The position numbers and the translations under genes were made by a program. DNA of 64,000 nucleotides from an uncultured Methanobrevibacter sp. Lineage in GTDB: Archaea > Methanobacteriota > Methanobacteria > Methanobacteriales > Methanobacteriaceae. Under the pieces are notes generated by a model. That model saw nothing but the letters and a program-made list of their open reading frames with translations, ran no database searches and was not told the DNA's origin. The DNA lies in assembly GCF_902769175.1 (NCBI RefSeq), contig NZ_CACXNW010000015.1:62001-126000 (forward strand), written 5' to 3'. Below are positions 1 through 64,000 of the stretch, one piece after another. The number at the start of each line of letters is the position of its first letter. Position 1 is the stretch's first letter.

Positions 1-34
1 ATCTATTCCATTAAACTTTTTATAACCACTTGTC

Positions 35-877
35 TTAAAATTCCAAACTATCCACTGCATCTACAAACTTATCCATCAAATCATAGGTTGTATTGATTGG
101 CTCAAAGGAATATGTTTCATAATTTACAGTTGGAGTTCCTGCCTGCTCTACCGGCAATGTAATGTAAGGAGGGCTGGACTGTGCATTTGGGAAATAATAA
201 ACAAGTTCAGGCATCTTATTTAAGATCTTGTTTACAATCACTTCTGACTTTTCATCTTTTCCCACTGCAAAGACAAAGTTAGTCTCTTCATATGACCCTT
301 CAACAGTTCCCTTATTGCTGTGAACATCCACAAACAAATCATAATCATTCTTGATTATATGAGGAGCCACAAACTCTTGAGCAAGAAGCTGACCATCCAA
401 TCTGCCTTCATCATCTGTATTGTAATTTGTCACATTGATTTTGTAGATATAATAACAATAATCCAATGAACTGTCTTTAGACTTTACAGTATCAAATAAA
501 GCCTTATGAGATTTGCTTTCAAAAGGATGCATTCCTATCGAATAGGCTATTTTCCTATCAGAATTTGGATTTCCAAAAGGACCTAATAACTCTACAGTCC
601 CCAAATCATTGCTTCCAAGCAATTTTGAATTTACATTAGACGAATCTATTTTAGCTTCTGCTGTAGGCCCATCAGGATAGGATTGGTTAATGTAAATGTC
701 CTTATTTTTTGCTATATTTTCAGTTGAAGAACTGAAATCATCATCATTTGCTATAGCATTAAGACTTGAAGTGCTGGAATTTTTCAAAGATATTGCATAT
801 CCGAAAAATATTATAGCAAAGGCTAAAATAATCACTAAAATAAGTATTAGCTTTGATTTATTGTTATCAGGAATCAT
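35..877 (-). CDS. Membrane-anchored or exported peptidase-like protein
   Basis: The 280-residue protein starts with one hydrophobic segment (about residues 9-28), so it is a signal anchor or exported protein. The rest resembles zinc carboxypeptidase/M14-like proteins: an HPFE motif near residue 118 matches HxxE metal ligands, a DVHSN motif near residue 183 could supply the third ligand, and a late NYETY stretch holds a possible catalytic Glu. These assignments rest on motif spacing only. No clear Shine-Dalgarno site precedes the ATG, so the mRNA may be leaderless. It is transcribed in the same direction as the phosphoglucosamine mutase gene upstream. A role in trimming cell-wall or host peptides is conceivable but not shown. 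Confidence 0.5.
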   Translation of the reverse strand: MIPDNNKSKLILILVIILAFAIIFFGYAISLKNSSTSSLNAIANDDDFSSSTENIAKNKDIYINQSYPDGPTAEAKIDSSNVNSKLLGSNDLGTVELLGPFGNPNSDRKIAYSIGMHPFESKSHKALFDTVKSKDSSLDYCYYIYKINVTNYNTDDEGRLDGQLLAQEFVAPHIIKNDYDLFVDVHSNKGTVEGSYEETNFVFAVGKDEKSEVIVNKILNKMPELVYYFPNAQSSPPYITLPVEQAGTPTVNYETYSFEPINTTYDLMDKFVDAVDSLEF

Positions 878-977
878 GCTTTAAAAAAAAAGTTAAATAT
901 TAGAGAATAATTAAAATTAATCTCCAATATCCATTATAAAATTTATCAAACTACTTGTTGCTTAAAAGGAAATTTAA

Positions 978-2339
978 CTATCCCTTATATTTTTCCACTA
1001 AACTAATTCCCCATTCAGCCATTTCATTAGCCTTTTCTTGGGAGTCAGATTCAGCGAAGCATCTGAAGATCGGTTCAGTACCGGAAGGTCTGACAATTAC
1101 CCAACCATCATCTTTTAATATTTTTACTCCATCAGTTGTATCAAGCTCAAAGTCAGTGGTTTCATTGATTTCATCAGCGATTTTAGCCATGACCTCTTGC
1201 TTTAAGTCATCAGCACATTCCACTTTCAATTTTTGCTGATAATAAACTGGAAGCTCTGCTACAAGTTCAGATAATGGCTTGCCTTCTTTTACTAAAATTT
1301 CAAGAATCTTAGCTACAGTCATAGCTGCATCTCTTCCATAAACAAAGTTAGGGAAAATTAGACCACCGTTTTCTTCTCCACCGAATAAGCCATCAGTATC
1401 CTTAAGCTTTCTTGCAACAAGCAAATCTCCAACAGCAGTAGCTATAACTTCACCATTGTATTCTTCTGCAATGTCATAAATTGCTTGAGAGGTAGCAACA
1501 GTGGTTACGATGATTCCGCCACCATTTTCTTTTAGCATTTGCTTTTCTACAAGTGCAAAGGTCTTATCTCCTAAAACAAAGTTTCCTTTCTCATCAATAC
1601 AGATGGTTCTATCTGCATCACCATCGTGAGCAAGACCAATGTCTGCACCTAAATTCTTAACAGTTGCAATCAAATCCTGAAGGTTTGGTTCAATTGGCTC
1701 AGGATCTCTTCCAGGGAAGAATCCATCAGCTTGACAATTGATGGTTGTCACTTCACAACCTAATTCCTTAAGGATATATGGAGCTGTAAAGCAACCTGCT
1801 CCAGAACCGCAATCAACTACAATCTTAAGCTTTCTGTTTCTGATAGCTTCCACATCAACTCTTTTTAAGGTTTCAGCAATATACTCTTTAATGATTGTTT
1901 GGTTAGTGAAGCAATCTCCAATCTTATCCCAAGATACCCGATTTGGTTCTGAATCGAAGTACATCCTTTCCACTTCAAGTTCCATATCATCTGGAGTTCC
2001 TATACCAAACTCATCTACAAATTTAAGTCCATTATACTTTGGAGGGTTATGGGAAGCGGTTACAATGATTCCACCATCATAATAGTTTCTTACAGCATAT
2101 TGAATAGCTGGAGTTGGAAGAATTCCTAAATCCACTACGTCACAACCAGAGGAAAGCAATCCCACAGTGATTGCATATTTAAGCATTGGAGTACTTGTCC
2201 TTGTATCTCCTCCAATAGCTACAGTTCCTTGAACAATAGATCCATAACTTGCAGCAAGACGTGATGCAAATTCAGGAGTTAAAACATCATTTGCAGTTCT
2301 TCTTACACCAAATGTACCAAATAATCTTTTTTCTGTCAT
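978..2339 (-). CDS. glmM: Phosphoglucosamine mutase / phosphomannomutase family
   Basis: An alpha-D-phosphohexomutase that interconverts hexose 6-phosphate and 1-phosphate through a phosphoserine. All signatures are visible: catalytic serine in VTASHNPP, metal loop DGDADR, sugar-binding GGEENGG, and phosphate-binding VRPSGTEP near the C-terminus. At 453 residues it has the family's usual length. I chose the ATG at 2339 (MTEKRLFG) rather than an upstream start at 2366, because an AAGGT site sits just before it. In methanogens such enzymes supply GlcN-1-P for UDP-GlcNAc or mannose-1-P for surface glycans; which substrate is used here cannot be read from sequence. A glycosyltransferase lies 1.3 kb away but is not co-oriented. 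Confidence 0.9.
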   Translation of the reverse strand: MTEKRLFGTFGVRRTANDVLTPEFASRLAASYGSIVQGTVAIGGDTRTSTPMLKYAITVGLLSSGCDVVDLGILPTPAIQYAVRNYYDGGIIVTASHNPPKYNGLKFVDEFGIGTPDDMELEVERMYFDSEPNRVSWDKIGDCFTNQTIIKEYIAETLKRVDVEAIRNRKLKIVVDCGSGAGCFTAPYILKELGCEVTTINCQADGFFPGRDPEPIEPNLQDLIATVKNLGADIGLAHDGDADRTICIDEKGNFVLGDKTFALVEKQMLKENGGGIIVTTVATSQAIYDIAEEYNGEVIATAVGDLLVARKLKDTDGLFGGEENGGLIFPNFVYGRDAAMTVAKILEILVKEGKPLSELVAELPVYYQQKLKVECADDLKQEVMAKIADEINETTDFELDTTDGVKILKDDGWVIVRPSGTEPIFRCFAESDSQEKANEMAEWGISLVEKYKG

Positions 2340-2459
2340 TTTATTACCTTTTATAAACTTAATCAAATATCAAGTAATCAAATTACTCTTAAGTATACAT
2401 ATATTTTTGTTTATAAAGTTTAAATATTTTTTTAAAAATCAATTATTCTTCAATAAGAG

Positions 2460-2497
2460 TTATTTCATAATGAAAGAAGTGTCTAAAAATATTTCAT
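2460..2497 (-). pseudogene. VapC-type PIN toxin remnant
   Basis: Immediately after the antitoxin remnant stop codon an ATG opens a sequence which, if one missing base is restored after codon 2, reads M-K-IFLDTSFIMK and then stops. LDTSFI is the hallmark start of PIN-domain VapC toxins, with the first catalytic Asp. Only about 12 codons survive; the spacer beyond is AT-rich with no further PIN sequence. Identification rests on this short motif plus its position directly behind an AbrB-type antitoxin. Confidence 0.5.
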
Positions 2498-2730
2498 TTA
2501 CAAGCTCCTCTTTAAATCAACGGAATTAGTTTCTTCATCCAAATTAAAAGCGCCGACAAACTCCTTAAAATCTCTTTTCTTTCTAAAACTTATAGTAGGT
2601 TCTCCTTTTTCATTTACCCCCCCATTCCAAGATGCTATCCTTATCAACATTAAACATTTTTTCTAAATTCCCTTGGGATGCTTGTTTGATAATTCCCATA
2701 AATTTTAGAAGTGGCTAAAATACCCATCAT
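2498..2730 (-). pseudogene. AbrB/MazE-type antitoxin, frameshifted (VapB-like)
   Basis: A GGAGG site precedes ATG-ATG at 2730. Translation gives MMGILATSKIYGNYQTSIPREFRK, then breaks in a run of A (one extra base) and again in a run of seven G (one extra base). Removing both extra bases gives one 76-residue protein continuing MFNVDKDSILEWGVNEKGEPTIS and ending in NSVDLKRSL. The SIPREFRK and VDKDSILEW pattern is typical of AbrB/SpoVT swapped-hairpin DNA-binding antitoxins. It is followed at once by a PIN-toxin remnant. Both lesions are in homopolymers, so sequencing error is an alternative to decay for this gene, but the toxin is clearly truncated. Confidence 0.65.
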
Positions 2731-2865
2731 ACTTACCTCCTAATAATTATTATATTCCCCTGTTAATATAAATTCCTCTGTAAAAAAAAAATAATAATTT
2801 TTAAAATTGTAATAATAAATAAAAATATAATAATTATTAAATCGCCAATTTTTAAAACTAAAAAA

Positions 2866-3264
2866 TCAGGAAATCAGTTTAATTGAATTGGAATTAGATA
2901 GAATCAGTTCCATTGAAGACTTATACTCCGTTATGCTACCAACAACCTTTACCTTATGACCCTTAAAATCATTTACATCATTTCCAGCATCCTGAAGTTC
3001 AACTAAAGTCGATTCAAAGATGATTAAATTTATCTTGCCAGTTCCATCATTTAATTCCATAAAGCATGAACTGCCAGTTGAAGACATTTTAATAGACTCA
3101 ATCACCCCAGTGACTGCTACCGTTTCTCCAATATTGTTTCTTGAAATGTCTTTGATTTGAATTTCCTTCGGTTCAATATATGATGCAAAAGCAAGCATTC
3201 CAATAATTCCTACAAGTGATGTGATCAATGCAACTTTAAATATCTTTTCATCCGTAATTTGAAT
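2866..3264 (-). CDS. OB-fold nucleic-acid-binding protein, membrane-anchored, with unusual ATT start
   Basis: The protein has an N-terminal hydrophobic segment followed by an OB-fold (GETVAVTGVIESIKMS ... SCFMELNDGTGKINLIIF ... KGHKVKVVGSITEY) of the tRNA-anticodon/RPA type. The only conventional start in frame is TTG at 3228, which lacks a ribosome site and cuts into the hydrophobic helix. The open frame extends upstream as IQITDEKIFKVALITSLVG, and GGAGG lies 6 bases before an ATT codon at 3264. I therefore propose ATT initiation, or an ATG mutated to ATT; this gives 132 residues. If only TTG is used the protein is 120 residues. The nucleic-acid ligand is unknown. Confidence 0.6.
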   Translation of the reverse strand: MQITDEKIFKVALITSLVGIIGMLAFASYIEPKEIQIKDISRNNIGETVAVTGVIESIKMSSTGSSCFMELNDGTGKINLIIFESTLVELQDAGNDVNDFKGHKVKVVGSITEYKSSMELILSNSNSIKLIS

Positions 3265-3663
3265 ATAATCCCTCCAATAATTCTTTTTTATCGCTTTTAA
3301 AGCAAAAAAATATGTATTTTTTCACTTTAAGATTTTATATAAATACTTTATTTTTTTCACTTCAAAGATTTATATAACTACTTTATTTTATGAAAAAAAT
3401 AATTAAAATTATTTATTTAAGTAATACAATATAAATATTACTTAAAATTAAATATAAACTTATTATATTATTGTAATTTAACAATAAACTGATAATATAC
3501 AAATAAATTAAGAAAAATAAAATCAAATGATAAATTTTAAAAAAACAATAGATTATAATAAAATAAGAATAATCAAAAAAAGCGAAAAAATCAATATTAA
3601 AAAAATATTTATATAAAATAATTGAGATTAATATTATATAAATTAAGTTTAGGTGGCAATTAA
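3265..3663. other. AT-rich spacer with glycosyltransferase promoter
   Basis: This is a 400-bp divergent spacer between the OB-fold gene and the glycosyltransferase. It is almost pure A/T with two near-copies of a TTTATATAA-type TATA sequence around 3330-3375. The glycosyltransferase ribosome site (AGGTGG at about 3650) is at its right end. The left-facing open frame across it is a low-complexity artefact. No RNA gene was seen. Confidence 0.6.
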
Positions 3664-4704
3664 ATGTCAATTAAACATTCTATCCTATCCCACAGCAATC
3701 AATTCAACCATTATAAAGAAGAAACAAAAAAGGCTAAAAGGGAAAATGATAATTTAAAAAAGGAAAACAAAAAACTTAAGGAAGAGATAAAAACCTTAAA
3801 CCAATTTAAAGAGGGAATAAGTGTTATTATACCTACTTATAAGGGAGAAAACCACATTAACACACTTTTAGAATCTTTAGAAAGTCAAACATTAAATCCA
3901 GAATCATATGAACTTATTTTTATTTTTAATGGAGAATTAGACTCTACAATTGACATCTTATCTGAATTTATTAAAAAATACCCTAAACTAAATGTAACTT
4001 TCCATTTTACTCCAAATCCAGGAGCAGCTAACGCCAGAAATATTGGAATGGAATTATCCAAAAGGGAATTTATTACATTTGTAGATGATGACGACTTCAT
4101 CAGTCCAAATTATCTTGAGAAATTATTGGAATATTCCAAGCCCAATAGGATAACAATGGCTAATTTTATGAATTACAATATAAACACTAAAGAAGCAAAA
4201 TCCACCGTACCATCCTCTGAAAAGGAATATGGAATCATTAAAAATGCACCAGTCAAATTCATGAGCCAAGCGGCAGTTACAGTAGCTAAAACAATCCCAA
4301 CTTATGCTGCAAAAAGAGTTCAGTTCAATACTAAACTAAATAGCGGTGAAGATGTTTCATTTTATGGAAATCTATATTCCAAATTTGACTTTGAATTCTA
4401 TTTCATAAAAAAGGAAGAAGAAGTTAATTACTATAGAATTCAAAGGGAAACTTCAGTTTCACAACAGGAAATGACATACCAATTTAATGTATTGGATCGT
4501 TTAAAAGTCATGGATGACTTAAATGAAAGCCATAAAGCTGCAGAAAATAAAAAAGTAAAGAAATATATTGAAATGTGTTTCCAAGGGCAAACAGGATTTT
4601 TACAGCGTTATCTTGAAAAAAATCCTGAAGACAAGGATAAAGTAATGAAAGAAGTGGAAAAGCATGAATTTGAATATTTCCCATACTTCCTATTGGAAAA
4701 TTAA
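3664..4704 (+). CDS. Family 2 (GT-A) glycosyltransferase with N-terminal coiled coil
   Basis: Residues about 16-48 form a charged Lys/Glu coiled coil, then a GT-A domain begins at ISVIIPTYKGENHINTLLESLESQ. The acidic metal/nucleotide-sugar motif is VDDDDF near residue 140, preceded by NPGAANARNIGM, which is typical of GT2. The remaining ~190 residues are not conserved enough to name an acceptor. There is no membrane segment, so it should act in the cytoplasm, building surface glycans or glycolipids. The start is well supported by an AGGTGG site. It is a single gene with no co-oriented neighbour. Length (346) fits a soluble GT2 enzyme. Confidence 0.85.
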   Translation: MSIKHSILSHSNQFNHYKEETKKAKRENDNLKKENKKLKEEIKTLNQFKEGISVIIPTYKGENHINTLLESLESQTLNPESYELIFIFNGELDSTIDILSEFIKKYPKLNVTFHFTPNPGAANARNIGMELSKREFITFVDDDDFISPNYLEKLLEYSKPNRITMANFMNYNINTKEAKSTVPSSEKEYGIIKNAPVKFMSQAAVTVAKTIPTYAAKRVQFNTKLNSGEDVSFYGNLYSKFDFEFYFIKKEEEVNYYRIQRETSVSQQEMTYQFNVLDRLKVMDDLNESHKAAENKKVKKYIEMCFQGQTGFLQRYLEKNPEDKDKVMKEVEKHEFEYFPYFLLEN

Positions 4705-4739
4705 AAAGTCTTTAAAAAAAGAAGATGAAAAATAGCTGT

Positions 4740-4930
4740 GAAATAAATAAACACCAATAAAACCAAGAAAAAAAGAAAAATAAGGGCTAAAAATTAAATA
4801 AACACCATAAAAAACAAGAAAATAATAAAAAAATTAAATAAACACCATAAAATACAGAAAAAGAAACTAATAAAAAAAATTAAATAAACACCAATAAAAC
4901 CAATAAAAAAAAGAAAAATAAGGGTTAAAA
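4740..4930. repeat. Degenerate tandem repeat between convergent genes
   Basis: Four to five imperfect copies of a motif containing TTAAATAAACACCA(T)AAAA occur between the convergent ends of the glycosyltransferase and DNA ligase genes. Spacing between copies varies from about 45 to 60 bp. It may serve as a shared 3' region; no stable hairpin was seen. Confidence 0.55.
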
Positions 4931-4941
4931 AATTCAACCCA

Positions 4942-6597
4942 TTATGAACTCTCATACATTAATGCCAATCTTTCTATTGTATCGATATCCTCTACTCCCT
5001 TATCTGTTCTGATTGATTTTACAATAGGGAAACGTAATGAATATCCTGCAGGATATTCTGGACTTTTTACAATCTCAGCATATTTTATTTCAAAAACAAT
5101 TTTTGGATGAACAGTAATGTGAGTTCCTTTCTCTGAGATTTTAAGCTCTTCCATTTGTTTTGTGAGATTTGTCAAATCATCATCTGAAAGTCCACTTCCA
5201 ATACGGGTTATGACTTGCAGTTCATCGTTTTCATCACGAAGAGCAATCTCATAAGATCCTATAACTTCTCCTCTTTTACCCATTCCCTTTATTCCTCCAA
5301 CAACAACTGCATCTAATGTTTCAGGTTCAGCTTTGAATTTCAACATCTTTTTGCCACGAATTCCAGGAATATAAGGTTCGCCACAGTCTTTAATCATAAT
5401 CCCTTCATGTCCGCCATCAATTGACTTATTGAATAATGCTATTGCATCATCAATATTCTCAGGACCTACTTTTACAGAATCACTTAAATTCAATTCATCA
5501 CGGGAACAATCTACAGTGTTTTCCAAGATTTCTCTACGTTTTATAATTGGCTCATCAACAATAGGTTCCTTAAAGTAAAGCAAATCGTATAAAAATATCC
5601 TTATAGGCACATTTTCCATTGCTCCAGCAATATCATATTTCCTTCTAACCCTTTGCAATACATTTTGGAATGCCTGTGGGCGACCATCCTTATAACCTAC
5701 AATTTCCCCTTCTGCAATGAAATCCTCATCTGGGAAACCTTCCCTTATATATTCAACAGCATCTGGGAAAGCGTGGGTTACATTATCTAAACGGCGAGTG
5801 AATAAGGTGATTTCATCACCGTTTTTATGAAATTGAGTACGAAATCCATCATATTTTGTCTCACAAAGTGCACAGCCCATCTCTTCAATGCTAATGTCAA
5901 TGCCCTCAGACAATTGTGCAAGCATAGGCTTTACTGCCCTTCCAGGAATTAAGGTCAAGCTCTTAAGTCCATCTTCACCTTCAGACTTTGCCACCTTTGC
6001 AACAAGACCTAAGTCATTTGTCAGCATATGTGCCCTTTCAGCAACTGCCTTGTCAACATCAAAAGCTTGGGAAATTGCATCACGAAGGATACCTTCACCT
6101 ACACCAATTCTAAGCTCTTCCAATATGGTTCTGCAAATGTATTTGGCTTCCTTTCCAGAAGCGGAGGATAAAAGCTCAAGAATATTGGAGATTTTACGGG
6201 CAGTTGATCTGCTACCTGATATTGTTGCTAATTTTCTTAATTGATTGTAAACAAAAGCCACAGTTAAAGGCTGTGAGAAAAATGTCATTTGAGCCTTTTT
6301 AGTATAGAGCTTTTCTGCAGCTGCTCCAATATCACCTTCATCACGAATGGCATCTTCAACTACATCTACAGAAACGCCTACAGCATCTCCAACAGCTTTC
6401 ATAACAAGCTTATCACCAATTCCCTGTTCCTCTTCACTCCAAGAAGGGAAAACACTTCCTAAAGCCATTAATGTGATTTTATCCAAATCATCATCTTCAA
6501 CAGTCTTTAGAAAATCTGATAGAATCTCTGTTTTTTCCAATCTTTTTGTAGTTGCACCTAATGCTTCATAAACATTAACAAGCTCTTGATATTTCAT
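4942..6597 (-). CDS. lig: ATP-dependent DNA ligase
   Basis: Seals nicks in DNA at Okazaki-fragment joints and in repair, through a lysyl-AMP intermediate. The adenylation motif KYDGFR (motif I, with the nucleophilic Lys) is near residue 250; later signatures include ITLFTRRL (III), EGEIVGY (IIIa), GHEGIMIKD (IV) and KMLKFK (V). An N-terminal all-alpha DNA-binding domain (residues 1-210) and a C-terminal OB domain complete the normal archaeal layout at 551 residues. The ATG lies nine bases after GGGAG. It stands alone, downstream of thiC and in the same direction. Confidence 0.96.
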   Translation of the reverse strand: MKYQELVNVYEALGATTKRLEKTEILSDFLKTVEDDDLDKITLMALGSVFPSWSEEEQGIGDKLVMKAVGDAVGVSVDVVEDAIRDEGDIGAAAEKLYTKKAQMTFFSQPLTVAFVYNQLRKLATISGSRSTARKISNILELLSSASGKEAKYICRTILEELRIGVGEGILRDAISQAFDVDKAVAERAHMLTNDLGLVAKVAKSEGEDGLKSLTLIPGRAVKPMLAQLSEGIDISIEEMGCALCETKYDGFRTQFHKNGDEITLFTRRLDNVTHAFPDAVEYIREGFPDEDFIAEGEIVGYKDGRPQAFQNVLQRVRRKYDIAGAMENVPIRIFLYDLLYFKEPIVDEPIIKRREILENTVDCSRDELNLSDSVKVGPENIDDAIALFNKSIDGGHEGIMIKDCGEPYIPGIRGKKMLKFKAEPETLDAVVVGGIKGMGKRGEVIGSYEIALRDENDELQVITRIGSGLSDDDLTNLTKQMEELKISEKGTHITVHPKIVFEIKYAEIVKSPEYPAGYSLRFPIVKSIRTDKGVEDIDTIERLALMYESS

Positions 6598-6708
6598 TTC
6601 TTTAATCTCCCAATTAAAATAAAACTATTTTAGAACAATTCATAAGACAAACAAACCATAATCTTAGAAACAATGCATCATGCTCTTAAGCTAAAAAATA
6701 AAATGAAT

Positions 6709-7983
6709 TTAAAAGTCTCCTTTGGCTATTTTTACTGCACAATATTCACCGCACATAGCACACATTTCATCATCATCTAATTCACATTTATTTCTATAAT
6801 GTCTTGGCTTGACGTTATCAAAGGCTAAATCAAATTGTCCTTCCCAATCAAAGTTCTTTCGTGCAGTTGCCATTTTAACTTCCTTTTCCCATGCAGTATC
6901 CAAACCTAAGGCAACATCTGCAGCTTGAGCTGCAATTTTGCTTGCAATAACTCCTTCCTTAACATCTTCCAATGAAGGAAGAGACAAATGCTCTGCAGGT
7001 GTTACATAACATAGGAAGTCTGCTCCGCTTGAAGCTGCAATAGCTCCTCCAATAGCGGAAGTGATATGATCATAACCTGGAGCCAAATCAGTGACAATTG
7101 GCCCTAACACATAAAATGGAGCTCCATGACATAGGGTCTTTTGGATTTCCATATTTGACCTGATTTGATTTAAAGGTACATGACCTGGACCTTCAACCAT
7201 TGTTTGAACTCCTGCTTCCTGTGCTCTTTTAACAAGAGTTCCTAAGGTAACCAATTCCTGAATTTGAGAGGTGTCTGTTGCATCAGATAAGCATCCAGGA
7301 CGCAATCCATCACCTAAAGAAAGGGTGATGTCATATTCCAAAGCGATTTCAAGAAGATAATCATAATTTGCATATAATGGGTTTTCCTTTTCATTGTGCA
7401 AAATCCAAGAAGCCAAGAATGTTCCACCTCTGCTTACAATACCCATCATTCTTTTAGCCTTTTGAAGCTTATCAACCAAATCCTGATTTATTCCACAGTG
7501 AAGTGTCATGAAGTCAACCCCATCCTTTGCCTGATGGATGATGGAATTGAAAATGTCATCTTCATCCATATCAATGATTTCATTTCCCTTGTTTAATGTA
7601 ATAACTCCTGCTTCATAAATTGGAACGGTTCCGATAGGCACATCTACAGAGTCCATTATCTTTTCCCTGAACTCCAATAATTTAGGTCCAGTACTTAAGT
7701 CCATTATTGCATCTGCACCAAAATCAACTGCCAATCTTGCTTTTTTTATTTCCAAATCAATATCTTCAATCTTGCTTGAAGATCCTATGTTTGCATTGAT
7801 TTTAGTGGTTAATCCCTTTCCAATACCACAAGCTTTTGTATCTCTTCCAATATTCTTTGGTATTACAATGGTTCCATTAGCCACTCCCTTTAATATCTTA
7901 TCTGCATCTATCTTTTCAAATTCTGCAACTTCCTTCATTTCAGGAGTGATATTGCCTTTTTTAGCTTCAGTCATTTGAGTCAT
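6709..7983 (-). CDS. thiC: Phosphomethylpyrimidine synthase ThiC
   Basis: A radical-SAM enzyme converting aminoimidazole ribotide to HMP-phosphate for thiamine synthesis. It shows KIDADKILKGVANGTIVIPKN near the N-terminus, FGADAIMDLSTG, GDGLRPGCLSDATD and VEGPGHVPLNQI, all ThiC hallmarks. The C-terminal iron-sulfur cysteines read CAMCGEYC, i.e. Cx2Cx3C, one residue shorter than the Cx2Cx4C usual in bacteria; I believe this matches a shorter archaeal form. Length 424 fits the archaeal type without the long bacterial N-terminal extension. The start at 7983 follows AAGGTG. No thiamine riboswitch is evident upstream. Confidence 0.95.
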   Translation of the reverse strand: MTQMTEAKKGNITPEMKEVAEFEKIDADKILKGVANGTIVIPKNIGRDTKACGIGKGLTTKINANIGSSSKIEDIDLEIKKARLAVDFGADAIMDLSTGPKLLEFREKIMDSVDVPIGTVPIYEAGVITLNKGNEIIDMDEDDIFNSIIHQAKDGVDFMTLHCGINQDLVDKLQKAKRMMGIVSRGGTFLASWILHNEKENPLYANYDYLLEIALEYDITLSLGDGLRPGCLSDATDTSQIQELVTLGTLVKRAQEAGVQTMVEGPGHVPLNQIRSNMEIQKTLCHGAPFYVLGPIVTDLAPGYDHITSAIGGAIAASSGADFLCYVTPAEHLSLPSLEDVKEGVIASKIAAQAADVALGLDTAWEKEVKMATARKNFDWEGQFDLAFDNVKPRHYRNKCELDDDEMCAMCGEYCAVKIAKGDF

Positions 7984-8443
7984 TAAAGCACCTTTAATAA
8001 TTTTAAATCAATTTTAAATTTAAATGATTACCTTTAAATAATCTATAACATGTTAAGTTATGTTATTTATTATTTAATTAATTTATCATAAATAAGTTGA
8101 TTAAGTAAAAAAATAAAAATAAATTTTTCCTAAAAATTACTGAAACAGTTTTTTCCAGGTATCAATGAAGCAAATTAAGGGTTTTGAAAAATTTTTTCAT
8201 AAACAAAATTATAAAAAATCATTAGTTCTATCGATACAAAACTAAATAAAATGATAAAAAACATTAAAAATTTTAGGCAAGATAAAAGATATGCATAATA
8301 AAAATAATTAATGCACAATTAAAAAGAGATTTTTTGAACAAACAATTAAGAAATACAAATAAAACAATAAATTTAACCATGTTAAATCTAAAAAAAATGA
8401 AAAATAAACATTTAAATAATTAAAAAATTAAATAATTATTTAA
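7984..8443. other. AT-rich divergent spacer between thiC and SDR
   Basis: Apart from the thiC ribosome site at the left edge I see only low-complexity A/T sequence, with no compact hairpin resembling a TPP riboswitch and no coding remnant. The regulatory elements of the dehydrogenase lie to the right of this stretch. Confidence 0.5.
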
Positions 8444-8521
8444 CCAACATTTGTTGGAAAACTGAATAAAATATACAACAAAATTGGCTAACTAATACAA
8501 TTAGTTTTAACCAACAAGTTG
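8444..8521 (+). promoter_or_regulatory. Candidate operator cluster upstream of the SDR gene
   Basis: Three dyads lie within 80 bp upstream of the dehydrogenase start: CCAACA-TT-TGTTGG (8444-8457), AACTAAT-ACA-ATTAGTT (8490-8506, perfect 7-bp arms) and CAAC-AA-GTTG (8512-8521). The first and third share a CCAAC/GTTGG core. An AT-rich TATA-like stretch (AAAATATAC) lies between the first two. The arrangement suggests binding sites for a dimeric regulator flanking the promoter; no regulator is identified. Confidence 0.45.
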
Positions 8522-8543
8522 AAAATTTAAAAGGAGAATTAAA

Positions 8544-9326
8544 ATGAAAAACTATTTCGACATTAAGGACAAAGTAGCAGTTATTACTGGTGCTTCCTCA
8601 GGATTAGGTTGGCAAATTGCTCAAGCATATGCAAGCCAAGGCGCAAAATTAGCATTATTTGCTAGAAGAGAAGATAGATTATTAGAAAATGTTAAAGAAA
8701 TAGAAGAAACCTACGGAACTGAAGTAATGTACGCTGTTACTGACGTAGGTGACTACGACAGCATTACCGCATCCGTAGAAAAAGTAATGGATGCATATGG
8801 CAGAATCGACATTCTTGTAAACGCAGCAGGTATGGGTAACAACAAAATGGTCACTGATCAATCCAACGAAGAATGGGAAAGACACATCCACATTGACTTA
8901 AGTGGTGTATACTACATGTGTAAAGCTGTTGGAGAAATCATGATCAAACAAGAATACGGTAAAATCATTAACATCGGTTCTATCCACAGTAGAGTTATCT
9001 TCCCTGGTGGAGGAATTAGTGCATACTCCTCTGCAAAAGGTGGAGTAATGAACTTAACCAAAAACTTAGCTGTAGAATGGGCTAAATACAACATTACCGT
9101 AAACGCTATTGGTCCTGCTGTATTCGAAACCGAATTAACTGTAGACTCCATTGAAATGGATGGATTCATGGACCTCATTGCAGCATACTGTCCAGCTGGA
9201 AGATTAGGTAAACCTGGTGAATTAGACGGTCTCGCAATTTACTTAGCATCTGACGCATCCAGTTTCTGTACCGGTCAATTAATCTGTGTTGACGGTGGAT
9301 GGACTGCAAGATGGACTGCAATATAA
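8544..9326 (+). CDS. Short-chain dehydrogenase/reductase (SDR, classical)
   Basis: A 260-residue Rossmann-fold oxidoreductase. It has cofactor motif TGASSGLG (residues 15-22), NAAG near residue 93, an IGS catalytic serine region, and the YSSAK catalytic Tyr/Lys pair. The end CVDGGWTARWTAI fits the 3-oxoacyl-ACP reductase/gluconate-5-dehydrogenase group, but substrate cannot be assigned. ARREDR after beta-2 would favour NADP(H). Codon choice is strongly biased to AAC/TAC/ATC/TTC compared with most neighbours, suggesting high expression. A strong AAGGAG site precedes the ATG. It is flanked by its own operator-like dyads and a terminator hairpin, so it is probably monocistronic. Confidence 0.88.
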   Translation: MKNYFDIKDKVAVITGASSGLGWQIAQAYASQGAKLALFARREDRLLENVKEIEETYGTEVMYAVTDVGDYDSITASVEKVMDAYGRIDILVNAAGMGNNKMVTDQSNEEWERHIHIDLSGVYYMCKAVGEIMIKQEYGKIINIGSIHSRVIFPGGGISAYSSAKGGVMNLTKNLAVEWAKYNITVNAIGPAVFETELTVDSIEMDGFMDLIAAYCPAGRLGKPGELDGLAIYLASDASSFCTGQLICVDGGWTARWTAI

Positions 9327-9341
9327 TTAGAAAACACTTAA

Positions 9342-9389
9342 TGAATAATAAAGGGAGAGTTATTAAAACTCCCCCATAACCATTATTCA
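9342..9389 (+). terminator. Terminator-like hairpin after the SDR gene
   Basis: Nested arms TGAATAAT/ATTATTCA (9342-9349, 9382-9389) and GGGAG/CTCCC (9353-9357, 9369-9373) form a hairpin about 15 bp after the stop codon, followed by a short T-rich stretch. Confidence 0.6.
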
Positions 9390-9713
9390 AAATGCTCTTT
9401 TTAAAATATTATCAAATTTATTCCCTTTTTAAAATAACTTACCAAAACTTAAACTGCTAATTTTAAAACATTATCAAAAACTTAAATGTCCTTTTTTTAA
9501 ACAAAATTTGAAATTTTCACTTCTTCATAAAAAATTAAAAAAATATTTGTTTCATAATTTACGAATCAAATAATCATTGAAAAAAATAAGATTACAGTGA
9601 GTTTAGTCACCATAACCATAAATCCAAATTGCATATAATATTTAATCAATCAGTTCATGAATTTTGGAACTGAAAGTGAGACCATTTGAATAGCTTTTTT
9701 TAAAAAGTTTTGA
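9390..9713. other. AT-rich spacer, nothing recognised
   Basis: The stretch lies between convergent genes, the SDR and the broken CDF transporter. It contains several loose repeats of a TTAAAATATTATCAAA-like phrase but no coding remnant or stable hairpin that I could identify. Confidence 0.4.
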
Positions 9714-10814
9714 CTAGTCACTATAATCTGCATCTAAGATTGCATCAAATTGATAATCAGGATATTTATTTTGAATTTCATCTAAGACTTTGTCTTTTAT
9801 TTCAGCACGATTTGCATCAAAATCAATGATTAAATCAAAAGTGACTAAACGGAAATCCTCATCTATATAGAACCCGTGCATTTGCAATATTTCAGGATAT
9901 TTTTTAACAATCTCATTAAGACTTTCCTTGATTTTTCTGGTTTCTTCACTATCTGTGTTTGATGCATAGATTCCAACAGTCAATATGATTCCAAACGCTT
10001 CATAAATAGCATATAGAATATGACGGGTCAACTTATGAATCTCTTTTGCAGTCATGTCATCTCTCAAATCAACATGAACGGAACCCATCAATTGTGTAGG
10101 ACCGTAGTTATGGAGAGTCAAGTCATAAACTCCTCTTACCTCATCAAATTGACTGATCCTATCCTTAAGCTTGTCTGTTATCTCACTGTCAACACGATTA
10201 CCAATCATGCTGCTTAATGTTTCAGAGAGCATTTCAATAGCTGCCTTTATAATGACAAATGCAATTATTGTACCTAAGATACCTTCCAAACTAATGTGCC
10301 ATATTAAACTGATGATTGCTGCAACAACTGTAGATAATGAAAGAATTGCATCAAATAATGCATCGCTTCCAGATGCAACCAATGACTGTGAATTTATTTC
10401 CTTACCTATTCATTTAACATACCTTCCTAAAAAGAACTTTACAACCACTGCCACTGCAATTATGAATATTGAAACAAAGGTATAATCTGCAAGGACAGGA
10501 TTGAATATCTTAGGAACTGATTCCTCCAAAGCAGTTATTCCTGCAAGCAAAACAATCACTGCAATGATTATAGAAGAAAAGTATTCTATCCTACCATAAC
10601 CATAAGGATGATCCTTATCTGGAGCCTTACCTGCCAATTTTGTTCCAATAATTGTGATGATTGAAGATAAAGCATCAGTCAGGTTGTTTACTGCATCCAA
10701 TGTAATTGCAATACTGTTTACCATTATTCCAATAGTCGCATTAAATGCAACAAGAACAAGGTTCACCAGTATTCCAATGACACTGGTTCTTACTATGATT
10801 TTATCTCTATCCAT
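9714..10814 (-). pseudogene. Cation diffusion facilitator (CDF) transporter interrupted by one in-frame TGA
   Basis: The N-terminal 134 codons encode the CDF start with four membrane helices and the TM2 pattern LDAVNNLTDALSS (metal site in family members); HPYGYGRIEYFSS is the family loop. The frame then meets TGA at 10410-10412 (codon 135) and continues without any shift as IGKEINSQSLVASGSDALFDAILS, the expected TM5 with its SxxxD site, then TM6 and a complete C-terminal cytoplasmic domain. The whole reading is 366 codons, normal for CDF proteins that export Zn, Mn, Fe or Co. Only one base separates it from an intact gene. The N-terminal start follows GAGGTTT. Whether this is decay or a sequence error cannot be decided here. 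Confidence 0.85.
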
Positions 10815-11223
10815 AAATAAACCTCAATAAATATTAAAAAGAATAATTAATTAAAATTATATTTTTAAATAAATATAATTCTTTTGGAGTCAAAGGAAAT
10901 ATCCTTTTCAAATAAATATGTAAAAGGATTCAATGCATCAGCAGATGAAAGGAATAGGATTATGATTTAATGGGCGCCCTCAACTTTAAACAAAATAATA
11001 AGAGTGGTTAAAAAAATAAAAGATTTTTAACTAAAATAAGAAATAAAAATTAAAAAATTTGTAAAAGTTAATAAAATAGCACAAAAAATTAAACATAATA
11101 ACAAAATAAGCATTTTTATTTAAAATAAATTAGTATGAAAAATGAATAATTTTGTACATTGTATTATGATATTTTTATTAGGTTATAACTTTATTCATTT
11201 ATTTATCAATACATTTATATATA
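10815..11223. other. Divergent spacer between CDF gene and marR
   Basis: Mostly A/T. Two oddities: a short reading frame at about 10884-10970 (+) that looks more protein-like than its surroundings (28 codons, including NKYVKGFNASADERNRIM) and may be a gene fragment; and, directly after its stop, the perfect 8-bp GC palindrome GGGCGCCC at 10972-10979, conspicuous in this base composition. Neither is assigned a function. Confidence 0.35.
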
Positions 11224-11244
11224 TTAACAAAGTTAAATATTAAC
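11224..11244 (+). promoter_or_regulatory. Overlapping inverted repeats before marR (candidate autoregulatory operator)
   Basis: Three TTAAC/GTTAA half-sites alternate in orientation, TTAAC-AAA-GTTAA-ATA-TTAAC, with an 8-bp period, 21 bp before the MarR start. Such overlapping dyads over the transcript start are typical of MarR-family autorepression. The same 13-bp dyad recurs at 13580-13592 upstream of the universal stress gene. Confidence 0.45.
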
Positions 11245-11265
11245 ACGAAAATGTGAGGATATACT

Positions 11266-11718
11266 ATGAAAAAAAATTCTGTTTTTAACTATGAAAAAAG
11301 CTATCTCAATTCTTGGTATAAACTAAAGAAAGGGTTTGAAGAGTTTTATAAACAAAATGGCAGCGATTTAAGTGTTAAACCTGCAGAAACCATGTTTTTA
11401 TCAAAAATCTATTATAATGATGGAATCAGCCAAAGGGAACTTGCACATCTATTAAATGTATCTGAAGCCAACATTACAAAAACCTTTAAAAAATTAGAGG
11501 CAAAGGACTTGGCCTATAAAACCATTGACGAAGAAAACAATGCACGTCGTAGGTTACATTTAACTAAAAAAGGAGAAGAAGTTTTTGAAAAATCCACAGA
11601 ATTATTTAAAAACTTCGACCAATTATTATTTGAAGGATTGACTGAAGCAGAAATAGAAAAAATGGAAGATCAATTATATGAAATTGCTAATAAATCCTTA
11701 AGCATTATGGAAAAATAA
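11266..11718 (+). CDS. MarR-family winged-helix transcriptional regulator
   Basis: A 150-residue protein. The central winged helix spans roughly residues 45-105, with the recognition region GISQRELAHLLNVSEANITKTFKKLEAKDL and the wing DEENNARRRLHLTKKGEEV; flanking helices would form the dimer interface. Such proteins repress or activate genes for efflux, stress or catabolism and respond to small ligands. The ATG has a GAGG site about 8 bases upstream. It is divergent from the broken CDF transporter, a common layout in which a MarR protein controls the transporter, but the 450-bp gap weakens that link. Confidence 0.9.
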   Translation: MKKNSVFNYEKSYLNSWYKLKKGFEEFYKQNGSDLSVKPAETMFLSKIYYNDGISQRELAHLLNVSEANITKTFKKLEAKDLAYKTIDEENNARRRLHLTKKGEEVFEKSTELFKNFDQLLFEGLTEAEIEKMEDQLYEIANKSLSIMEK

Positions 11719-12044
11719 GTAGCAATCAGTATATCCTTTAAATCCATTTTAAACTATTTTATACTTTTTATCTATTTTTATATTAATTTTTACAGTCCTA
11801 TTTTATATACTAATTTTTTAATAATTTTTTACTAGGGTTATAATAATTTTATTCCATTTTCTAAATCCCAACTATTTTTACTATCTTTAAAAAATCTAAA
11901 AAAAGAGATTGAATAAAAAAATAGATGAAAAAAGAAAATAAAAAAAAACTAAAAAAAGAGATTGAATAAAAAAAAATAGATAAAAAAAGAAAATAAAAAA
12001 AACTAAAAAAAATTATAAAAAATAAAAAAAGAAAAACAAATAAA
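11719..12044. repeat. Spacer with 53-bp tandem repeat before the mtrA 3' end
   Basis: Between convergent marR and mtrA ends. The right half holds two and a fraction copies of a purine-rich ~53-bp unit beginning CTAAAAAAAGAGATTGAATA (11896-11948, 11949-12002, then a partial copy). The left half is T-rich and probably holds the marR terminator. Confidence 0.6.
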
Positions 12045-12620
12045 TCATGCTTCAGTATCTATTACATCCTCTTTTAAGGACATTTCAATTTTAGTGCTTT
12101 TACTGTCTTTTTCATCTAAATCAATTACTAAAGCATCTTCTTCTAATGCACCAGGGTCTTTTTCGATACATTCTTTTACTTTTGCAGTGATTGCTCCACC
12201 ATCTTCGTTGTCAATCATATCAACGAGTTCTAATTGTTGTTGGAACCTTTCTACACCTTCCATTGGAATGTTTTCTACGAAAGGAATAGCACCAGTAGCT
12301 CCAGTGATTTTCTTTTTCTCAGGGTCGCAACCATTTTCATGCAATGCCTTAAAACTTTGACCAGTAATGTGACCTTGCACTTCAGCCCCACAAAGAATCA
12401 AGAATCTAATATTTGAGTTTGAAATGATGTTTGCCACAACTTTTTCAATACCTAAGTTTTCAGTTTTACAAGGTCCAGCAATAGCTGCTCCAGCAGCAAC
12501 TGGGATGTCTTCATTGTGAGAAGCTAAAGTTGTAACAGCAACAGGGCTTTCTGGATCCCCTACAATGTAATCTCCACTTACTACCGGCCAGTTATCTGCT
12601 GTAGGTTTTTTATCTGCCAT
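12045..12620 (-). CDS. mtrA: Stand-alone, soluble MtrA (methyl-H4MPT:CoM methyltransferase subunit A paralogue)
   Basis: MtrA carries the cobamide that receives the methyl group from methyl-tetrahydromethanopterin in the Na+-pumping Mtr complex. The protein has the MtrA signature [42 protein letters not shown] (His of the corrinoid site region) and [12 protein letters not shown]. It is 191 residues, lacks the C-terminal membrane helix that anchors MtrA in the complex, and ends in an acidic tail ([24 protein letters not shown]). No other mtr gene is nearby. It is therefore a solitary soluble paralogue that could move methyl groups with another methyltransferase. A strong AAGGAGTGAT site precedes the ATG. 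Confidence 0.93.
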
Positions 12621-13049
12621 AATATCACTCCTTTAGTTTTATTTTCTTAGCTAAATTTTTTAATGTTTTTACTAACAAACTATAAAATCCCTAAAAATAT
12701 GAAACTTAAACTTTGCAAAAAATAAATTTCATACTAAATAAACTACAATTAAATTTATAATATAATGAGTATTTAAATATTATGTCATTTATACTGTATA
12801 AAAAGTAAATTATACTTTAAAAAATAAATTAAAGAAACAATTATTGTTAAAAATGAAAATGAAAACTTTTATAAAGTTTTTTAGAAGAATAAACTAAAAT
12901 ACATATGATAAATCAAAAAATAAGAAATATGAAAAATATAAAAAATAGCCAAAAAAATGATAAAAATTAGAAATGACAATATAAAAAAAAAATAACTAAA
13001 ATTAAAATAAATTATAAAAAATAGTAAAAAAAGTAAAATAATTTATTAA
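12621..13049. other. AT-rich spacer upstream of mtrA
   Basis: Contains the mtrA promoter and ribosome site at its left end and the 3' region of the universal stress gene at its right. Many TATA-like words are present (for example TTATATTTTAAATA-type sequences near 12755-12810). I see no distinctive dyad or RNA. Confidence 0.4.
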
Positions 13050-13472
13050 TTACTTATGAATTAATAAAATATCTTTTTCACATTCCTTAAGAACATTTTC
13101 AACTACGCTTCCAAGACCAACGTGTTTAAGTCCGCTTCTTGCAGAAGATGCAATAATAATCAAATCACAGTCTTCTCCTTTTGCAAGTTTATTGATCTGT
13201 TCAGAAGGGAAACCAGATTTGACAACAGTCCTTACATTATAGCTATCATCAAAATGTTTTGCCATATCTTCAACATTTTCATTAGCTTCCTTAACAACAT
13301 CCTTATTTACCTTAGCAACATGTTTTGCCCTATGGAAAGCAGTTTTTCTTATTTTTATAGCGACACCGAGAATTATAATCTCTCCGCCTTCTGCCAACAA
13401 TTTTTTAGCTCTTTTAACTTCACGTAAAGAGTACTCAGATCCATCAGTAGGTAACAAAATTCTATTATACAT
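13050..13472 (-). CDS. Universal stress protein (UspA family)
   Basis: A 140-residue single-domain USP. It starts MYNRILLPTDGSEYSLREVKRA, with the Asp of the ATP-binding type, and ends with SARSGLKHVGLGSVVENVLKECEKDILLIHK, close to the G-x2-G-x9-G-S/T nucleotide motif. The family forms dimers that bind ATP or AMP and is induced by stress. It lies downstream of the queCDE genes in the same direction but has its own promoter, marked by a 20-bp palindrome around a TATA box. Confidence 0.9.
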   Translation of the reverse strand: MYNRILLPTDGSEYSLREVKRAKKLLAEGGEIIILGVAIKIRKTAFHRAKHVAKVNKDVVKEANENVEDMAKHFDDSYNVRTVVKSGFPSEQINKLAKGEDCDLIIIASSARSGLKHVGLGSVVENVLKECEKDILLIHK

Positions 13473-13537
13473 AATTCCACACTTAATTTTAAAAATATGA
13501 TTTGAATTTAAAAAACATTTCTTAATAATATATTTGC

Positions 13538-13592
13538 ATATACTTATATAAGTATATTATTAATTCATTCGACAATATGTTAACAAAGTTAA
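13538..13592 (-). promoter_or_regulatory. 20-bp perfect palindrome with central TATA box, plus TTAAC dyad
   Basis: Positions 13538-13557 are a perfect 20-bp palindrome around CTTATATAAG, about 66-85 bp before the universal stress start. A TTAAC-AAA-GTTAA dyad (13580-13592) lies just upstream and is identical to one before marR. The palindrome may just be a symmetric TATA region or a repressor site; it also lies behind the queE stop codon. Confidence 0.45.
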
Positions 13593-13601
13593 GAAAACTG
13601 C

Positions 13602-14210
13602 TTATCTTTGATTCAAATATTTATGAGTTTGAACAGATAATTTGATATTTTCTAAACGAGGGAAATTTTCCCTAATCAAATCAGCCATTTGAGCATCTCT
13701 GCTGAATTCACCTTGCAGCCAGATTGTCTTGTCATACCCATACTTCCTCTTTATTGAAATCACTTCATCTATATCCTCTTTACAAGTGATTACAAACTTA
13801 AAGAAAACATTATCATACTTATAACAATTTTCAAAGACCTTTTCCTTATCTTCCTTTGGACTGATCACATATTCCATTTCAGGAACATAATCGAAAATGG
13901 AACCATTTGTCTCAAGCTGAATCCTAATATCATCTGGAAGCTCTTTAATCAAACGCTTAATCTCTTCCATCTGTAAAGTAGGTTCACCGCCAGTTATAAT
14001 CAATGTATGGATATTGTTGAATTCCATTTGAGTAATTAGAATCTCTGCAACATCATCAACAGACAGCATTTCATATGTTGAAATGTCAGTATCACACCAT
14101 TCACAGTTTAAATTACAGCCATACAATCTCAAAAAAGTTGCAGGAGTTCCTACATAAGGACCTTCCCCTTGAAATGATGTGAATATTTCATTAACCTTAA
14201 TCTTAATCAC
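13602..14210 (-). CDS. queE: 7-carboxy-7-deazaguanine synthase
   Basis: A radical-SAM enzyme making 7-carboxy-7-deazaguanine from 6-carboxytetrahydropterin, the step between QueD and QueC. The cluster motif is CNLNCEWC (Cx3Cx2C) near residue 31, after FTSFQGEGPYVGTPATFLRLYG, which is diagnostic. Length 202 is short but normal for this family. The start is GTG at 14210, with no better in-frame ATG. It follows queD by 59 bp on the same strand. In archaea the product preQ0 feeds archaeosine in tRNA. Confidence 0.95.
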   Translation of the reverse strand: MIKIKVNEIFTSFQGEGPYVGTPATFLRLYGCNLNCEWCDTDISTYEMLSVDDVAEILITQMEFNNIHTLIITGGEPTLQMEEIKRLIKELPDDIRIQLETNGSIFDYVPEMEYVISPKEDKEKVFENCYKYDNVFFKFVITCKEDIDEVISIKRKYGYDKTIWLQGEFSRDAQMADLIRENFPRLENIKLSVQTHKYLNQR

Positions 14211-14269
14211 CTACTTTAAAAAACTCTAAGTTCTGTTAACAAAACCCTAAAATAAAATAATTCTCTTGA

Positions 14270-14629
14270 TTATTCCATTGACTCATAAGTTACGCCAGTT
14301 TCAGGAGTTTCATAAACTCCAACACTTACTAAACATTCAATGTTAGGCTTTAATCCATCATAGAAGAACTTGCTCATTTCTTCCATTGTAGGATCTTCTG
14401 AATCCATAAACTCATTTAAGTTCAAATGGTCTACACCAATGAACTCATTGAATATTGCTTCAATGTCATAGGTGTCCATAATCATATTCCTATAATCCAA
14501 ATCCTTATAAGGAGCCTTTAAAGTTAAAATAATCTTATATTGGTGTCCATGCCATTGAGTGCATTTGCCTCCTTGATTCTTTAATTTGTGACAGCCATAA
14601 ATCCTATGTTCTGATACTAATGTTAACAT
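14270..14629 (-). CDS. queD: 6-carboxytetrahydropterin synthase (PTPS family)
   Basis: A zinc enzyme converting 7,8-dihydroneopterin triphosphate to 6-carboxytetrahydropterin. The zinc His residues are in HRIYGCHKL and WHGHQY, and the catalytic Cys in KCTQWHGH (CxxxHGH). A late Glu-rich segment, VGVYETPETGVTYE, supplies the pterin-binding Glu. Length 119 is typical. GGAGG precedes the ATG by 8 bases. It sits between queC and queE, completing the preQ0 route. Confidence 0.93.
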   Translation of the reverse strand: MLTLVSEHRIYGCHKLKNQGGKCTQWHGHQYKIILTLKAPYKDLDYRNMIMDTYDIEAIFNEFIGVDHLNLNEFMDSEDPTMEEMSKFFYDGLKPNIECLVSVGVYETPETGVTYESME

Positions 14630-14682
14630 AAATATAACCTCCGTAGCTTATAAAAATTTTCAATTTAAATGATTTTATAATA

Positions 14683-14844
14683 AATAAAAATTATTCTTAA
14701 TTAATATATTTTAATTCTCATTTGGATTTTAAATAGAATAAAAATTAATCTAAATCAATATAATCTAATTTTCATTTGGATATTGAATATAATAAAAATT
14801 ATTCTTAATCAATATATTTTAATTCATATTTGGATTTTAAAATT
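14683..14844. repeat. Three 54-bp tandem repeats between queC and queD
   Basis: Three copies with an exact 54-bp period (14683, 14737, 14791), each beginning AATAAAAATT and containing CATTTGGAT; they differ at several positions. The last copy ends at the queC stop codon, so queC and queD are separated by an array rather than tightly coupled. Confidence 0.8.
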
Positions 14845-15478
14845 AATCCATCCCTAATTCATTTTTAGCTTCTTCAATAGCTTTTATCCTTGATTTGCAG
14901 CTAAAACATTCACCACAAGGAGTTCCATCATTGTTGACGTAACAACTCCAGGTCTTTTCTATAGGCACTCCTAACTTTAAAGCAAGTTTTACAACATCCT
15001 TTTTGTCTGTATCAATAAATGGAGCACATACAGGAATGTATTCATAGTTATTGACCTTATTCAATTCATTGATTTTCTCCAGGAACTCAGGAGTGGTATC
15101 AGGATAATCACCGACATCAGCCTTGATTGCACCATAATAAACCTCTTCCTTATTGTTGCTTATTGCAAATGCAGTTGCAAGCTCAAGCAATATTGTATTT
15201 CTACTTGGAACAACAGTGCTTTGTGGCTCTTCAACATTGTCATTGTCTTTATCAGTCAAACTGCTGCTAAGCAAATCTACAATATTCTGGATATCAAATA
15301 CGAAATGAGGAACATTATTCATTTTACAGATTTCTGCTGCCCTTTCAATTTCAATAGATGCCTTTTGGCCATAATTGAAACTAAGTGCAGTTACATCATT
15401 TCCATCATTTAATAATTTGTATAATAAAGTGGAAGAGTCTAATCCTCCAGATAAAATTAAAACTACATCTTTTGACAT
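14843..15478 (-). CDS. queC: 7-cyano-7-deazaguanine (preQ0) synthase
   Basis: An ATP-dependent enzyme turning the carboxylate of CDG into the nitrile of preQ0, with ammonia. It has the PP-loop SGGLDSST (residues 10-17) and the C-terminal zinc cysteines CYVNNDGTPCGECFSC. At 211 residues it is slightly shorter than many QueC proteins but complete. GGAG precedes the ATG by 6 bases. It is the first gene of queC-queD-queE, transcribed leftwards; preQ0 would be inserted into tRNA by an archaeal TGT encoded elsewhere. Confidence 0.95.
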   Translation of the reverse strand: MSKDVVLILSGGLDSSTLLYKLLNDGNDVTALSFNYGQKASIEIERAAEICKMNNVPHFVFDIQNIVDLLSSSLTDKDNDNVEEPQSTVVPSRNTILLELATAFAISNNKEEVYYGAIKADVGDYPDTTPEFLEKINELNKVNNYEYIPVCAPFIDTDKKDVVKLALKLGVPIEKTWSCYVNNDGTPCGECFSCKSRIKAIEEAKNELGMD

Positions 15479-15731
15479 TTAAATCTCCAAAAAAAATTAA
15501 TAAATATATAATATAATATTTATGTTTTACAATACATTTAAAATTAATTATTGAAACAGCAAAGAATCACAGATATTAGAATAATTGAATAAATAGAATA
15601 ATTGAATAACTAGAACGATTAATAATTAGAATAAAATAAAAAATATTGAAAAAATAAAATGAATAAAAATAGAATAAAAATTAATAATAAATATTAAAAA
15701 AAGAAAATAATGATTTTATTAAAGAAAATCT

Positions 15732-16565
15732 CTAAATTAAAGGACTAGGATGCCTGGAGTTTCCTGTTTTCTTTTTAGGACCTCCAATCTTATCTAATCT
15801 TAATTTAATAAATTCTTCTCCTTTTTCACTTGCAGCAAAAATTGGAATTGAGGTTCCCACTCTAAAAATGTCCTCTTCATCACCAATATCCCGTAAATGT
15901 TTTGAAGCACAGGCAGTGACTACATCACATACATCAAAGTGAAGCTCAGATTCATCTCTTGTCAATCCAGTTGAATGAACTCCAAATATATAAACATTCA
16001 CATCATCATATTCCTTTTCCAATTCCCTAAGAATTATTCCATCATCTGGATGACAAATGGTTACTGCAATATTCTTATATCCATTTTCAATAGCTAATCT
16101 AAATCCTTCCACTTGATCTATGGAAGCATTCTCCTCATCAAGAACATGATTTGGAAGGAACTGTTCTATAAGCTCTGGTATTGGACTAGTTTCAACAAGC
16201 CCAGAAACTCTTCCACCTACACCTTGAGCCAATTCACTTTCAGTGACAAGTACGGTTCCACAGCCTTCACAGACCATAACCACACAATCGATTAGATTTT
16301 CATCAAGCAAAGTGGATAATATTTCAGAAATACCAAAGGATAAAAAGTCCTTTAACCTTAATACCCTATCCTTAGTGCACATTCCAAAGTCATCTATTCT
16401 AAATTGAATATTCTTTTCTATTTCATCAGGAGTTAACTTCTCAATTCCCCGGTGCTTATGAAACAAAGGACAGTATTCAATCTTAGGCTCTCCTACATCT
16501 ACCACTTTTCCATCTTGAACTGTTATTCTAGCTCTTCCCAAAGCTTCAATTACATGCTTATCCAT
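15732..16565 (-). CDS. Methanogenesis marker protein 8 (DUF2099 family)
   Basis: A 277-residue cytoplasmic protein found, as far as I know, in essentially all methanogens and annotated as putative methanogenesis marker 8. Visible features are a cysteine-bearing start (KIEYCPLFHKHRG, DFGMCTKDRV), a MVCEGCGTVLVTESELAQGVGGRVSGLVETSPIP core, and CDVVTACASKHLRDIG. The CEGCG and CxxA cysteines could bind a metal or cluster. Biochemical function is not established; coenzyme M reductase maturation or related roles have been proposed for such markers. GGGAT lies just before the ATG, and a 14-bp perfect palindrome lies about 26 bp upstream. Its 5' side faces the hairpin-rich 1-kb spacer. Confidence 0.85.
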   Translation of the reverse strand: MDKHVIEALGRARITVQDGKVVDVGEPKIEYCPLFHKHRGIEKLTPDEIEKNIQFRIDDFGMCTKDRVLRLKDFLSFGISEILSTLLDENLIDCVVMVCEGCGTVLVTESELAQGVGGRVSGLVETSPIPELIEQFLPNHVLDEENASIDQVEGFRLAIENGYKNIAVTICHPDDGIILRELEKEYDDVNVYIFGVHSTGLTRDESELHFDVCDVVTACASKHLRDIGDEEDIFRVGTSIPIFAASEKGEEFIKLRLDKIGGPKKKTGNSRHPSPLI

Positions 16566-16590
16566 AATATCCCAAACTTAAATTAATTGA

Positions 16591-16604
16591 TTAACAATTG
16601 TTAA
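16591..16604 (-). promoter_or_regulatory. Perfect 14-bp palindrome before the marker 8 gene
   Basis: TTAACAATTGTTAA is a perfect palindrome 26 bp upstream of the marker 8 start, in a position fitting a repressor site near the transcript start. It shares TTAAC half-sites with the dyads before marR and the universal stress gene. Confidence 0.4.
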
Positions 16605-16778
16605 ATTTTTAAAACTTATACTTAATTTATTTCTTATTAAATAAATAGGTTTTTAAAAATTAAAAATTTTTTTGAAAATATTGAATAAATAGGATCTTGA
16701 AAATTAAAATCCTTATGAAAATAAAAAAAGTGAATTGATGATAAATGAAAAATTAATAAAAAAAGAAAATCTGGGAGA

Positions 16779-17300
16779 GTAATGAATTAAAGATAGACAA
16801 GGTATGAGAAAATCTATTCTTTAATTCATTACAACTTTAATTACAAATGTTTTTTTGTTGTAGTTTTTTTAGGTTTTAATATATGAAATATATTAAACAT
16901 GATATATAGAGGGGTAATGAATTAAAGAAAGACAAAAGATATGAAACGATCCATTCTTTAATTCATTACAACCTATTTAGGCATATTTTTTTGAGTTTTT
17001 AGTTTTTAATATATGAAATATATTAAACATGATATATAGAGGGGTAATGAATTAAAGATAGACAAAAGGTATGAAAAAATCTATTCTTTAATTCATTACA
17101 ACCTAAATTCAGGTATATTTTTTTGAGTTTTTTGGGTTTAATATATGAAATATTAAATATGATAAATATAGAGGAGTAATGAATTAAAGATAGACAAAAG
17201 GTATGAAAAAATCTACTCTTTAATTCATTACAACATATTATAGGTGTTTTTAGTGTTTTATTGTTTTAGTTTTTTAAAGGTTTAATATATGAAATATTAA
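16779..17300. repeat. Four ~131-bp tandem units, each with a 19-bp hairpin and an AT palindrome
   Basis: Hairpins at 16779-16832, 16914-16969, 17044-17099 and 17176-17231 share GTAATGAATTAAAGA at the left and TCTTTAATTCATTAC at the right, extended by TAGA/TCTA in most copies; the ~17-nt loop contains GGTATGA. Starts are 135, 130 and 132 bp apart. Each hairpin is followed on the + strand by a T-rich tract (TTTTTTTGAGTTTTT) and then by a palindrome of the form TTTAATATAT-GAA-ATATATTAAA (shorter in copies 3 and 4). The order hairpin-palindrome repeats four times. Promoter-like palindromes plus hairpins plus T tracts suggest tandem small transcription units, direction unresolved. All four loops also contain a 6-codon frame (MKKSIL-like), possibly chance. 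Confidence 0.8.
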
Positions 17301-17364
17301 ATATGAATATTTTTTATTTTATAGCGTGACATTAATTTTGTATTTTCTAATAGATTATCCCAGC

Positions 17365-17487
17365 TTATAACGTTTTATAATGGATTAAATCTTTAAAACT
17401 ATAATGTTTCTATAGTTTTATAATCTCAGCCTATAATGTTTTTATAGGTTTTTTAGCCCCATTCTATAATGTTTCTATAGAATAGGG
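17365..17487. ncRNA. Candidate structured element: hairpins with a shared loop and different stems
   Basis: Three hairpins have the loop ATGTTT(C/T) closed by CTATA/TATAG but different outer stems: 17394-17420 (10 bp, TAAAACTATA/TATAGTTTTA), 17428-17450 (AGCCTATA/TATAGGTT with one G-T pair) and 17457-17487 (ATTCTATA/TATAGAAT extended by CCC/GGG with one mismatch). A smaller TTATAA-type dyad sits at 17365-17380. Stem change with retained pairing suggests selection for structure. The element lies about 130-250 bp downstream of cdc48 and would be in a long leader of marker 8 if transcribed leftwards. Confidence 0.5.
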
Positions 17488-17591
17488 CAGAGACGATTTA
17501 AATGTTTTGACTTTATTTATAGTGTGTAAATGTTTGTGTTTCTGTGATTTAATTTAAGGATTAATCAAATATGATTAATCACGGAGGAAAA

Positions 17592-17646
17592 AAGTGATGA
17601 AGGTTGGTCCAATTAGTAGTATTGGACCAAACCTTCTTCATCACTT
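17592..17646 (-). terminator. Long hairpin overlapping the cdc48 stop codon
   Basis: The last codons of cdc48 ([11 protein letters not shown]) pair with the sequence immediately after the stop: 22 pairs with a 1-base and a 3-base bulge and a 7-nt loop containing the stop codon. On the coding strand it is followed by TTTTTT, so it looks like an intrinsic terminator formed partly by coding sequence. Confidence 0.6.
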
Positions 17647-19823
17647 ACGGCTTTTGGCTTTACCTTATCCATAGCTTCATCGAAGAATTTAGCTGAGACT
17701 TCAGTGGCTTCAATGTTTTCTCTTAAAGCGAGCATTGCAGCTTCACGACATACAGCTTCAATGTCTGCCCCAACATATCCTTCGGTGTTTTTAGCCAATT
17801 TCTTAAGCTTTACATCTTTTGCAAGAGGCATGTCTTTAGTATGAACTTTGAATATTGCAAGTCTTGCATCTTCATTTGGAGTGTCGACCTTAATGTGTCT
17901 GTCAAATCTTCCAGGCCTCATGAGACCAGGATCAATAATGTCTGGTCTGTTGGTAGCTGCAATGATTGCAACATCCTCTAATTCTTCAAGACCATCCATT
18001 TCAGTTAACAATTGATTTACGACACGTTTGGTTACTCCAGAATCTCCAAATTCACCACCTCTGTTGCTTGCAATTGAATCAATCTCATCAAAGAAGATTA
18101 CAGTAGGAGCAGTTTGTCTTGCTTTTCTAAAGACTTCCCTTACTCCTTTCTCAGACTCACCAACCCATTTGGACAAGAGTTCAGGTCCTTTGATTGCAAT
18201 GAAGTTAGCTTCACTTTCATTTGCTACAGCCTTTGCAAGCATGGTCTTACCAGTACCTGGAATACCATACAATAAGGTACCTTTAGGTGGCCTTACGCCA
18301 AAGTCCTTAAATTTGTCTGGGTATTTAAGTGGCCATTCAACAGCTTCCTTCAATTCTTGTTTAGCTTCGTCTAATCCACCAACATCATCCCAGGTAACAT
18401 TTGGAACTTGTACAAGAACTTCCCTAAGTGCTGAAGGTTGGATTTCCCTAAGTGCAGACTTAAAGTCATCCTTAGTTACTACAAGCTTTTCAAGGACTTC
18501 AGGAGGAATCTCATCATCGGCACCTAAGTCAGGAATGATTCTTCTTACAACTCTCATAGCTGCTTCCTTAGCTAACGCTTCAAGATCTGCACCTACAAAT
18601 CCATGAGTTGTATCTGCTAACTCATTTAAGTCAACATCTTCTGCAAGAGGCATTCCTCTTGTGTGGATTTCCATGATTTCCTTACGTTCTTCCTTATCAG
18701 GTACGCCGATTTCAATTTCACGGTCAAACCTACCAGGTCTTCTTAATGCACCATCAAGGGAATCTGGTCTGTTTGTTGCACCGATTACAACCACTTGGCC
18801 TCTGGAATTAAGTCCATCCATTAAGGTCAATAGCTGTGCAACAGTTCTTCTTTCCACTTCACCTTGAGTTTCTTCACGTTTAGGTGCAATAGCATCCAAT
18901 TCATCAATAAAGATGATAGATGGAGCATTTTCTTCAGCTTCTTCAAAGAATTCCCTTAGGTTTTCTTCAGATCCACCTACATATTTGCTCATGATTTCAG
19001 GACCATTGATTACAATGAAGTGTGCATCACTTTCGTTTGCTACAGCCTTTGCAAGCAAGGTCTTACCAGTACCTGGAGGTCCATGCATCAATACTCCTTT
19101 TGGAGGAGCAATACCTAACTTATCAAATAATTCCGGTTTTTTAAGAGGAATTTCAATCATTTCTCTGACCTTTTTAACTTCCTCTTTCAAACCTCCAATG
19201 TCATCATAACTAATATCTACAAGATTGGAGACACCTTCTAATTTAGAAATATCAACAGGCTCTTCATTGACTTCAACTTTAGTATTTGGACCTACTTTCA
19301 CTACCCCTCCAGGGTTAGTGTTTACAACAGCCAATTTGATTTGGCTCATTGCACCAATTCCAGGACCATTCATGAAATCATCAAAGATATCATCAAATAA
19401 GCCTCCACTAACAGATCTTCTTGGAGTGGTTTTGATTCCAGTATTGATTAAGTCACCTTGGACCATCACTTGATTTCTAAATGCGCTATTTAAGTCTCCA
19501 CTAATTCTGATTCTTGCATCAATAGGAGCTAGAACAATTTTTTTAGCTTCTTTTGCTTCCACTCTTTTGATTGTTACCTCTTCACCTATTGAAGCACCTG
19601 AATTCTTACGTGTGGTACCATCAATCCTAATGATTGATTCCATATCAGATTGAGAAGCAATTGCAATAGCTGCAGTATGTTTTGATCCAATGATTTCAAT
19701 TAAATCTCCATCTTTAAGACCTAATTTAAACATAGATTCCATATCTAGTTTAGCAATATTTTTACCTACATCCTTTTGAGATAATGTTTCTGCAACTTTA
19801 ATTTTAAGTTCTACATCAGCCAT
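17613..19823 (-). CDS. cdc48: CDC48/VCP (VAT) AAA+ ATPase
   Basis: A hexameric unfoldase that remodels proteins for degradation by the proteasome. The 736 residues comprise an N-domain (about 1-190), D1 with Walker A GPPGTGKT, Walker [15 protein letters not shown] and the arginine-finger region RRPGRFD, then D2 with [22 protein letters not shown] and a second RPGRFD. The last residues QYY put Tyr at the penultimate position but Gln rather than a hydrophobic residue before it, so this is not a perfect proteasome-docking HbYX tail. I start at the ATG at 19823, nine bases after AGGAG; the TTG three codons upstream is too close. It is a single gene with an elaborate upstream region. Confidence 0.97.
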
Positions 19824-19895
19824 GATCTTCAACTCCTTTTAGTTTTTTTTAAGTAATAATAATTAATATGAATTTGATTTGAAATAGATAAATAC

Positions 19896-20050
19896 TATTT
19901 CGAAATAACATCCCTTTCGATTTGGAGCATTTAAAACCGATAATCCTCTTCGATTTTTCAGCATTCTAAACCGACAATCCCTTTCGATTTTATAACATTT
20001 CGAAATAATACTCCCTTTCGATCTCGATATCATTTCGAAATAATATAATA
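19896..20050 (-). promoter_or_regulatory. Repeat array with TTTCGA motifs upstream of cdc48
   Basis: About 75 bp upstream of the cdc48 start is a perfect palindrome TATTTCGAAATA (19896-19907). Behind it, TTCGA recurs at 33-34 bp steps (TTTCGA at 19915, CTTCGA at 19948, TTTCGA at 19982 and 20016), with CCGAYAATCC and CATTTCGAAATAATA words between. Regular spacing of about three helical turns suggests phased binding sites, for example for a heat-shock or proteostasis regulator. This is inference. Confidence 0.45.
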
Positions 20051-21053
20051 AATATTATTTCAAGTTACAATAATAAAAGATCATTAATAATCATCGACGG
20101 CACAGAAATATCAATTAACTTTTTGAATTAATTTTAGAATTAATCTTAAAATCATTTAATCGATGCTTGAATTTAATCAATAATTCAAATACTGAGATTG
20201 GTCAAATACAAACAAACTGAAACATGAAAATTTCAACAAATACATTAAAATTAACCTAAAGATTTAAAGACCATCCCATTATTTAAAAAACCAAATAAAT
20301 ACAAATTAATCACCGATAAACAATTAAAAGGATTAATTCCAGTTAAATTCAAATAATTCATTTAATCAATTGTTTTTAATTAAATTTATTTAATTTCAAC
20401 AACCAAATAAAGAATTAAAAGAATTTATTAAAAATTTATCAACAATTATTAATGTAAATCTTTTAGTTAGTTTTTGTAACTAAATATTACTTGCACTTCA
20501 TCATATATAAACTTTTCGGTTTATTAACCAAAGGTTATTTTAATCTAAAAACCCTTAAAAATAAGAATACTATTTAAGAATTATTAAATTAATTAAAAAC
20601 ATATTAAAAATTATTTTTATTTTAAAATAAGCATCTGAATTATTCTAAAAATAAAATCAAGTGATTATATTAAAAATAAATTTTAGTTATTTAATTGGGA
20701 AATAATTAAGGAAGCATAAAATTCTTTGAACATAATCAAACAAATGAAAAAAAAGACAATTAAAAAAATATAAGATTATTTAATACAATAAAATAAATGA
20801 AAAAAGAAATAATAATTAAAAAAATATAATATCATTAAATATGCTGGAACAAATGAAAAGAAGAAATGACTATTAAAAAAAATATCAATATTATTTTAAC
20901 ATAAAAAACCAATTTAAAAAAAAGATAATTAAAGAAATATAATATCTTTAAATATAATAAAAATTAATTAAAAAAAATATAATTAGATTCAAGCATAAGC
21001 TCAAATCCAATTTTTTAAATCACAAAAAATGAGAAAAAACAAAAGATTTCAAT
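20051..21053. other. 1-kb AT-rich spacer between adh 3' end and cdc48 upstream region
   Basis: No gene was recognised. A TATA-like CATATATAAAC at about 20510 (+) is followed by a GGTTTATTAACC dyad near 20518-20529, and the right third (20690-20990) has several loose ~65-70 bp repeats of AATTAAAAAAATATAA followed by AAATA. It may contain an unrecognised small RNA; nothing coding was seen. Confidence 0.35.
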
Positions 21054-22127
21054 CTAATCCAAATCATCTATATAAATAATTGGCTTGATTAGGTCTTTTG
21101 GTTTTTCATCCATAAGTTTAAATGCGTCTTCAATTTTGTCAAATCCATGGAATTCAACATTGAATGTTTTTCCAGGTTTGATCCTATCATATTTAATAAG
21201 ATTTAGTAATTTTTCAGCTCTTAAAGCACCACCAGGACAGAATCCTCCACGAATGGTAATGTCAGCCATTCCAAGACCCCATTCAAATGCAGGTATAGTG
21301 AAAGTGTCTGCAACATCATAGAAATTAATGCTTCCAATATGACCATTACTCTTTACAAGCTGTATTGCCTCATTCATGGTATTGCAATTACCTCCAGCAA
21401 TAATTACACAATCTACCTTCTTTCCACCTTCTTTTTCAAGGATTTGCTCTACAGTATTTCCATCCTTATAGCTGATGATTTCAGTTGCTCCAAATTCCAA
21501 TGCCAATTCAGCACAGTTTGGTCGAGATCCAGTAGCATAGATCTTACCTGCACCTCTAAGTTTTGCACCAGCAACAGCCATCAATCCTACAGGACCGATA
21601 CCAAATACAACTACAGTGTCTCCTAAATTAACATCTACCATTTCCACACCATAGAATCCGGTAGACATCATATCAGTTACCATTAAAGCATCAGCAATAT
21701 CCACTCCTTCAGGAAGCAAAACCAAATTATTGTCTGCATTGTTTACTGAGAAAAATTCTGCAAATACCCCATCCTTAAATGTGAGGAATTTGAAACTAGT
21801 CATTGAATCCAAATCGTGAGCATTGTTTCCGCCTTTTTCCTGCAATTTAACTTCACCTGCCAAATCTGGAGTGGTACATGGCAATACAACAACATCTCCA
21901 GGTTTAAATTTTTTGACCATTTCACCGACTTCAACAACTTCAGCAACAGCTTCATGACCTAAAATCCTGTTTTCCATTGGGCCTGCTCCACCATGCATAG
22001 CGTGAGTGTCTGATGAACAAGGTGCAACAGCAATAGGTTTACAAATTGCATCTAAAGGTCCTGCAACAGGTTTTTCAGTTTCTATCCAACCAGGTTCCCC
22101 GACTTTAATCATTCCGTATCCTTTCAT
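21054..22127 (-). CDS. adh: NADP-dependent secondary alcohol dehydrogenase (zinc type)
   Basis: A medium-chain dehydrogenase closely resembling the isopropanol dehydrogenases of Thermoanaerobacter and Clostridium. The catalytic zinc ligands are recognisable: Cys in APCSSDTH, His in ILGHEA and Asp in VTDMMSTGFYG. The nucleotide site FGIGPVGLMAVAGAKLRGAG is followed by TGSRPN, and a Tyr occurs in ISYKDG; Ser/Arg/Tyr at these places bind the NADP 2'-phosphate in the known enzymes. There is no structural-zinc lobe, as in that family. I start at ATG 22127 after GGTGAT; the longer frame adds an unlikely hydrophobic leader. In methanogens it can oxidise 2-propanol or ethanol to supply NADPH and, via F420, electrons. 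Confidence 0.93.
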   Translation of the reverse strand: MKGYGMIKVGEPGWIETEKPVAGPLDAICKPIAVAPCSSDTHAMHGGAGPMENRILGHEAVAEVVEVGEMVKKFKPGDVVVLPCTTPDLAGEVKLQEKGGNNAHDLDSMTSFKFLTFKDGVFAEFFSVNNADNNLVLLPEGVDIADALMVTDMMSTGFYGVEMVDVNLGDTVVVFGIGPVGLMAVAGAKLRGAGKIYATGSRPNCAELALEFGATEIISYKDGNTVEQILEKEGGKKVDCVIIAGGNCNTMNEAIQLVKSNGHIGSINFYDVADTFTIPAFEWGLGMADITIRGGFCPGGALRAEKLLNLIKYDRIKPGKTFNVEFHGFDKIEDAFKLMDEKPKDLIKPIIYIDDLD

Positions 22128-22276
22128 ATAATCACCAAAAAATTTAAGCCATAAACTTTTTAGGAAAAATATAAAATAAAAAAAAACCAATGCATAAACT
22201 AAAAAATTATAGCTTATTGATGATGAATATATTAAAAATTTTATATAAAATTTACTGAATAAATTGAATAAAAATG

Positions 22277-22375
22277 TTAATTTAGTTAAGTTTGTTAAAT
22301 GAAAATATTAATTAAGTTAAGTTTTTTGAACATTTATATAACATATGCATAAATTAGCATAAATTAGCATAAATA
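22277..22375 (-). promoter_or_regulatory. Promoter region of the alcohol dehydrogenase
   Basis: A TATA box (TTATATAAAT read leftwards) at about 22331-22340. Downstream of it are two direct copies of TTAATTWAGTTAAGTTT (22277-22293 and 22308-22324, 31-bp period). Upstream are three copies of a 10-bp CATAAATTAG word (22347-22375). Downstream repeats would suit a repressor, upstream ones an activator. The leader would be long, about 180 nt. Confidence 0.45.
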
Positions 22376-22499
22376 ATAAAATCATATTAAAAATAGCTAA
22401 AAAGAAGATTGAATAGTAAAAAAACTAGGAATAATACAGAAAAGAAAAAGAAAGAAAAAGAAATAAAAAAATAAGAAAAGTTACCACAATATGTGATAA
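22376..22499. other. Spacer behind the lipid kinase gene
   Basis: A purine-rich stretch (GAAAAAGAAAGAAAAAG) lies downstream of the kinase-like gene, followed by a small dyad TTACCACAATATGTGATAA near 22481-22499 that abuts its stop codon and may help termination. Confidence 0.4.
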
Positions 22500-23189
22500 C
22501 TAGAGAACAGTTGCAACCAAATAATACAAAATTGCAGTTACTGAAGGAACTGTAAGATTATCAATACCTCCATAACTGATAGCCTCAGCAACAGTTGCAA
22601 TAGCAGAAATAATTAAAATATACCAAAAATTAAGTTCTGGAAGAGTGTATCCCATTGCAGTATAGAAAACCCATACAAATACAGATAAGACTGCAGTTAC
22701 AGAAAGCATTGCAAGGGAACCTGCAAGAGTTTTTTCTCCACCGAATACGTGGTATTTAATTTTACCCCATTTGCCTCCGACAAGAGCTGCAAATCCATCA
22801 CCATATACTAAAGGAACAATAGCTAATGCTACAATCCAAAGGAATTTAGGATTGATTAAGATTGGGAATATCAAAAGCAATATTGACCAAATCAATGCAT
22901 AAAAGAATAATCCCAATGCATGTCCGGATTCAGTAACACTATTATGGATTTTGATTGGGGAATAATCTGTCAAGAAGAACAGAGCAATGGTTATAGGCAA
23001 TGTAATGAACCAAAGCAAGATTGAAGGATCTGAGAAAAACGGCATGGCAAATATCATATTACCAACCATAATATGAACAAACTTACGAGAAACTTCAGGT
23101 CTGCTCTTTAAAACCTTTTCTGCCAATAGGAATATGACAACCACATAAAGATAAACAATTATTAAAGCAATTATATCTGTGAATAACAT
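22500..23189 (-). CDS. Polyprenol/diacylglycerol kinase-like integral membrane protein
   Basis: A 229-residue protein with about seven membrane helices. SRKFVHIMVGNMIFAMPF is the signature of the dolichol kinase/phytol kinase/CTP-transfer family, and VPLVYGDGFAALVGGKWG plus GGEKTLAGSLAML form the nucleotide-binding loops (the YGDG Asp is expected to be catalytic). Family members phosphorylate polyprenols, phytol or diacylglycerol, often with CTP. In an archaeon a dolichol- or geranylgeraniol-type substrate is plausible. A GAGAG ribosome site precedes the ATG. It follows the tocopherol-cyclase-like gene by 117 bp on the same strand, and the two may work together on an isoprenoid. Confidence 0.82.
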   Translation of the reverse strand: MLFTDIIALIIVYLYVVVIFLLAEKVLKSRPEVSRKFVHIMVGNMIFAMPFFSDPSILLWFITLPITIALFFLTDYSPIKIHNSVTESGHALGLFFYALIWSILLLIFPILINPKFLWIVALAIVPLVYGDGFAALVGGKWGKIKYHVFGGEKTLAGSLAMLSVTAVLSVFVWVFYTAMGYTLPELNFWYILIISAIATVAEAISYGGIDNLTVPSVTAILYYLVATVL

Positions 23190-23306
23190 AATATCTCTCT
23201 TAAAACAAATTGATTAGCAAAATAATAAAATAACCTCAACAATAGAATATTCATAATTAAGTAAGTTAAGAAATAAATATGATAAAAAAATAAATGCTAT
23301 AGATAA

Positions 23307-24455
23307 TTATCTATCATCTATAACATTATGGGTTCTGTCATCATCATATTCTCCGTATTCACAACCGGCATTTTCTATTTTAACATGGTCGATTAGGGTT
23401 CCATCCTTTTTCATCAATTTGATTTCACCGTAACCGCTTCCACCATTCCAAAGACGGGTGTGAAGCTTTTTACCAGTAGGTGCTTCATAGTTGAAAAGCA
23501 ACATTTCATCACGTTTGCAGTATAGCTTCAATTCAAGCTTGCTGTTCCAATTACTGCAATTGATGAACCATTCATTAAGTTCTTTTCCTTCCTTGAAACC
23601 GAATTTAACCCTTACATTATTCCAGAACCTTGCAAAGTTGTATTCATACATTTTTCCTTCATAATAGAAACCAATCAATAGCTTACGTGGAAGGGAAATT
23701 CCAAATGCCTTAGGCTTTCCACCACCAGCTTCAAAGGCAGTGTTGTTAAGTTTCTTTCCAGTGATTAAGCTTGTACAATTACAGGAGGATATCCATAGCC
23801 AAGGACTTGTAAAGTCTCCTCCCCAGTTCTTATCAGCATATCCAAAGGATTTTTCAGGAATAACCTCATATTCAACACCATCCATTTCAATGGTACCTTT
23901 GTATTGGGTTTTTATTCCTTCAGCGTGCCAAAACATCTCAAAAGCATTTAATTTTCTAAAGAAACTGTTAGCACCATAACCTACATTAAAAGCGATTTGT
24001 TTATCAATGTCTAAATCCCATTTCATTTCTCCTGCATCACACATATATTCTGGATGTTCACGTGCTTCCTCTTCTGTAACTTTACAGTATCCAGTCATAT
24101 GAGTTTCAGTTAAGCTGAATTCCCCAACTTTGACATCTAATCGATCATCAGGACATGAGAAATCTTTCATGGAATAGTAATTGTGAATCTGTTTAGGTTC
24201 TTTACCCCATGCTCCAACTTTTAACATACAGTAAGAAGGTCTTTTGCCTGCTTCAATGTTTTTAGGGTCTTGACCTAAGGTAGGTTCATCTTCAGCTAAG
24301 TCTGGATTGCAGACAAAGTATTCTATAAAGAATGGTCTTGGCTCACCAGTTTCCTTATTGTAAGCTGTTAGAGAATGCCACCACCAGTCGTAACCTTGCT
24401 TGGCAAGGGGACCTTTCAACATATAATGGTCTCTTTTCAAATCACATTTATTCAT
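23307..24455 (-). CDS. Tocopherol-cyclase-like (lipocalin/CrtC-type) protein
   Basis: A 382-residue soluble protein. The start GYDWWWHSLTAYNKETGEPRPFFIEYFVCNPD and later ADKNWGGDFTSPWLWISS resemble the duplicated beta-barrel tocopherol cyclase/AttH-CrtC family, which act on isoprenoid or lipid substrates. The rest is rich in aromatic residues and cysteines. I cannot name a substrate, and family assignment rests on these motifs. No signal peptide is seen. GGAGG lies 7 bases before the ATG. It is upstream of, and co-oriented with, a polyprenol-kinase-like gene, which supports a lipid or isoprenoid role. Its profile suggests gain from anaerobic gut bacteria; a tree would be needed to show that. 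Confidence 0.55.
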   Translation of the reverse strand: MNKCDLKRDHYMLKGPLAKQGYDWWWHSLTAYNKETGEPRPFFIEYFVCNPDLAEDEPTLGQDPKNIEAGKRPSYCMLKVGAWGKEPKQIHNYYSMKDFSCPDDRLDVKVGEFSLTETHMTGYCKVTEEEAREHPEYMCDAGEMKWDLDIDKQIAFNVGYGANSFFRKLNAFEMFWHAEGIKTQYKGTIEMDGVEYEVIPEKSFGYADKNWGGDFTSPWLWISSCNCTSLITGKKLNNTAFEAGGGKPKAFGISLPRKLLIGFYYEGKMYEYNFARFWNNVRVKFGFKEGKELNEWFINCSNWNSKLELKLYCKRDEMLLFNYEAPTGKKLHTRLWNGGSGYGEIKLMKKDGTLIDHVKIENAGCEYGEYDDDRTHNVIDDR

Positions 24456-24869
24456 TCAAAATCCTCCAAAAGAAAAAAATATTCCTATTATTTGATAATT
24501 TGATTATCAAAAATGAAACAATAAGTTTGATAAACTAAATTAGCCAATTACTTAAATATTTTAACAATTGACCAATATATCTTATATTTTAATTTATATT
24601 ATCTTTATAATAAATATTTTATTATTTAAATATTGAAAAATTAAAAAGATGGTTGAATATTGATTAATTAAAGAATGAAATAGGGAATTATTTAAAAAAT
24701 GAAAGAAAATTAGAATAAAATGAATTAGTTAAAAATATTAAAAATAGCAATAACTTAAGAAATAACCAAAAACAATTAAAATAGCAATAGCTTAAGAAAT
24801 GATTAAAAAGAAATAAAAAAGCAAAAAAATAGGAAAATAAATAAAAACAAACCCCAAAAAACAAAAAAC
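24456..24869. other. AT-rich spacer, loosely repetitive
   Basis: Holds the promoter of the tocopherol-cyclase-like gene at its left end. Towards 24740-24860 are repeats of AAAATAGCAATA(A/G)CTTAAGAAAT and purine-rich runs. No coding remnant or stable hairpin was seen. Confidence 0.4.
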
Positions 24870-25694
24870 TTAAGAAAATAAATAAAAACTAAAAAAGCAA
24901 AAAAGTAAAAGATAATCTGATTTAATTAAATAAATCATCATTATATCATCAATTAAGCCAAATCCCATTCCTTTTGTATGGTTTTGATCAATAAGGTGTG
25001 CAATGAATTCCTCAAATGAAACTTCAGCATCCTCACTTAAGATATCTGCCTCATCTGGAAACATTTCTGGATTTAAGGTAAAGCTAAGCCCATCCTGATT
25101 TTGACTAAGGATTTTAATAAAGTCTTCTACAGAAATTTCACGAGACTCTCCAGGTTTCATATCAAAGATGTCAAGAACTGAATTTTCATCCATTACTTCA
25201 AATGTGATTTCTTCAGGAAGGATATCCCCTTCTATTATAGGACCATTGAACTCTTCAAAATCAATGAAAAGACCATCATCACTTTTACCAGCAATATCTA
25301 TGTCATTTCTTGCTATATTCCTATAGGATTCATCATCAATGACTGGAATAGCCTGATTTTCAATAAATGGATTTTCAAATATTAGATTGACTTCATCATC
25401 ACCAGATAAGTCTAAATTAACCTTCTCATCTTCAAAAGCATCGATTTGTTCGTAGAAATGTTGGAACAATACCATTTCAACTTCTTCAACAATTTTGGAA
25501 ATGTTTCCTACATCATTCCAGTTTTGGGAATTAATGACAAAGGCACAAAAGTCATCAATGGAAGAGATAACTGACTTATATCTGTTCACATCACATTCAG
25601 ACAAATGATGACACTCAATCAAAGTATTTATCCTGCTTGTTTCACTCACCAATCTTTTAATCCAAATCAATTGCACTAAACCAAAATCATTCAT
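24870..25694 (-). CDS. Acidic protein of unknown function
   Basis: No family recognised. The first ~95 residues are helical with several cysteines and histidines (IECHHLSECDVNRY), then a strongly acidic, beta-rich region follows. Start chosen at ATG 25694 (MNDFGLVQL), 8 bases after GAGGTG; a longer frame adds an unsupported leader. The C-terminus IKSDYLLLFCFFSFYLFS is hydrophobic and coincides with the frame entering low-complexity AT sequence, so the ancestral stop may have been lost, or it may be a real tail anchor. A possible structured RNA lies upstream. Function not inferred. Confidence 0.6.
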   Translation of the reverse strand: MNDFGLVQLIWIKRLVSETSRINTLIECHHLSECDVNRYKSVISSIDDFCAFVINSQNWNDVGNISKIVEEVEMVLFQHFYEQIDAFEDEKVNLDLSGDDEVNLIFENPFIENQAIPVIDDESYRNIARNDIDIAGKSDDGLFIDFEEFNGPIIEGDILPEEITFEVMDENSVLDIFDMKPGESREISVEDFIKILSQNQDGLSFTLNPEMFPDEADILSEDAEVSFEEFIAHLIDQNHTKGMGFGLIDDIMMIYLIKSDYLLLFCFFSFYLFS

Positions 25695-25934
25695 TAATAA
25701 AACACCTCTCACTTTAAAGGCAAATTCAACAGCAATGCACAATCATAAACAAGCCTTTCCTATAAGCCTCCTAAACTTATAAATCAAGGCAATGCTTATT
25801 TTACCATCCAATAAATTACCATGAAATGAAACCCAAAGATGATACAAAGATGAAACTATGAGTAGATATTATGAACAGTGAAATATAGGAGTGATTGAAA
25901 TGAATGGTTTCATGATGATAATTTATTGGTGTGG
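25695..25934. other. Upstream region of the acidic protein gene
   Basis: A less AT-rich spacer with the ribosome site GAGGTG at its left end. It contains ATGATGA-like and GATGAAA words but no convincing coding frame. Confidence 0.35.
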
Positions 25935-26026
25935 ATCAACCACAGATTATAGATTTATACCCCTTAATTAAATCTATAATAAATATTTCAAGGTGGCTTT
26001 TGAAAATTTTAGATTATGTGGTTGAT
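25935..26026 (-). ncRNA. Candidate three-way-junction RNA
   Basis: Outer arms ATCAACCACA (25935-25944) and TGTGGTTGAT (26017-26026) pair perfectly over 10 bp. They enclose a perfect 12-bp hairpin, ATTATAGATTTA/TAAATCTATAAT (25946-25957/25969-25980, 11-nt loop), and a second hairpin, TTTCAA/TTGAAA (25986-25991/26000-26005) with loop GGTGGCTT. Leftwards, a TATA box (TTTATATATTT, about 26034-26044) would start transcription near the outer stem. No coding frame covers it. No known RNA family recognised. Confidence 0.45.
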
Positions 26027-26140
26027 GCGGTGACAAATATATAAACTTCGTTACATATAAAGCTTATGATTTTTAGTAAAAAAAAAGAAAAAATATTGAT
26101 AAATTTTAAACAAAGCAAAAAAAAAAAGTAAAAAAGTTAG

Positions 26141-26196
26141 GTTACTACTCCCAACAAGTGAAAATATTTTGTTCAAACTTTTTTAAAAGTTTGAAC
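26141..26196 (-). terminator. 3' hairpin element (dispersed family) behind mtnP
   Basis: A perfect 12-bp stem, GTTCAAACTTTT/AAAAGTTTGAAC with a TT loop (26171-26196), touches the mtnP stop codon. On the coding strand it is followed by AAAATATTTTCACTTGTTGGGAGT, a tail shared with other copies in this window. Confidence 0.7.
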
Positions 26197-26972
26197 TACA
26201 TCTCTGCATCCCCTAAGGCATGATGGCAATGACAATCATACTCTTCAGGCAAGTCCTTAATGACATTATGCAATAAATCAATTAGTTCCTCTTTTTTCTG
26301 TCCCATAATGTCATAAACCTCTTCAACCCCTAAGGTACTTTTGGAAATTGAAGTGCAATAATTGGAAACAATAGTTATGGAACTGTAGCACATTTCCTTT
26401 TCCCTTGCAAGAACCACTTCAGGACATGTGGTCATTCCAACAACTGTTACTCCAATAATCCTAAACATTTTAATCTCAGCAGGTGTTTCAAACCTTGGGC
26501 CTTCGTTGCAAACAATGGTTCCTCCATCAACCACATTTCCATTTATACAATCTGCATGGGAAAGCAATGCATTTCTAAGCCTATTGCAAAATGGTTCATT
26601 CATGTCAATGTGAATAGCCTCATCATCATCATAAAATGTTCTAGGCCTATTTACAGTGAAATCCAAAAAGTCATCTATAATGACAATTGATCCAGGAGCA
26701 ATATCCAAGTCAACAGAGCCTACTGCATTTGTAGCCATAATCTGAGTGACACCTAACTGTTTTAAAGCCATAATATTTGCCTTAAAATTTATTTTATGTG
26801 GAGGGCAACTGTGACCTTCAAGGTGTCTTGGCAAGAAAGCAACATCTTTGCCTTCAATATTAAACAGAGAAACCACTACAGATCCATACTCTGTTTCAAC
26901 AGTCCTTTTTTCGACATTATCTGCCAAACCAGTTATTTCTTCTACTCCACTGCCGCCAATAATTCCAATCAT
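26196..26972 (-). CDS. mtnP: S-methyl-5'-thioadenosine / thioinosine phosphorylase
   Basis: A purine-nucleoside phosphorylase family enzyme. It cleaves methylthioadenosine (or its inosine form) with phosphate, recycling the by-product of polyamine or radical-SAM chemistry. Signatures are the N-terminal IIGGSGVEE, LPRHLEGHSCPPHKINFKAN and ATNAVGSVDLDIAPGS phosphate/ribose sites, VCNEGPRFETPAEI, and VVGMTTCPEVVLAREKEMCYSSI. Asp versus Asn at the base-binding site cannot be judged reliably by eye, so MTA versus MTI preference is open. Length 258 is normal. The start follows TTGAGG. CHCHH near the C-terminus is an unusual Cys/His cluster. Confidence 0.92.
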   Translation of the reverse strand: MIGIIGGSGVEEITGLADNVEKRTVETEYGSVVVSLFNIEGKDVAFLPRHLEGHSCPPHKINFKANIMALKQLGVTQIMATNAVGSVDLDIAPGSIVIIDDFLDFTVNRPRTFYDDDEAIHIDMNEPFCNRLRNALLSHADCINGNVVDGGTIVCNEGPRFETPAEIKMFRIIGVTVVGMTTCPEVVLAREKEMCYSSITIVSNYCTSISKSTLGVEEVYDIMGQKKEELIDLLHNVIKDLPEEYDCHCHHALGDAEM

Positions 26973-27029
26973 ATAATAACCTCAATAAAAATAAATCCTC
27001 AATTTCTTAATAAAATAGTAAATTAATAA

Positions 27030-27269
27030 TTAATAATTAATAAATTAACAACCAGTAAATCAACAATCAATAAACCGATAAATAACAAATTAACAATTAG
27101 TAAAATAATAATTAATAAACTGACAATCAGTAAATCAACAATCAATAAACCGATAATCAACAAATTAACAATTAGTAAAATAATAATTAATAAACTGACA
27201 ATCAGTAAATCAACAATCAGCAAATTAATAATTAATAAACTGACAATCAGTAAATTAACAATTAGTAAA
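27030..27269. repeat. 15-bp minisatellite, 16 units, with 75-bp higher-order period
   Basis: Sixteen 15-bp units fitting NNNAYAATYARTAAA. Five unit variants follow in order and the order then recurs (27090-27164, then 27165-27239 with slight change), giving a 75-bp second-order period. It lies between the mtnP 5' side and the rtcB 3' end. A left-facing open frame reads Leu/Ile/Val repeats but is only a by-product of the 15-bp unit. Confidence 0.9.
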
Positions 27270-27317
27270 TTTTATTTAATATAAAAAAAATTTAAAAAAA
27301 AATAAAAAGGACAAAAA

Positions 27318-28766
27318 TTATCCTTTTGTAACTGCTAAAGGAACAACTTTAGCTACTAATTTAGCAATTCCTGCATCGTGAGATGTTTTAACAACAGAAT
27401 CCACATTCTTATATGCACTTGGTGCTTCTTCTGCCAACACAGGAGCAGAGTTTGCTTTCACATGAATTCCTTTTGCATTTAACTCTTTTTCAATTTGGTC
27501 TGCAGTGAACTGTTTCTTAGCAGCAGTTCTTGACAATACTCTACCTGCACCATGAGCAGTTGAACCAAAGGTCTCTTCCATAGCTACATCGGTACCATGC
27601 AAGACATAGGATGCTGTACCCATAGTTCCAGAGATTAAGACAGGCTGTCCTACAGATCTGTATTCCTTAGGAATTTCACGTCTTCCAGGACCAAATGCAC
27701 GAGTAGCTCCTTTTCTGTGAACAAGAACTTCCATATGGGAACCTTTTACCTTATGAACCTCTTTTTTAGCGATATTGTGTGCAACATCGTAAACTATTCC
27801 CATATCCATATCCTCAGCACTGCGGGAGAAGACCTCTTCAAAGGATTGCCTTACCCAGTGAGACATCATTTGACGGTTTGCCCATGCATAATTAGCTCCA
27901 GCAGCCATAGCCTTCAAGTAACCTTGTGCCTCTTTAGAGTCAATCGGTGCACAAGCCAATTGCCTATCTGGAATGTTGATTTTATAGTTTCTATAAGCCT
28001 TATCCATTTTTCTCAAGTAATCAGAACAGATTTGATGTCCGCATCCTCTTGAACCACTGTGAATCATGATTGCTATTGATCCTGCTTCAAGGCCAAATGC
28101 CTTTGCAACATCTTCATCATAGACCTCTTCAATCTTTTGAACTTCAAGGAAGTGGTTTCCAGAACCTAATGAACCTAATTGAGGAACTCCTCTTTTTTTA
28201 GCCTTGGCGCTTACAACAGCAGATTCAGCTTCCTTCATTCTACCGTTTTCTTCCAAGAACTTAAGGTCATCTTCCCAACCGAATCCACGTTCAACAGCCC
28301 ACCAAGCACCATAATCAAGCACTTCATCGATTTCATTGTCTTTAAGTCTTATTTGGCCTTTACTTCCTACACCTGATGGAATGTTTTTAAATAAAACTTC
28401 TGTAAGCTCTTTAAGCTTAGGCTTGATTTCATCTTCAGTTAAGTTAGTTCTAAGCATTCTAACTCCACAGTTAATATCAAAGCCCACTCCTCCAGGACTT
28501 ACAACACCATTATTATAATTGAATGCACCTACACCACCGATGCTGAATCCATATCCAAAGTGAATGTCCGGCATAGCAATAGATGCACCTTGAATACCTG
28601 GCATACATGCTACATTTGCCACTTGCTCAAGTGCTCCCTCTTCAATGTTTTCAACAGCTTCATCGTCAAGATACATTCTTCCAGGAACTCTCATTTCTTT
28701 CTTGTAACTGCTTGGAAGTTCCCAAACATTATCTCTTACCTTTTCAAGACTTTCTTTAATAGACAT
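27318..28766 (-). CDS. rtcB: RNA-splicing ligase RtcB
   Basis: Joins 2',3'-cyclic phosphate and 5'-OH RNA ends in tRNA splicing, using GTP and Mn2+. It has [13 protein letters not shown] with the metal Cys, [23 protein letters not shown] with metal His residues, and [18 protein letters not shown] around the GMP-accepting His. The 482 residues have no intein, unlike some archaeal homologues. I start at ATG 28766 (MSIKESLEK) rather than GTG 28775, because the AGTGAT ribosome site overlaps the latter. Its activator archease is encoded 255 bp upstream in the same direction. Confidence 0.96.
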
Positions 28767-28950
28767 AATTATCACTGCAATGATTAAAATAATAAATTTG
28801 TATAAAAATTAATCTTTAGTTTTGTTATATAATTTAATTTTAATATAGTACTATAATCTATGTTTTATTATACATTTAAAATTAATTGTTAAAATTATAA
28901 CTAACAAAAATTAGTAAAAGGCATTAGGAATGATGAAAATAAAAAAATAA

Positions 28951-29021
28951 GAGTATCCGCCCCCAACAATAAAACCCTTTTGATCAAACTTTTGCAAGCC
29001 GAAGGCTCGTAAAAGTTTGGG
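28951..29021 (-). terminator. 3' hairpin element (dispersed family) behind archease
   Basis: Stem CAAACTTTT/AAAAGTTTG (28985-28993/29011-29019) encloses an inner AGCC-GAA-GGCT hairpin. On the coding strand it is followed by GATCAAAAGGGTTTTATTGTTGGGGG. It directly follows the archease stop. Confidence 0.7.
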
Positions 29022-29486
29022 TTATAAATCCAAAATAGCCCTAAGCTTAAAAACACCATCATCTTCCTTAACATCCATCTTATGAAAGGTGATGGCCTTT
29101 ACTTCAGACTTTGGTGTATGGATGTCCCAGTTTATCTCTTCACCATAAGCGGAACAGGTCAATTTATAATTGTTTAAGTCAGATGAATCATCAACTATTT
29201 TTTCAATATCAACATTAAAATCAGAAAAGAAGAGAAACTCAGTGTCCTGCAGGAACAAAAGCTCTTCCAAATAATCATATAAAAGGGAGACCAAATCTTC
29301 AGAGACTATTTCAAAATCTCTAGACTCTTCCTTTTTTACATCCCCAATATCAGTTATAACATCGAACATAGCAAGCCCTGCATTTTCATATGCCTCTTCC
29401 AATGTGTTTCCATAGGCATAAAATCCAATATCTGCAGTGACATCAAAATAATCATACTTATTTACTCTTGATTCTTTCATTTCCAT
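29022..29486 (-). CDS. Archease (RtcB cofactor)
   Basis: A small acidic protein that accelerates RtcB guanylylation and widens its nucleotide use. It starts KYDYFDVTADIGFYAYGNTLEEAYENAGLAMFDVITD, the archease signature with metal-binding Asp, and ends AYGEEINWDIHTPKSEVKAITFHKMDV with the second conserved Asp/His region. Length 154 is slightly longer than many but complete. It lies just upstream of rtcB, a pairing commonly seen in archaea. Confidence 0.92.
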   Translation of the reverse strand: MEMKESRVNKYDYFDVTADIGFYAYGNTLEEAYENAGLAMFDVITDIGDVKKEESRDFEIVSEDLVSLLYDYLEELLFLQDTEFLFFSDFNVDIEKIVDDSSDLNNYKLTCSAYGEEINWDIHTPKSEVKAITFHKMDVKEDDGVFKLRAILDL

Positions 29487-29865
29487 AGCTATGCACCAAT
29501 TGTTAACTCTACAAAATTAACTTCAACAATTTATTATTTAATTTTAATATTATATAAACTCCTTGAAAATCTGAATTCAAAACAGCAAGCATAAAGATAA
29601 AACCAATTGAATCAAGCCAATATTAGAAATGAAAATACGCTCAAATCAAGAACATATCCCAAATAAAATACACCCAAATCAAGAACATATCCCAAATAAA
29701 ATACGCTCAAATCAAGAACATATCCTAAATAAAATACACTTGAAATCCTACCCTATATTAGTTTTCAAATGCTCTCTTTCTCTTTTTTTATATATGCTTT
29801 TCAACTTACTATTAGTACAGAGAGGAAAACTGAAAAAAATTTTAATTTAAACTGAGGTGAAAAAA
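29487..29865. repeat. Spacer with 33-bp minisatellite (29632-29748) and promoter of the small peptide gene
   Basis: Three full and one partial copy of a 33-bp unit beginning AAAATACGCTCAAATCAAGA start at 29632, 29665, 29698 and 29731. Since 33 is divisible by three, a rightward frame reads an 11-residue repeat (KIRSNQEHIPN), but it lacks a ribosome site and is doubtful as a gene. TATATATGC near 29790 may be the promoter of the next gene. Confidence 0.7.
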
Positions 29866-30054
29866 ATGATAAAACACACTAGTAATAATTGCGACTTAAG
29901 AAGAAGAAACAGTTTAACCGATCCTATGACTTTTCATAACATCCGAATAGACTTTAAAGATTGCATGGTAATATTTGTAGTTCTTACAGTATTACTTTTA
30001 TCAATTTTAGCTGTTAGCGCAGATCCAAGCCCAGACATGATGGCCTGGGTATAA
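29866..30054 (+). CDS. Small single-helix or exported peptide precursor
   Basis: A 62-residue product starting at ATG 29866, six bases after GAGGTG. Residues about 1-30 are polar and basic (RRRNSL), then a hydrophobic segment, CMVIFVVLTVLLLSILAVSA, ends in an AVSA signal-peptidase-like site. What follows is only DPSPDMMAWV and stop. If cleaved, a 10-residue peptide would be released; otherwise it is a small membrane protein. No family recognised. The strong ribosome site, clear hydrophobic core and a structured region directly downstream support it as real. Confidence 0.55.
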   Translation: MIKHTSNNCDLRRRNSLTDPMTFHNIRIDFKDCMVIFVVLTVLLLSILAVSADPSPDMMAWV

Positions 30055-30076
30055 TTAAACAATATCAAACCAAACC

Positions 30077-30281
30077 CATTGTTTATTAAAGGATGTAACC
30101 ATATAAGATAAAATTATGCAGTGAACTATGAATATTATCGTGCAGTAAATTTTTATAGTTTTTTCTTATAGTTCTAGACGTTTCCTAGAACTAATAATTT
30201 TAAATCTAAAAAATTTCTAAAAAAAACATCTCATAAATAGTTAGAATTTATAGATTGAATTGATTACATCCTTTAACAATG
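30077..30281. ncRNA. 205-bp element bounded by long inverted repeats (RNA or MITE-like)
   Basis: Left arm 30077-30098 and right arm 30264-30281 pair over 18 bp (core TAAAGGATGTAA/TTACATCCTTTA) with a 4-base bulge. Inside are an 8-bp hairpin, AGTTCTAG/CTAGAACT (30170-30192, 7-nt loop), and a weaker AACTAT/ATAGTT pair (30124-30160). It starts 22 bp after the small peptide stop, so it could be that gene's 3' region, a separate RNA, or a small inverted-repeat element. No target duplication was seen. Confidence 0.5.
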
Positions 30282-30520
30282 TGTTAATAGTTTTTGATAA
30301 TTTTAACCAATATTAAATTTTTTATTTTCATTTATCATTTTAAATCACTAAAAACCAATAAACAACCACCTTTAATCCTTTAAACACCATACATTAATTT
30401 TTTTGCTTATTTTAATTTTATGCAGATAATTTACTGGATTATTGACTTTAAAACTTTTTTTAATTTTGAAAAATCAAAATCCTTATTTTAAACTCTTTTT
30501 ACCTTAAAAACCATAAGAGA
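30282..30520. other. AT-rich spacer downstream of cdc6
   Basis: Low-complexity sequence with no gene or strong dyad. It lies between the structured element and the 44-bp repeats. Confidence 0.35.
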
Positions 30521-30649
30521 ATAAAAACATTAATTTAACCCTTTTTAAACTAAAAAATAGAAAAAACACTTATTTTAACCATATTTGAAATTAAAAAAAT
30601 AGGATAAAAACACTTATTTTAACCATATTTGAAATTAAAAAATAGGATA
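30521..30649. repeat. Three ~44-bp tandem repeats next to cdc6
   Basis: Two nearly identical 43-44 bp units (30562-30605, 30606-30648), each with AACACTTATTTTAACC and ATATTTGAAATT, preceded by a degenerate third copy from about 30521. They end about 85 bp beyond the cdc6 stop. TTTGAAA recalls part of methanogen origin-recognition boxes, but the match is weak. Confidence 0.6.
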
Positions 30650-30734
30650 AAAATTAGCCTTTAGCAGTTTAAAATTTAAAAAAAGAACAAAAATAGAATA
30701 GAAAATAAAAAATAAAAAAAGAATATGATTAAAT

Positions 30735-31853
30735 TTAAAGATTACATCGCTTAATGTCTTCAGGAGCAAATCTTAAGATAATCTCTCTTGAATTGCCTCT
30801 GACTCCTTTTCCAGTAAACTTAGTATCAACCAATCTTAAGAATTCAAGTTTTTCAAGAGTTCTATTGAAAGTGGCATAGCTTACATTAGCCTCTTCCTTA
30901 AATTGTTTAGACAATTCACCAGCAGTTAAAATCTCATCACTTTCAACAACTGCCCTAAGCAATGTTCTTTCAATGTCATTTAATGAATTGATTGTTTCAA
31001 TTAAATTAATTGACCCTTGCTTGGATACAGCCTCTTCAACATGCTCTAAAGTAATTGATCTGCTTGCATTAGCTTCTGCAATATTACCGCATACTCTAAG
31101 AAGATCAATTCCAACTCTCAAATCTCCAACCTCAAGGGTGTGATTTGAAATTTCTTCAATTATCTCATCTGAAATTACCCCTGGATAAAATCCGGCTTTA
31201 GCCCTATCAGAGAGAATGCTGAATATTTCAGAATAAGTGTATGGCTGGAATGTGATGTCTTGAGGAATGAATACAGTATTCACATTCTTATCAAGGGCAT
31301 ATCTGAATTCCAAGTCTGAGAGAATTGCGAAAATGCCAGTTCTCACTCCTTCAAATTCTTCATAAGCTCTTAAAATATCATAAAAGATTTTATTAGCATG
31401 TTGGGTTTGGAACAAATAATTGACATCATCAAATGCAACAACCAATGCCTTGTTTTCATTTGAAAGATGCTTCATGATTTTTTCATAAACTCTTGAAAAT
31501 GGAACTCCAGTCTCTGGAGGCTGATGTCCAAATAATTTTTTATGAATTTGAGAAAAGATTCCAAAACGTGTTGTATGCAATTGACAATTGATATAACAGC
31601 AAACAACCTTATCAGTGTTCCTTTCCACTAATTCAAAAACCTTTTTAAGTGCTGTTGTTTTCCCTGTAGCACATGATCCCATAATAACTGAATTAGTAGG
31701 GCGACCTCCTTGAATTGCAGGCCTAATGCACATAGCCATCCCTTCCATTTGACTATCCCTGAAATTAAAGTTTTCAGGCATATAATCAGGGTTAAATGCA
31801 TTAATGTTTTGGAATAATGTTTCATCTCCCATTAAAATATCTTCTATTGCCAT
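30735..31853 (-). CDS. cdc6: Orc1/Cdc6 replication initiator
   Basis: Archaeal origin-binding AAA+ ATPase and helicase loader. Walker A GSCATGKTTAL is near residue 60, Walker B LVVAFDDVNYLF near residue 145, a sensor/arginine region around ILSDLEFRYAL, and a C-terminal winged helix after about residue 290 (GELSKQFKEEANVSYATFNRTLEKLEFLRLVD). Length 372 is typical. There is no Shine-Dalgarno site; a TATA box at 31873-31882 places transcription at or near the ATG, so the mRNA is probably leaderless. In archaea such genes often lie beside a replication origin, and repeats flank this one. Confidence 0.95.
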   Translation of the reverse strand: MAIEDILMGDETLFQNINAFNPDYMPENFNFRDSQMEGMAMCIRPAIQGGRPTNSVIMGSCATGKTTALKKVFELVERNTDKVVCCYINCQLHTTRFGIFSQIHKKLFGHQPPETGVPFSRVYEKIMKHLSNENKALVVAFDDVNYLFQTQHANKIFYDILRAYEEFEGVRTGIFAILSDLEFRYALDKNVNTVFIPQDITFQPYTYSEIFSILSDRAKAGFYPGVISDEIIEEISNHTLEVGDLRVGIDLLRVCGNIAEANASRSITLEHVEEAVSKQGSINLIETINSLNDIERTLLRAVVESDEILTAGELSKQFKEEANVSYATFNRTLEKLEFLRLVDTKFTGKGVRGNSREIILRFAPEDIKRCNL

Positions 31854-32104
31854 ATAATTTATTATATGTTAACTTATATAAAAAAGTTCTTTAATTTTGA
31901 ATAATCTCATACAAATTTTAATAAAAAAATGGATAGAATCCTAAAGATAAAAAGAGGGAATTAAATTAAATAAAAATCACAGTTTTTAAATATTTAACTG
32001 CTATTTTTGGTAAAAAAAATAAAAAATCAAATGTAAAAATAATTTAAAATAAGAAAAAATAAATGAAATAAAGAATAGATAAAAAAAGAAAGTGATAAAA
32101 AGGA
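31854..32104 (-). promoter_or_regulatory. cdc6 upstream region with TATA box
   Basis: CTTATATAAA (TTTATATAAG leftwards) at 31873-31882 is about 20 bp before the cdc6 ATG, fitting a leaderless transcript. The remainder is AT-rich; no convincing paired origin-recognition boxes were found by eye. Confidence 0.55.
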
Positions 32105-32842
32105 TTATTTGACAATATCCACTAAATTAATCACTTCTACATCCGTATTTTCCTTTATCCAAGCAAGCAATCTTTCTGCAAAGATTAGTTTTTTGGTTTT
32201 GACCTCATCTGCAGGACCTGTTTCCCCTTCAATATTAGGTCTTGAATATTTGGTTACAGTTGTTCCAAAATCCATTCCTGCAAGAACCAATTCCTCACAT
32301 CCTAATGCAAGGGTGAAAAACATTGCCCTATCACCATCGGTAAAACCGCCAAAGTTGTATAAATGACCTACAGGCACAGATTGGGTTGTTCCAAGAATCT
32401 TGTTAAAGCTGGTGGTCCATGTATCAATAAGCTCTTCATTGTCTCCATGGGCATGAATGACAAAATAGGATCCTAAGGAGTTTGCAGTCAACAAGTCAGA
32501 CATCTTGCCGTCTAAGTCAGTTGCAACAATGTCTGGGACAAGGTCCTCTTCAAGCATTGCAGTAGTGGCACCATCTGCAGAAACAAGGAGATACTCGTTT
32601 AAATCATAATTTTCCTTAACATAATTAATGTGTTTCTTTAAGGAAGGACCTGCACCAAAGACAATGAACTTTGAAGTGTATTTCTTCTCCATGATTTCAT
32701 CAAAGAAATCGTCAATGGTCAAGCATCCTTTCTTATCAAGAATGCTGTCTAATAAATCTGCAGTTTTCTCATCTCCTTCTCTTGAAAATCCAAGAGTGTC
32801 AAGAATTTCTTCATACCATTCTTCCCATTCATTAATATCCAT
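32105..32842 (-). CDS. mptE: 6-hydroxymethyl-7,8-dihydropterin pyrophosphokinase (archaeal type)
   Basis: Uses ATP to activate 6-hydroxymethyldihydropterin for tetrahydromethanopterin synthesis. It belongs to the DUF115/MptE family: FIVFGAGPSLKKHI, LVSADGATTAMLEEDLVPDIVATDLDG and YFVIHAHGDNEELI are diagnostic, with the DLDG metal-binding acidic cluster. GFTDGDRAMFFTLALGCEELVLAGMDFG forms the second half. Length 245 is normal. AAAGGTG precedes the ATG. Upstream surE is transcribed in the same direction. Confidence 0.93.
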   Translation of the reverse strand: MDINEWEEWYEEILDTLGFSREGDEKTADLLDSILDKKGCLTIDDFFDEIMEKKYTSKFIVFGAGPSLKKHINYVKENYDLNEYLLVSADGATTAMLEEDLVPDIVATDLDGKMSDLLTANSLGSYFVIHAHGDNEELIDTWTTSFNKILGTTQSVPVGHLYNFGGFTDGDRAMFFTLALGCEELVLAGMDFGTTVTKYSRPNIEGETGPADEVKTKKLIFAERLLAWIKENTDVEVINLVDIVK

Positions 32843-32944
32843 TTTTACACCTTTTAATAAATTGAATAAATAAAATAATACAATTAAAAATAACTGTTAT
32901 CTATTTTTTAAAGCCACAATTATCAATTAGCTAATGCCATAATT

Positions 32945-33060
32945 AAAATTCCCAATCTTCCAAACCACTGATTTTACCACCATAGCAAGACTTAAAGGAG
33001 TCAAAACTCCCAATCTTCCAAACCACTGATTTTACCACCATAAGCAAGACTTAAAGGAGT
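32945..33060 (-). repeat. 58/59-bp tandem duplication of the surE 3' end
   Basis: Two copies of the last ~58 bases of surE lie side by side (CCCAATCTTCCAAACC at 32951 and 33009). The inner copy is coding and ends in TGA at the junction. The outer, untranslated copy has one base fewer (CATAGC versus CATAAGC) and still shows the old DWEF-stop ending. Confidence 0.9.
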
Positions 33061-33789
33061 CAAGCTAGGTCTTCTTTCAACCAATAAACAATGCCCATCA
33101 GTTCCTTCCTCATAATCCTCAATCAATTTAGGAACATTCATAACTGTATCATTGCCCTCATCATCCACTCGCTCAAGAATGTTAAAGTCTAGCATCCTAT
33201 CTGCAAGATAAGTGATCTTAATCTTATCAAACAATGGCTTAGATGGAATATTTAGATTAAATAAGTCAACTCCTTCCGGAAGCCCTTCATCCAATACCCT
33301 TTTAACGACTTTAACTAGAATCTTCTGAGCAAAACTATAATCTGTATCCACATACCAGTTTCCTTCCTCATCCTGCTTAAAGCAATCGTCATCCAAAAAC
33401 TGTGAACATGCAATTGCAGGAACTCCAAGGCCAACAGCTTCCACTGCAGCACAAACAGTTCCAGAGGTAGTGATTTGGAGTCTGCTGATATTGATTCCCG
33501 GATTGATTCCAGTTACAACAAGATCAGGCTTTTCATCACAAACATAGTTAATACCTACATTAACAGAATCTGCTGGAGTTCCAGACAATCCATAAGCCAT
33601 GCTGCCATCTGCCAATTCATATTTATCCAAATACATGTGCTTCATAATGTTGACCTTACGGCCTACAGCACTGTTATTCTCTTGAGGAGCTACAACAATA
33701 GTATTGGCAAAGCCTTCCAATGCCTGTTTGCTAGCTAAAATACCAGGGCCAAGAACACCATCATCATTAGATATTAAAATATTTTTCAT
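33001..33789 (-). CDS. surE: 5'/3'-nucleotidase SurE
   Basis: A metal-dependent phosphatase acting on nucleoside monophosphates. The start MKNILISNDDGVLGPGI has the metal DD pair; VVAPQENNSAVGRKV and VVTGINPGINIS carry the Ser and Asn ligands, and SGTVCAAVEA follows. The protein is 262 residues and ends GLEDWEF. The stop codon was created at the junction of a tandem duplication of the gene's last 58 bp, so the protein end is unchanged. AGAGAGG precedes the ATG. It is upstream of mptE. Confidence 0.95.
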   Translation of the reverse strand: MKNILISNDDGVLGPGILASKQALEGFANTIVVAPQENNSAVGRKVNIMKHMYLDKYELADGSMAYGLSGTPADSVNVGINYVCDEKPDLVVTGINPGINISRLQITTSGTVCAAVEAVGLGVPAIACSQFLDDDCFKQDEEGNWYVDTDYSFAQKILVKVVKRVLDEGLPEGVDLFNLNIPSKPLFDKIKITYLADRMLDFNILERVDDEGNDTVMNVPKLIEDYEEGTDGHCLLVERRPSLTPLSLAYGGKISGLEDWEF

Positions 33790-33990
33790 GAAAAAACCTC
33801 TCTTTATCTTTGAATATTCTTGAAGAATTTTTCTTGATTATTAGTTTATTTTTAATAATACTTAAAAATTCTTAAAAAAAAATAGCAATGATTTAATAAA
33901 AAATAATAAATTATGAAAATCAAATATAAAGGACTATTTTTAAAAAAAAACCTATTTTTTATTATTATTTTCATGATTTGAAATATGTAA

Positions 33991-34066
33991 GCAAGTACTT
34001 GCACTCGGAAAGATATATAGGGATTGCTTTATTTAAATAACTATGGATAACTAAATTGGGGAAGAC
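33991..34066 (+). promoter_or_regulatory. Promoter of the first adhesin, with 12-bp palindrome
   Basis: A perfect palindrome GCAAGTACTTGC (33991-34002) is followed by AGATATATAG (about 34011-34020) as TATA box and a GGGGAAG ribosome site. A degenerate relative (GCAAGCAACCACTTACATGC) precedes the TATA box of the third adhesin near 41927-41946, suggesting joint regulation. Confidence 0.5.
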
Positions 34067-35788
34067 ATGATGAATTTAAAAGTTATTCTATTTTTTTCTA
34101 TAATTATTCTTATTTTATCAGCAGGTGCAGTTTCATCTGCTGATGTTGATAATATCAATGTTACTGATTCATCCATCATAAGCGATGAATCTTTAGATGT
34201 AGATTTTGAGTCTCCAATCTTGCCTTCAAATGGAGATAATGGAGTAATTGAAGACGAATCAGGAAATGCAGTTGAAAGTGCCAAGGGTGAAATCAGCTTA
34301 GACACCTCCAGCTATGATGAAAATGATAATCAGATGGGAGTGGAAAAGGACACTGTTGAGAAAGTTCCCACCCGTATATTTGTAAATGACATTAATGCAA
34401 ATTGGAATGATGATAAACATCTTTTGATTGCTTTAAAGGACATTAACGGCAATCATTTAGTAGGTATGCCTATATCAGTTGACTTGAATGGTGAGGTAAA
34501 TTATACAGTTAAAACTAATGGAAAAGTAAAAGTCCCTACAAATGAACTTTATCCTGGAACATATGATGCAAAAATCAGATTTGCAGGAAATGACAAATAT
34601 GAGGCATCTTCTGCAACAGCAACTGTAGTCATAAATTATGATATGGTTTGTCAAGCACATGATCTTAACGGTCTTAAATCACACATAGCAGATATGGGAA
34701 CAAAAATCCCAGAAGAAAAACCTAATATCATGCACTTGCTTTATGACATCAATACAATTGATGAAAAGTTGATTATAACCATTGATAAGGGAATGGACAT
34801 TATTATTGATGGACATGGACACACTATTGACTTGAAGGGAAGCAGTAAGCATGACCACTACTTTGTAGTCAAATCTGGAAATGTAATCTTTAAAAACGTT
34901 AACTTCATCAATGGTTACAATAAGGATGGAGACAAAGGAGGAGCAATATCCTTCGAAAACAGTGCAACAGGAACAATAATCAACTGTACTTTCAAGAATT
35001 GCTGGGCTGAAAACCATGGTGGTGCAATAGCAGACAGAACAGAACACAAATTAACTGTGATAAACTCTACATTCATCGGCAATAAAGCAAGCGAAGATGA
35101 TGGAGGAGCAATCTTTTGCAAAGGTTTATTGTACCTTGAAGGATGCTTGTTTGAATCAAACAATGCTAAGGTTAAAGGTGGAGCAGTATTCTGTGAAAAG
35201 GATGTGGAAGTAATAGGATCCATTTTCAAATCCAATAAGGCTTCTGGTGCAAAGGCCCATCAGTGCTATGGTGGAGCAATAAGTACTAACAAAAATGTAT
35301 ACATAGACAATTGTACCTTTGAAAACAACACCTCTGAAGATTATGCTGGAGCAGTACATGGGACAAATATCCACATAAATCAAAATCAAAGCAACACTCA
35401 AGCTTTTAACACATTCTTCCGTAATAACAAAGCGGGAGACAACAACGGAGGTGCACTTTACAGTGAAAATGACACCTATGCCAAAAATGCATTATTCTCA
35501 GGAAACAATGCATACGAAGATGGAGGAGCAATATTCTCTAAAAATGATGTGATAACCCATAATTGTCTATTCGAATACAATAAAGCAAAAGGTGCTAAAA
35601 TCTGTGATTGCTATGGTGGAGCAATACGTGCTATAACAACCGCATGTGCATATAATTCCACCTTCAACAATAATACTGCAAAGTATGGTGGAGCAATAGT
35701 TGCATACATTGTCAAACAATCCAATTCATTCTTCAATGACAATGAAAACAAATATGGACATGATGGAGGTATTTACCTTTATAAATAG
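34067..35788 (+). CDS. Adhesin-like protein with Ig-like and beta-helix domains
   Basis: A 573-residue secreted protein. Signal peptide: residues 1-25 (FFSIIILILSAGAVSSAD). An acidic linker is followed by an Ig-like domain (about 95-190; RIFVNDINANWNDDKHLLIALKD, ending in ASSATATVVINYD). From about 200 to the end is a right-handed beta-helix of the polymorphic outer-membrane/pectate-lyase type, with repeated GGAI motifs and CTFKNC-like rungs. There is no C-terminal anchor, so attachment may be by the Ig-like region or pseudomurein interactions. Methanobrevibacter species encode many such proteins, thought to bind other gut organisms or the host. It stops at GGIYLYK, about where homologues add an Ig-rich tail, so it may be a short form. 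Confidence 0.85.
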   Translation: MMNLKVILFFSIIILILSAGAVSSADVDNINVTDSSIISDESLDVDFESPILPSNGDNGVIEDESGNAVESAKGEISLDTSSYDENDNQMGVEKDTVEKVPTRIFVNDINANWNDDKHLLIALKDINGNHLVGMPISVDLNGEVNYTVKTNGKVKVPTNELYPGTYDAKIRFAGNDKYEASSATATVVINYDMVCQAHDLNGLKSHIADMGTKIPEEKPNIMHLLYDINTIDEKLIITIDKGMDIIIDGHGHTIDLKGSSKHDHYFVVKSGNVIFKNVNFINGYNKDGDKGGAISFENSATGTIINCTFKNCWAENHGGAIADRTEHKLTVINSTFIGNKASEDDGGAIFCKGLLYLEGCLFESNNAKVKGGAVFCEKDVEVIGSIFKSNKASGAKAHQCYGGAISTNKNVYIDNCTFENNTSEDYAGAVHGTNIHINQNQSNTQAFNTFFRNNKAGDNNGGALYSENDTYAKNALFSGNNAYEDGGAIFSKNDVITHNCLFEYNKAKGAKICDCYGGAIRAITTACAYNSTFNNNTAKYGGAIVAYIVKQSNSFFNDNENKYGHDGGIYLYK

Positions 35789-35892
35789 AAGGTCCTAAGC
35801 AATATGGCATAAATGTTTTGAAGATAATAATGAATTAAAGTGATTCTTATTATTTTCTATATATTTTATTAATATGAAATAACATAATACTC

Positions 35893-36011
35893 TTTATAAA
35901 ATTATAAAATGGGAGTTTGTAAAAAAGTTTAGGCTTAAAATCAGAATATTGATTTTTACTTTTAAGGAAATCTGATAAAATTAAAATAAGCCTTAAACTT
36001 TTACAGTCTCT
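35893..36011 (+). promoter_or_regulatory. TATA box and long 5'-leader hairpin of the second adhesin
   Basis: TTTATAAA (35893-35900) would start transcription near 35920. The leader then folds on itself: 35919-35937 pairs with 35987-36005 (GTAAAA/TTTTAC, AAGTTTAGGCTTA/TAAGCCTTAAACTT, one bulge), with an inner ATCAGA/TCTGAT pair. The ribosome site GGGGGAG at 36016-36022 is just outside the hairpin. Confidence 0.5.
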
Positions 36012-36027
36012 AAAATGGGGGAGATCC

Positions 36028-39000
36028 ATGAAAAAATATTTAATTATTTTTTCTATTTTTACAGCATTTATTTTATTGGGGGCGAGTTGTGTAAATGCAA
36101 CGGATATTGATGATTATGACCCTTTAATGCTGGAAAATGGGGAAATTGAAGTAAGTCAAGAGAATGATATTAACTTAACTTATGATAATGCAATTTTAAA
36201 AAATAATGAAAATTATGCAAGTCAAGCGAGAACTGATTTTAATGAAGACTTGCAGGGAGAAACTGCCAAGGATTTAGGCAGTGCAGGAAATAAACTTATT
36301 CTAAATAACACAGCCAATGAATTGGCAGTACAGGAAATAAACTTATTCTAAATAACACAGCCAATGATATTGGCAGTGCAGGAAATAAACTTATTCTAAA
36401 TAACACAGCCAATGATATTGGCAGTGCAGGAAATAAACTTATTCTAAATAACACAGCCAATGATATTAGCAGTGCAGGAAATAAACTTATTCTAAATAAC
36501 TCTGCTGACGATATTGGCAGTGTTGATAATAATTCTATTTTAGATGATTCTTCTGTAGTTGATGAAGAAATTAGGAATTATAATGAACCTATTGATGATA
36601 ATATGGTTGTTAACCCTAAAATTAGACTTTCTGAAGATAATGTTGGGCTTTCCAATGACATAATATTTCCCGGAGGGGATTTAAATGACCTTAATATATT
36701 TATAACTTATATGCAGCATTGGGATGATCCCGTAGGTGATGCACTTCGTGAAAAAATAATGAGTATTTATAGTGTCAACATACCTAAACAGCATTCTAAC
36801 ACCATGTATTTAAATGGAGATTTCAATACTATCACTGATAAGCTTATAATAACTATAAACAGTGGCAAAAACATTACCATCGATGGACAAGGCTATACCA
36901 TAGATTTAAAGGGAAGCAGCAAACATGACCATTATTTTGTTGTCAAAGCGGGAAACATCACCTTTAAAAACATAATTTTTATTAATGGGTACAATAAGGA
37001 TGGAGATAACGGTGGAGCCATATCATTTGAGGATTCTGCTGTCGGAAACATTATCAATTGTACTTTTAAGAATTGTTGGGCAGAAAACAATGGAGGTGCA
37101 GTAGCTGACAGAAGCGGCAACACATTAACAATCATCAATTCCACTTTCATTGGAAATATGGCTGAAGATGACCATGGAGGGGCTGTCTATACTAAATCTA
37201 AGCTCATATTAGTCAATTCCACTTTTGAAAGCAATACTGCAGATGATGATGGTGGAGCTGTTTACTCAAAAGATACAGTGACTATTGATGGCTGTACCTT
37301 TAACAATAATCTTGCTGAAGGAGATTATGGAGGAGCAGTATATGCAGAAACCTTAACATTTACCTCTGCCCCAAGTATTTTTAAAAATAATCAGGCTGAC
37401 TGTTGGGGTGGAGCAGTATATGTAAAAAAATTAAATAGTGCTGTTGAAAATGCAGTATTTATAAAAAATAAGATTATAGAAAAGGAAGCTGGCGGAGGTG
37501 CATTTTTTATAGATGAGTCTAATGTTTACTTTTATTCATGCGTATTTATAGGAAATACTGCTACTTCTTCTAGTTCCAACGGTGGAGCCGTATATACAAA
37601 TAAGCGGAATGTAGATATAACATTCAAAGGCTGTATTTTTATAGATAACAAAGCTAAATTTGAGGGCCATGATGTGTATTCCAAAGGAAACATTCATATC
37701 AGTCAAATTGGTATGGTACCGATAAGCCTACATTCGACAATTGCTTCCGGAACCCTAATCCTTCCATTTGGCATGAAGAATATGATCATGTTAAGGATAA
37801 GGACTATTTGATTTCTGAATTTGTCAAGGTTGGTCAAGATGATAAGCATGTTTATTTTGGAGTGCAATTCAAATCAAAATCAGGAAACAGCTTTGCATAT
37901 CCCCTATATATTGACCCAAAGGAAGTGTCACTAAAATTTGACAAAGATGTTGTGATTGAAGATATAATTACAAAGGATAATCTTTTGAACATAAGCATAG
38001 TCCCTCTTGAATTAGGTTCTATATATGCTTCTGTTGCCATCTATGGCTATGACCTTAAGAGCGGATCAATTAGAATTGATAAATTCGATCCAAATTTATA
38101 TGCTACAGTTGATGACATAATCAAAGGAGATGAAGATGAGGTTGTTGTTGAAATACATATGGATGAAGCGATTAGCGGAGTTGTGAATATTGAATTTAAT
38201 AATATTCTTCTCACTTCAAATATTCATTATGGGCTTGGAACTCAAATAATTCCTATTTCATCAAGTTTGCCTACAGGAACATATCTTATTAAAATATTTT
38301 TTGATGGAAATGAGTTTTACAAGAATTCAAGTTACCAAGTGAGTTTTGAATTAAAGGAAAAATCAACACCTGATAATGTTCGCGAATTTACAACACTTCA
38401 AAATCATATAAATCACAATAATGCTATGTATATGTTGCGTGATGATTATTTCTACAGTTCAATCAATGACAGGAATTATGAAAATGGTGTTGTCATATCA
38501 CAGGACAATTATATTCTTGATGGAGATGGACACACTATTTATGGGAATAATTCTGCTAGGATTTTAGATATTAAAGGAAATAATGTCACTTTAAAGAATA
38601 TCGTTTTTGCCAATTTCAATTCTTTCGATGGTGGTGCAGTTCACTTTGATAAAAGTGCCAATATTATAAATTGCAGCTTTATGGATGGATTAGGCAATTA
38701 TGGTGGTGCAGTTTACATTGGAGCTTATGGTTATGTAGCAAATTCCACTTTTATAAATTGTTCTGGCCAATATGGTGGCGCTCTTTACATCAAGGGCGAA
38801 TCTGTTGTAGAAAATTCGAGCTTTATTAAAAACTTCGGAGCATGGGGAGGTGCAATCTACTTCAATAATGGAAGTGATGTTAGCAATTCCAATTTCATAA
38901 ATAATTCTGCTACCAGTATGGGAGGTTCAATTTATGATTTTGGAAAAGTTTTAAACATAATTGGACGTAATTTCACCGGAAACTATGGATACACTGGAAG

Positions 39001-41566
39001 TGCAATCTACTTGCATTCTGAAGGTTACTTTAAAAACAGTGTTTTTCTTGATAATAAGGCAAGTTCCGATACTTTAGAAATAAATTATGAAAATTATAAG
39101 GCTTCAGTTCAATTTTATGGATTCAATTCATATGCCCATGCGATAATGGGTGGAATGGGCATGATATTTTCCAATATTACTTATTGGAATGGAAGTGTGG
39201 TAAGCAGTATTTATGACTGTCCTGAGTTTTTCATGCCTGAGGGCATTAACATTACTTTGGAAATCTATGATTGGATAAGCAAAGAATTGATTGATACCTG
39301 TCAATTGATTACTGACAAAGAGGGAAAAGTTTATTATGATTTCAGTCATTTTGATAATTGGTTCTATGAGATTCATGCATATCACTTTGATGACAGCTAT
39401 TATACTTATATTAATGCAAGCGAGTGGTTTACAGTTTCCAGAAATTCCAGTTCTGTCAAAATTGATATCGATGATAATTCAGAGTTTTATTATCCTAATA
39501 TTCCAAACATTGAATTTACAGTTGAAAATTCTACAGAAGTGAGAGTTGTCCTTATTGATAGTGAAGGAAATGTATATTTGAATTCAACTACTGATGAACG
39601 TAATGTATCCCTAGAAAATCTGCCTCTTGAACAATATTATAATCTCACAGTCTATAACTTGGGAAATGAAGCTTTTGCCCCAAGCAAGGATTCAAAGACA
39701 TTTAGATTATGCAGAGCAAATTCCATGACCAACATATCTCCTATTGAGGATATGGTTTATGATGAGCATGATATTGTATTTGAAATCACTGGTGAAAACT
39801 TAACTGTTGTAAATATAAAGACATTGGATGATAATGGAACTATTGTCAACAGCTTTAATATGTCCTCAGGGGCAGACATGCTTCCTCGCAGGTTGCCAGC
39901 AGGCCATTATACTGTTATAGCAACAAATTATGGAAATGAAAATATCTTCCCAAGCAATACTTCCACAACATTTACAATCTCAAAAGGATATACCTCTGCT
40001 TGGATAAATGTTGCAGATGTAACTTACCCTGAAAATGTTGATTTATGGATAAATGCAGATATGGATGGGGATTATACTGTTAATGTGAATGGTACAATTG
40101 CAAAGGTTAAGGTAATTAATAGAAGAGGTAATGTGCTATTGCCCCTTAATGCAGGTACTTATGATGTGATTTTAAGTTATGATAATCCTAATTATGATTT
40201 CAGCTTCAATCCTACTTCCTTTGTTGTTCATCAAGCTCACAATAATATTAATGTTAGTGTTGATAGTGATAGCTTTGTTGGAACCGCTATTGTACAGGTT
40301 AATGCAGATATTGATGGAATATATACTTTGGATATAAATGGAACTGTCGATTATATGGAAGTGGTTAATGGAAAAGGAAATAAACTTCTTTTTTTAGCAC
40401 CAGGAGTCTATTATGCTAATGTGACCTTTGAAAATCCAAACTATAATTCATCAATTGCAAATCTTGAATTTGAGGTTAAAAACAAGACAAATAATGTAAT
40501 TGTAAGTATTGAAGATGTAAGCTATCCAAATAGTGTTGTAGTGATTGTCCAAGCAGATATTGATGGAGAGTACCTTATTGATATTAATGGAACAAGCAGT
40601 ACAGTTATTGTAGAGAATGGAATTGGAAATACAACTGAATTTTTAAATGCAGGGAGATATTATGCTAATGTGACTTTTGATAATCCATATTATGAGTCCA
40701 ATATTACAAATGCCGAATTTGAAGTCTTAAAAGGAGTTGTGGATCTCACATTCACTATTCCTAAAGTAAAATATGGTGAAAAACTTATCATGTTTGTAGA
40801 ATCTGAGGTTGATCAAATTTATGTTGTCAATATAAGTGGAAATTATCAGATTGTTAATGTGGTAGATGAAAAAGGCAATATTTCTTTATCATTAAATGCA
40901 GGCAGCTATTCTGTAGATGTGGTGAGACCTAATGAAAACTATGAAAAAATGATGAAAAAAGTCATTTTTGAGGTTCTCAAAGAAAATGCAGTAGTGTCAG
41001 CTTCAAACAAAGCCTATGTAATCAATTATGGTGGAAAGTATCAGATTAAACTTAAGGATTCTAAAGGAAAAGCATTAGCTAAGAAGAAAGTTAAATTTAC
41101 CTTAGCGGGCAAGTATATTGGATATGCAACTACCAATTCCAAAGGAGTTGCTACCTTTAAATTAACTGCCAAAAGATTAAGGGTGGCTAAAGCAGGTAAA
41201 AGAAACCTTATAGTCAAGTTTGCAGGAGATGCTAATTATAAGGCAACATCAAAAACTGTAAAGATAATAATCTACAAAGAAAAAACCAAAATTGCAGCTA
41301 AAAACAAAGCCTTTAAAAAACTTGCAAAAGTTAAAAAATATGCAATAAGCTTGAAAAATAGTAAAGGAAAAGCAGTTAAGAATGTAAAACTTTCCTTAAG
41401 AGTCAGAGGAAAAACATACACTGCAAAAACCAACAAAAAAGGAAAAGCAATATTTAACATCAAAAACTTAAAAGTCAAAGGTAAATTTACTAGTGTAATT
41501 AAGTTTAAAGGCAATAGATACTACAAGCCTGTAAGCAAAAAAGTTAAATTGATTGTGAAAAACTAG
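36028..41566 (+). pseudogene. Large adhesin-like gene disrupted by two 1-bp deletions
   Basis: Three reading frames join into one 1846-residue protein if two single bases are restored. The signal peptide (MKKYLIIFSIFTAFILLGASCVNA) and acidic leader end in a 48-bp tandem repeat; copy 1 has 47 bp, which shifts the frame. The second frame (to 37811) holds a beta-helix with GGAV repeats; it breaks at 37705-37707, where CAAAATTGG has become CAAATTGG, and the third frame resumes with NWYGTDKPTFDN. Then follow a second beta-helix, four Ig-like repeats of about 90 residues (NINVSVDS..., NVIVSIEDVSYPN...) and a basic Ig-like tail rich in Lys. All three pieces are otherwise intact. Decay, phase variation or sequence error are possible. 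Confidence 0.85.
36277..36515 (+). repeat. Coding 48-bp tandem repeat in the second adhesin
   Basis: Five copies starting at 36277 (47 bp), 36324, 36372, 36420 and 36468, plus a diverged sixth at 36516. Each encodes GSAGNKLILNNTANDI. The 1-bp deficit in copy 1 closes the reading frame; slippage here could switch it back. Confidence 0.95.
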
Positions 41567-42024
41567 ATGTTTTTAAACATCGGTTTTTATTTTTTTTTTA
41601 ATATTTTTAGTTAATTTTAGTTAATTTTAGTTATCTTTAGTTATCTTTAGTCAATTTTAGTTAATTTTAGTTATCTTTAGTTATCTTTAGTTATTTTTAA
41701 TTATTTTTAATTATTTTAATATTTTGAAGATAGCCCGCAATTTTTACAGTAGAACTAATTCCAGAAAATGATTTCTGTTTTTTAGTCTAAAACGTATTGG
41801 AACAATCAAAAAAAAGAATCAAAAAATAAATTAAAAAACATCAATTTGTGAGCCATCCGTAAACATCCAAAAAAGATTTAATATCCAAAATAACTCCCCA
41901 CAATTCTTTATTTTTTAATTTAAGATGCAAGCAACCACTTACATGCGAAAATCATTATATACTTTCTTTTATAAAGTATTAATGAATATATGAAAATATG
42001 TTAAAAAAATATGATGGGAAACAT
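41567..42024 (+). promoter_or_regulatory. Spacer with 10-bp repeats and third adhesin promoter
   Basis: From about 41600 to 41705 there are about ten units of AGTTAATTTT or AGTTATCTTT (10-11 bp). The right end holds a degenerate palindrome (GCAAGCAACCACTTACATGC, about 41927-41946), a TATA-like TTATATACT (about 41955) and the third adhesin's ribosome site. Confidence 0.55.
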
Positions 42025-44313
42025 ATGAAAAAACTATTACTTATTTTTACTTTAATATTTATAGCCCTCCTTGGGGCAAGTATGGTGTCAGCATCAACGA
42101 ATGCTGATAACCTTAATGCTGTTGAACTTAAAAACGTTGACAATGTTACAATTGAACCAAATGCCGAAGACAAAAACGTTGGCAATGTTTCAATTGAACC
42201 AAATGAGGATGACTCTAATTCTGTTGGGAATGAGATCAATGCCAATGAAGGCATGACCAATTCTTCTGAGATTGGAAAAGATTTTGATGGTGATTCAAAA
42301 TCAGAATCAAACCAAACAAACATTATCAAAGAAAAATTAGCTAGTGAAACAAACGTTTCTGCAACAAAACTTGATATCAAAGGTCCAAAAATAGGTGTTC
42401 CATTAGACATTCCAGGACCAAAATTTAGTTTTGATGACCTTCAAGCTGAAATAAATAAAGCTGCTGCAGGAAGTACCTTAACATTACATTGTGATTATAA
42501 AGGTAAAGAGAATTCCAGAATCCAATTAAATAAGGATTTGACTATTGAGGGAAATGGATATACCATTGATTGTGCAGGTCAAAGCGGTTGCAGTGCATTT
42601 TATTCAAATAGCGGAAACATAATCTTGAAAAACCTTATAATAATCAATGGCCACAATAGCGATACTGAAAAAGGTGGTGCAATTTACATTAATGGCTCTG
42701 CACAATATACCATTGATCATTGTACTTTTAAAAACAATTGGGCAGAAGATTATGGTGGAGCAATCTACAATGATGTTGATAAGCCATTGACAATCAAAAA
42801 CTCCCAATTCATATCCAATGGCGTAGATGATAATAATGGTGGTGCAATTTGGTCTTGCGGAATTGTGAAAATTGATAATTCCCTATTTGATTCAAATCAT
42901 GCAAATGAAGATGGAGAAGCAATTTACTGTAAAAATGATGTTTACACTAATGCTTCAACATTCACTAACAATAAGGTCAAGCCTCGTGATTGGTCATGGT
43001 ATGAATACATTTATCACTGGGTAGACAATCCTAATTGTTATGGTGGAGCAATATGCTGTGATAAAACTGTGTATGTGGATAATTCCACTTTTAAAGATAA
43101 CTATGCAGATGACTATGGTGGAGCAATATCTGCAACAAGCGTGAAGATAAACACCAAACAAGATAACAACAGCGAAGTGAATTCTTTCTTCATCAATAAC
43201 CATGCAAAGGACAATGATGGAGGAGCAATATACTCCAAAAATATGGTAACTGCAATAAGTACCTTATTTGAAGGAAACCATGCACTAGTCGATGGTGGTG
43301 GAATCTATGCTTGTGAGGAGGTATACATTGACAGAGGTATATTTAACTCCAACAAAGCGGAAGGCGCTCAATCCCAATGTTATGGTGGAGCAATAAAAAG
43401 TGGAAAGGATGTGTATGTTGACAATTCCACTTTTAAAGATAACTACGCCTATGATTACGGTGGAGCAATATATGCAAAAAATGTGAAGATAAACACCAAA
43501 CAAGATAAAGATAGCGAAGCAAAAACCTACTTCATCAACAACCATGCAAAGGACAATGATGGAGGAGCAGTGTATGCAGAAGATGGAGTTACTGCGAAAA
43601 ATGCATTATTTGACGGAAACAGTGCATTAGTCTATGGTGGTGCAATTTACGCTGGCAGTGATGTGCATATTGGCAAATGTATATTTAACTCCAACAAAGC
43701 GGAAGGCGCTAAATCCCAATGTTACGGTGGAGCAATCCGGTCTAAAGGAACTGTATATATAGATAATTCCACATTCAAAAAGAATCATGCAGAAGATTAT
43801 GGTGGAGCCGTATATGCAAAATATATCGAAATTAATGCTAATCAAGGTAATAAAGAAACCATTAATACATTCTTCGATGACAATAGCGCTGGAAACAATA
43901 AGGGAGGTGCCCTTTTCAGTGATAACGACGTTATTGTCAAAAATGCAAGATTTTCAGGAAATAAAGCATGTGATTGTGGTGGAGGAATTTATAGTGGCGG
44001 AGTGGTAAATGCAAACCATACTGAATTTTTAGGTAATTCAGCTCTTGAAGGTTCCAATACCAATGGTGGAAGAATCTATTCCAAATCTGGTGTAAACGTA
44101 GAAAATTGTACTTTTAAAGATAATTTTGCAAACAGTTTTGGACCTGCAATCTATTGTATAAAAAATATCAATGTAAATATGAATTCTAAAGGTGAAAACT
44201 ACAGAAGCTATTTCATAAACAATACTGTGATGTCAAAAACTAATATGGATCAAATTGTTTGTGATAAGGATCATGGAAAAATCAAGTATCAAAATGCAGA
44301 TTTCACTTCATAA
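42025..44313 (+). CDS. Adhesin-like beta-helix protein
   Basis: A secreted 762-residue protein from ATG 42025, after GATGGG; the upstream ATG at 41998 lacks a ribosome site. The signal peptide is MKKLLLIFTLIFIALLGASMVSAS. Residues about 25-130 are an acidic, low-complexity linker. The rest is a right-handed beta-helix, with a nearly identical ~110-residue block repeated about three times (FNSNKAEGA-QCYGGAI, VYVDNSTFKDNYA, FINNHAKDNDGGA). There is no Ig-like tail or anchor. The near-identity of the repeat DNA suggests recent internal duplication. It is the third adhesin in tandem and shares a promoter motif with the first. Confidence 0.85.
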   Translation: MKKLLLIFTLIFIALLGASMVSASTNADNLNAVELKNVDNVTIEPNAEDKNVGNVSIEPNEDDSNSVGNEINANEGMTNSSEIGKDFDGDSKSESNQTNIIKEKLASETNVSATKLDIKGPKIGVPLDIPGPKFSFDDLQAEINKAAAGSTLTLHCDYKGKENSRIQLNKDLTIEGNGYTIDCAGQSGCSAFYSNSGNIILKNLIIINGHNSDTEKGGAIYINGSAQYTIDHCTFKNNWAEDYGGAIYNDVDKPLTIKNSQFISNGVDDNNGGAIWSCGIVKIDNSLFDSNHANEDGEAIYCKNDVYTNASTFTNNKVKPRDWSWYEYIYHWVDNPNCYGGAICCDKTVYVDNSTFKDNYADDYGGAISATSVKINTKQDNNSEVNSFFINNHAKDNDGGAIYSKNMVTAISTLFEGNHALVDGGGIYACEEVYIDRGIFNSNKAEGAQSQCYGGAIKSGKDVYVDNSTFKDNYAYDYGGAIYAKNVKINTKQDKDSEAKTYFINNHAKDNDGGAVYAEDGVTAKNALFDGNSALVYGGAIYAGSDVHIGKCIFNSNKAEGAKSQCYGGAIRSKGTVYIDNSTFKKNHAEDYGGAVYAKYIEINANQGNKETINTFFDDNSAGNNKGGALFSDNDVIVKNARFSGNKACDCGGGIYSGGVVNANHTEFLGNSALEGSNTNGGRIYSKSGVNVENCTFKDNFANSFGPAIYCIKNINVNMNSKGENYRSYFINNTVMSKTNMDQIVCDKDHGKIKYQNADFTS

Positions 44314-44536
44314 AAGATGTTTGTCAATCAAATATCTTTTATTCTTTTTTTATTTCTTAAAAAAACAATTCAAATAATATAATTTCTATTTTTAACTCGT
44401 TTTAAATTCTTAAAAAAATAAGAAAATAAAAAATTAAAACTCTTTTTAAATAACTAAAAAAAATAAATAAATTCTAATTTTAATCTTTTTAACTTATTAA
44501 AAAAATAATATAATTCTTAATTTTAAGTAAAAAAAA

Positions 44537-45799
44537 CTAAAAATTCTTAAAAAAGTCAAAGAACTTAGTTATCTTACTTGAAAAAGGCAGTGCAATATTC
44601 TTAACAAACTTAACCTGATAATTGAATCCAAAAGTTTCAAATTCTGACCTTACAGTATCCAAATGAGTAGGAATGTCAAGGAACTGAGGACATAAGCGTT
44701 TACACCTTCCACAATGATTGCAAAGTCCTGCACTTGCTTGCTTGTTGGTTGTTCCACCTACAAACATATAATAATGCATCAAGGCAGGTGGAATAATCCC
44801 TCCTTTTTTATTAAACAAAAATTTCTCATTATAAAACTTAAAGCAATCAGGAATGTTTACCCCTTTAGGACAAGGCAAGCAATAGCCACAACCAGTGCAA
44901 TTGATTTTCATCAACTCATTAAAAATCTCTTGCGCCTGAAACAACACATCATTCTCCTCTTCAGATAAGGAACCAATTTCAACTCTACTCGCAATTGCCA
45001 TATTTTCCTTAATCTGATCAAGTGAGTCCATACCAGACAATACACAAGTAATCTCCTTTTGATTTAAAACCCAACTTAAAGCCCAATCAACTGCAGACCT
45101 ATTGGAATCAACACCATCAAATAAGCTTTGAACCTTCTCAGGCAATTCACCTGCAAAAATTCCTCCCTTTAAAGGTTCCATAACAAATACGGCAATGTCC
45201 TTTTCATAAGCATATTGTATTCCACGAATACCTGCTTAAAGATTTACATCCAAATAGTTATATTGGACAAGAACCATATCCCAATCAAAGTCATCAATCA
45301 AACTATTAAAATCATCGAGAGAGCCATGATAGGAAAAGCCGACATTTCTTATTTTTCCATCAGCCTTTGCTTTTTCCAAAAATTCATACAATCCCAAATC
45401 CTTAAGTCTAAATACAGATGACTTATCAACATTGTGAATAAAATAATAGTCTATAAAGTCTGTTTTAAGTTTTTTTAACTGCTCATTTAAAAAGGCATCC
45501 ATATCATTTCTGGATCTTACCATCCAAGAAGGCAATTTAGTTGATAATTTAACCTTATGCCTATATTTGACTCCGTCAGAGTCTGCAAGACTTAAAATAT
45601 CCCCTAAAAACTCTTCACTTTTTCCACTATGATAGAGATAAGCGGTATCAATGAAATTCATGCCATTATCAATTGCATATAGAATGTATTCCTTTGACAC
45701 TTCCCTATCAATTGAATTATTTTTGGTTGCAAGTCTCATTGTTCCAATACCCAGAGGAAACAATTCATCACCATTTCTTTTTACAATTCTTTTATTCAT
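44537..45799 (-). pseudogene. Aldo/keto reductase with ferredoxin domain, interrupted by one in-frame TAA
   Basis: The first 187 codons encode an AKR barrel (LGIGTMRLATKNN, FIDTAYLYHSGKSEEFLG with catalytic Asp/Tyr, LSTKLPSW, IDYYFIHNV). Codon 188 is TAA (45236-45238); with CAA instead, the frame continues as [27 protein letters not shown], exactly the expected AKR sequence. The C-terminal part has two iron-sulfur motifs (NCTGCGYCLPCPKGVNIP and CNHCGRCKRLCP), typical of the clostridial/methanogen AKR-ferredoxin fusion. The total of 420 residues is normal. One C-to-T change explains the break. GGTGTGAT precedes the start. Confidence 0.87.
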
Positions 45800-45864
45800 T
45801 TTATCACACCAAATTCGACACCTGACAAGTTAATACCATTAAATTTTGAGTCCTAATATCAAAA

Positions 45865-46012
45865 ACTTAACCATAAACCATAAAACTTAATATTTCAACC
45901 CTAATTTCAAAAACTTAACCATAAACCATAAAACTTAATATTTCAACCCTAATTTCAAAAACTTAACCATAAATATAAATTAATATTTGATTATTAAATT
46001 CAAAAATTTAAC
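45865..46012. repeat. 48-bp tandem repeats between AKR and metallophosphoesterase genes
   Basis: Copies begin with AACCATAAACCATAAAAC at 45869 and 45917, and a diverged one starts at 45965, an exact 48-bp period. They occupy nearly all of the spacer. Confidence 0.85.
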
Positions 46013-46021
46013 ACAACCTTC

Positions 46022-47098
46022 TTAATATTTAGACCTTAATTTTAAAACAACCAGTTCAGAATCAGTACCCCATCTAAATGGATAATCCATAGAACCTACA
46101 CCAGTTGTAACATGCAAATACTTATCCTTTCCACCAATATTCTTTTTAAATAAACCCATATTATACATAAGCATATTTCCTATCCAAACCACTGGATAGA
46201 ACTGTCCACCATGAGTGTGGCCAGACAATTGAATGTCAAAGCCTAAACTTGAAAATCCTTCCCAATAATTGGGAACATGATAATTGATAATATTAACCTT
46301 ATCCTCATCAATGAAATTGCCTAATTCACCTACACCTACAGTTTCAATTTCCTCAAAACTATAAGTTAATCCAAAAATATTCAAATCCTTAAATTCCATC
46401 CCCTTATTAGCCAAGATGATGATTCCCGCATTTTTACAAGCTTTGTAAACACTTTCAACACCAGGGTAAAAATCATGGTTTCCTGCAGTGAATACTATAG
46501 GCATATCAACTTCCTTTAAAGGCAAAAAATCATCCTCTTCCACTACACAGGACCCATCTGCCAAGTCTCCAGAAATAATAGCCAAATCAGCAGGGATTTC
46601 ATTTAACTTATCTCTAATGTCTTTAATGATTTATTTATGCCTAATAGAGCCAAAATGGACATCTGAAAGGTGAACAATATCAATATCCTGATTAATATTA
46701 TCCAATTCAATGGTTTTCTCATGAATGATGATCTTATGAGCATGCCAGTAGCTGTAAATTGTAATTAAAGGAACCAATAAAAGCAAGAGAACTATAACAT
46801 AGATTGGCAGCTTAACAAAAGCACCAATAGCATAAATCAAAATCAAGTCAAATAAGACAAACAATGACATGAAAATCCAAAATGAAGATATATGCTCTAA
46901 AAACCTTGTTATTGGTCTTGATTTTTTCTCTTCAAAAAACATAGGAACTATCTTAAATACTCCAAATAGAATAGTCAATAAAATTAAATAAACATCTTCT
47001 AATCCACCAAACAATAAAAAGAGATATTTCATAAGAAAAAATTCATATAACATTAAAAATGGAGTGGATAAGATAACTCTTCGTGTTCTGAAACTCAT
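46022..47098 (-). pseudogene. Membrane metallophosphoesterase interrupted by one in-frame TAA
   Basis: The N-terminal 155 codons give four membrane helices and then DIVHLSDVHFGSIRHK, the first metal motif (DxH). Codon 156 is TAA (46631-46633), and the frame continues unshifted as IIKDIRDKLNEIPADLAIISGDLADG with GD, GNHD and GHTHGGQFYP motifs of the calcineurin-like fold. The 359-codon total fits the family of YaeI-like membrane phosphoesterases. A single change (AAA or CAA to TAA) breaks it. The start follows ATAGAGG. It lies next to the similarly broken aldo/keto reductase. Confidence 0.85.
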
Positions 47099-47356
47099 AA
47101 GAAAAACCTCTATTATTACTCTTTATAAAGTTATTTATAAAAATTGCCATTAAAAAATCCAAATTAAATTTAAGTAAAAATCAAACTAAAACAAATGAAA
47201 AATATAAAAAAACAGCCGAAAAACAAAAAATAAAATCAAACTAAAACAAATGAAAAATATAAAAAAACAGCCTAAAAACTAAAAATGAAAGTTAATTAAA
47301 AATCAAACTAAAACAATGAAACAGGCTAAAAACTAAAAATCAATAAAGAAAATAAA
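47099..47356. repeat. Spacer with 54-bp-spaced purine-rich repeats
   Basis: TCAAACTAAAACAAATG recurs at 47181 and 47235 (54 bp) and, diverged, at 47303. It lies between the divergent metallophosphoesterase and aminotransferase genes. No coding content. Confidence 0.65.
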
Positions 47357-47404
47357 GTGCCGGCACAATATTTAAAAACTATTAAAAAGAAAGACTATAT
47401 ATAG
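47357..47404 (+). promoter_or_regulatory. GC palindrome plus TATA box upstream of the aminotransferase
   Basis: A perfect GC-rich palindrome GTGCCGGCAC (47357-47366), striking in this sequence, lies 28 bp before the symmetric TATA box CTATATATAG (47395-47404). Position upstream of TATA suggests an activator site. The transcript would have a ~110-nt leader. Confidence 0.5.
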
Positions 47405-47535
47405 CTTGACATATTTATTTAATCAAATAGGATATGGATTAAAAATAATTCAAATTAAATAAAATTTCAATTTAAATAACAATCCAAAATCAATTAATCA
47501 AGCTCATAATTCTTATTATATATGGAGATGAATGA

Positions 47536-48678
47536 ATGAACGAAATATTATTAATGCTTCCTGGCCCTACAACCGCTGACCCAAGAGTATTGCAAGCAAT
47601 GGGAAAAGCAGTTGTAAACCACAGAGGAGACGAATTCGGAGAAATTTATACTGAAACCACACAATTAATGTCAAAAACTTTCCAAACTGAAAATGATTCT
47701 TACATTCTTACCGGTTCAGGAACTTCTGCAATGGAAGCAGCTGTTTCAAACCTTGTAAACAGAGGAGAAAAAATATTAAATGTTGTTGGAGGAAAATTCG
47801 GAGAAAGGTTTGCAGATATTTCAAAAATGCACGGAATTGAATCAGTGCCTTTAAATGTTGAATGGGGAACTGCTGTAACTGCTGACCAAGTGCAAGAAGC
47901 TTTAGAAGCAGATGAAGACATTAAAGCAGTAACCATGATTCACAATGAAACCTCCACTGGAGTAGCTGCACCTATTCAAGAAGTAGGGGAAGTAATGAAA
48001 AACTACGACGCATTATTCATTGTAGACACTGTATCCTCTTTAGGTGGAGACTATGTAGACGTAGACAAATTCCATATTGACGCTTGTGTAACCGGATCCC
48101 AAAAATGTCTCGCTGCACCACCAGGTCTTGCAGCAATCACCTTCAATGATGATGCATGGGCAGCATGTGAAAAAGTTGAACCAAACAACTACTACTTAAA
48201 CATGCCTAAATACAGAGCAAACGGTAATAAGACTCCTGCTCAAACTCCTTACACCCCATCTGTTTCATTGATTTACGCAATGAAAGCAGCTCTTGAAATC
48301 ATTCAAGAAGAAGGTCTTGAAAACAGAGTAGCAAGACACCACCAAGCAGCAGCTGCAACCAGAGATGCTGTTAAAGCTTTAGGTCTTGAATTATTCCCTG
48401 ATGAAGCTGTATCTTCTGCAACTGTAACTGCAGTTAAAATGCCAGAAGGAGCAACCGATGCACAAATCAGAGGAACTATGTTAGACAAATACTTTGTCCA
48501 ATTAGCTGGTGGACAAGACCATCTTAAAGGAAACATAATCAGAATTGGACACATGGGTGTAATCAGCTACAAAGAATTAGCTATTACTTTCACTGCATTA
48601 GGATTAACCTTAAAAGGATTAGGTTTAGTTGAAGATGCAGGTGCAGGTGTAGCAGCTCTTGCTGACCATTATATCTAA
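47536..48678 (+). CDS. PLP-dependent aminotransferase (alanine-glyoxylate/serine-pyruvate class V)
   Basis: A fold-type I aminotransferase. It starts LLMLPGPTTADPRVLQAMG, with the cofactor region GSGTSAMEAAVSNL, the IVDTVSSLGGDYVDVD Asp, and the Schiff-base Lys in VTGSQKCLAAPPGLA; the C-terminal IRIGHMG carries the substrate Arg. Length 380 is normal. Methanogen members have been linked to alanine-glyoxylate, serine-pyruvate or broad transamination; which applies is unknown. Codons are biased to AAC/TAC/ATC as in highly expressed genes. GGAG is 7 bases before the ATG. It has an isolated promoter with a GC palindrome and two terminator-like elements after it. Confidence 0.92.
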   Translation: MNEILLMLPGPTTADPRVLQAMGKAVVNHRGDEFGEIYTETTQLMSKTFQTENDSYILTGSGTSAMEAAVSNLVNRGEKILNVVGGKFGERFADISKMHGIESVPLNVEWGTAVTADQVQEALEADEDIKAVTMIHNETSTGVAAPIQEVGEVMKNYDALFIVDTVSSLGGDYVDVDKFHIDACVTGSQKCLAAPPGLAAITFNDDAWAACEKVEPNNYYLNMPKYRANGNKTPAQTPYTPSVSLIYAMKAALEIIQEEGLENRVARHHQAAAATRDAVKALGLELFPDEAVSSATVTAVKMPEGATDAQIRGTMLDKYFVQLAGGQDHLKGNIIRIGHMGVISYKELAITFTALGLTLKGLGLVEDAGAGVAALADHYI

Positions 48679-48682
48679 GCCC

Positions 48683-48834
48683 AAGCTTTTCCGCCCCTTC
48701 GGGGCGCAAAACCTTGACCAAAATCTTTTTAAAGATTATTTAGGTTTAAACCTTTAGAAAAACAATATTTCCAAACTTTTACTCGCCTTCGGCTCGCAAA
48801 AGTTTGATCAAAATATTTTCATTAGTTGGGAGTG
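48683..48834 (+). terminator. Two 3' hairpin elements behind the aminotransferase
   Basis: The first (about 48683-48717) is CGCCCC-TTC-GGGGCG flanked by AAGCTTTT/AAAACCTT. The second (48771-48834) is CAAACTTTT/AAAAGTTTG around an inner GCC-TTC-GGC, then GATCAAAATATTTTCATTAGTTGGGA. Both begin CCAARCTTTT and continue TTGAYCAAAAT, so they belong to the same family but with different inner stems. Confidence 0.75.
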
Positions 48835-49112
48835 AATTGCTTTTAACTTTTCTCTTTTTTCTTTTTTCTTTAAAATTTTTTATAAAAACTAATTTTAACT
48901 AATTTTAATAAATTAAAAACTAAACTAAAGGATTATTTTAATTTATCATTTAATTTTGAAAGATTAATATACATACTATCAAAACTAATAACATATATCG
49001 AAATAAATATAATTTATTATAAACTAATAATTAAACAAGTATTTTATAAAATGTAAAAACTATAAAAATTACGAAAAAATTATAAGATTTAAAAAGGATA
49101 AGGAGTCAAAAA
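48835..49112. other. AT-rich spacer before the GerW-like gene
   Basis: Contains the GerW-like gene's AAGGAG ribosome site at the right end and AT-rich promoter sequence. Nothing else was seen. Confidence 0.4.
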
Positions 49113-49634
49113 ATGATTGATGAAACACCAATTAAAACTACTGTAGAAGAATTAAGAAAATTGATTCACATTAACAATTACATTGGAGAACCAATTGAAA
49201 CTGAAGATAAACTATTAATCCCAGTATCCAAAGCAGCAGTAGGTTTTGGAATAGGTGAACAAAAGCATGACAAGGAACTTACTGGAACTGGTGCTGGAAT
49301 AAGCGTAGAACCTACCACAATGGTAGTTGTAACAAAAGGTACAACTGGAGCTGAAGGAATAAGAACCATCAACCTAGCAAAAGGAAGTGAAGGAAACAAA
49401 GCATTAAATGAATTAGGACTTATCCTAACTGATATCGTTAAGGACTTCATCCCATCAAGAGCACCTGAAGATGAATACATAAATGTTGATGACCTCGCTA
49501 ATGTTGATATTCAAGATGGAGAAATAAGGGAAAAGACTGAAGAAGCAGTAAACGATATTAAAGAAGAAGCAAAAGAAACAGTAGAGGATATCGAAGAGGA
49601 AGCAAAAGACGCAATAGATGATATTGAAGAATAA
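49113..49634 (+). CDS. GerW/YtfJ-family protein
   Basis: The core (residues about 1-125) resembles the YtfJ/GerW family known from spore-forming Firmicutes: TTVEELRKLIHINNYIGEPIETEDKLLIPVSKAAVGFGIGEQ, then a Gly-rich GTGAGISVEPTTMVVVTKG. Archaeal homologues exist, and their role is unknown. A long acidic helix (REKTEEAVNDIKEEAKETVEDIEEEAKDAIDDIEE) ends the protein and may associate with membranes or form a coiled coil. A strong AAGGAG site precedes the ATG. It is 62 bp upstream of a DUF2953 gene, the same pair as ytfJ/ytfI in Bacillus. Confidence 0.85.
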   Translation: MIDETPIKTTVEELRKLIHINNYIGEPIETEDKLLIPVSKAAVGFGIGEQKHDKELTGTGAGISVEPTTMVVVTKGTTGAEGIRTINLAKGSEGNKALNELGLILTDIVKDFIPSRAPEDEYINVDDLANVDIQDGEIREKTEEAVNDIKEEAKETVEDIEEEAKDAIDDIEE

Positions 49635-49696
49635 TCAAAACAAGAATTTAGATGTTGAATAAATAATAAAAAATCAAAATATGAAAAGGCGATAAA

Positions 49697-50440
49697 ATGA
49701 ACATAAATCTTTTTTTAATTATACTAATCGCCTTAATTATCATATTTTGTATCATACTTTACAACGGATTAAGATTATTGTTAACTGTTGAAAAGGAAAA
49801 AGGCATAGTTAAATATAAGTTAAAAGCAACTATACTGAAAATAGCTATTTTTACAAGAGAAGGTGCCAAAGGAACCTGTATCGATGAAGATAATGAAGAT
49901 GATGGCACAGATTCTAAAGATTCGGAAGATGATTTAAGCTCTGATAAAGAAGAAGCAGAAAGCACCGAAAAATCAGATAAGAAAGCAGAAGAAGAAGCAG
50001 AAAGTATTGAGAAATCAGATAAGAAAGCAGAAGAAGAATCTGAAGATGAAGAGGATGATGAAGATAAAGGCCTTTTTGAAAAATACGAAGAGATAAAGCC
50101 AATCCTAAAAGAGCTGCTGAATTCCAGGGAAGAACTGAAGAAATTCTTAAGAGACTTCTTAAAGACAATTCACCTTAAAAAACTCGAAGGAAACTTTATA
50201 ATCGGCCTTAGCGATAAAACAACTACTGTAAAAATAGCAAGCTTAATAGGGTCAATAGGTGCTATTGTAAATGGCACAAAGCCAACATCATTAACTGTTC
50301 AACCTAAATTTACAGAAGAGATAATTGATTTTGAAGGAAAAATTGAATTGAAAATCAATTTGCTGTTTTTAATATTCTATAGCTTAATTCTGCTAACTAA
50401 AGAGAACATTAGGAATTTGATTAGAGAGGTTATAAAATAA
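49697..50440 (+). CDS. DUF2953 membrane protein (YtfI-like)
   Basis: 247 residues. An N-terminal membrane helix (LFLIILIALIIIFCIILYNGL) is followed by a short beta region, a highly acidic low-complexity insert of about 75 residues (Glu/Asp/Ser/Lys, with KSDKKAEEE repeated), and a conserved C-terminal part, LKTIHLKKLEGNFIIGLSDKTTTVKIASLIGSIGAI ... VQPKFTEEIIDFEGKIELKINLLFLI. This arrangement matches DUF2953 proteins. AAAGGCGAT is the ribosome site. It is probably co-transcribed with the GerW-like gene; the function of the pair is unknown. Confidence 0.8.
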   Translation: MNINLFLIILIALIIIFCIILYNGLRLLLTVEKEKGIVKYKLKATILKIAIFTREGAKGTCIDEDNEDDGTDSKDSEDDLSSDKEEAESTEKSDKKAEEEAESIEKSDKKAEEESEDEEDDEDKGLFEKYEEIKPILKELLNSREELKKFLRDFLKTIHLKKLEGNFIIGLSDKTTTVKIASLIGSIGAIVNGTKPTSLTVQPKFTEEIIDFEGKIELKINLLFLIFYSLILLTKENIRNLIREVIK

Positions 50441-50568
50441 CTGAAATTATGAGATTAACAAAAAATCCACATTAAAAAAGAGGAAATTGACAAAAAACAC
50501 AAAAAAGAAGAGATTATCAAAAAATCCACTTTAAAGAACAGGAAAAAAACAAATATCAAGTGATTGAA

Positions 50569-50913
50569 ATGGATGGACTGGAAATATTAAACAAGCTTAA
50601 AAAAGAAACATTCTATGAATTTAGCGAAGCAATTCCTATATTCGAAAATGAAATACACTTTATTTACAAAGTGGATATTCTTTCAATTGATATAAATCCA
50701 TCTGAAACTAAAATTGATATGCTAAAAAAACTAATAAAAAGACATAATGTCAAAAGTTCAATATCCCAAATGGATATTACTCCAATAGCTTATATTCTAA
50801 AAATAGAATCTGATTATCAAATTGAAGCAATTGATAAAGAATATACTAAATTCATTGCAAAAAATAAAAATATACTATTGAAAGAGTTTTTAGAAAAAAA
50901 TATCTTAAATTAA
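50569..50913 (+). CDS. Hypothetical protein
   Basis: A 114-residue soluble protein starting at ATG 50569, with a weak AAGTGAT site; GTG at 50560 is an alternative. It begins MDGLEILNKLKKETFYEFSEAIPIF and contains an alpha/beta-like middle. No family recognised. It lies 128 bp after the DUF2953 gene in the same direction and converges with the acetolactate-synthase-like gene, their stop codons being only 7 bp apart. Confidence 0.55.
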   Translation: MDGLEILNKLKKETFYEFSEAIPIFENEIHFIYKVDILSIDINPSETKIDMLKKLIKRHNVKSSISQMDITPIAYILKIESDYQIEAIDKEYTKFIAKNKNILLKEFLEKNILN

Positions 50914-50920
50914 ACCATCA

Positions 50921-52741
50921 CTATTTAGGCAATGGAATATTCTCCTCACATACACACACATCAACTAAAAATGCATGGCTTGAATTCAAAGCACTTTCAA
51001 TTGCTATTTCAAGATCTTCCTTGGTTTCTGCTTTCATGGAATCAATGCCATAATCATTTGCCAATTTTGCAAAATCAGGATTTGTCAAATCCACCTGATA
51101 ATTTTCCATATCATAGATAGTCTCTTCCCATTGACGAATGATTCCCAATTGTGAATTGTTTATAATGAAAACATTTATATTCAAATCATACTCACGAATG
51201 GTAGCCAACTCCTGAATAACCATTTGAATATCTCCATCACCGCAAATGACAACCACATTATCATATGGATGTGCAACAGCTACTCCAATAGATCCAGGAA
51301 GACCATAACCCATTGGTCCAAATCCTCCAGAAAACAGAAGCTTTCCAAACCTATCATTTTCAGACAGCAATGTTGTCCAAGTGGTATGTGTCCCTGCATC
51401 TGATAGGAAATATCCTCCCTTAAATGCATGAACAATCTTATTTATTGCATAAGGAGGTCTCAATGGATTGAAATTACCTTCAATCTCTTCAATTCCATCA
51501 ACCACCAATCCTTTATAATTAGAATAGATTTCATTGATCCAATCGGAATACCTGATAAACTCCTTTTCCCTATAATCCTTATCTTCAATTTCATGCAATA
51601 GCAAATCCAAAAAGTCAAATCCATCCATGCAAAGATTAATGCCTCCTTTAAGGCAATCCCCATCAATATTCACATGAATGATCTTATCCCTAACAGATTC
51701 CATGTCACAAGATGCAACAGTCCTTTCAGACAATCTTGCACCTAAAACCAAAATGCAATCGGAATTTTGATAAGCGTAATTTGCAAGTGAAGTTCCTCGA
51801 AGCCCTACAATTCCAAGGTTCAATTTATCATACTCACTAATGATTCCTTTAGAGTGAAAAGTTGTGGCGATAGGAACCCATGTTTTACTTACAAAAGTGC
51901 TTAATTTTTCGATAGCTTTACCCCAAACTATGCCATTTCCTACAATGATTAATGGTTTTTCTGAAAGCTTGATTTTTTCAATAGATAAGTTGATATTAGT
52001 ATCTACATCACACAGTATATTTTTTGTAAAGTCATCGGAATTCCCATATAATCCTTCATCAAAAATTAGCTTGCCATTTAGATAAACAAAATATTGGCTA
52101 AAAACATTAATCAAATCGTAAAAATCAGAATGATTGGAAATTTTCCGGTTAAAGCAATCCAAATCACAATCAATATCGCTGAAGATATCTTGATTAAAAT
52201 AGCTGACTGCATCACTTAAGCTAAGTCCTTCCAATTCCAAATCAATATCCTCTTGTAAAACATCTTTAGAAAGGTTTATGTGAACAGGGCCATTAGGTCT
52301 TTTATGCAGTATGATCAATGATTGAATCAAATCAAAAATAGCGGATTTGCCAGATGATGGATGAAAGCTGGCAACAGTGATATTCTCAAAAACACCATTG
52401 ATTGGAGAGTTTTGAAAAATATCCTCATCTTTTTTAGAGTAGTCATTGTCTCCAGTGATTACTAAAAGGGGCACTGAATCCTTAAATGCAGTTGCTACCC
52501 CCATAACTAAATTCATGGCACCAGGACCTGCAGTGGAAATGCACAATCCATAATTTCCTGATGAACGAGCATAGGCGTCTGCAGCATGAGCTGCTCCCTG
52601 TTCATGTCTTGTAAGAATATGCTTGATTGAAGAATCCTTTAAAGCCTTATAAAAAGGAAGTATCTGTTCCCCAGGGTGTCCAAATACATATTTTACACCA
52701 TCTTCTTCAAGCAATTTAATCAATACTTCTGCAGCATCCAT
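50921..52741 (-). CDS. Thiamine-diphosphate enzyme, acetolactate-synthase-like
   Basis: A 606-residue protein of the IlvB/POX family. The N-terminal PYR domain has GVKYVFGHPGEQILPFYKAL, the catalytic Glu in TRHEQGAAHAADAYAR, and STAGPGAMNLVMGVATA. The central Rossmann-like domain includes PLIIVGNGIVWGKA, and the C-terminal PP domain has the ThDP motif GDGDIQMVIQELATI ... NN. No regulatory small subunit (IlvN) lies nearby, and the protein is longer than usual ALS by about 40 residues in the middle domain. It could be a paralogue with another 2-oxoacid substrate. GGGAT lies upstream of the ATG. Confidence 0.85.
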   Translation of the reverse strand: MDAAEVLIKLLEEDGVKYVFGHPGEQILPFYKALKDSSIKHILTRHEQGAAHAADAYARSSGNYGLCISTAGPGAMNLVMGVATAFKDSVPLLVITGDNDYSKKDEDIFQNSPINGVFENITVASFHPSSGKSAIFDLIQSLIILHKRPNGPVHINLSKDVLQEDIDLELEGLSLSDAVSYFNQDIFSDIDCDLDCFNRKISNHSDFYDLINVFSQYFVYLNGKLIFDEGLYGNSDDFTKNILCDVDTNINLSIEKIKLSEKPLIIVGNGIVWGKAIEKLSTFVSKTWVPIATTFHSKGIISEYDKLNLGIVGLRGTSLANYAYQNSDCILVLGARLSERTVASCDMESVRDKIIHVNIDGDCLKGGINLCMDGFDFLDLLLHEIEDKDYREKEFIRYSDWINEIYSNYKGLVVDGIEEIEGNFNPLRPPYAINKIVHAFKGGYFLSDAGTHTTWTTLLSENDRFGKLLFSGGFGPMGYGLPGSIGVAVAHPYDNVVVICGDGDIQMVIQELATIREYDLNINVFIINNSQLGIIRQWEETIYDMENYQVDLTNPDFAKLANDYGIDSMKAETKEDLEIAIESALNSSHAFLVDVCVCEENIPLPK

Positions 52742-52887
52742 ATTATCCCATAAAAATTAAAATAAATGAATAAATAAGTTCTTAAATACTCTAAATAAAC
52801 CATCAAATAATCTAAATAAACCATCAAATAATCTAAATTATTAAATAAATGAATCTAAATGATAATTATTAAAAAATAAAAAAATCA

Positions 52888-53418
52888 CTAATAATAGCGA
52901 GATGTGTTATCAGAATAGTTTTCAGAGTACATATCTTGCAGTTTATCTTCATCAACAAGTATTCTGGCTTCTAAACTATTATAAACCTTATTTAAAATTG
53001 TCAAATCTTTAGAGGAAATTAAAATGTAGTTATGTGATTTTCCATCTTCAACGAAAACCGTATAAGTTCCCCGTTCATTATTTTTATAATAGGTGAAACC
53101 TTGGTCTGTCCTTTTCTCAGTACCTAAAGTTTCTTGTTTCATATTTTGCATTCTAAGAAGCCCTTGTGATGCTGTAACTGGAGATCCATTATTGAAACTT
53201 GTAATATTGAGGTCATAATCATAATCATAGTAATAATGAATATCTAAATTGTCTGTATAATTAGATACCTTGTCAGTTACTGGAACCTGAGCAGAACATG
53301 AATTGGTTAAATTAACTTGATGATAAGTGACATTTCTGCCTGGCTCGAATATTAAGTATGAACCTACACATAATAAACAAAATACAGCAATTAATAAAAC
53401 AGCCATTTTTTTATCCAT
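52888..53418 (-). CDS. Small exported or membrane-anchored protein
   Basis: A 176-residue product from ATG 53418, six bases after AGGTG. One hydrophobic segment (MAVLLIAVFCLLCVGSYLIF) is followed by an extracytoplasmic domain with several Asn glycosylation sequons (NVTY, NLTN, NYTD, NITS, NYSD, NTSRYY) and a Tyr-rich YYYDYDYD patch. No family recognised, but the second half (DGKSHNYILISSKDLTILNKVYNSLEARI) resembles small predicted methanogen surface proteins. Probably a cell-surface lipid-independent anchor protein. Confidence 0.65.
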   Translation of the reverse strand: MDKKMAVLLIAVFCLLCVGSYLIFEPGRNVTYHQVNLTNSCSAQVPVTDKVSNYTDNLDIHYYYDYDYDLNITSFNNGSPVTASQGLLRMQNMKQETLGTEKRTDQGFTYYKNNERGTYTVFVEDGKSHNYILISSKDLTILNKVYNSLEARILVDEDKLQDMYSENYSDNTSRYY

Positions 53419-53427
53419 ACTATACAC

Positions 53428-53576
53428 CTATTAATTATAGTTATGTTTTTATCTTTATATATATTATTATAAAAAAAATTGAAAAATAAGGCCAAATATA
53501 TAGCATTGTGAAAAAAATGAATAAAATTTTGAAGATAAAGAATCTTAATAAAAAAAAGGAATAAATAAAAAGAAAA
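53428..53576. other. AT-rich spacer
   Basis: Promoter region of the small exported protein gene (TATATATTATTATA at about 53456-53469), with no other recognised content. Confidence 0.4.
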
Positions 53577-53766
53577 GTTAAGAGGAGTGTACCTCCAGAA
53601 AAAGATTTTAATCAAACTATTTCTAAAAGTTCACAAAGACTATTAATCAAATTTTTCCTAATTCAGAAAGACTTTTAATCAAACTTTTTCTAAAAGTTTG
53701 GAAATAGTTTTAATCAAACTTTTCCTAATTCAGAAAGACTTTTAATCAAACTTTTTCTAAAAGTTT
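53577..53766 (-). repeat. Expanded copy of the 3' hairpin family behind the first symporter gene
   Basis: Four to five tandem copies of AGACTTTTAATCAAACTTTT, several completed by TCTAAAAGTTTGG to form CAAACTTTT/AAAAGTTTG hairpins. They end just before the stop of the symporter gene, and the outer edge carries GGAGT as in other family members. Confidence 0.7.
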
Positions 53767-53784
53767 GATGGACAGAATGGTGAG

Positions 53785-56232
53785 TCATTCATCCAAATTA
53801 AAAACTGAATCTGCTCCCTTATCTTCATAATCGTAATATTTATCTTCACCATCCACTTGTCTCTTAAGAGATTTAGGGCTTTTTGAAGATTTGGATTTAT
53901 TGGATTTGGAAGACTTTTTAGCTTTGGCCTTTGGCTTAGGCTCTTCATAATCATCTAAAAGGGATTCGTATCCTTCATCTCCAAAGACACCATCATCAAA
54001 GAAATCATCACTGAATTCTTCATATTCTATTTCTTCAACAGGCTCTTCCACTTCAGGCTTTTTAGGAGCTGGTTCGGCTTTGGATTTTTTAGTTTTAGCC
54101 TTTGGTTTAGCTTTTGGTTTAGACTTTTGTTTAGCCTTTGGCTTAGGACTTTCAGCATACTCATCCAAATTATCAAAAATGTCTGCTTCCTTAGCACCTT
54201 TGAATTTGTGATTTGATTTGGAAGCCTTTTGATCATCTTCTCTGATAGGAGCGATATAATCACCTTCACCGAAATCCTCATCAAATTCTATATCATCATC
54301 AAAGCCATCATCTGGATTATCATCCTCTTTATCCTTATTGAACATGTTTATCTTATCAAATAAGGATTTGGATTTCTTCTTATTCTGTGAAGATGAATCA
54401 GACTTAGAGTCTTCTTCAATATAATCATCATAATCCCTATTGTATTTGTCATCGAAATCATCATCATATGGAGAATCAAACTCATCAGAGGACATATCCA
54501 CATTTCTTAAGACATTCTTGCCTGATTTGGATTTGGAACTGGCAAATCTGCATAAGCCAGATTTGGATTTAGGTTCCTCATCAGAACCCTCTTCATTGCT
54601 TTCTTCCTTAACCCTTTTAGACCTGTTCTTAAAGTAGGTATATAGATTGACAAAAGACCCATCCTTATTGAAGAGAAGCTTATTGCCTTCTTCCTCTGCA
54701 TAATCATCAATGGTCTTTTCAACATATTCCTTTTCCTTAAAGTAATTTACTCCACCGCCATTGCTGCTTAAGTCAAGAGAATAATCCTCATCAAATGGAA
54801 TAAGAGTCAATGCTAAAGGAACAATTACAAAGATGGAAGCTATGATTGACTGGACAAGCAAGCTTTGCCTATCTCCAGCAAGAATTAGATTATAGACACC
54901 TACAATCCAAATGATAGCCAATATGATTGGAAGTATAAACTTGATTGTTATTATCCAAGACTTATCCACATGAATATGTGAGTTTTCATTCAAGACATAA
55001 CAAATCTCTTCTATGTCAAAGACCCATCCCAAAACAATAAGTTCCAAAAGAACTCCTAAAATAATTGCAAATTGAGTTATGAATGAGTCAGTTATTCTCA
55101 AGAGATACTCTCCCATACCTGTTGCAAAAATGAATGAAAGGAACAATCCTACTAAAACAAGCTGTCTTACAGCTCTATCTCTAGTCCATCCGAATTTTTC
55201 GCTTATTGCATTGGATAAAGGTTCAATCAAAGCTAAAATTGTGCTTAAGCTTCCAACCAATAAAAGCAAGAAGAATGCTGGAGCAACCATATAAACCCAT
55301 GGATCCATTATATTGAAAACATTTGGGAAAACAACGAAGATTATTGAAAATCCATCACTGACTAAGCTGGTGATAGGAATGTTTCTGCCTAATGCCATAT
55401 AACCCATAAGGGAAAACAAAAGAACTGAAACCAATACTTCAAATACCAAACTCACTAAAACAATTATCCATGCATTGTCAATTAATTTAGCATTTTCCGG
55501 CAAATAAGAGGAATATATGCTTGCAATTGCATAGCCTAATCCATAGGAGAATACAAGCTGTCCAAATGCAGCTAGCCAAACATTTACATTCAAGAGCACT
55601 GACCAATCAGGATTGAATAATGCCATTATTCCAGTACGGGACCCAGGAAGCTGAAGGGAAAATATAAGTATGCCTAAAAGCAAGACAAATGACAGCAATA
55701 GTGATACTTTGCTGACATTCAATATTCCCTTGTTGATTTCCTTTCGAGACATGAAATAAATAAAGCCCCATATCAATACCAATGCAACACCTATAGGAAC
55801 CACAAGATAAGTAAGACCATATGGATTAGATGTGCTGTGCAATAGGGTGGTTGTAAAGAAAACACTAGGATTGCTACCCCATCCCTTAAATAAACTAAGG
55901 ATAACATAGATAAGGTCCCAAGACATTATGCAGGTATAATAGATTAAGACTATGAAAATCAGCACCATTATAAACCAAGCTATAATCTCAAACTCAGATT
56001 TGATATTATAAAATACCTTAGGCAGACTTGACTTGAATCTAAAACCTATTCCAAACTCTAATGCCAAAATAGGAATAGCCATGATTACAATAGCTAAAAT
56101 ATACGGTATTATAAATGTTCCTCCACCATTTTCATACATAAGATAAGAAAATTTCCAAATACCAGACAATCCAATGATAGCCCCTATCATAGCTATTAAA
56201 AAGCCAGTTGAATTATCCCATCTGTTTTCCAT
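53785..56232 (-). CDS. Sodium:neurotransmitter symporter (NSS/SNF) with long acidic/lysine-rich tail
   Basis: Residues 1-490 form about 12 membrane helices of the NSS fold, which imports amino acids with Na+. The TM1 motif reads GLSGIWKFSYLMYENGGG; the usual Asn and Arg of GLGN-WRFP are replaced by Gly and Lys, so the Na+ site and outer gate may differ. Residues about 490-815 are a cytoplasmic tail: strongly acidic, then Lys-Pro-Ala repeats (KPKAKQKSKPKAKPKAK) and a Ser/Lys stretch. Such a tail is not standard for the family. AGGGGAT precedes the ATG. It is followed upstream by a second NSS gene of normal type. Confidence 0.88.
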   Translation of the reverse strand: MENRWDNSTGFLIAMIGAIIGLSGIWKFSYLMYENGGGTFIIPYILAIVIMAIPILALEFGIGFRFKSSLPKVFYNIKSEFEIIAWFIMVLIFIVLIYYTCIMSWDLIYVILSLFKGWGSNPSVFFTTTLLHSTSNPYGLTYLVVPIGVALVLIWGFIYFMSRKEINKGILNVSKVSLLLSFVLLLGILIFSLQLPGSRTGIMALFNPDWSVLLNVNVWLAAFGQLVFSYGLGYAIASIYSSYLPENAKLIDNAWIIVLVSLVFEVLVSVLLFSLMGYMALGRNIPITSLVSDGFSIIFVVFPNVFNIMDPWVYMVAPAFFLLLLVGSLSTILALIEPLSNAISEKFGWTRDRAVRQLVLVGLFLSFIFATGMGEYLLRITDSFITQFAIILGVLLELIVLGWVFDIEEICYVLNENSHIHVDKSWIITIKFILPIILAIIWIVGVYNLILAGDRQSLLVQSIIASIFVIVPLALTLIPFDEDYSLDLSSNGGGVNYFKEKEYVEKTIDDYAEEEGNKLLFNKDGSFVNLYTYFKNRSKRVKEESNEEGSDEEPKSKSGLCRFASSKSKSGKNVLRNVDMSSDEFDSPYDDDFDDKYNRDYDDYIEEDSKSDSSSQNKKKSKSLFDKINMFNKDKEDDNPDDGFDDDIEFDEDFGEGDYIAPIREDDQKASKSNHKFKGAKEADIFDNLDEYAESPKPKAKQKSKPKAKPKAKTKKSKAEPAPKKPEVEEPVEEIEYEEFSDDFFDDGVFGDEGYESLLDDYEEPKPKAKAKKSSKSNKSKSSKSPKSLKRQVDGEDKYYDYEDKGADSVFNLDE

Positions 56233-56482
56233 AATTTCATCCCCTATATTATCAATATTAAATTTTATCGAATATTCTTAAAACATCTCATAATAAGGTG
56301 TTAATTAAATTCTTATAGTTATTATATTATATATTAAAGTTTTAATTATTTAAAAAAGTTTCTTATTTCAGTAAATTTAGGGTTAAAATCAAGGATAAAA
56401 ATTAAAGATTAAAATAGGAATTAATAGGAATTAAAATTAGAAATTAAAAAAATAGAAACAAAAAAGAAAAGTTAAGAGAAAA
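56233..56482. other. AT-rich spacer between symporter genes
   Basis: A TATATTATATATTAAAG stretch near 56322-56338 could be the first symporter's TATA region. Short purine repeats (GGAATTAAAATTAG) follow. Confidence 0.4.
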
Positions 56483-56581
56483 TACTCCTAACTAATGAAA
56501 ATATTTTAATCAAACTTTTTCTAAAAGTTTGGAAATATTTTGATCAAACTTTTACACGTGAGAAGGCGAGTGAAAGTTTGG
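56483..56581 (-). terminator. Two 3' hairpin elements behind the second symporter gene
   Basis: In coding direction: ACCAAACTTTCACTCGCCTTCTCACGTG then TAAAAGTTTGATCAAAATATTT, followed by a second CCAAACTTTTAGAAAAAGTTTG and ATTAAAATATTTTCATTAGTTAGGAGT. This is the same family as behind mtnP, archease and the aminotransferase. Confidence 0.7.
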
Positions 56582-56595
56582 TCGCAATATGGGAG

Positions 56596-58086
56596 TTATT
56601 CTGTCTCAATAGGCTTGTAGTAATCCTTGTTTTTAGCCGGCAATTTAGCAAATATAATAGGGACTATAAAAATAATGATAGACAAGCAAAGCATAACCAA
56701 CCGACTAGTGAAATCTGCATCCATCATTGTGGTGTAAACTCCTTGAACCCATAAACATAAAATACATACCGGCAAAATGTATTTGATAATGATTTTCCAG
56801 AAAGGATCCATTTGAATTCTTGAATTATTATTCAAGACTTCAACAAGCTTGTCAAAGTTGTATAACCAACCAAAGATTATGCATTCAAGCAAAACTCCAA
56901 AGAGCAATGCGAAATTGTTTAAGAATGCATCAAAGATTCCTAAAAGATAACTTCCTGCAGAAGTTGCAAATATTGTAGATATGCAAAATCCTACAATGCA
57001 CACTAAAGTTGCAGATTTCTTTCTTGAAAATCCGAATTTTTCATGAATAGCAAAGGAAACCACTTCTGATAAAGCCATTACAGAGGTAATTCCTGCAAAG
57101 AAAATACACAAGAAAAACAATGGCCCAATAATATAGGACCAAGGATGCATAACATTAAATACATTTGGGAAAACAACAAATGCTAAACCGGTTCCTTCAG
57201 TTACCAATTGATTAAATGGAATGCCACTGGTGAAAGTCATGAAACCTAAAATGGAGAAGATTCCAATTGCATTGAAGACTTCAAATCCAGAATTGGAAAA
57301 TGCTACAACCAATGCATTATCAGTTAATTTAGAGGTATCAGGAAGATAGCTTGCATATGTAAGAGCAATTGACATACCTAAACTGAGTGAGAATACAATC
57401 TGACCAAATGCAGCAAGCCACACATTCAAATCAGTCAATGCAGACCAATCAGGAGTGAATATTTGAGTATAGCCTATTGAAGCACCTGGCAAAGTCACTG
57501 AAAATGCTACAATGACCAAAACGATTATAAACAATACAGGCAATAGAATTTTACTTACTTTACCTATACCTGCATTCAAATCCTTTTGACCGATAAACCA
57601 AGCAATGAGCCAAATAACAAAGACAGATACAAAAACCCATGGAACAATGGTAAAAATACCTGAAAGAGAATCAGATGCATTCAAAACACTTGTAGTGAAG
57701 AATACATCAGGATTTGCACCCCAGCCTTGGAAGAAACTTAAGACAAGGTATATTAAATCCCAACCTACTACACAAACATAATAGGTTGTAATCAAGAATA
57801 CAACAAATATAATGAACCATGCTACTGCTTCCAAACTAGGTTTAATGCTGTAGAATATCTTAGATAAAGATGTTTTAAATTTAAAGCCAACCGCATATTC
57901 CACAAGAACAAAGGAGATTCCCAAGAAAAATATTGAAATTATATAAGGAATCATAAATGATCCTCCACCATTGGAATAAAGAACATTTGGAAAACGCCAA
58001 ATATTACCTAAACCAACAGCAGAACCTATCATTGCCAAAATAAATGCAATATTGCTATCCCACTTAGACTTTTCACTAGACGCCAT
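56596..58086 (-). CDS. Sodium:neurotransmitter symporter family protein (amino-acid:Na+ importer)
   Basis: A 496-residue transporter with about 12 membrane helices. TM1 is canonical: GSAVGLGNIWRFPNVLYSNGGGSF, with the Na+-coordinating Asn and gate Arg. Ends shortly after the last helix with a brief tail. Bacterial and archaeal members import amino acids with Na+; substrate is not predictable here. It is the paralogue of the gene just downstream and probably arose by duplication, though the sequences are now clearly different. GTGTGAT precedes the ATG. Methanogens keep a Na+ gradient through Mtr, so Na+-driven uptake fits. Confidence 0.92.
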   Translation of the reverse strand: MASSEKSKWDSNIAFILAMIGSAVGLGNIWRFPNVLYSNGGGSFMIPYIISIFFLGISFVLVEYAVGFKFKTSLSKIFYSIKPSLEAVAWFIIFVVFLITTYYVCVVGWDLIYLVLSFFQGWGANPDVFFTTSVLNASDSLSGIFTIVPWVFVSVFVIWLIAWFIGQKDLNAGIGKVSKILLPVLFIIVLVIVAFSVTLPGASIGYTQIFTPDWSALTDLNVWLAAFGQIVFSLSLGMSIALTYASYLPDTSKLTDNALVVAFSNSGFEVFNAIGIFSILGFMTFTSGIPFNQLVTEGTGLAFVVFPNVFNVMHPWSYIIGPLFFLCIFFAGITSVMALSEVVSFAIHEKFGFSRKKSATLVCIVGFCISTIFATSAGSYLLGIFDAFLNNFALLFGVLLECIIFGWLYNFDKLVEVLNNNSRIQMDPFWKIIIKYILPVCILCLWVQGVYTTMMDADFTSRLVMLCLSIIIFIVPIIFAKLPAKNKDYYKPIETE

Positions 58087-58310
58087 AAAATCACACTAAA
58101 ATAATAACTAAATAAAGAACATATTACCTTAAACTAAATCACACTAAAATAATAACTAAATAAAGAACATATTACCTTAAACTAAAAGAACATATTACCT
58201 TAAACTAAATCACACTAAAATAATAACTAAATAAAGAACATATTACCTTAAACTATATTGCACTAAAATAATAACTAAGTTAAGAATATATTACTTTAAA
58301 CTAGTAGATA
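58087..58310. repeat. 48-bp tandem repeats upstream of the second symporter gene
   Basis: Units containing TCACACTAAAATAATAACTA begin at 58091, 58139, 58210 and (diverged) 58258. The 71-bp step includes an extra 23-bp partial unit. They fill most of the spacer behind nhaC, directly adjoining the symporter start. Confidence 0.85.
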
Positions 58311-58426
58311 AAAGTTAATTAAAGAATCATAAGATTATCTAAAAAAATAAAATAAAAAAAGAAAAAAGGCTTAAATAGATTTTGACTATTCAAGCATTAT
58401 TTAACTTTTCAACTTATTTGCTAAAT

Positions 58427-60151
58427 TTAAGCTGCCTCTTCAAAAGGCACTTTTTCACCAATTACTCTTAATCCGATGTACATCACTACAATAGCTATAG
58501 GGATTGAGATGTACCATTGAATACCGAATCCTGCTGGAATGTAACCGAATACAATAGCAATGATTGCAACAAACATTGCATAGTATATCTGAGTACTTAC
58601 GTGTGCAATGTGGTTACAGCTTGTACCCATAGAGGACAGGATTGTGGTATCTGAAATTGGTGAACAGTGGTCACCAAAGATAGCACCAGTCAATACACCA
58701 CTTGTACAAACGATTACAAAGCCCATTTCAGGGTTTACTGCCCAAGCAAGAGGAATTGTTAATGGCATTAAAATACTCATTGTACCATAGGAGGTACCTG
58801 TTGCAAAGGAAATCAAAGCACCTAAAACAAAGATCAATGTTGGCAAGATGAATACTGGTATTGAACCTGCCAGAATACCTACCAAGTAATCAGCAGTACC
58901 TAAGTCACCAATAACTCCACCTAATGACCAAGCGAGCAATAGGATTACACCAGTGATAACGATAGTTTTCATACCGCCTACCCATTCAGCAATAGCTTCT
59001 TCAATAGTCATGATCTTTTGTAGAACTGCCATGACAATAGCTACAATGGAAGCAAGCAATGCTGCTTGGAACAATGCAACAGATGCATCGGAAGCAGATA
59101 ATGCTTCAAATATACCATTGAATGACAATGGAGAAGTATGCATTAAGGTGATTAAAGCTTTGTCTTCCCCACCTAAAATAGTGGTGTATCCGCTCCAGTA
59201 GAATGCAATAAGAGCACCGATAATCAATACTCCAATAGGGATAATTGCATTCCAAACGGATAATTTAATTCCTTCAACTGGTTTAACATCATCAAAGCTG
59301 GTTGCTTCAAGAGATTCAACCGGCTCATCTTCTTTTCTTGCACGAGCTTTTTTCTCTGCTTCTTTCATTGGTCCAAATTCATAGTAAGTGATTGCAGAGA
59401 TAACAATGAAAATCAAAATCAAAATGTTATAGAACCTAAATGGAATGGTTTGTAAAAATATTCCGAATCCACTAACATTCATTCCAATAGAGTGGAAACC
59501 TTGAATGATTAAACTGAGTTCTAAACCAATCCAAGTGGAAATAATAGCAATACCTGCTACAGGAGCAGCAGTTGCGTCTACTACAAATGCTAATTTTTCT
59601 CTTGATACATGAAGTTTGTCCATAACAGGTCTCATGATAGGACCTACAATTAAAGAGTTAGCGTAATCGTCAAAGAACACACATAATCCTAAAAGTTCAG
59701 TAAAGAGCTGAGCTTTCCTAGGAGTGTCAGCACGTTTAGCAAATTCATCTGCCAATGCCTTTGCACCACCCATTTTAGTTATCAGTTGGATAATACCTCC
59801 GATAAGCAAACATTGAAGGATAATACCTGCATTCCATGGATCAGCCATACTGCTGATGATTTGAGAATCCATTGCTAAAAATGCATTGATAGCAGAGTTT
59901 ACAATGTTTAAGTCGTTAACAGAAATCATAAATTCTCCAACGAATACCCCAATAAACAAAGATAATATAGTTTCTTTGGTAATGAATGCTAAAGCAATAG
60001 CAACAAGAGGTGGCAAGAGAGTTAATACTCCGAAACGAACTGCATTGTCTTTACTATTTGGTGCACTTGTAATTAGCAAGGATAATACAAAAAGGACTAT
60101 TACAGAAATAGCCACTATCAATCCTATTTTTAAATTTCTATTCATTTCCAT
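58427..60151 (-). CDS. NhaC-family Na+/H+ antiporter
   Basis: A 574-residue membrane protein with about 12 helices. Family features include TKETILSLFIGVFVGEFM, the CVFFDDYANSLIVGPIMRPVMDKLHVSREKLAFVVDATAAPVAG region with acidic residues, and FATGTSYGTMSILMPL ... GAIFGDHCSPISDTTILSS near the C-terminus. The family exchanges Na+ for H+ or, in MleN-like members, malate/lactate. The start is ATG 60151 behind GGTGTGAT; GTG 60157 overlaps that site. With two Na+ symporters alongside, this suggests a small sodium-handling cluster. Confidence 0.92.
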   Translation of the reverse strand: MEMNRNLKIGLIVAISVIVLFVLSLLITSAPNSKDNAVRFGVLTLLPPLVAIALAFITKETILSLFIGVFVGEFMISVNDLNIVNSAINAFLAMDSQIISSMADPWNAGIILQCLLIGGIIQLITKMGGAKALADEFAKRADTPRKAQLFTELLGLCVFFDDYANSLIVGPIMRPVMDKLHVSREKLAFVVDATAAPVAGIAIISTWIGLELSLIIQGFHSIGMNVSGFGIFLQTIPFRFYNILILIFIVISAITYYEFGPMKEAEKKARARKEDEPVESLEATSFDDVKPVEGIKLSVWNAIIPIGVLIIGALIAFYWSGYTTILGGEDKALITLMHTSPLSFNGIFEALSASDASVALFQAALLASIVAIVMAVLQKIMTIEEAIAEWVGGMKTIVITGVILLLAWSLGGVIGDLGTADYLVGILAGSIPVFILPTLIFVLGALISFATGTSYGTMSILMPLTIPLAWAVNPEMGFVIVCTSGVLTGAIFGDHCSPISDTTILSSMGTSCNHIAHVSTQIYYAMFVAIIAIVFGYIPAGFGIQWYISIPIAIVVMYIGLRVIGEKVPFEEAA

Positions 60152-60579
60152 AATCACACCATTTATAAAAAAAAAAAAATTAAAATAAACTCATTAAACG
60201 ATTAGATAAATTATTTGGATAAAAAATCGTTTAATCTCAACCTAAGATTAATTAATAATTAATAAAATGAATATAAAATTTATTAAATTAATTATTAACC
60301 TAGTAATACTATTATATATTTATAAAATAAATATATAAAATTTACTTTATAATTCTCTAAATTTTGCTTTATAAATCTTTAAATATAATCAAATATTTTA
60401 TTATTATAAAAAAAATCAGTTATGGCTTATTAATCGACTAAAAATAAAATAAACAATAAAATAAAGTAAAATATGAAATAATTAGAAAAAAATAAGATTA
60501 TACAATAAAAAATAGAAAAGATAAATCAATATTAAAAAAATAAAAAAAATAAATTAAATATTAAAAAAATAAAAAATCT
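60152..60579 (-). promoter_or_regulatory. nhaC upstream region with 10-bp inverted repeat
   Basis: Perfect arms ATTAAACGAT (60193-60202) and ATCGTTTAAT (60226-60235) lie 42-84 bp before the antiporter start. They may be an operator or leader hairpin. The rest, to 60579, is AT-rich with TATA-like words (TTATATATTTATAAAATAAATATAT near 60313) and no gene. Confidence 0.45.
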
Positions 60580-60677
60580 TAAGAGAATTACTCTTAAAGA
60601 TTTAAAATATTTTTGATCAAACTTTTGCGAGCCGAAGGCGAGTAAAAGTTTGGCCGTAGGCGAGTAAAAGTTTGGTG
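60580..60677 (-). terminator. 3' hairpin element behind ftsY
   Basis: In coding direction: CCAAACTTTTACTCGCCTACGG, then CCAAACTTTTACTCGCCTTCGG and CTCGCAAAAGTTTGATCAAAAATATTTT. One and a half copies of the dispersed family directly follow the ftsY stop codon; the first half-copy is a partial duplicate. Confidence 0.72.
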
Positions 60678-60682
60678 GTTGA

Positions 60683-62260
60683 TTAAGAGAATATTTGGTC
60701 TAACATCCAGTCAGCATCATATTCCTTAATATCATCATAGGATTGTCCCATACCTAAGAAAAGAATTGGTTTTTGAATTACATAACCAATGGAAAGTGTA
60801 GCACCACCTTTTGAATCGGCATCTGCCTTAGTGAGTATGACACCATCCAATTCAATAGCTTCATTGAATTTTCTTGCCTGTTCTGTTGCATCATTACCAG
60901 TTAATGAATCACCAACGAATACAACCAAATCAGGTTTGGAAACCCTACGAATCTTTTTCATTTCATCCATCAAGTTAGTGTTGGTTTGCATCCTTCCTGC
61001 AGTGTCTATTAAAACAAGCTCTTTGCCTTTAGCTTTAGCATGTTGAACAGCATCAAATGCTACAGCAGCAGGGTCAGATCCTTTTTCATGCTTGATTAAT
61101 TTAACATCAAGGTTGTTTGCATGATATTCAACTTGTTCAATAGCTCCTGCCCTAAATGTATCAGATGCAGCTATAACTGGAGTGTAACCTTTTTTAATGT
61201 AGTAATTAGATAGCTTACCAATTGTAGTGGTTTTACCGGTACCATTGATACCTACAAGCATTACTACAAGAGGCTCTCCTTGAGCAACTTTCTCTTCAAG
61301 CATTCCAGTCATTGATTTTCCTTCAATATTGATGATGTTGTACACTGCTTTCTTAAGTGCATCATAAGTGTATTCTTCAATATCACTACTTCTTTTGATC
61401 TTTTGACCAACCAAATCGTTTTTAACAGATTCTACAACAACACTTGAAACATCCATTGCAACATCTGCTTCCAAAAGACCTAATTCCAATTCAAATAAAA
61501 TGTCTTCAACATCATCTTCGGAAATTGACTTTTCTTTAATGAATGATAAGAATCCACCTGATTTTTCCTTTTTATCTTCACCAGATTTCTCTTCAGAATC
61601 ATCTTTCTTCTTTCGTCTAAAGAAATCAAGTTTGGATTTTTTAGATTCCTCTTCAGAGTCTTCTTGAGTTTCTTCTTCTGCCTCTTCTGAAACTTCTTCT
61701 TCTGAAACTTCCTCTTCCGGTTCTTTTTCATCTGAAGGCTCTTCTACTGATTCCTCAGGAGTTTCATCTTTTGGAGCTTCTTCTGGAGCTTTTTCTTCCT
61801 CTTCTTCAGAAGTTTCCTCTTTAGAGTCATCTTTTTTATCTCTTCTGAAGAATGAAAAGAACCCTCCAGACTTGTCTTTTTTATCCTCTTTAGGATCTTC
61901 CTTATCAGAATCCTCCTCTAAAGAAGCATCTAACATTGCATCCAATTCCTCATCTGAAATTTCATCTTCATCACCAAAATCGTCAGAATCTTCTGCTGCT
62001 TCCTCTTCTACTTCTTCTTCTGGAGATTCTTCCGGAACTTCTTCTGGAGATTCTTCTGGAGCTTCCTCCACTTCTTCTTCTGAAACTTCCTCTTCAGAGT
62101 CTTCTTCTACTTCTTCTTGAGGCTCTTCGATTTCATCAAAAGTTTCTTCTGTAGATTCTTCGATTAATTCTACATTATTCTCTTCTTTAGCCTCATCTTC
62201 GACTTTATTCCTTAATTTACCACTTGCTTCAGCAAATTTTTTCTTTAATGAATCAAACAA
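60683..62260 (-). CDS. ftsY: Signal recognition particle receptor FtsY
   Basis: The SRP GTPase docking ribosome-SRP complexes at the membrane. The C-terminal NG domain (about residues 235-525) has G1 GINGTGKTTTIGKL, IAASDTFRAGAIEQ, VLIDTAGRMQTN and LTKADADSKGG. The N-terminal A domain is unusually long, about 230 residues, nearly all Glu/Ser/Pro/Asp with two similar blocks (DKSGGFFSFFRRDKKDDS and KSKLDFFRRKKKDDSEEKSG) that may contact lipid. The start is TTG at 62260 after AGGGAT; no ATG is available. Genes aIF6, LX, prefoldin alpha and ftsY run in this order, a conserved archaeal cluster. Confidence 0.95.
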   Translation of the reverse strand: MFDSLKKKFAEASGKLRNKVEDEAKEENNVELIEESTEETFDEIEEPQEEVEEDSEEEVSEEEVEEAPEESPEEVPEESPEEEVEEEAAEDSDDFGDEDEISDEELDAMLDASLEEDSDKEDPKEDKKDKSGGFFSFFRRDKKDDSKEETSEEEEEKAPEEAPKDETPEESVEEPSDEKEPEEEVSEEEVSEEAEEETQEDSEEESKKSKLDFFRRKKKDDSEEKSGEDKKEKSGGFLSFIKEKSISEDDVEDILFELELGLLEADVAMDVSSVVVESVKNDLVGQKIKRSSDIEEYTYDALKKAVYNIINIEGKSMTGMLEEKVAQGEPLVVMLVGINGTGKTTTIGKLSNYYIKKGYTPVIAASDTFRAGAIEQVEYHANNLDVKLIKHEKGSDPAAVAFDAVQHAKAKGKELVLIDTAGRMQTNTNLMDEMKKIRRVSKPDLVVFVGDSLTGNDATEQARKFNEAIELDGVILTKADADSKGGATLSIGYVIQKPILFLGMGQSYDDIKEYDADWMLDQIFS

Positions 62261-62710
62261 GTTTATCCCTGCCTAATAATAAGTATTATTTTTAAAATTT
62301 CTTAAACAATATCAAATATTTAATAAATATTTTTATCATTATATAATTATATCTTTAAAAATTAATAAACTTACTTATTTTTTAAGTGAAATATTATGTC
62401 TTTTCATGAAAATTTAAAAAAGGATATGAAAAAATAATGTGAAAAATAGTATAAAAATACTATGGAAATAAAATGAAATAAAATAAAAGTTCAAAAATAG
62501 CAAAAAGTAAAAATAAAAAATTTAAAATAAAAATTAAAAAAAGACTAGTTAAAATAAAAATAAAAACAAGACACGTTAAATAAAAATTTAAAATAAAAAT
62601 TAAAAAAAGATAATTTAAAATAAAAAAAAGAAAAAGATAAAAAACCATTATCACAAGTCTTTAAAAAAAGATTTGAACCAAGATTCTACAGACTAAAATC
62701 TGTGAAGCTT
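62261..62710. other. Spacer between prefoldin alpha and ftsY
   Basis: Purine-rich repeats (AAAATAAAAATTTAAAATAAAAA) occupy 62480-62640. At about 62674-62708 is an imperfect hairpin, CCAAG-TTC-ACAGA/TCTGT-GAA-CTTGG with two mismatches, which superficially looks like part of a tRNA but is not. The ftsY promoter should lie near 62330-62350. Confidence 0.5.
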
Positions 62711-62748
62711 GGTGAAAATATTTTAATCAAACTTTTTTAAAAGTTGAA
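62711..62748 (-). terminator. 3' hairpin element behind prefoldin alpha
   Basis: CAACTTTT/AAAAGTTTG followed, in coding direction, by ATTAAAATATTTTCACC. A simple member of the dispersed family adjoining the stop codon. Confidence 0.65.
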
Positions 62749-63177
62749 TTATGCCATTCCTTGAGCTTGAAGCTTTTGCATTAACTGTTCAGCTTGAGGA
62801 GAAAGCTGAGCAACAATATTGGTGATTTGCTGTAAATCCTCAAATAATTTGTCTAAAGTGTTTTCAAGCTCTTTTTTCTGTTCAGCAGTAGTTGCTTTTG
62901 CTTCTTCAAAAGTTTTGGAAACTGCTACACCAGAACCAAGACTCATAATAACTTTGTCTTCATTTTTAATCTCTGCATTAATGAAGGAGCCAGCACCAAG
63001 AGGTACTAAAGTCTCAATGGTATCTTTACCACTCATATCATCTAATGTAGATTCTAAAATTTTAATTTCAGCAAGGGAAGCTTGAACTGCATCAATTTGA
63101 GTTTGGTATAATTCAGTTTGTTGTTTGTATACTTCAAGCTGTGCTAAAATTTGTTGTAATTTTTGCTGGTCTTCCAT
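62749..63177 (-). CDS. pfdA: Prefoldin alpha subunit (GimC)
   Basis: A chaperone subunit holding unfolded proteins for the thermosome. The 142 residues show two coiled coils (about 1-50 and 95-140) around a central beta-hairpin region, TLVPLGAGSFINAEIKNEDKVIMSLGSGVAVSKTFEEA. The end SPQAEQLMQKLQAQGMA is typical. TAGGGTG precedes the ATG. It follows the LX gene by 29 bp and is probably co-transcribed with it. Confidence 0.95.
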   Translation of the reverse strand: MEDQQKLQQILAQLEVYKQQTELYQTQIDAVQASLAEIKILESTLDDMSGKDTIETLVPLGAGSFINAEIKNEDKVIMSLGSGVAVSKTFEEAKATTAEQKKELENTLDKLFEDLQQITNIVAQLSPQAEQLMQKLQAQGMA

Positions 63178-63206
63178 TTTAACACCCTAAGATTATTTTA
63201 AGCAAT

Positions 63207-63431
63207 TTAGAGAATTGCTTTTACTACAGGATCTAATACTTCATCCTCAGTAATTTCTTCAATGGAATCAACTTTAATTTGATTTCTTTTTATTCCATGT
63301 TTACTTCCGAAAATGGAATAAAGTTTTTCATAAATATCTTCTTCTTTGATTGCTTTGAATTCTTTAGTGAAAACTTGTGTTTCACTACCCATTACGAAGC
63401 TACCTTTAATTCTATAAATTTTTGTCATCAT
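63207..63431 (-). CDS. rplX: 50S ribosomal protein LX (L18a/L20a)
   Basis: A small archaeal ribosomal protein of the L18Ae type: MTKIYRIKGSFVMGSETQVFTKEFKAIKEEDIYEKLYSIFGSKHGIKRNQIKVDSIEEI. Either of the two adjacent ATG codons could start it; AGGA precedes them. 74 residues. Its position between aIF6 and prefoldin alpha is conserved among archaea. Confidence 0.93.
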   Translation of the reverse strand: MMTKIYRIKGSFVMGSETQVFTKEFKAIKEEDIYEKLYSIFGSKHGIKRNQIKVDSIEEITEDEVLDPVVKAIL

Positions 63432-63649
63432 AAGAATCCTTCCCTATAATACTATAATTAATCATCCATGTTATAGAGTAATCAAATATGCAATCATTAA
63501 ACAATTTTGATTAGCTTCAATTATCTATAATCAAACTATAATAATTAATTTATTAATCCAATAACTTATAACCAATTATTAATAACTTAAATTAATTGCA
63601 ATTAAATGATAATAAATCAATTAAACAACATATCCTAAACAATGATGAA

Positions 63650-64000
63650 TTAAAAATCACCGAAACCCAAGAAGCCTAAAGCCTCTTCAATTCTAGCCAT
63701 TTCAGGACCTGTAGTGTGCTCGCCAACCATAACACCGTTAGAGTTAGCAATGCCGCATGCACCTACAAGAGGCATTCCTTTGCATACAGTTCCAATATTG
63801 GCATCTACTTTAAAGAACTCTTCAACATGTTCAAGTTCATCAGATAAGGTATCCCTATGTAAAAGAGCACCTTGGTTTGTAACTATGCTTGCAGAACCTA
63901 CGATTTTAGATTCAGCAAATTGATAAATCTCAACAGGAACCTTTAAAGTATCTTCAATGACTTTAATGGTTTCTTCCTTAATGTTTGGACCTGCCATAGC
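63650..64000 (-). CDS. Translation initiation factor 6, C-terminal half (cut by window edge)
   Basis: An anti-association factor that binds the large ribosomal subunit. The visible 117 codons include VVTNQGALLHRDTLSDELEHVEEFFKVDANIGTVCKGMPLVGACGIANSNGVMVGEHTTGPEMARIEEALGFLGFGDF, the last repeats of the pseudo-fivefold aIF6 propeller. The family length is about 220 residues, so the N-terminal half lies beyond position 64000. It heads the cluster leading to LX, prefoldin alpha and ftsY; the 218-bp gap to LX is larger than the others. Confidence 0.93.
   Translation of the reverse strand, partial: AMAGPNIKEETIKVIEDTLKVPVEIYQFAESKIVGSASIVTNQGALLHRDTLSDELEHVEEFFKVDANIGTVCKGMPLVGACGIANSNGVMVGEHTTGPEMARIEEALGFLGFGDF

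Follow-up and report, generated by a model that had tools for sequence, protein, structure and literature searches.

The LhrC RNAs of Listeria are described as multicopy RNAs whose redundant CU-rich motifs bind lapB mRNA (PMC4132741). In archaea, the efficacy of termination is reported to be set by the terminator U-tract and aCPSF1 (PMC8716108), and the core of the anti-Shine-Dalgarno sequence is given as CCUCC (PMC10783764). Antisense reads of M. smithii genes have been reported; the passages concerned do not mention cdc48 (PMC4555090). Among the papers listed in a limited search of open-licence literature, no title or start of an abstract described the element analysed here or any small RNA from Methanobrevibacter, and we found no open-licence papers on methanogenesis marker protein 8, the product of a gene that flanks the element.

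Our subject is an array of four hairpins in the 64,000-nucleotide stretch of DNA that we analysed as a whole (hereafter, the window), which belongs to the 3.12-Mb draft assembly of a gut methanogen of the genus Methanobrevibacter. The array partly fills the 1047-base gap between cdc48 and mmp8, both of which lie on the minus strand. It is probably an RNA element, as yet uncharacterised, with a role in regulation or in end formation. In the direction from cdc48 to mmp8 the features are as follows.

17613-19832, minus strand: cdc48, CDC48-family AAA ATPase (coordinates from the first listed start; the ATG of MADVELK is internal)
17594-17644, minus strand: hairpin HP1, terminator-like, overlapping the cdc48 stop codon (partly by inspection)
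17583-17591, minus strand: TTTTCCTCC, 3' of HP1
17234-17256, minus strand: leader motif ACACTAAAAACACCTATAATATG, with small changes in most single-copy relatives and decayed ahead of copies 1-3
17176-17231, minus strand: hairpin copy 4, the first in this direction, which retains the leader motif of the single-copy relatives
17170-17174, minus strand: CCTCT tag 3' of copy 4
17044-17099, minus strand: hairpin copy 3
17038-17042, minus strand: CCTCT tag 3' of copy 3
16914-16969, minus strand: hairpin copy 2, inner stem altered, folding retained
16908-16912, minus strand: CCTCT tag 3' of copy 2
16875-16897, no strand assigned: AT palindrome separating copy 1 from copy 2 (three more lie at 17005-17027, 17137-17157 and 17281-17301)
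16779-16832, minus strand: hairpin copy 1, the last in this direction
16758-16764, minus strand: seven T 3' of copy 1, a candidate transcript end
15732-16565, minus strand: mmp8, methanogenesis marker 8 (DUF2099), the next gene on the same strand

The four hairpins, 54-56 nt long with starts spaced by 135, 130 and 132 bases, are real and beyond chance. Tandem Repeats Finder gives the array a score of 660 (period 130, 3.5 copies). The observation of the earlier note, four near-identical hairpins at a spacing of 130-135, is confirmed. A pattern of perfect 15-nt arms occurs four times in the whole assembly, always in the array, and TTTAATATATGAAATAT, sought with up to 2 mismatches, occurs four times in 64 kb, each time exactly (0.29 expected). 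When folded as RNA, the hairpins do better than dinucleotide shuffles on both strands, with z of -4.3 to -6.3 on the minus strand and -2.1 to -4.6 on the plus strand. Compared copy with copy, the hairpins show 1-6 differences in 54-56 aligned positions (and 0-2 gap columns), and the spacers 9-30 differences in 71-75 aligned positions (and 2-9 gap columns), as counted from an automatic alignment in which the spacers may be misplaced. The spacers belong to the repeated unit of about 130 bp and recur along with it, which rules out a CRISPR array, just as the earlier note had held. Its further claim, that each unit has a palindrome, stood in part: the palindrome is 23 nt and whole in two copies and 21 nt in the other two, none lies left of the first hairpin, and no hairpin lies right of the last palindrome (17281). 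Copies 3 and 4 share the loop ACCTTTT, whereas the loop of copy 2 is TCTTTT and that of copy 1 ACCTTG; copy 1 also has CTCTCCC in place of the CCTCT tag.

Other structures were noted in the window. Three small hairpins, built around CTATAGAAACATTATAG and unlike one another in their outer stems, lie between cdc48 and the array (17383-17480); the genome nearest by mmp8 identity (G006) has three like them in the same gap. Just upstream of mmp8 is a TTAACAATTGTTAA palindrome (16591-16604), whole or nearly whole in most relatives in the genus, which is a possible candidate operator near the mmp8 start site. A long tandem repeat (15, 30 and 75 bp) lies between two genes at 27007-27271, and near-perfect 48/71-bp tandem repeats lie between genes at 58088-58303.

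Searched as DNA, one unit matched ten further genus genomes strongly (E 1.2e-10 or better), in all ten between cdc48 and mmp8, and weak matches (E up to 1) came from all 19 genus genomes. The window genome, the ten strong matches and two genomes added by synteny (G003 and G014) form an element-bearing set of 13, in which a motif-based expression finds one hairpin in the cdc48-mmp8 gap of 12 genomes and four in that of the window genome. A covariance model run on 138 family genomes (E up to 0.01) matched 13 of the 19 genus genomes, once each apart from four matches in the window genome; bearing in mind that the model was built from 16 hairpins of those same 13 genomes, these matches confirm copy number and place and are not an independent discovery. 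The earlier note had looked to such a search of Methanobrevibacter genomes: with 13 of 19 matched and the stem pairing kept, loss of the unit or of its pairing in relatives did not occur. A single weak match outside the genus (G120, E 0.005) has a different sequence context and was set aside as chance. The genus genomes in which the model found no match are G009, G010, G011, G012, G013 and G018; the G018 contig stops 234 bases beyond the cdc48 match, and an mmp8 match is absent in G012 and G018. We rejected a mobile hairpin element, given one match per genome at one locus, except for the four tandem copies here, and the confinement of the perfect-arm pattern to the array. In the same cdc48-mmp8 gap of G010 and G011 (loci L039 and L040) there is another hairpin, of the type AGATAAA...TTTATCT, possibly a diverged counterpart of the array hairpin.

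The stem alignment supports a structure that has been maintained through paired changes. In this alignment 97.2% of cells are paired, a value reached by 2 of 500 shuffles; 4 of 18 stem pairs have changed on both sides (reached by 6 of 500), double-changed cells number 8 (reached by 0 of 500), and 9 of the 18 pairs are invariant. The number of stem pair types is equalled by 40 of 500 shuffles. Sliding the pairing by -1 column also yields 4 double-changed pairs, but with fewer double-changed cells (5) and only 51% pairing. The paired changes in relatives bear out the earlier note's reading of the unit as an RNA-type hairpin. Furthermore, when the stem is read on the minus strand, five pair columns contribute 10 G.U cells and A.C cells are absent (the sequences counted are related, not independent), and the same G.U cells become mismatches when read on the plus strand. 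Of the 16 hairpins, 13 have a T-run of at least 6 within 45 nt of their 3' side when read on the minus strand, namely copy 1 and all 12 single copies; on the plus strand, 5 of the 16 do. Among the four array copies, a long T-run follows only the last copy on the minus strand; since T-runs are absent after copies 2-4, the array looks like one four-hairpin stretch that ends behind copy 1. Taken together, the wobble pairs (G.U without A.C), the U-tracts and a CCUCY tag favour the minus strand, which is the direction of cdc48.

That tag is strand-specific: on the minus strand, 12 of 16 hairpins have CCTC[CT] in the 14 nt that follow, and on the other strand 0 of 16 do. Among the 16 hairpins checked, it is absent after copy 1 and after those of G001, G003 and G014. 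A CCUUUU loop is present in 11 of 13 genomes; G003 and G014 do not have it, and nor do array copies 1 and 2. We scanned 34 gaps between cdc48 and mmp8 across the family, 11.1 kb in all (L146 and L148 are identical), and counted 54 CCTC[CT] on the sense strand versus 1 [AG]GAGG. Behind 48 window genes, a chosen subset of the window's open reading frames taken to at most 400 bases each (11.7 kb, a limit that excludes the array's own tags), there are only 3 CCTC[CT], one of them behind cdc48, and on this count we rejected a general CCUCC signal behind all genes. An automatic hairpin finder, which missed the bulged hairpins of the window's genus, placed 30 of the 54 motifs directly after a hairpin (6.2 expected). 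In the 14 gaps of the window's genus, 27 motifs were counted: the main hairpin precedes 12 of them, HP1 precedes another 12, and 3 lie at other places. Ahead of each hairpin on the plus strand (e.g., 17170-17182) we also noted an AGAGG-like site followed by a two-codon start-stop frame (ATG-RAT-TAA), which recurs in most relatives and probably reflects no more than the complementary sequence of the CCTCY tag and stem.

Similar modules occur in a second genus of the same family, here called g9. We examined 22 g9 loci upstream of mmp8: in 12, HP1 precedes a hairpin (for example GGGAAAGATACAGAAATCTTTCCC) that is closely followed by CCTCC, and three of those 12 have a second hairpin whose tail is CCTCC, CCTCT or ACATC. 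Two others have only HP1 and CCTCC, four are without the tag, and in four the cdc48-mmp8 pair was not seen whole; at least 4 of the 22 have neither tag nor second hairpin. Most g9 hairpins in the cdc48-mmp8 gap are followed by ACCUCY, and their sequence differs from that of the window-genus hairpin. A g9-hairpin pattern gave 77 matches in 45 of 137 family genomes (reversed control, 19), among which, by eye, 38 are of the cdc48 type (in 35 genomes, all g9) and 20 belong to a different conserved sequence, GGGAACTT...GTTCCC...TACCTCC, located elsewhere. A second conserved inverted repeat with tag, of the type GGGAACTTCAAGTCTTGTTCCC...TACCTCC, was seen by eye at other places in about 20 g9 genomes (e.g., G073:C4:309375-309404) and might be coding. 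In nine distinct 24-nt g9 forms (one register-dependent), all nine pairs are kept, with paired changes at three positions, and 12 distinct forms of 21 and 24 nt contain 5 G.U (two of which depend on the register of one hairpin) and 0 A.C. An automatic count gave 13 G.U versus 19 A.C; it took in loop positions and misregistered forms. An alignment of the g9 hairpins mixed stem registers.

We also chose 12 g9 loci in which mmp8 is not adjacent. In 12 of 12 the hairpin lies directly behind cdc48, in sense; mmp8 is farther off, on the opposite strand in 11 and outside the fetched stretch in the twelfth. By inspection, 7 of the 11 readable loci have tandem hairpin pairs, and many g9 HP2 and HP3 hairpins are followed by ACCTCCA with no U-tract. 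As the hairpin stays behind cdc48 even where mmp8 is not next, cdc48 is the constant neighbour. Judged from sequence, the two genera share position, strand, tag and tandem habit; homology of the hairpin sequences is not claimed.

These loci bear on two explanations that look to mmp8. The first, a regulatory leader of mmp8 (a riboswitch or attenuator), draws on the element's place upstream of mmp8, in the same direction, in 13 genus loci. We consider it very improbable and rejected it, given that in g9 a TATA-like box seems, by inspection, to sit between hairpin and mmp8, and that mmp8 is on the opposite strand in 11 of the 12 selected loci. According to the second, the hairpins are a DNA element, protein-bound inverted repeats upstream of the mmp8 promoter; the earlier note had likewise offered a protein-binding array. 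The outer stem sequence is highly conserved in the genus and the arms make a dyad, which speaks for it, yet the G.U-type cells occur in one strand sense only, the tag is strand-specific, the arms stand about 25 nt apart, and the g9 hairpin stays with cdc48 where the next gene is not mmp8. The G.U cells and the strand-specific CCUCY tag make protein binding less likely, and we regard the DNA element as improbable.

The earlier note had also suggested four separate small-RNA genes with the TATA-like palindromes as promoters. In this explanation each unit would be an independent sRNA gene acting in trans, an arrangement to which several features lend themselves: cdc48 has its own terminator-like hairpin, the ACACTAAAAACACC leader is conserved in most species, and in some species an AT palindrome lies upstream of the hairpin. 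However, by a strict pattern the palindrome is found in only 5 of 13 element-bearing genomes, the leader is decayed ahead of copies 1-3, and the long T-run follows the last minus-strand copy only. Moreover, a matrix made from eight tRNA promoters scored every site in these gaps, whichever the strand, at 10.7 or lower, versus 15.5-20.6 for six of its eight training promoters; the other two training rows scored 9.2 and -2.7 (the latter misregistered), so that the matrix is crude and the test weak. The suggestion of four separate genes did not hold up in these comparisons, and independent sRNA genes are in our estimation unlikely. A target search with the leader complement matched 12 of 19 genomes, often in the element itself, and found no more than a reversed control. 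Rfam release 15 has no family above its gathering cut-off in the window; at a relaxed threshold, the gap gives 4 matches, all to MIR1507, at 18-24 bits versus a cut-off of 73.

There remain the six-codon frames on the plus strand (MRKSIL, MKRSIL, MKKSIL and MKKSTL) to which the earlier note drew attention. They are indeed present in all four copies, but they are not conserved in relatives, whose frame is shifted or lost: from the same ATG, G005, G015 and G017 read MKNLFFNSLRTL and G002 and G004 read other peptides, while other relatives lack the ATG. We rejected such peptides, whose chance of being real we put at next to nothing.

The closest rival, and one with a substantial minority share of the probability, holds that these are 3'-end modules: tandem hairpins and U-tracts would terminate cdc48 transcripts or protect them and would keep read-through out of the next gene, and CCUCY would belong to the end-forming signal. 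HP1, which overlaps the cdc48 stop, is followed in the window by a T-run and CCTCC, and 12 of the 13 element-bearing genomes have both in the 135 bases that follow cdc48 (the exception is G017). The strand bias of the T-runs (13 of 16 hairpins in sense versus 5 of 16 on the other strand) suits this explanation too, as does the part reported for the U-tract and aCPSF1 in archaeal termination efficacy (PMC8716108). Set against it are the array copies 2-4, which have no U-tract, the many g9 HP2 and HP3 hairpins that end in ACCTCCA without one, and the scarcity of CCTCY behind other window genes. In addition, a conserved stem sequence is not known to be required by archaeal U-tract terminators.

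The explanation that we prefer, tentatively and at somewhat less than even chance, is that a hairpin-CCUCY RNA module belonging to the cdc48 3' region, on the minus strand, has been amplified locally to four copies and would act by pairing with Shine-Dalgarno sites. It is supported by the position, the single copy in relatives, the kept pairing, the strand-specific tag and the similar, often tandem modules of g9. We infer both the transcription of the module and its action by base-pairing. The module would be made on the minus strand, either within the cdc48 3' region or as a small RNA released from it. Its exposed CCUCY tag, together with the CCUUUU loop, would cover Shine-Dalgarno sites, either that of cdc48 itself (in the window's genus, cdc48 has a site of the AAAAGGAG type) or those of other mRNAs; the hairpin would protect the RNA, and extra copies would raise the dose. 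Several points count against this explanation: no strong promoter was found; HP1 with its T-run may end the cdc48 mRNA ahead of the array; the tag or the CCUUUU loop is absent in the copies and genomes named above; half of the stem pairs are invariant, and the shuffles and the shifted pairing match part of the covariation; the leader complement did no better than its control; and in g9 the automatic G.U count went the other way and at least 4 loci have neither tag nor second hairpin.

A bolder hypothesis, which we think has only a slim chance of being right, starts from what we take to be a resemblance between the hairpin-CCUCC module and the 3' end of 16S rRNA (a helix, then the anti-Shine-Dalgarno tail). 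Repeatable modules of this kind behind cdc48 of gut Methanobacteriaceae would imitate that end and compete either for Shine-Dalgarno sites or for ribosome factors, and their copy number would be adjusted through tandem amplification; they would then be a new kind of archaeal translation-control RNA. The module itself is conserved and clade-limited, and its arrangement is new. If it is transcribed as proposed, gut and rumen methanogens would possess an uncharacterised RNA element tied to cdc48, whose function could be tested directly by way of the natural copy-number series (one, two and four modules).

Among known systems, LhrC1-5 of Listeria are similar in that a hairpin RNA is present several times over and carries CU-rich motifs, both in its loops and where it is single-stranded (PMC4132741); the array likewise has four hairpins, with CCTCT after three. 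As described, motifs of the LhrC1-5 type block translation by binding Shine-Dalgarno sequences (PMC4132741), and the proposed module would work in the same way; we do not claim membership of that family. The LhrC1-5 RNAs are bacterial, comprise five experimentally shown sRNAs and use UCCC motifs (PMC4132741), whereas the array is archaeal, tied to the cdc48 3' region and known from sequence alone. Another methanogen RNA that acts on mRNAs is sRNA162 of Methanosarcina mazei, which is characterised and has known targets (PMC3510493); it is by this description that we set it beside the array. Lastly, U-tracts are common to archaeal terminators that work with aCPSF1 (PMC8716108, PMC7515710), to the single hairpins of the relatives and to the last array copy. 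The module is unlike those terminators in its conserved stem sequence, its CCUCY tag and its tandem copies, and in the many g9 hairpins that have no U-tract.
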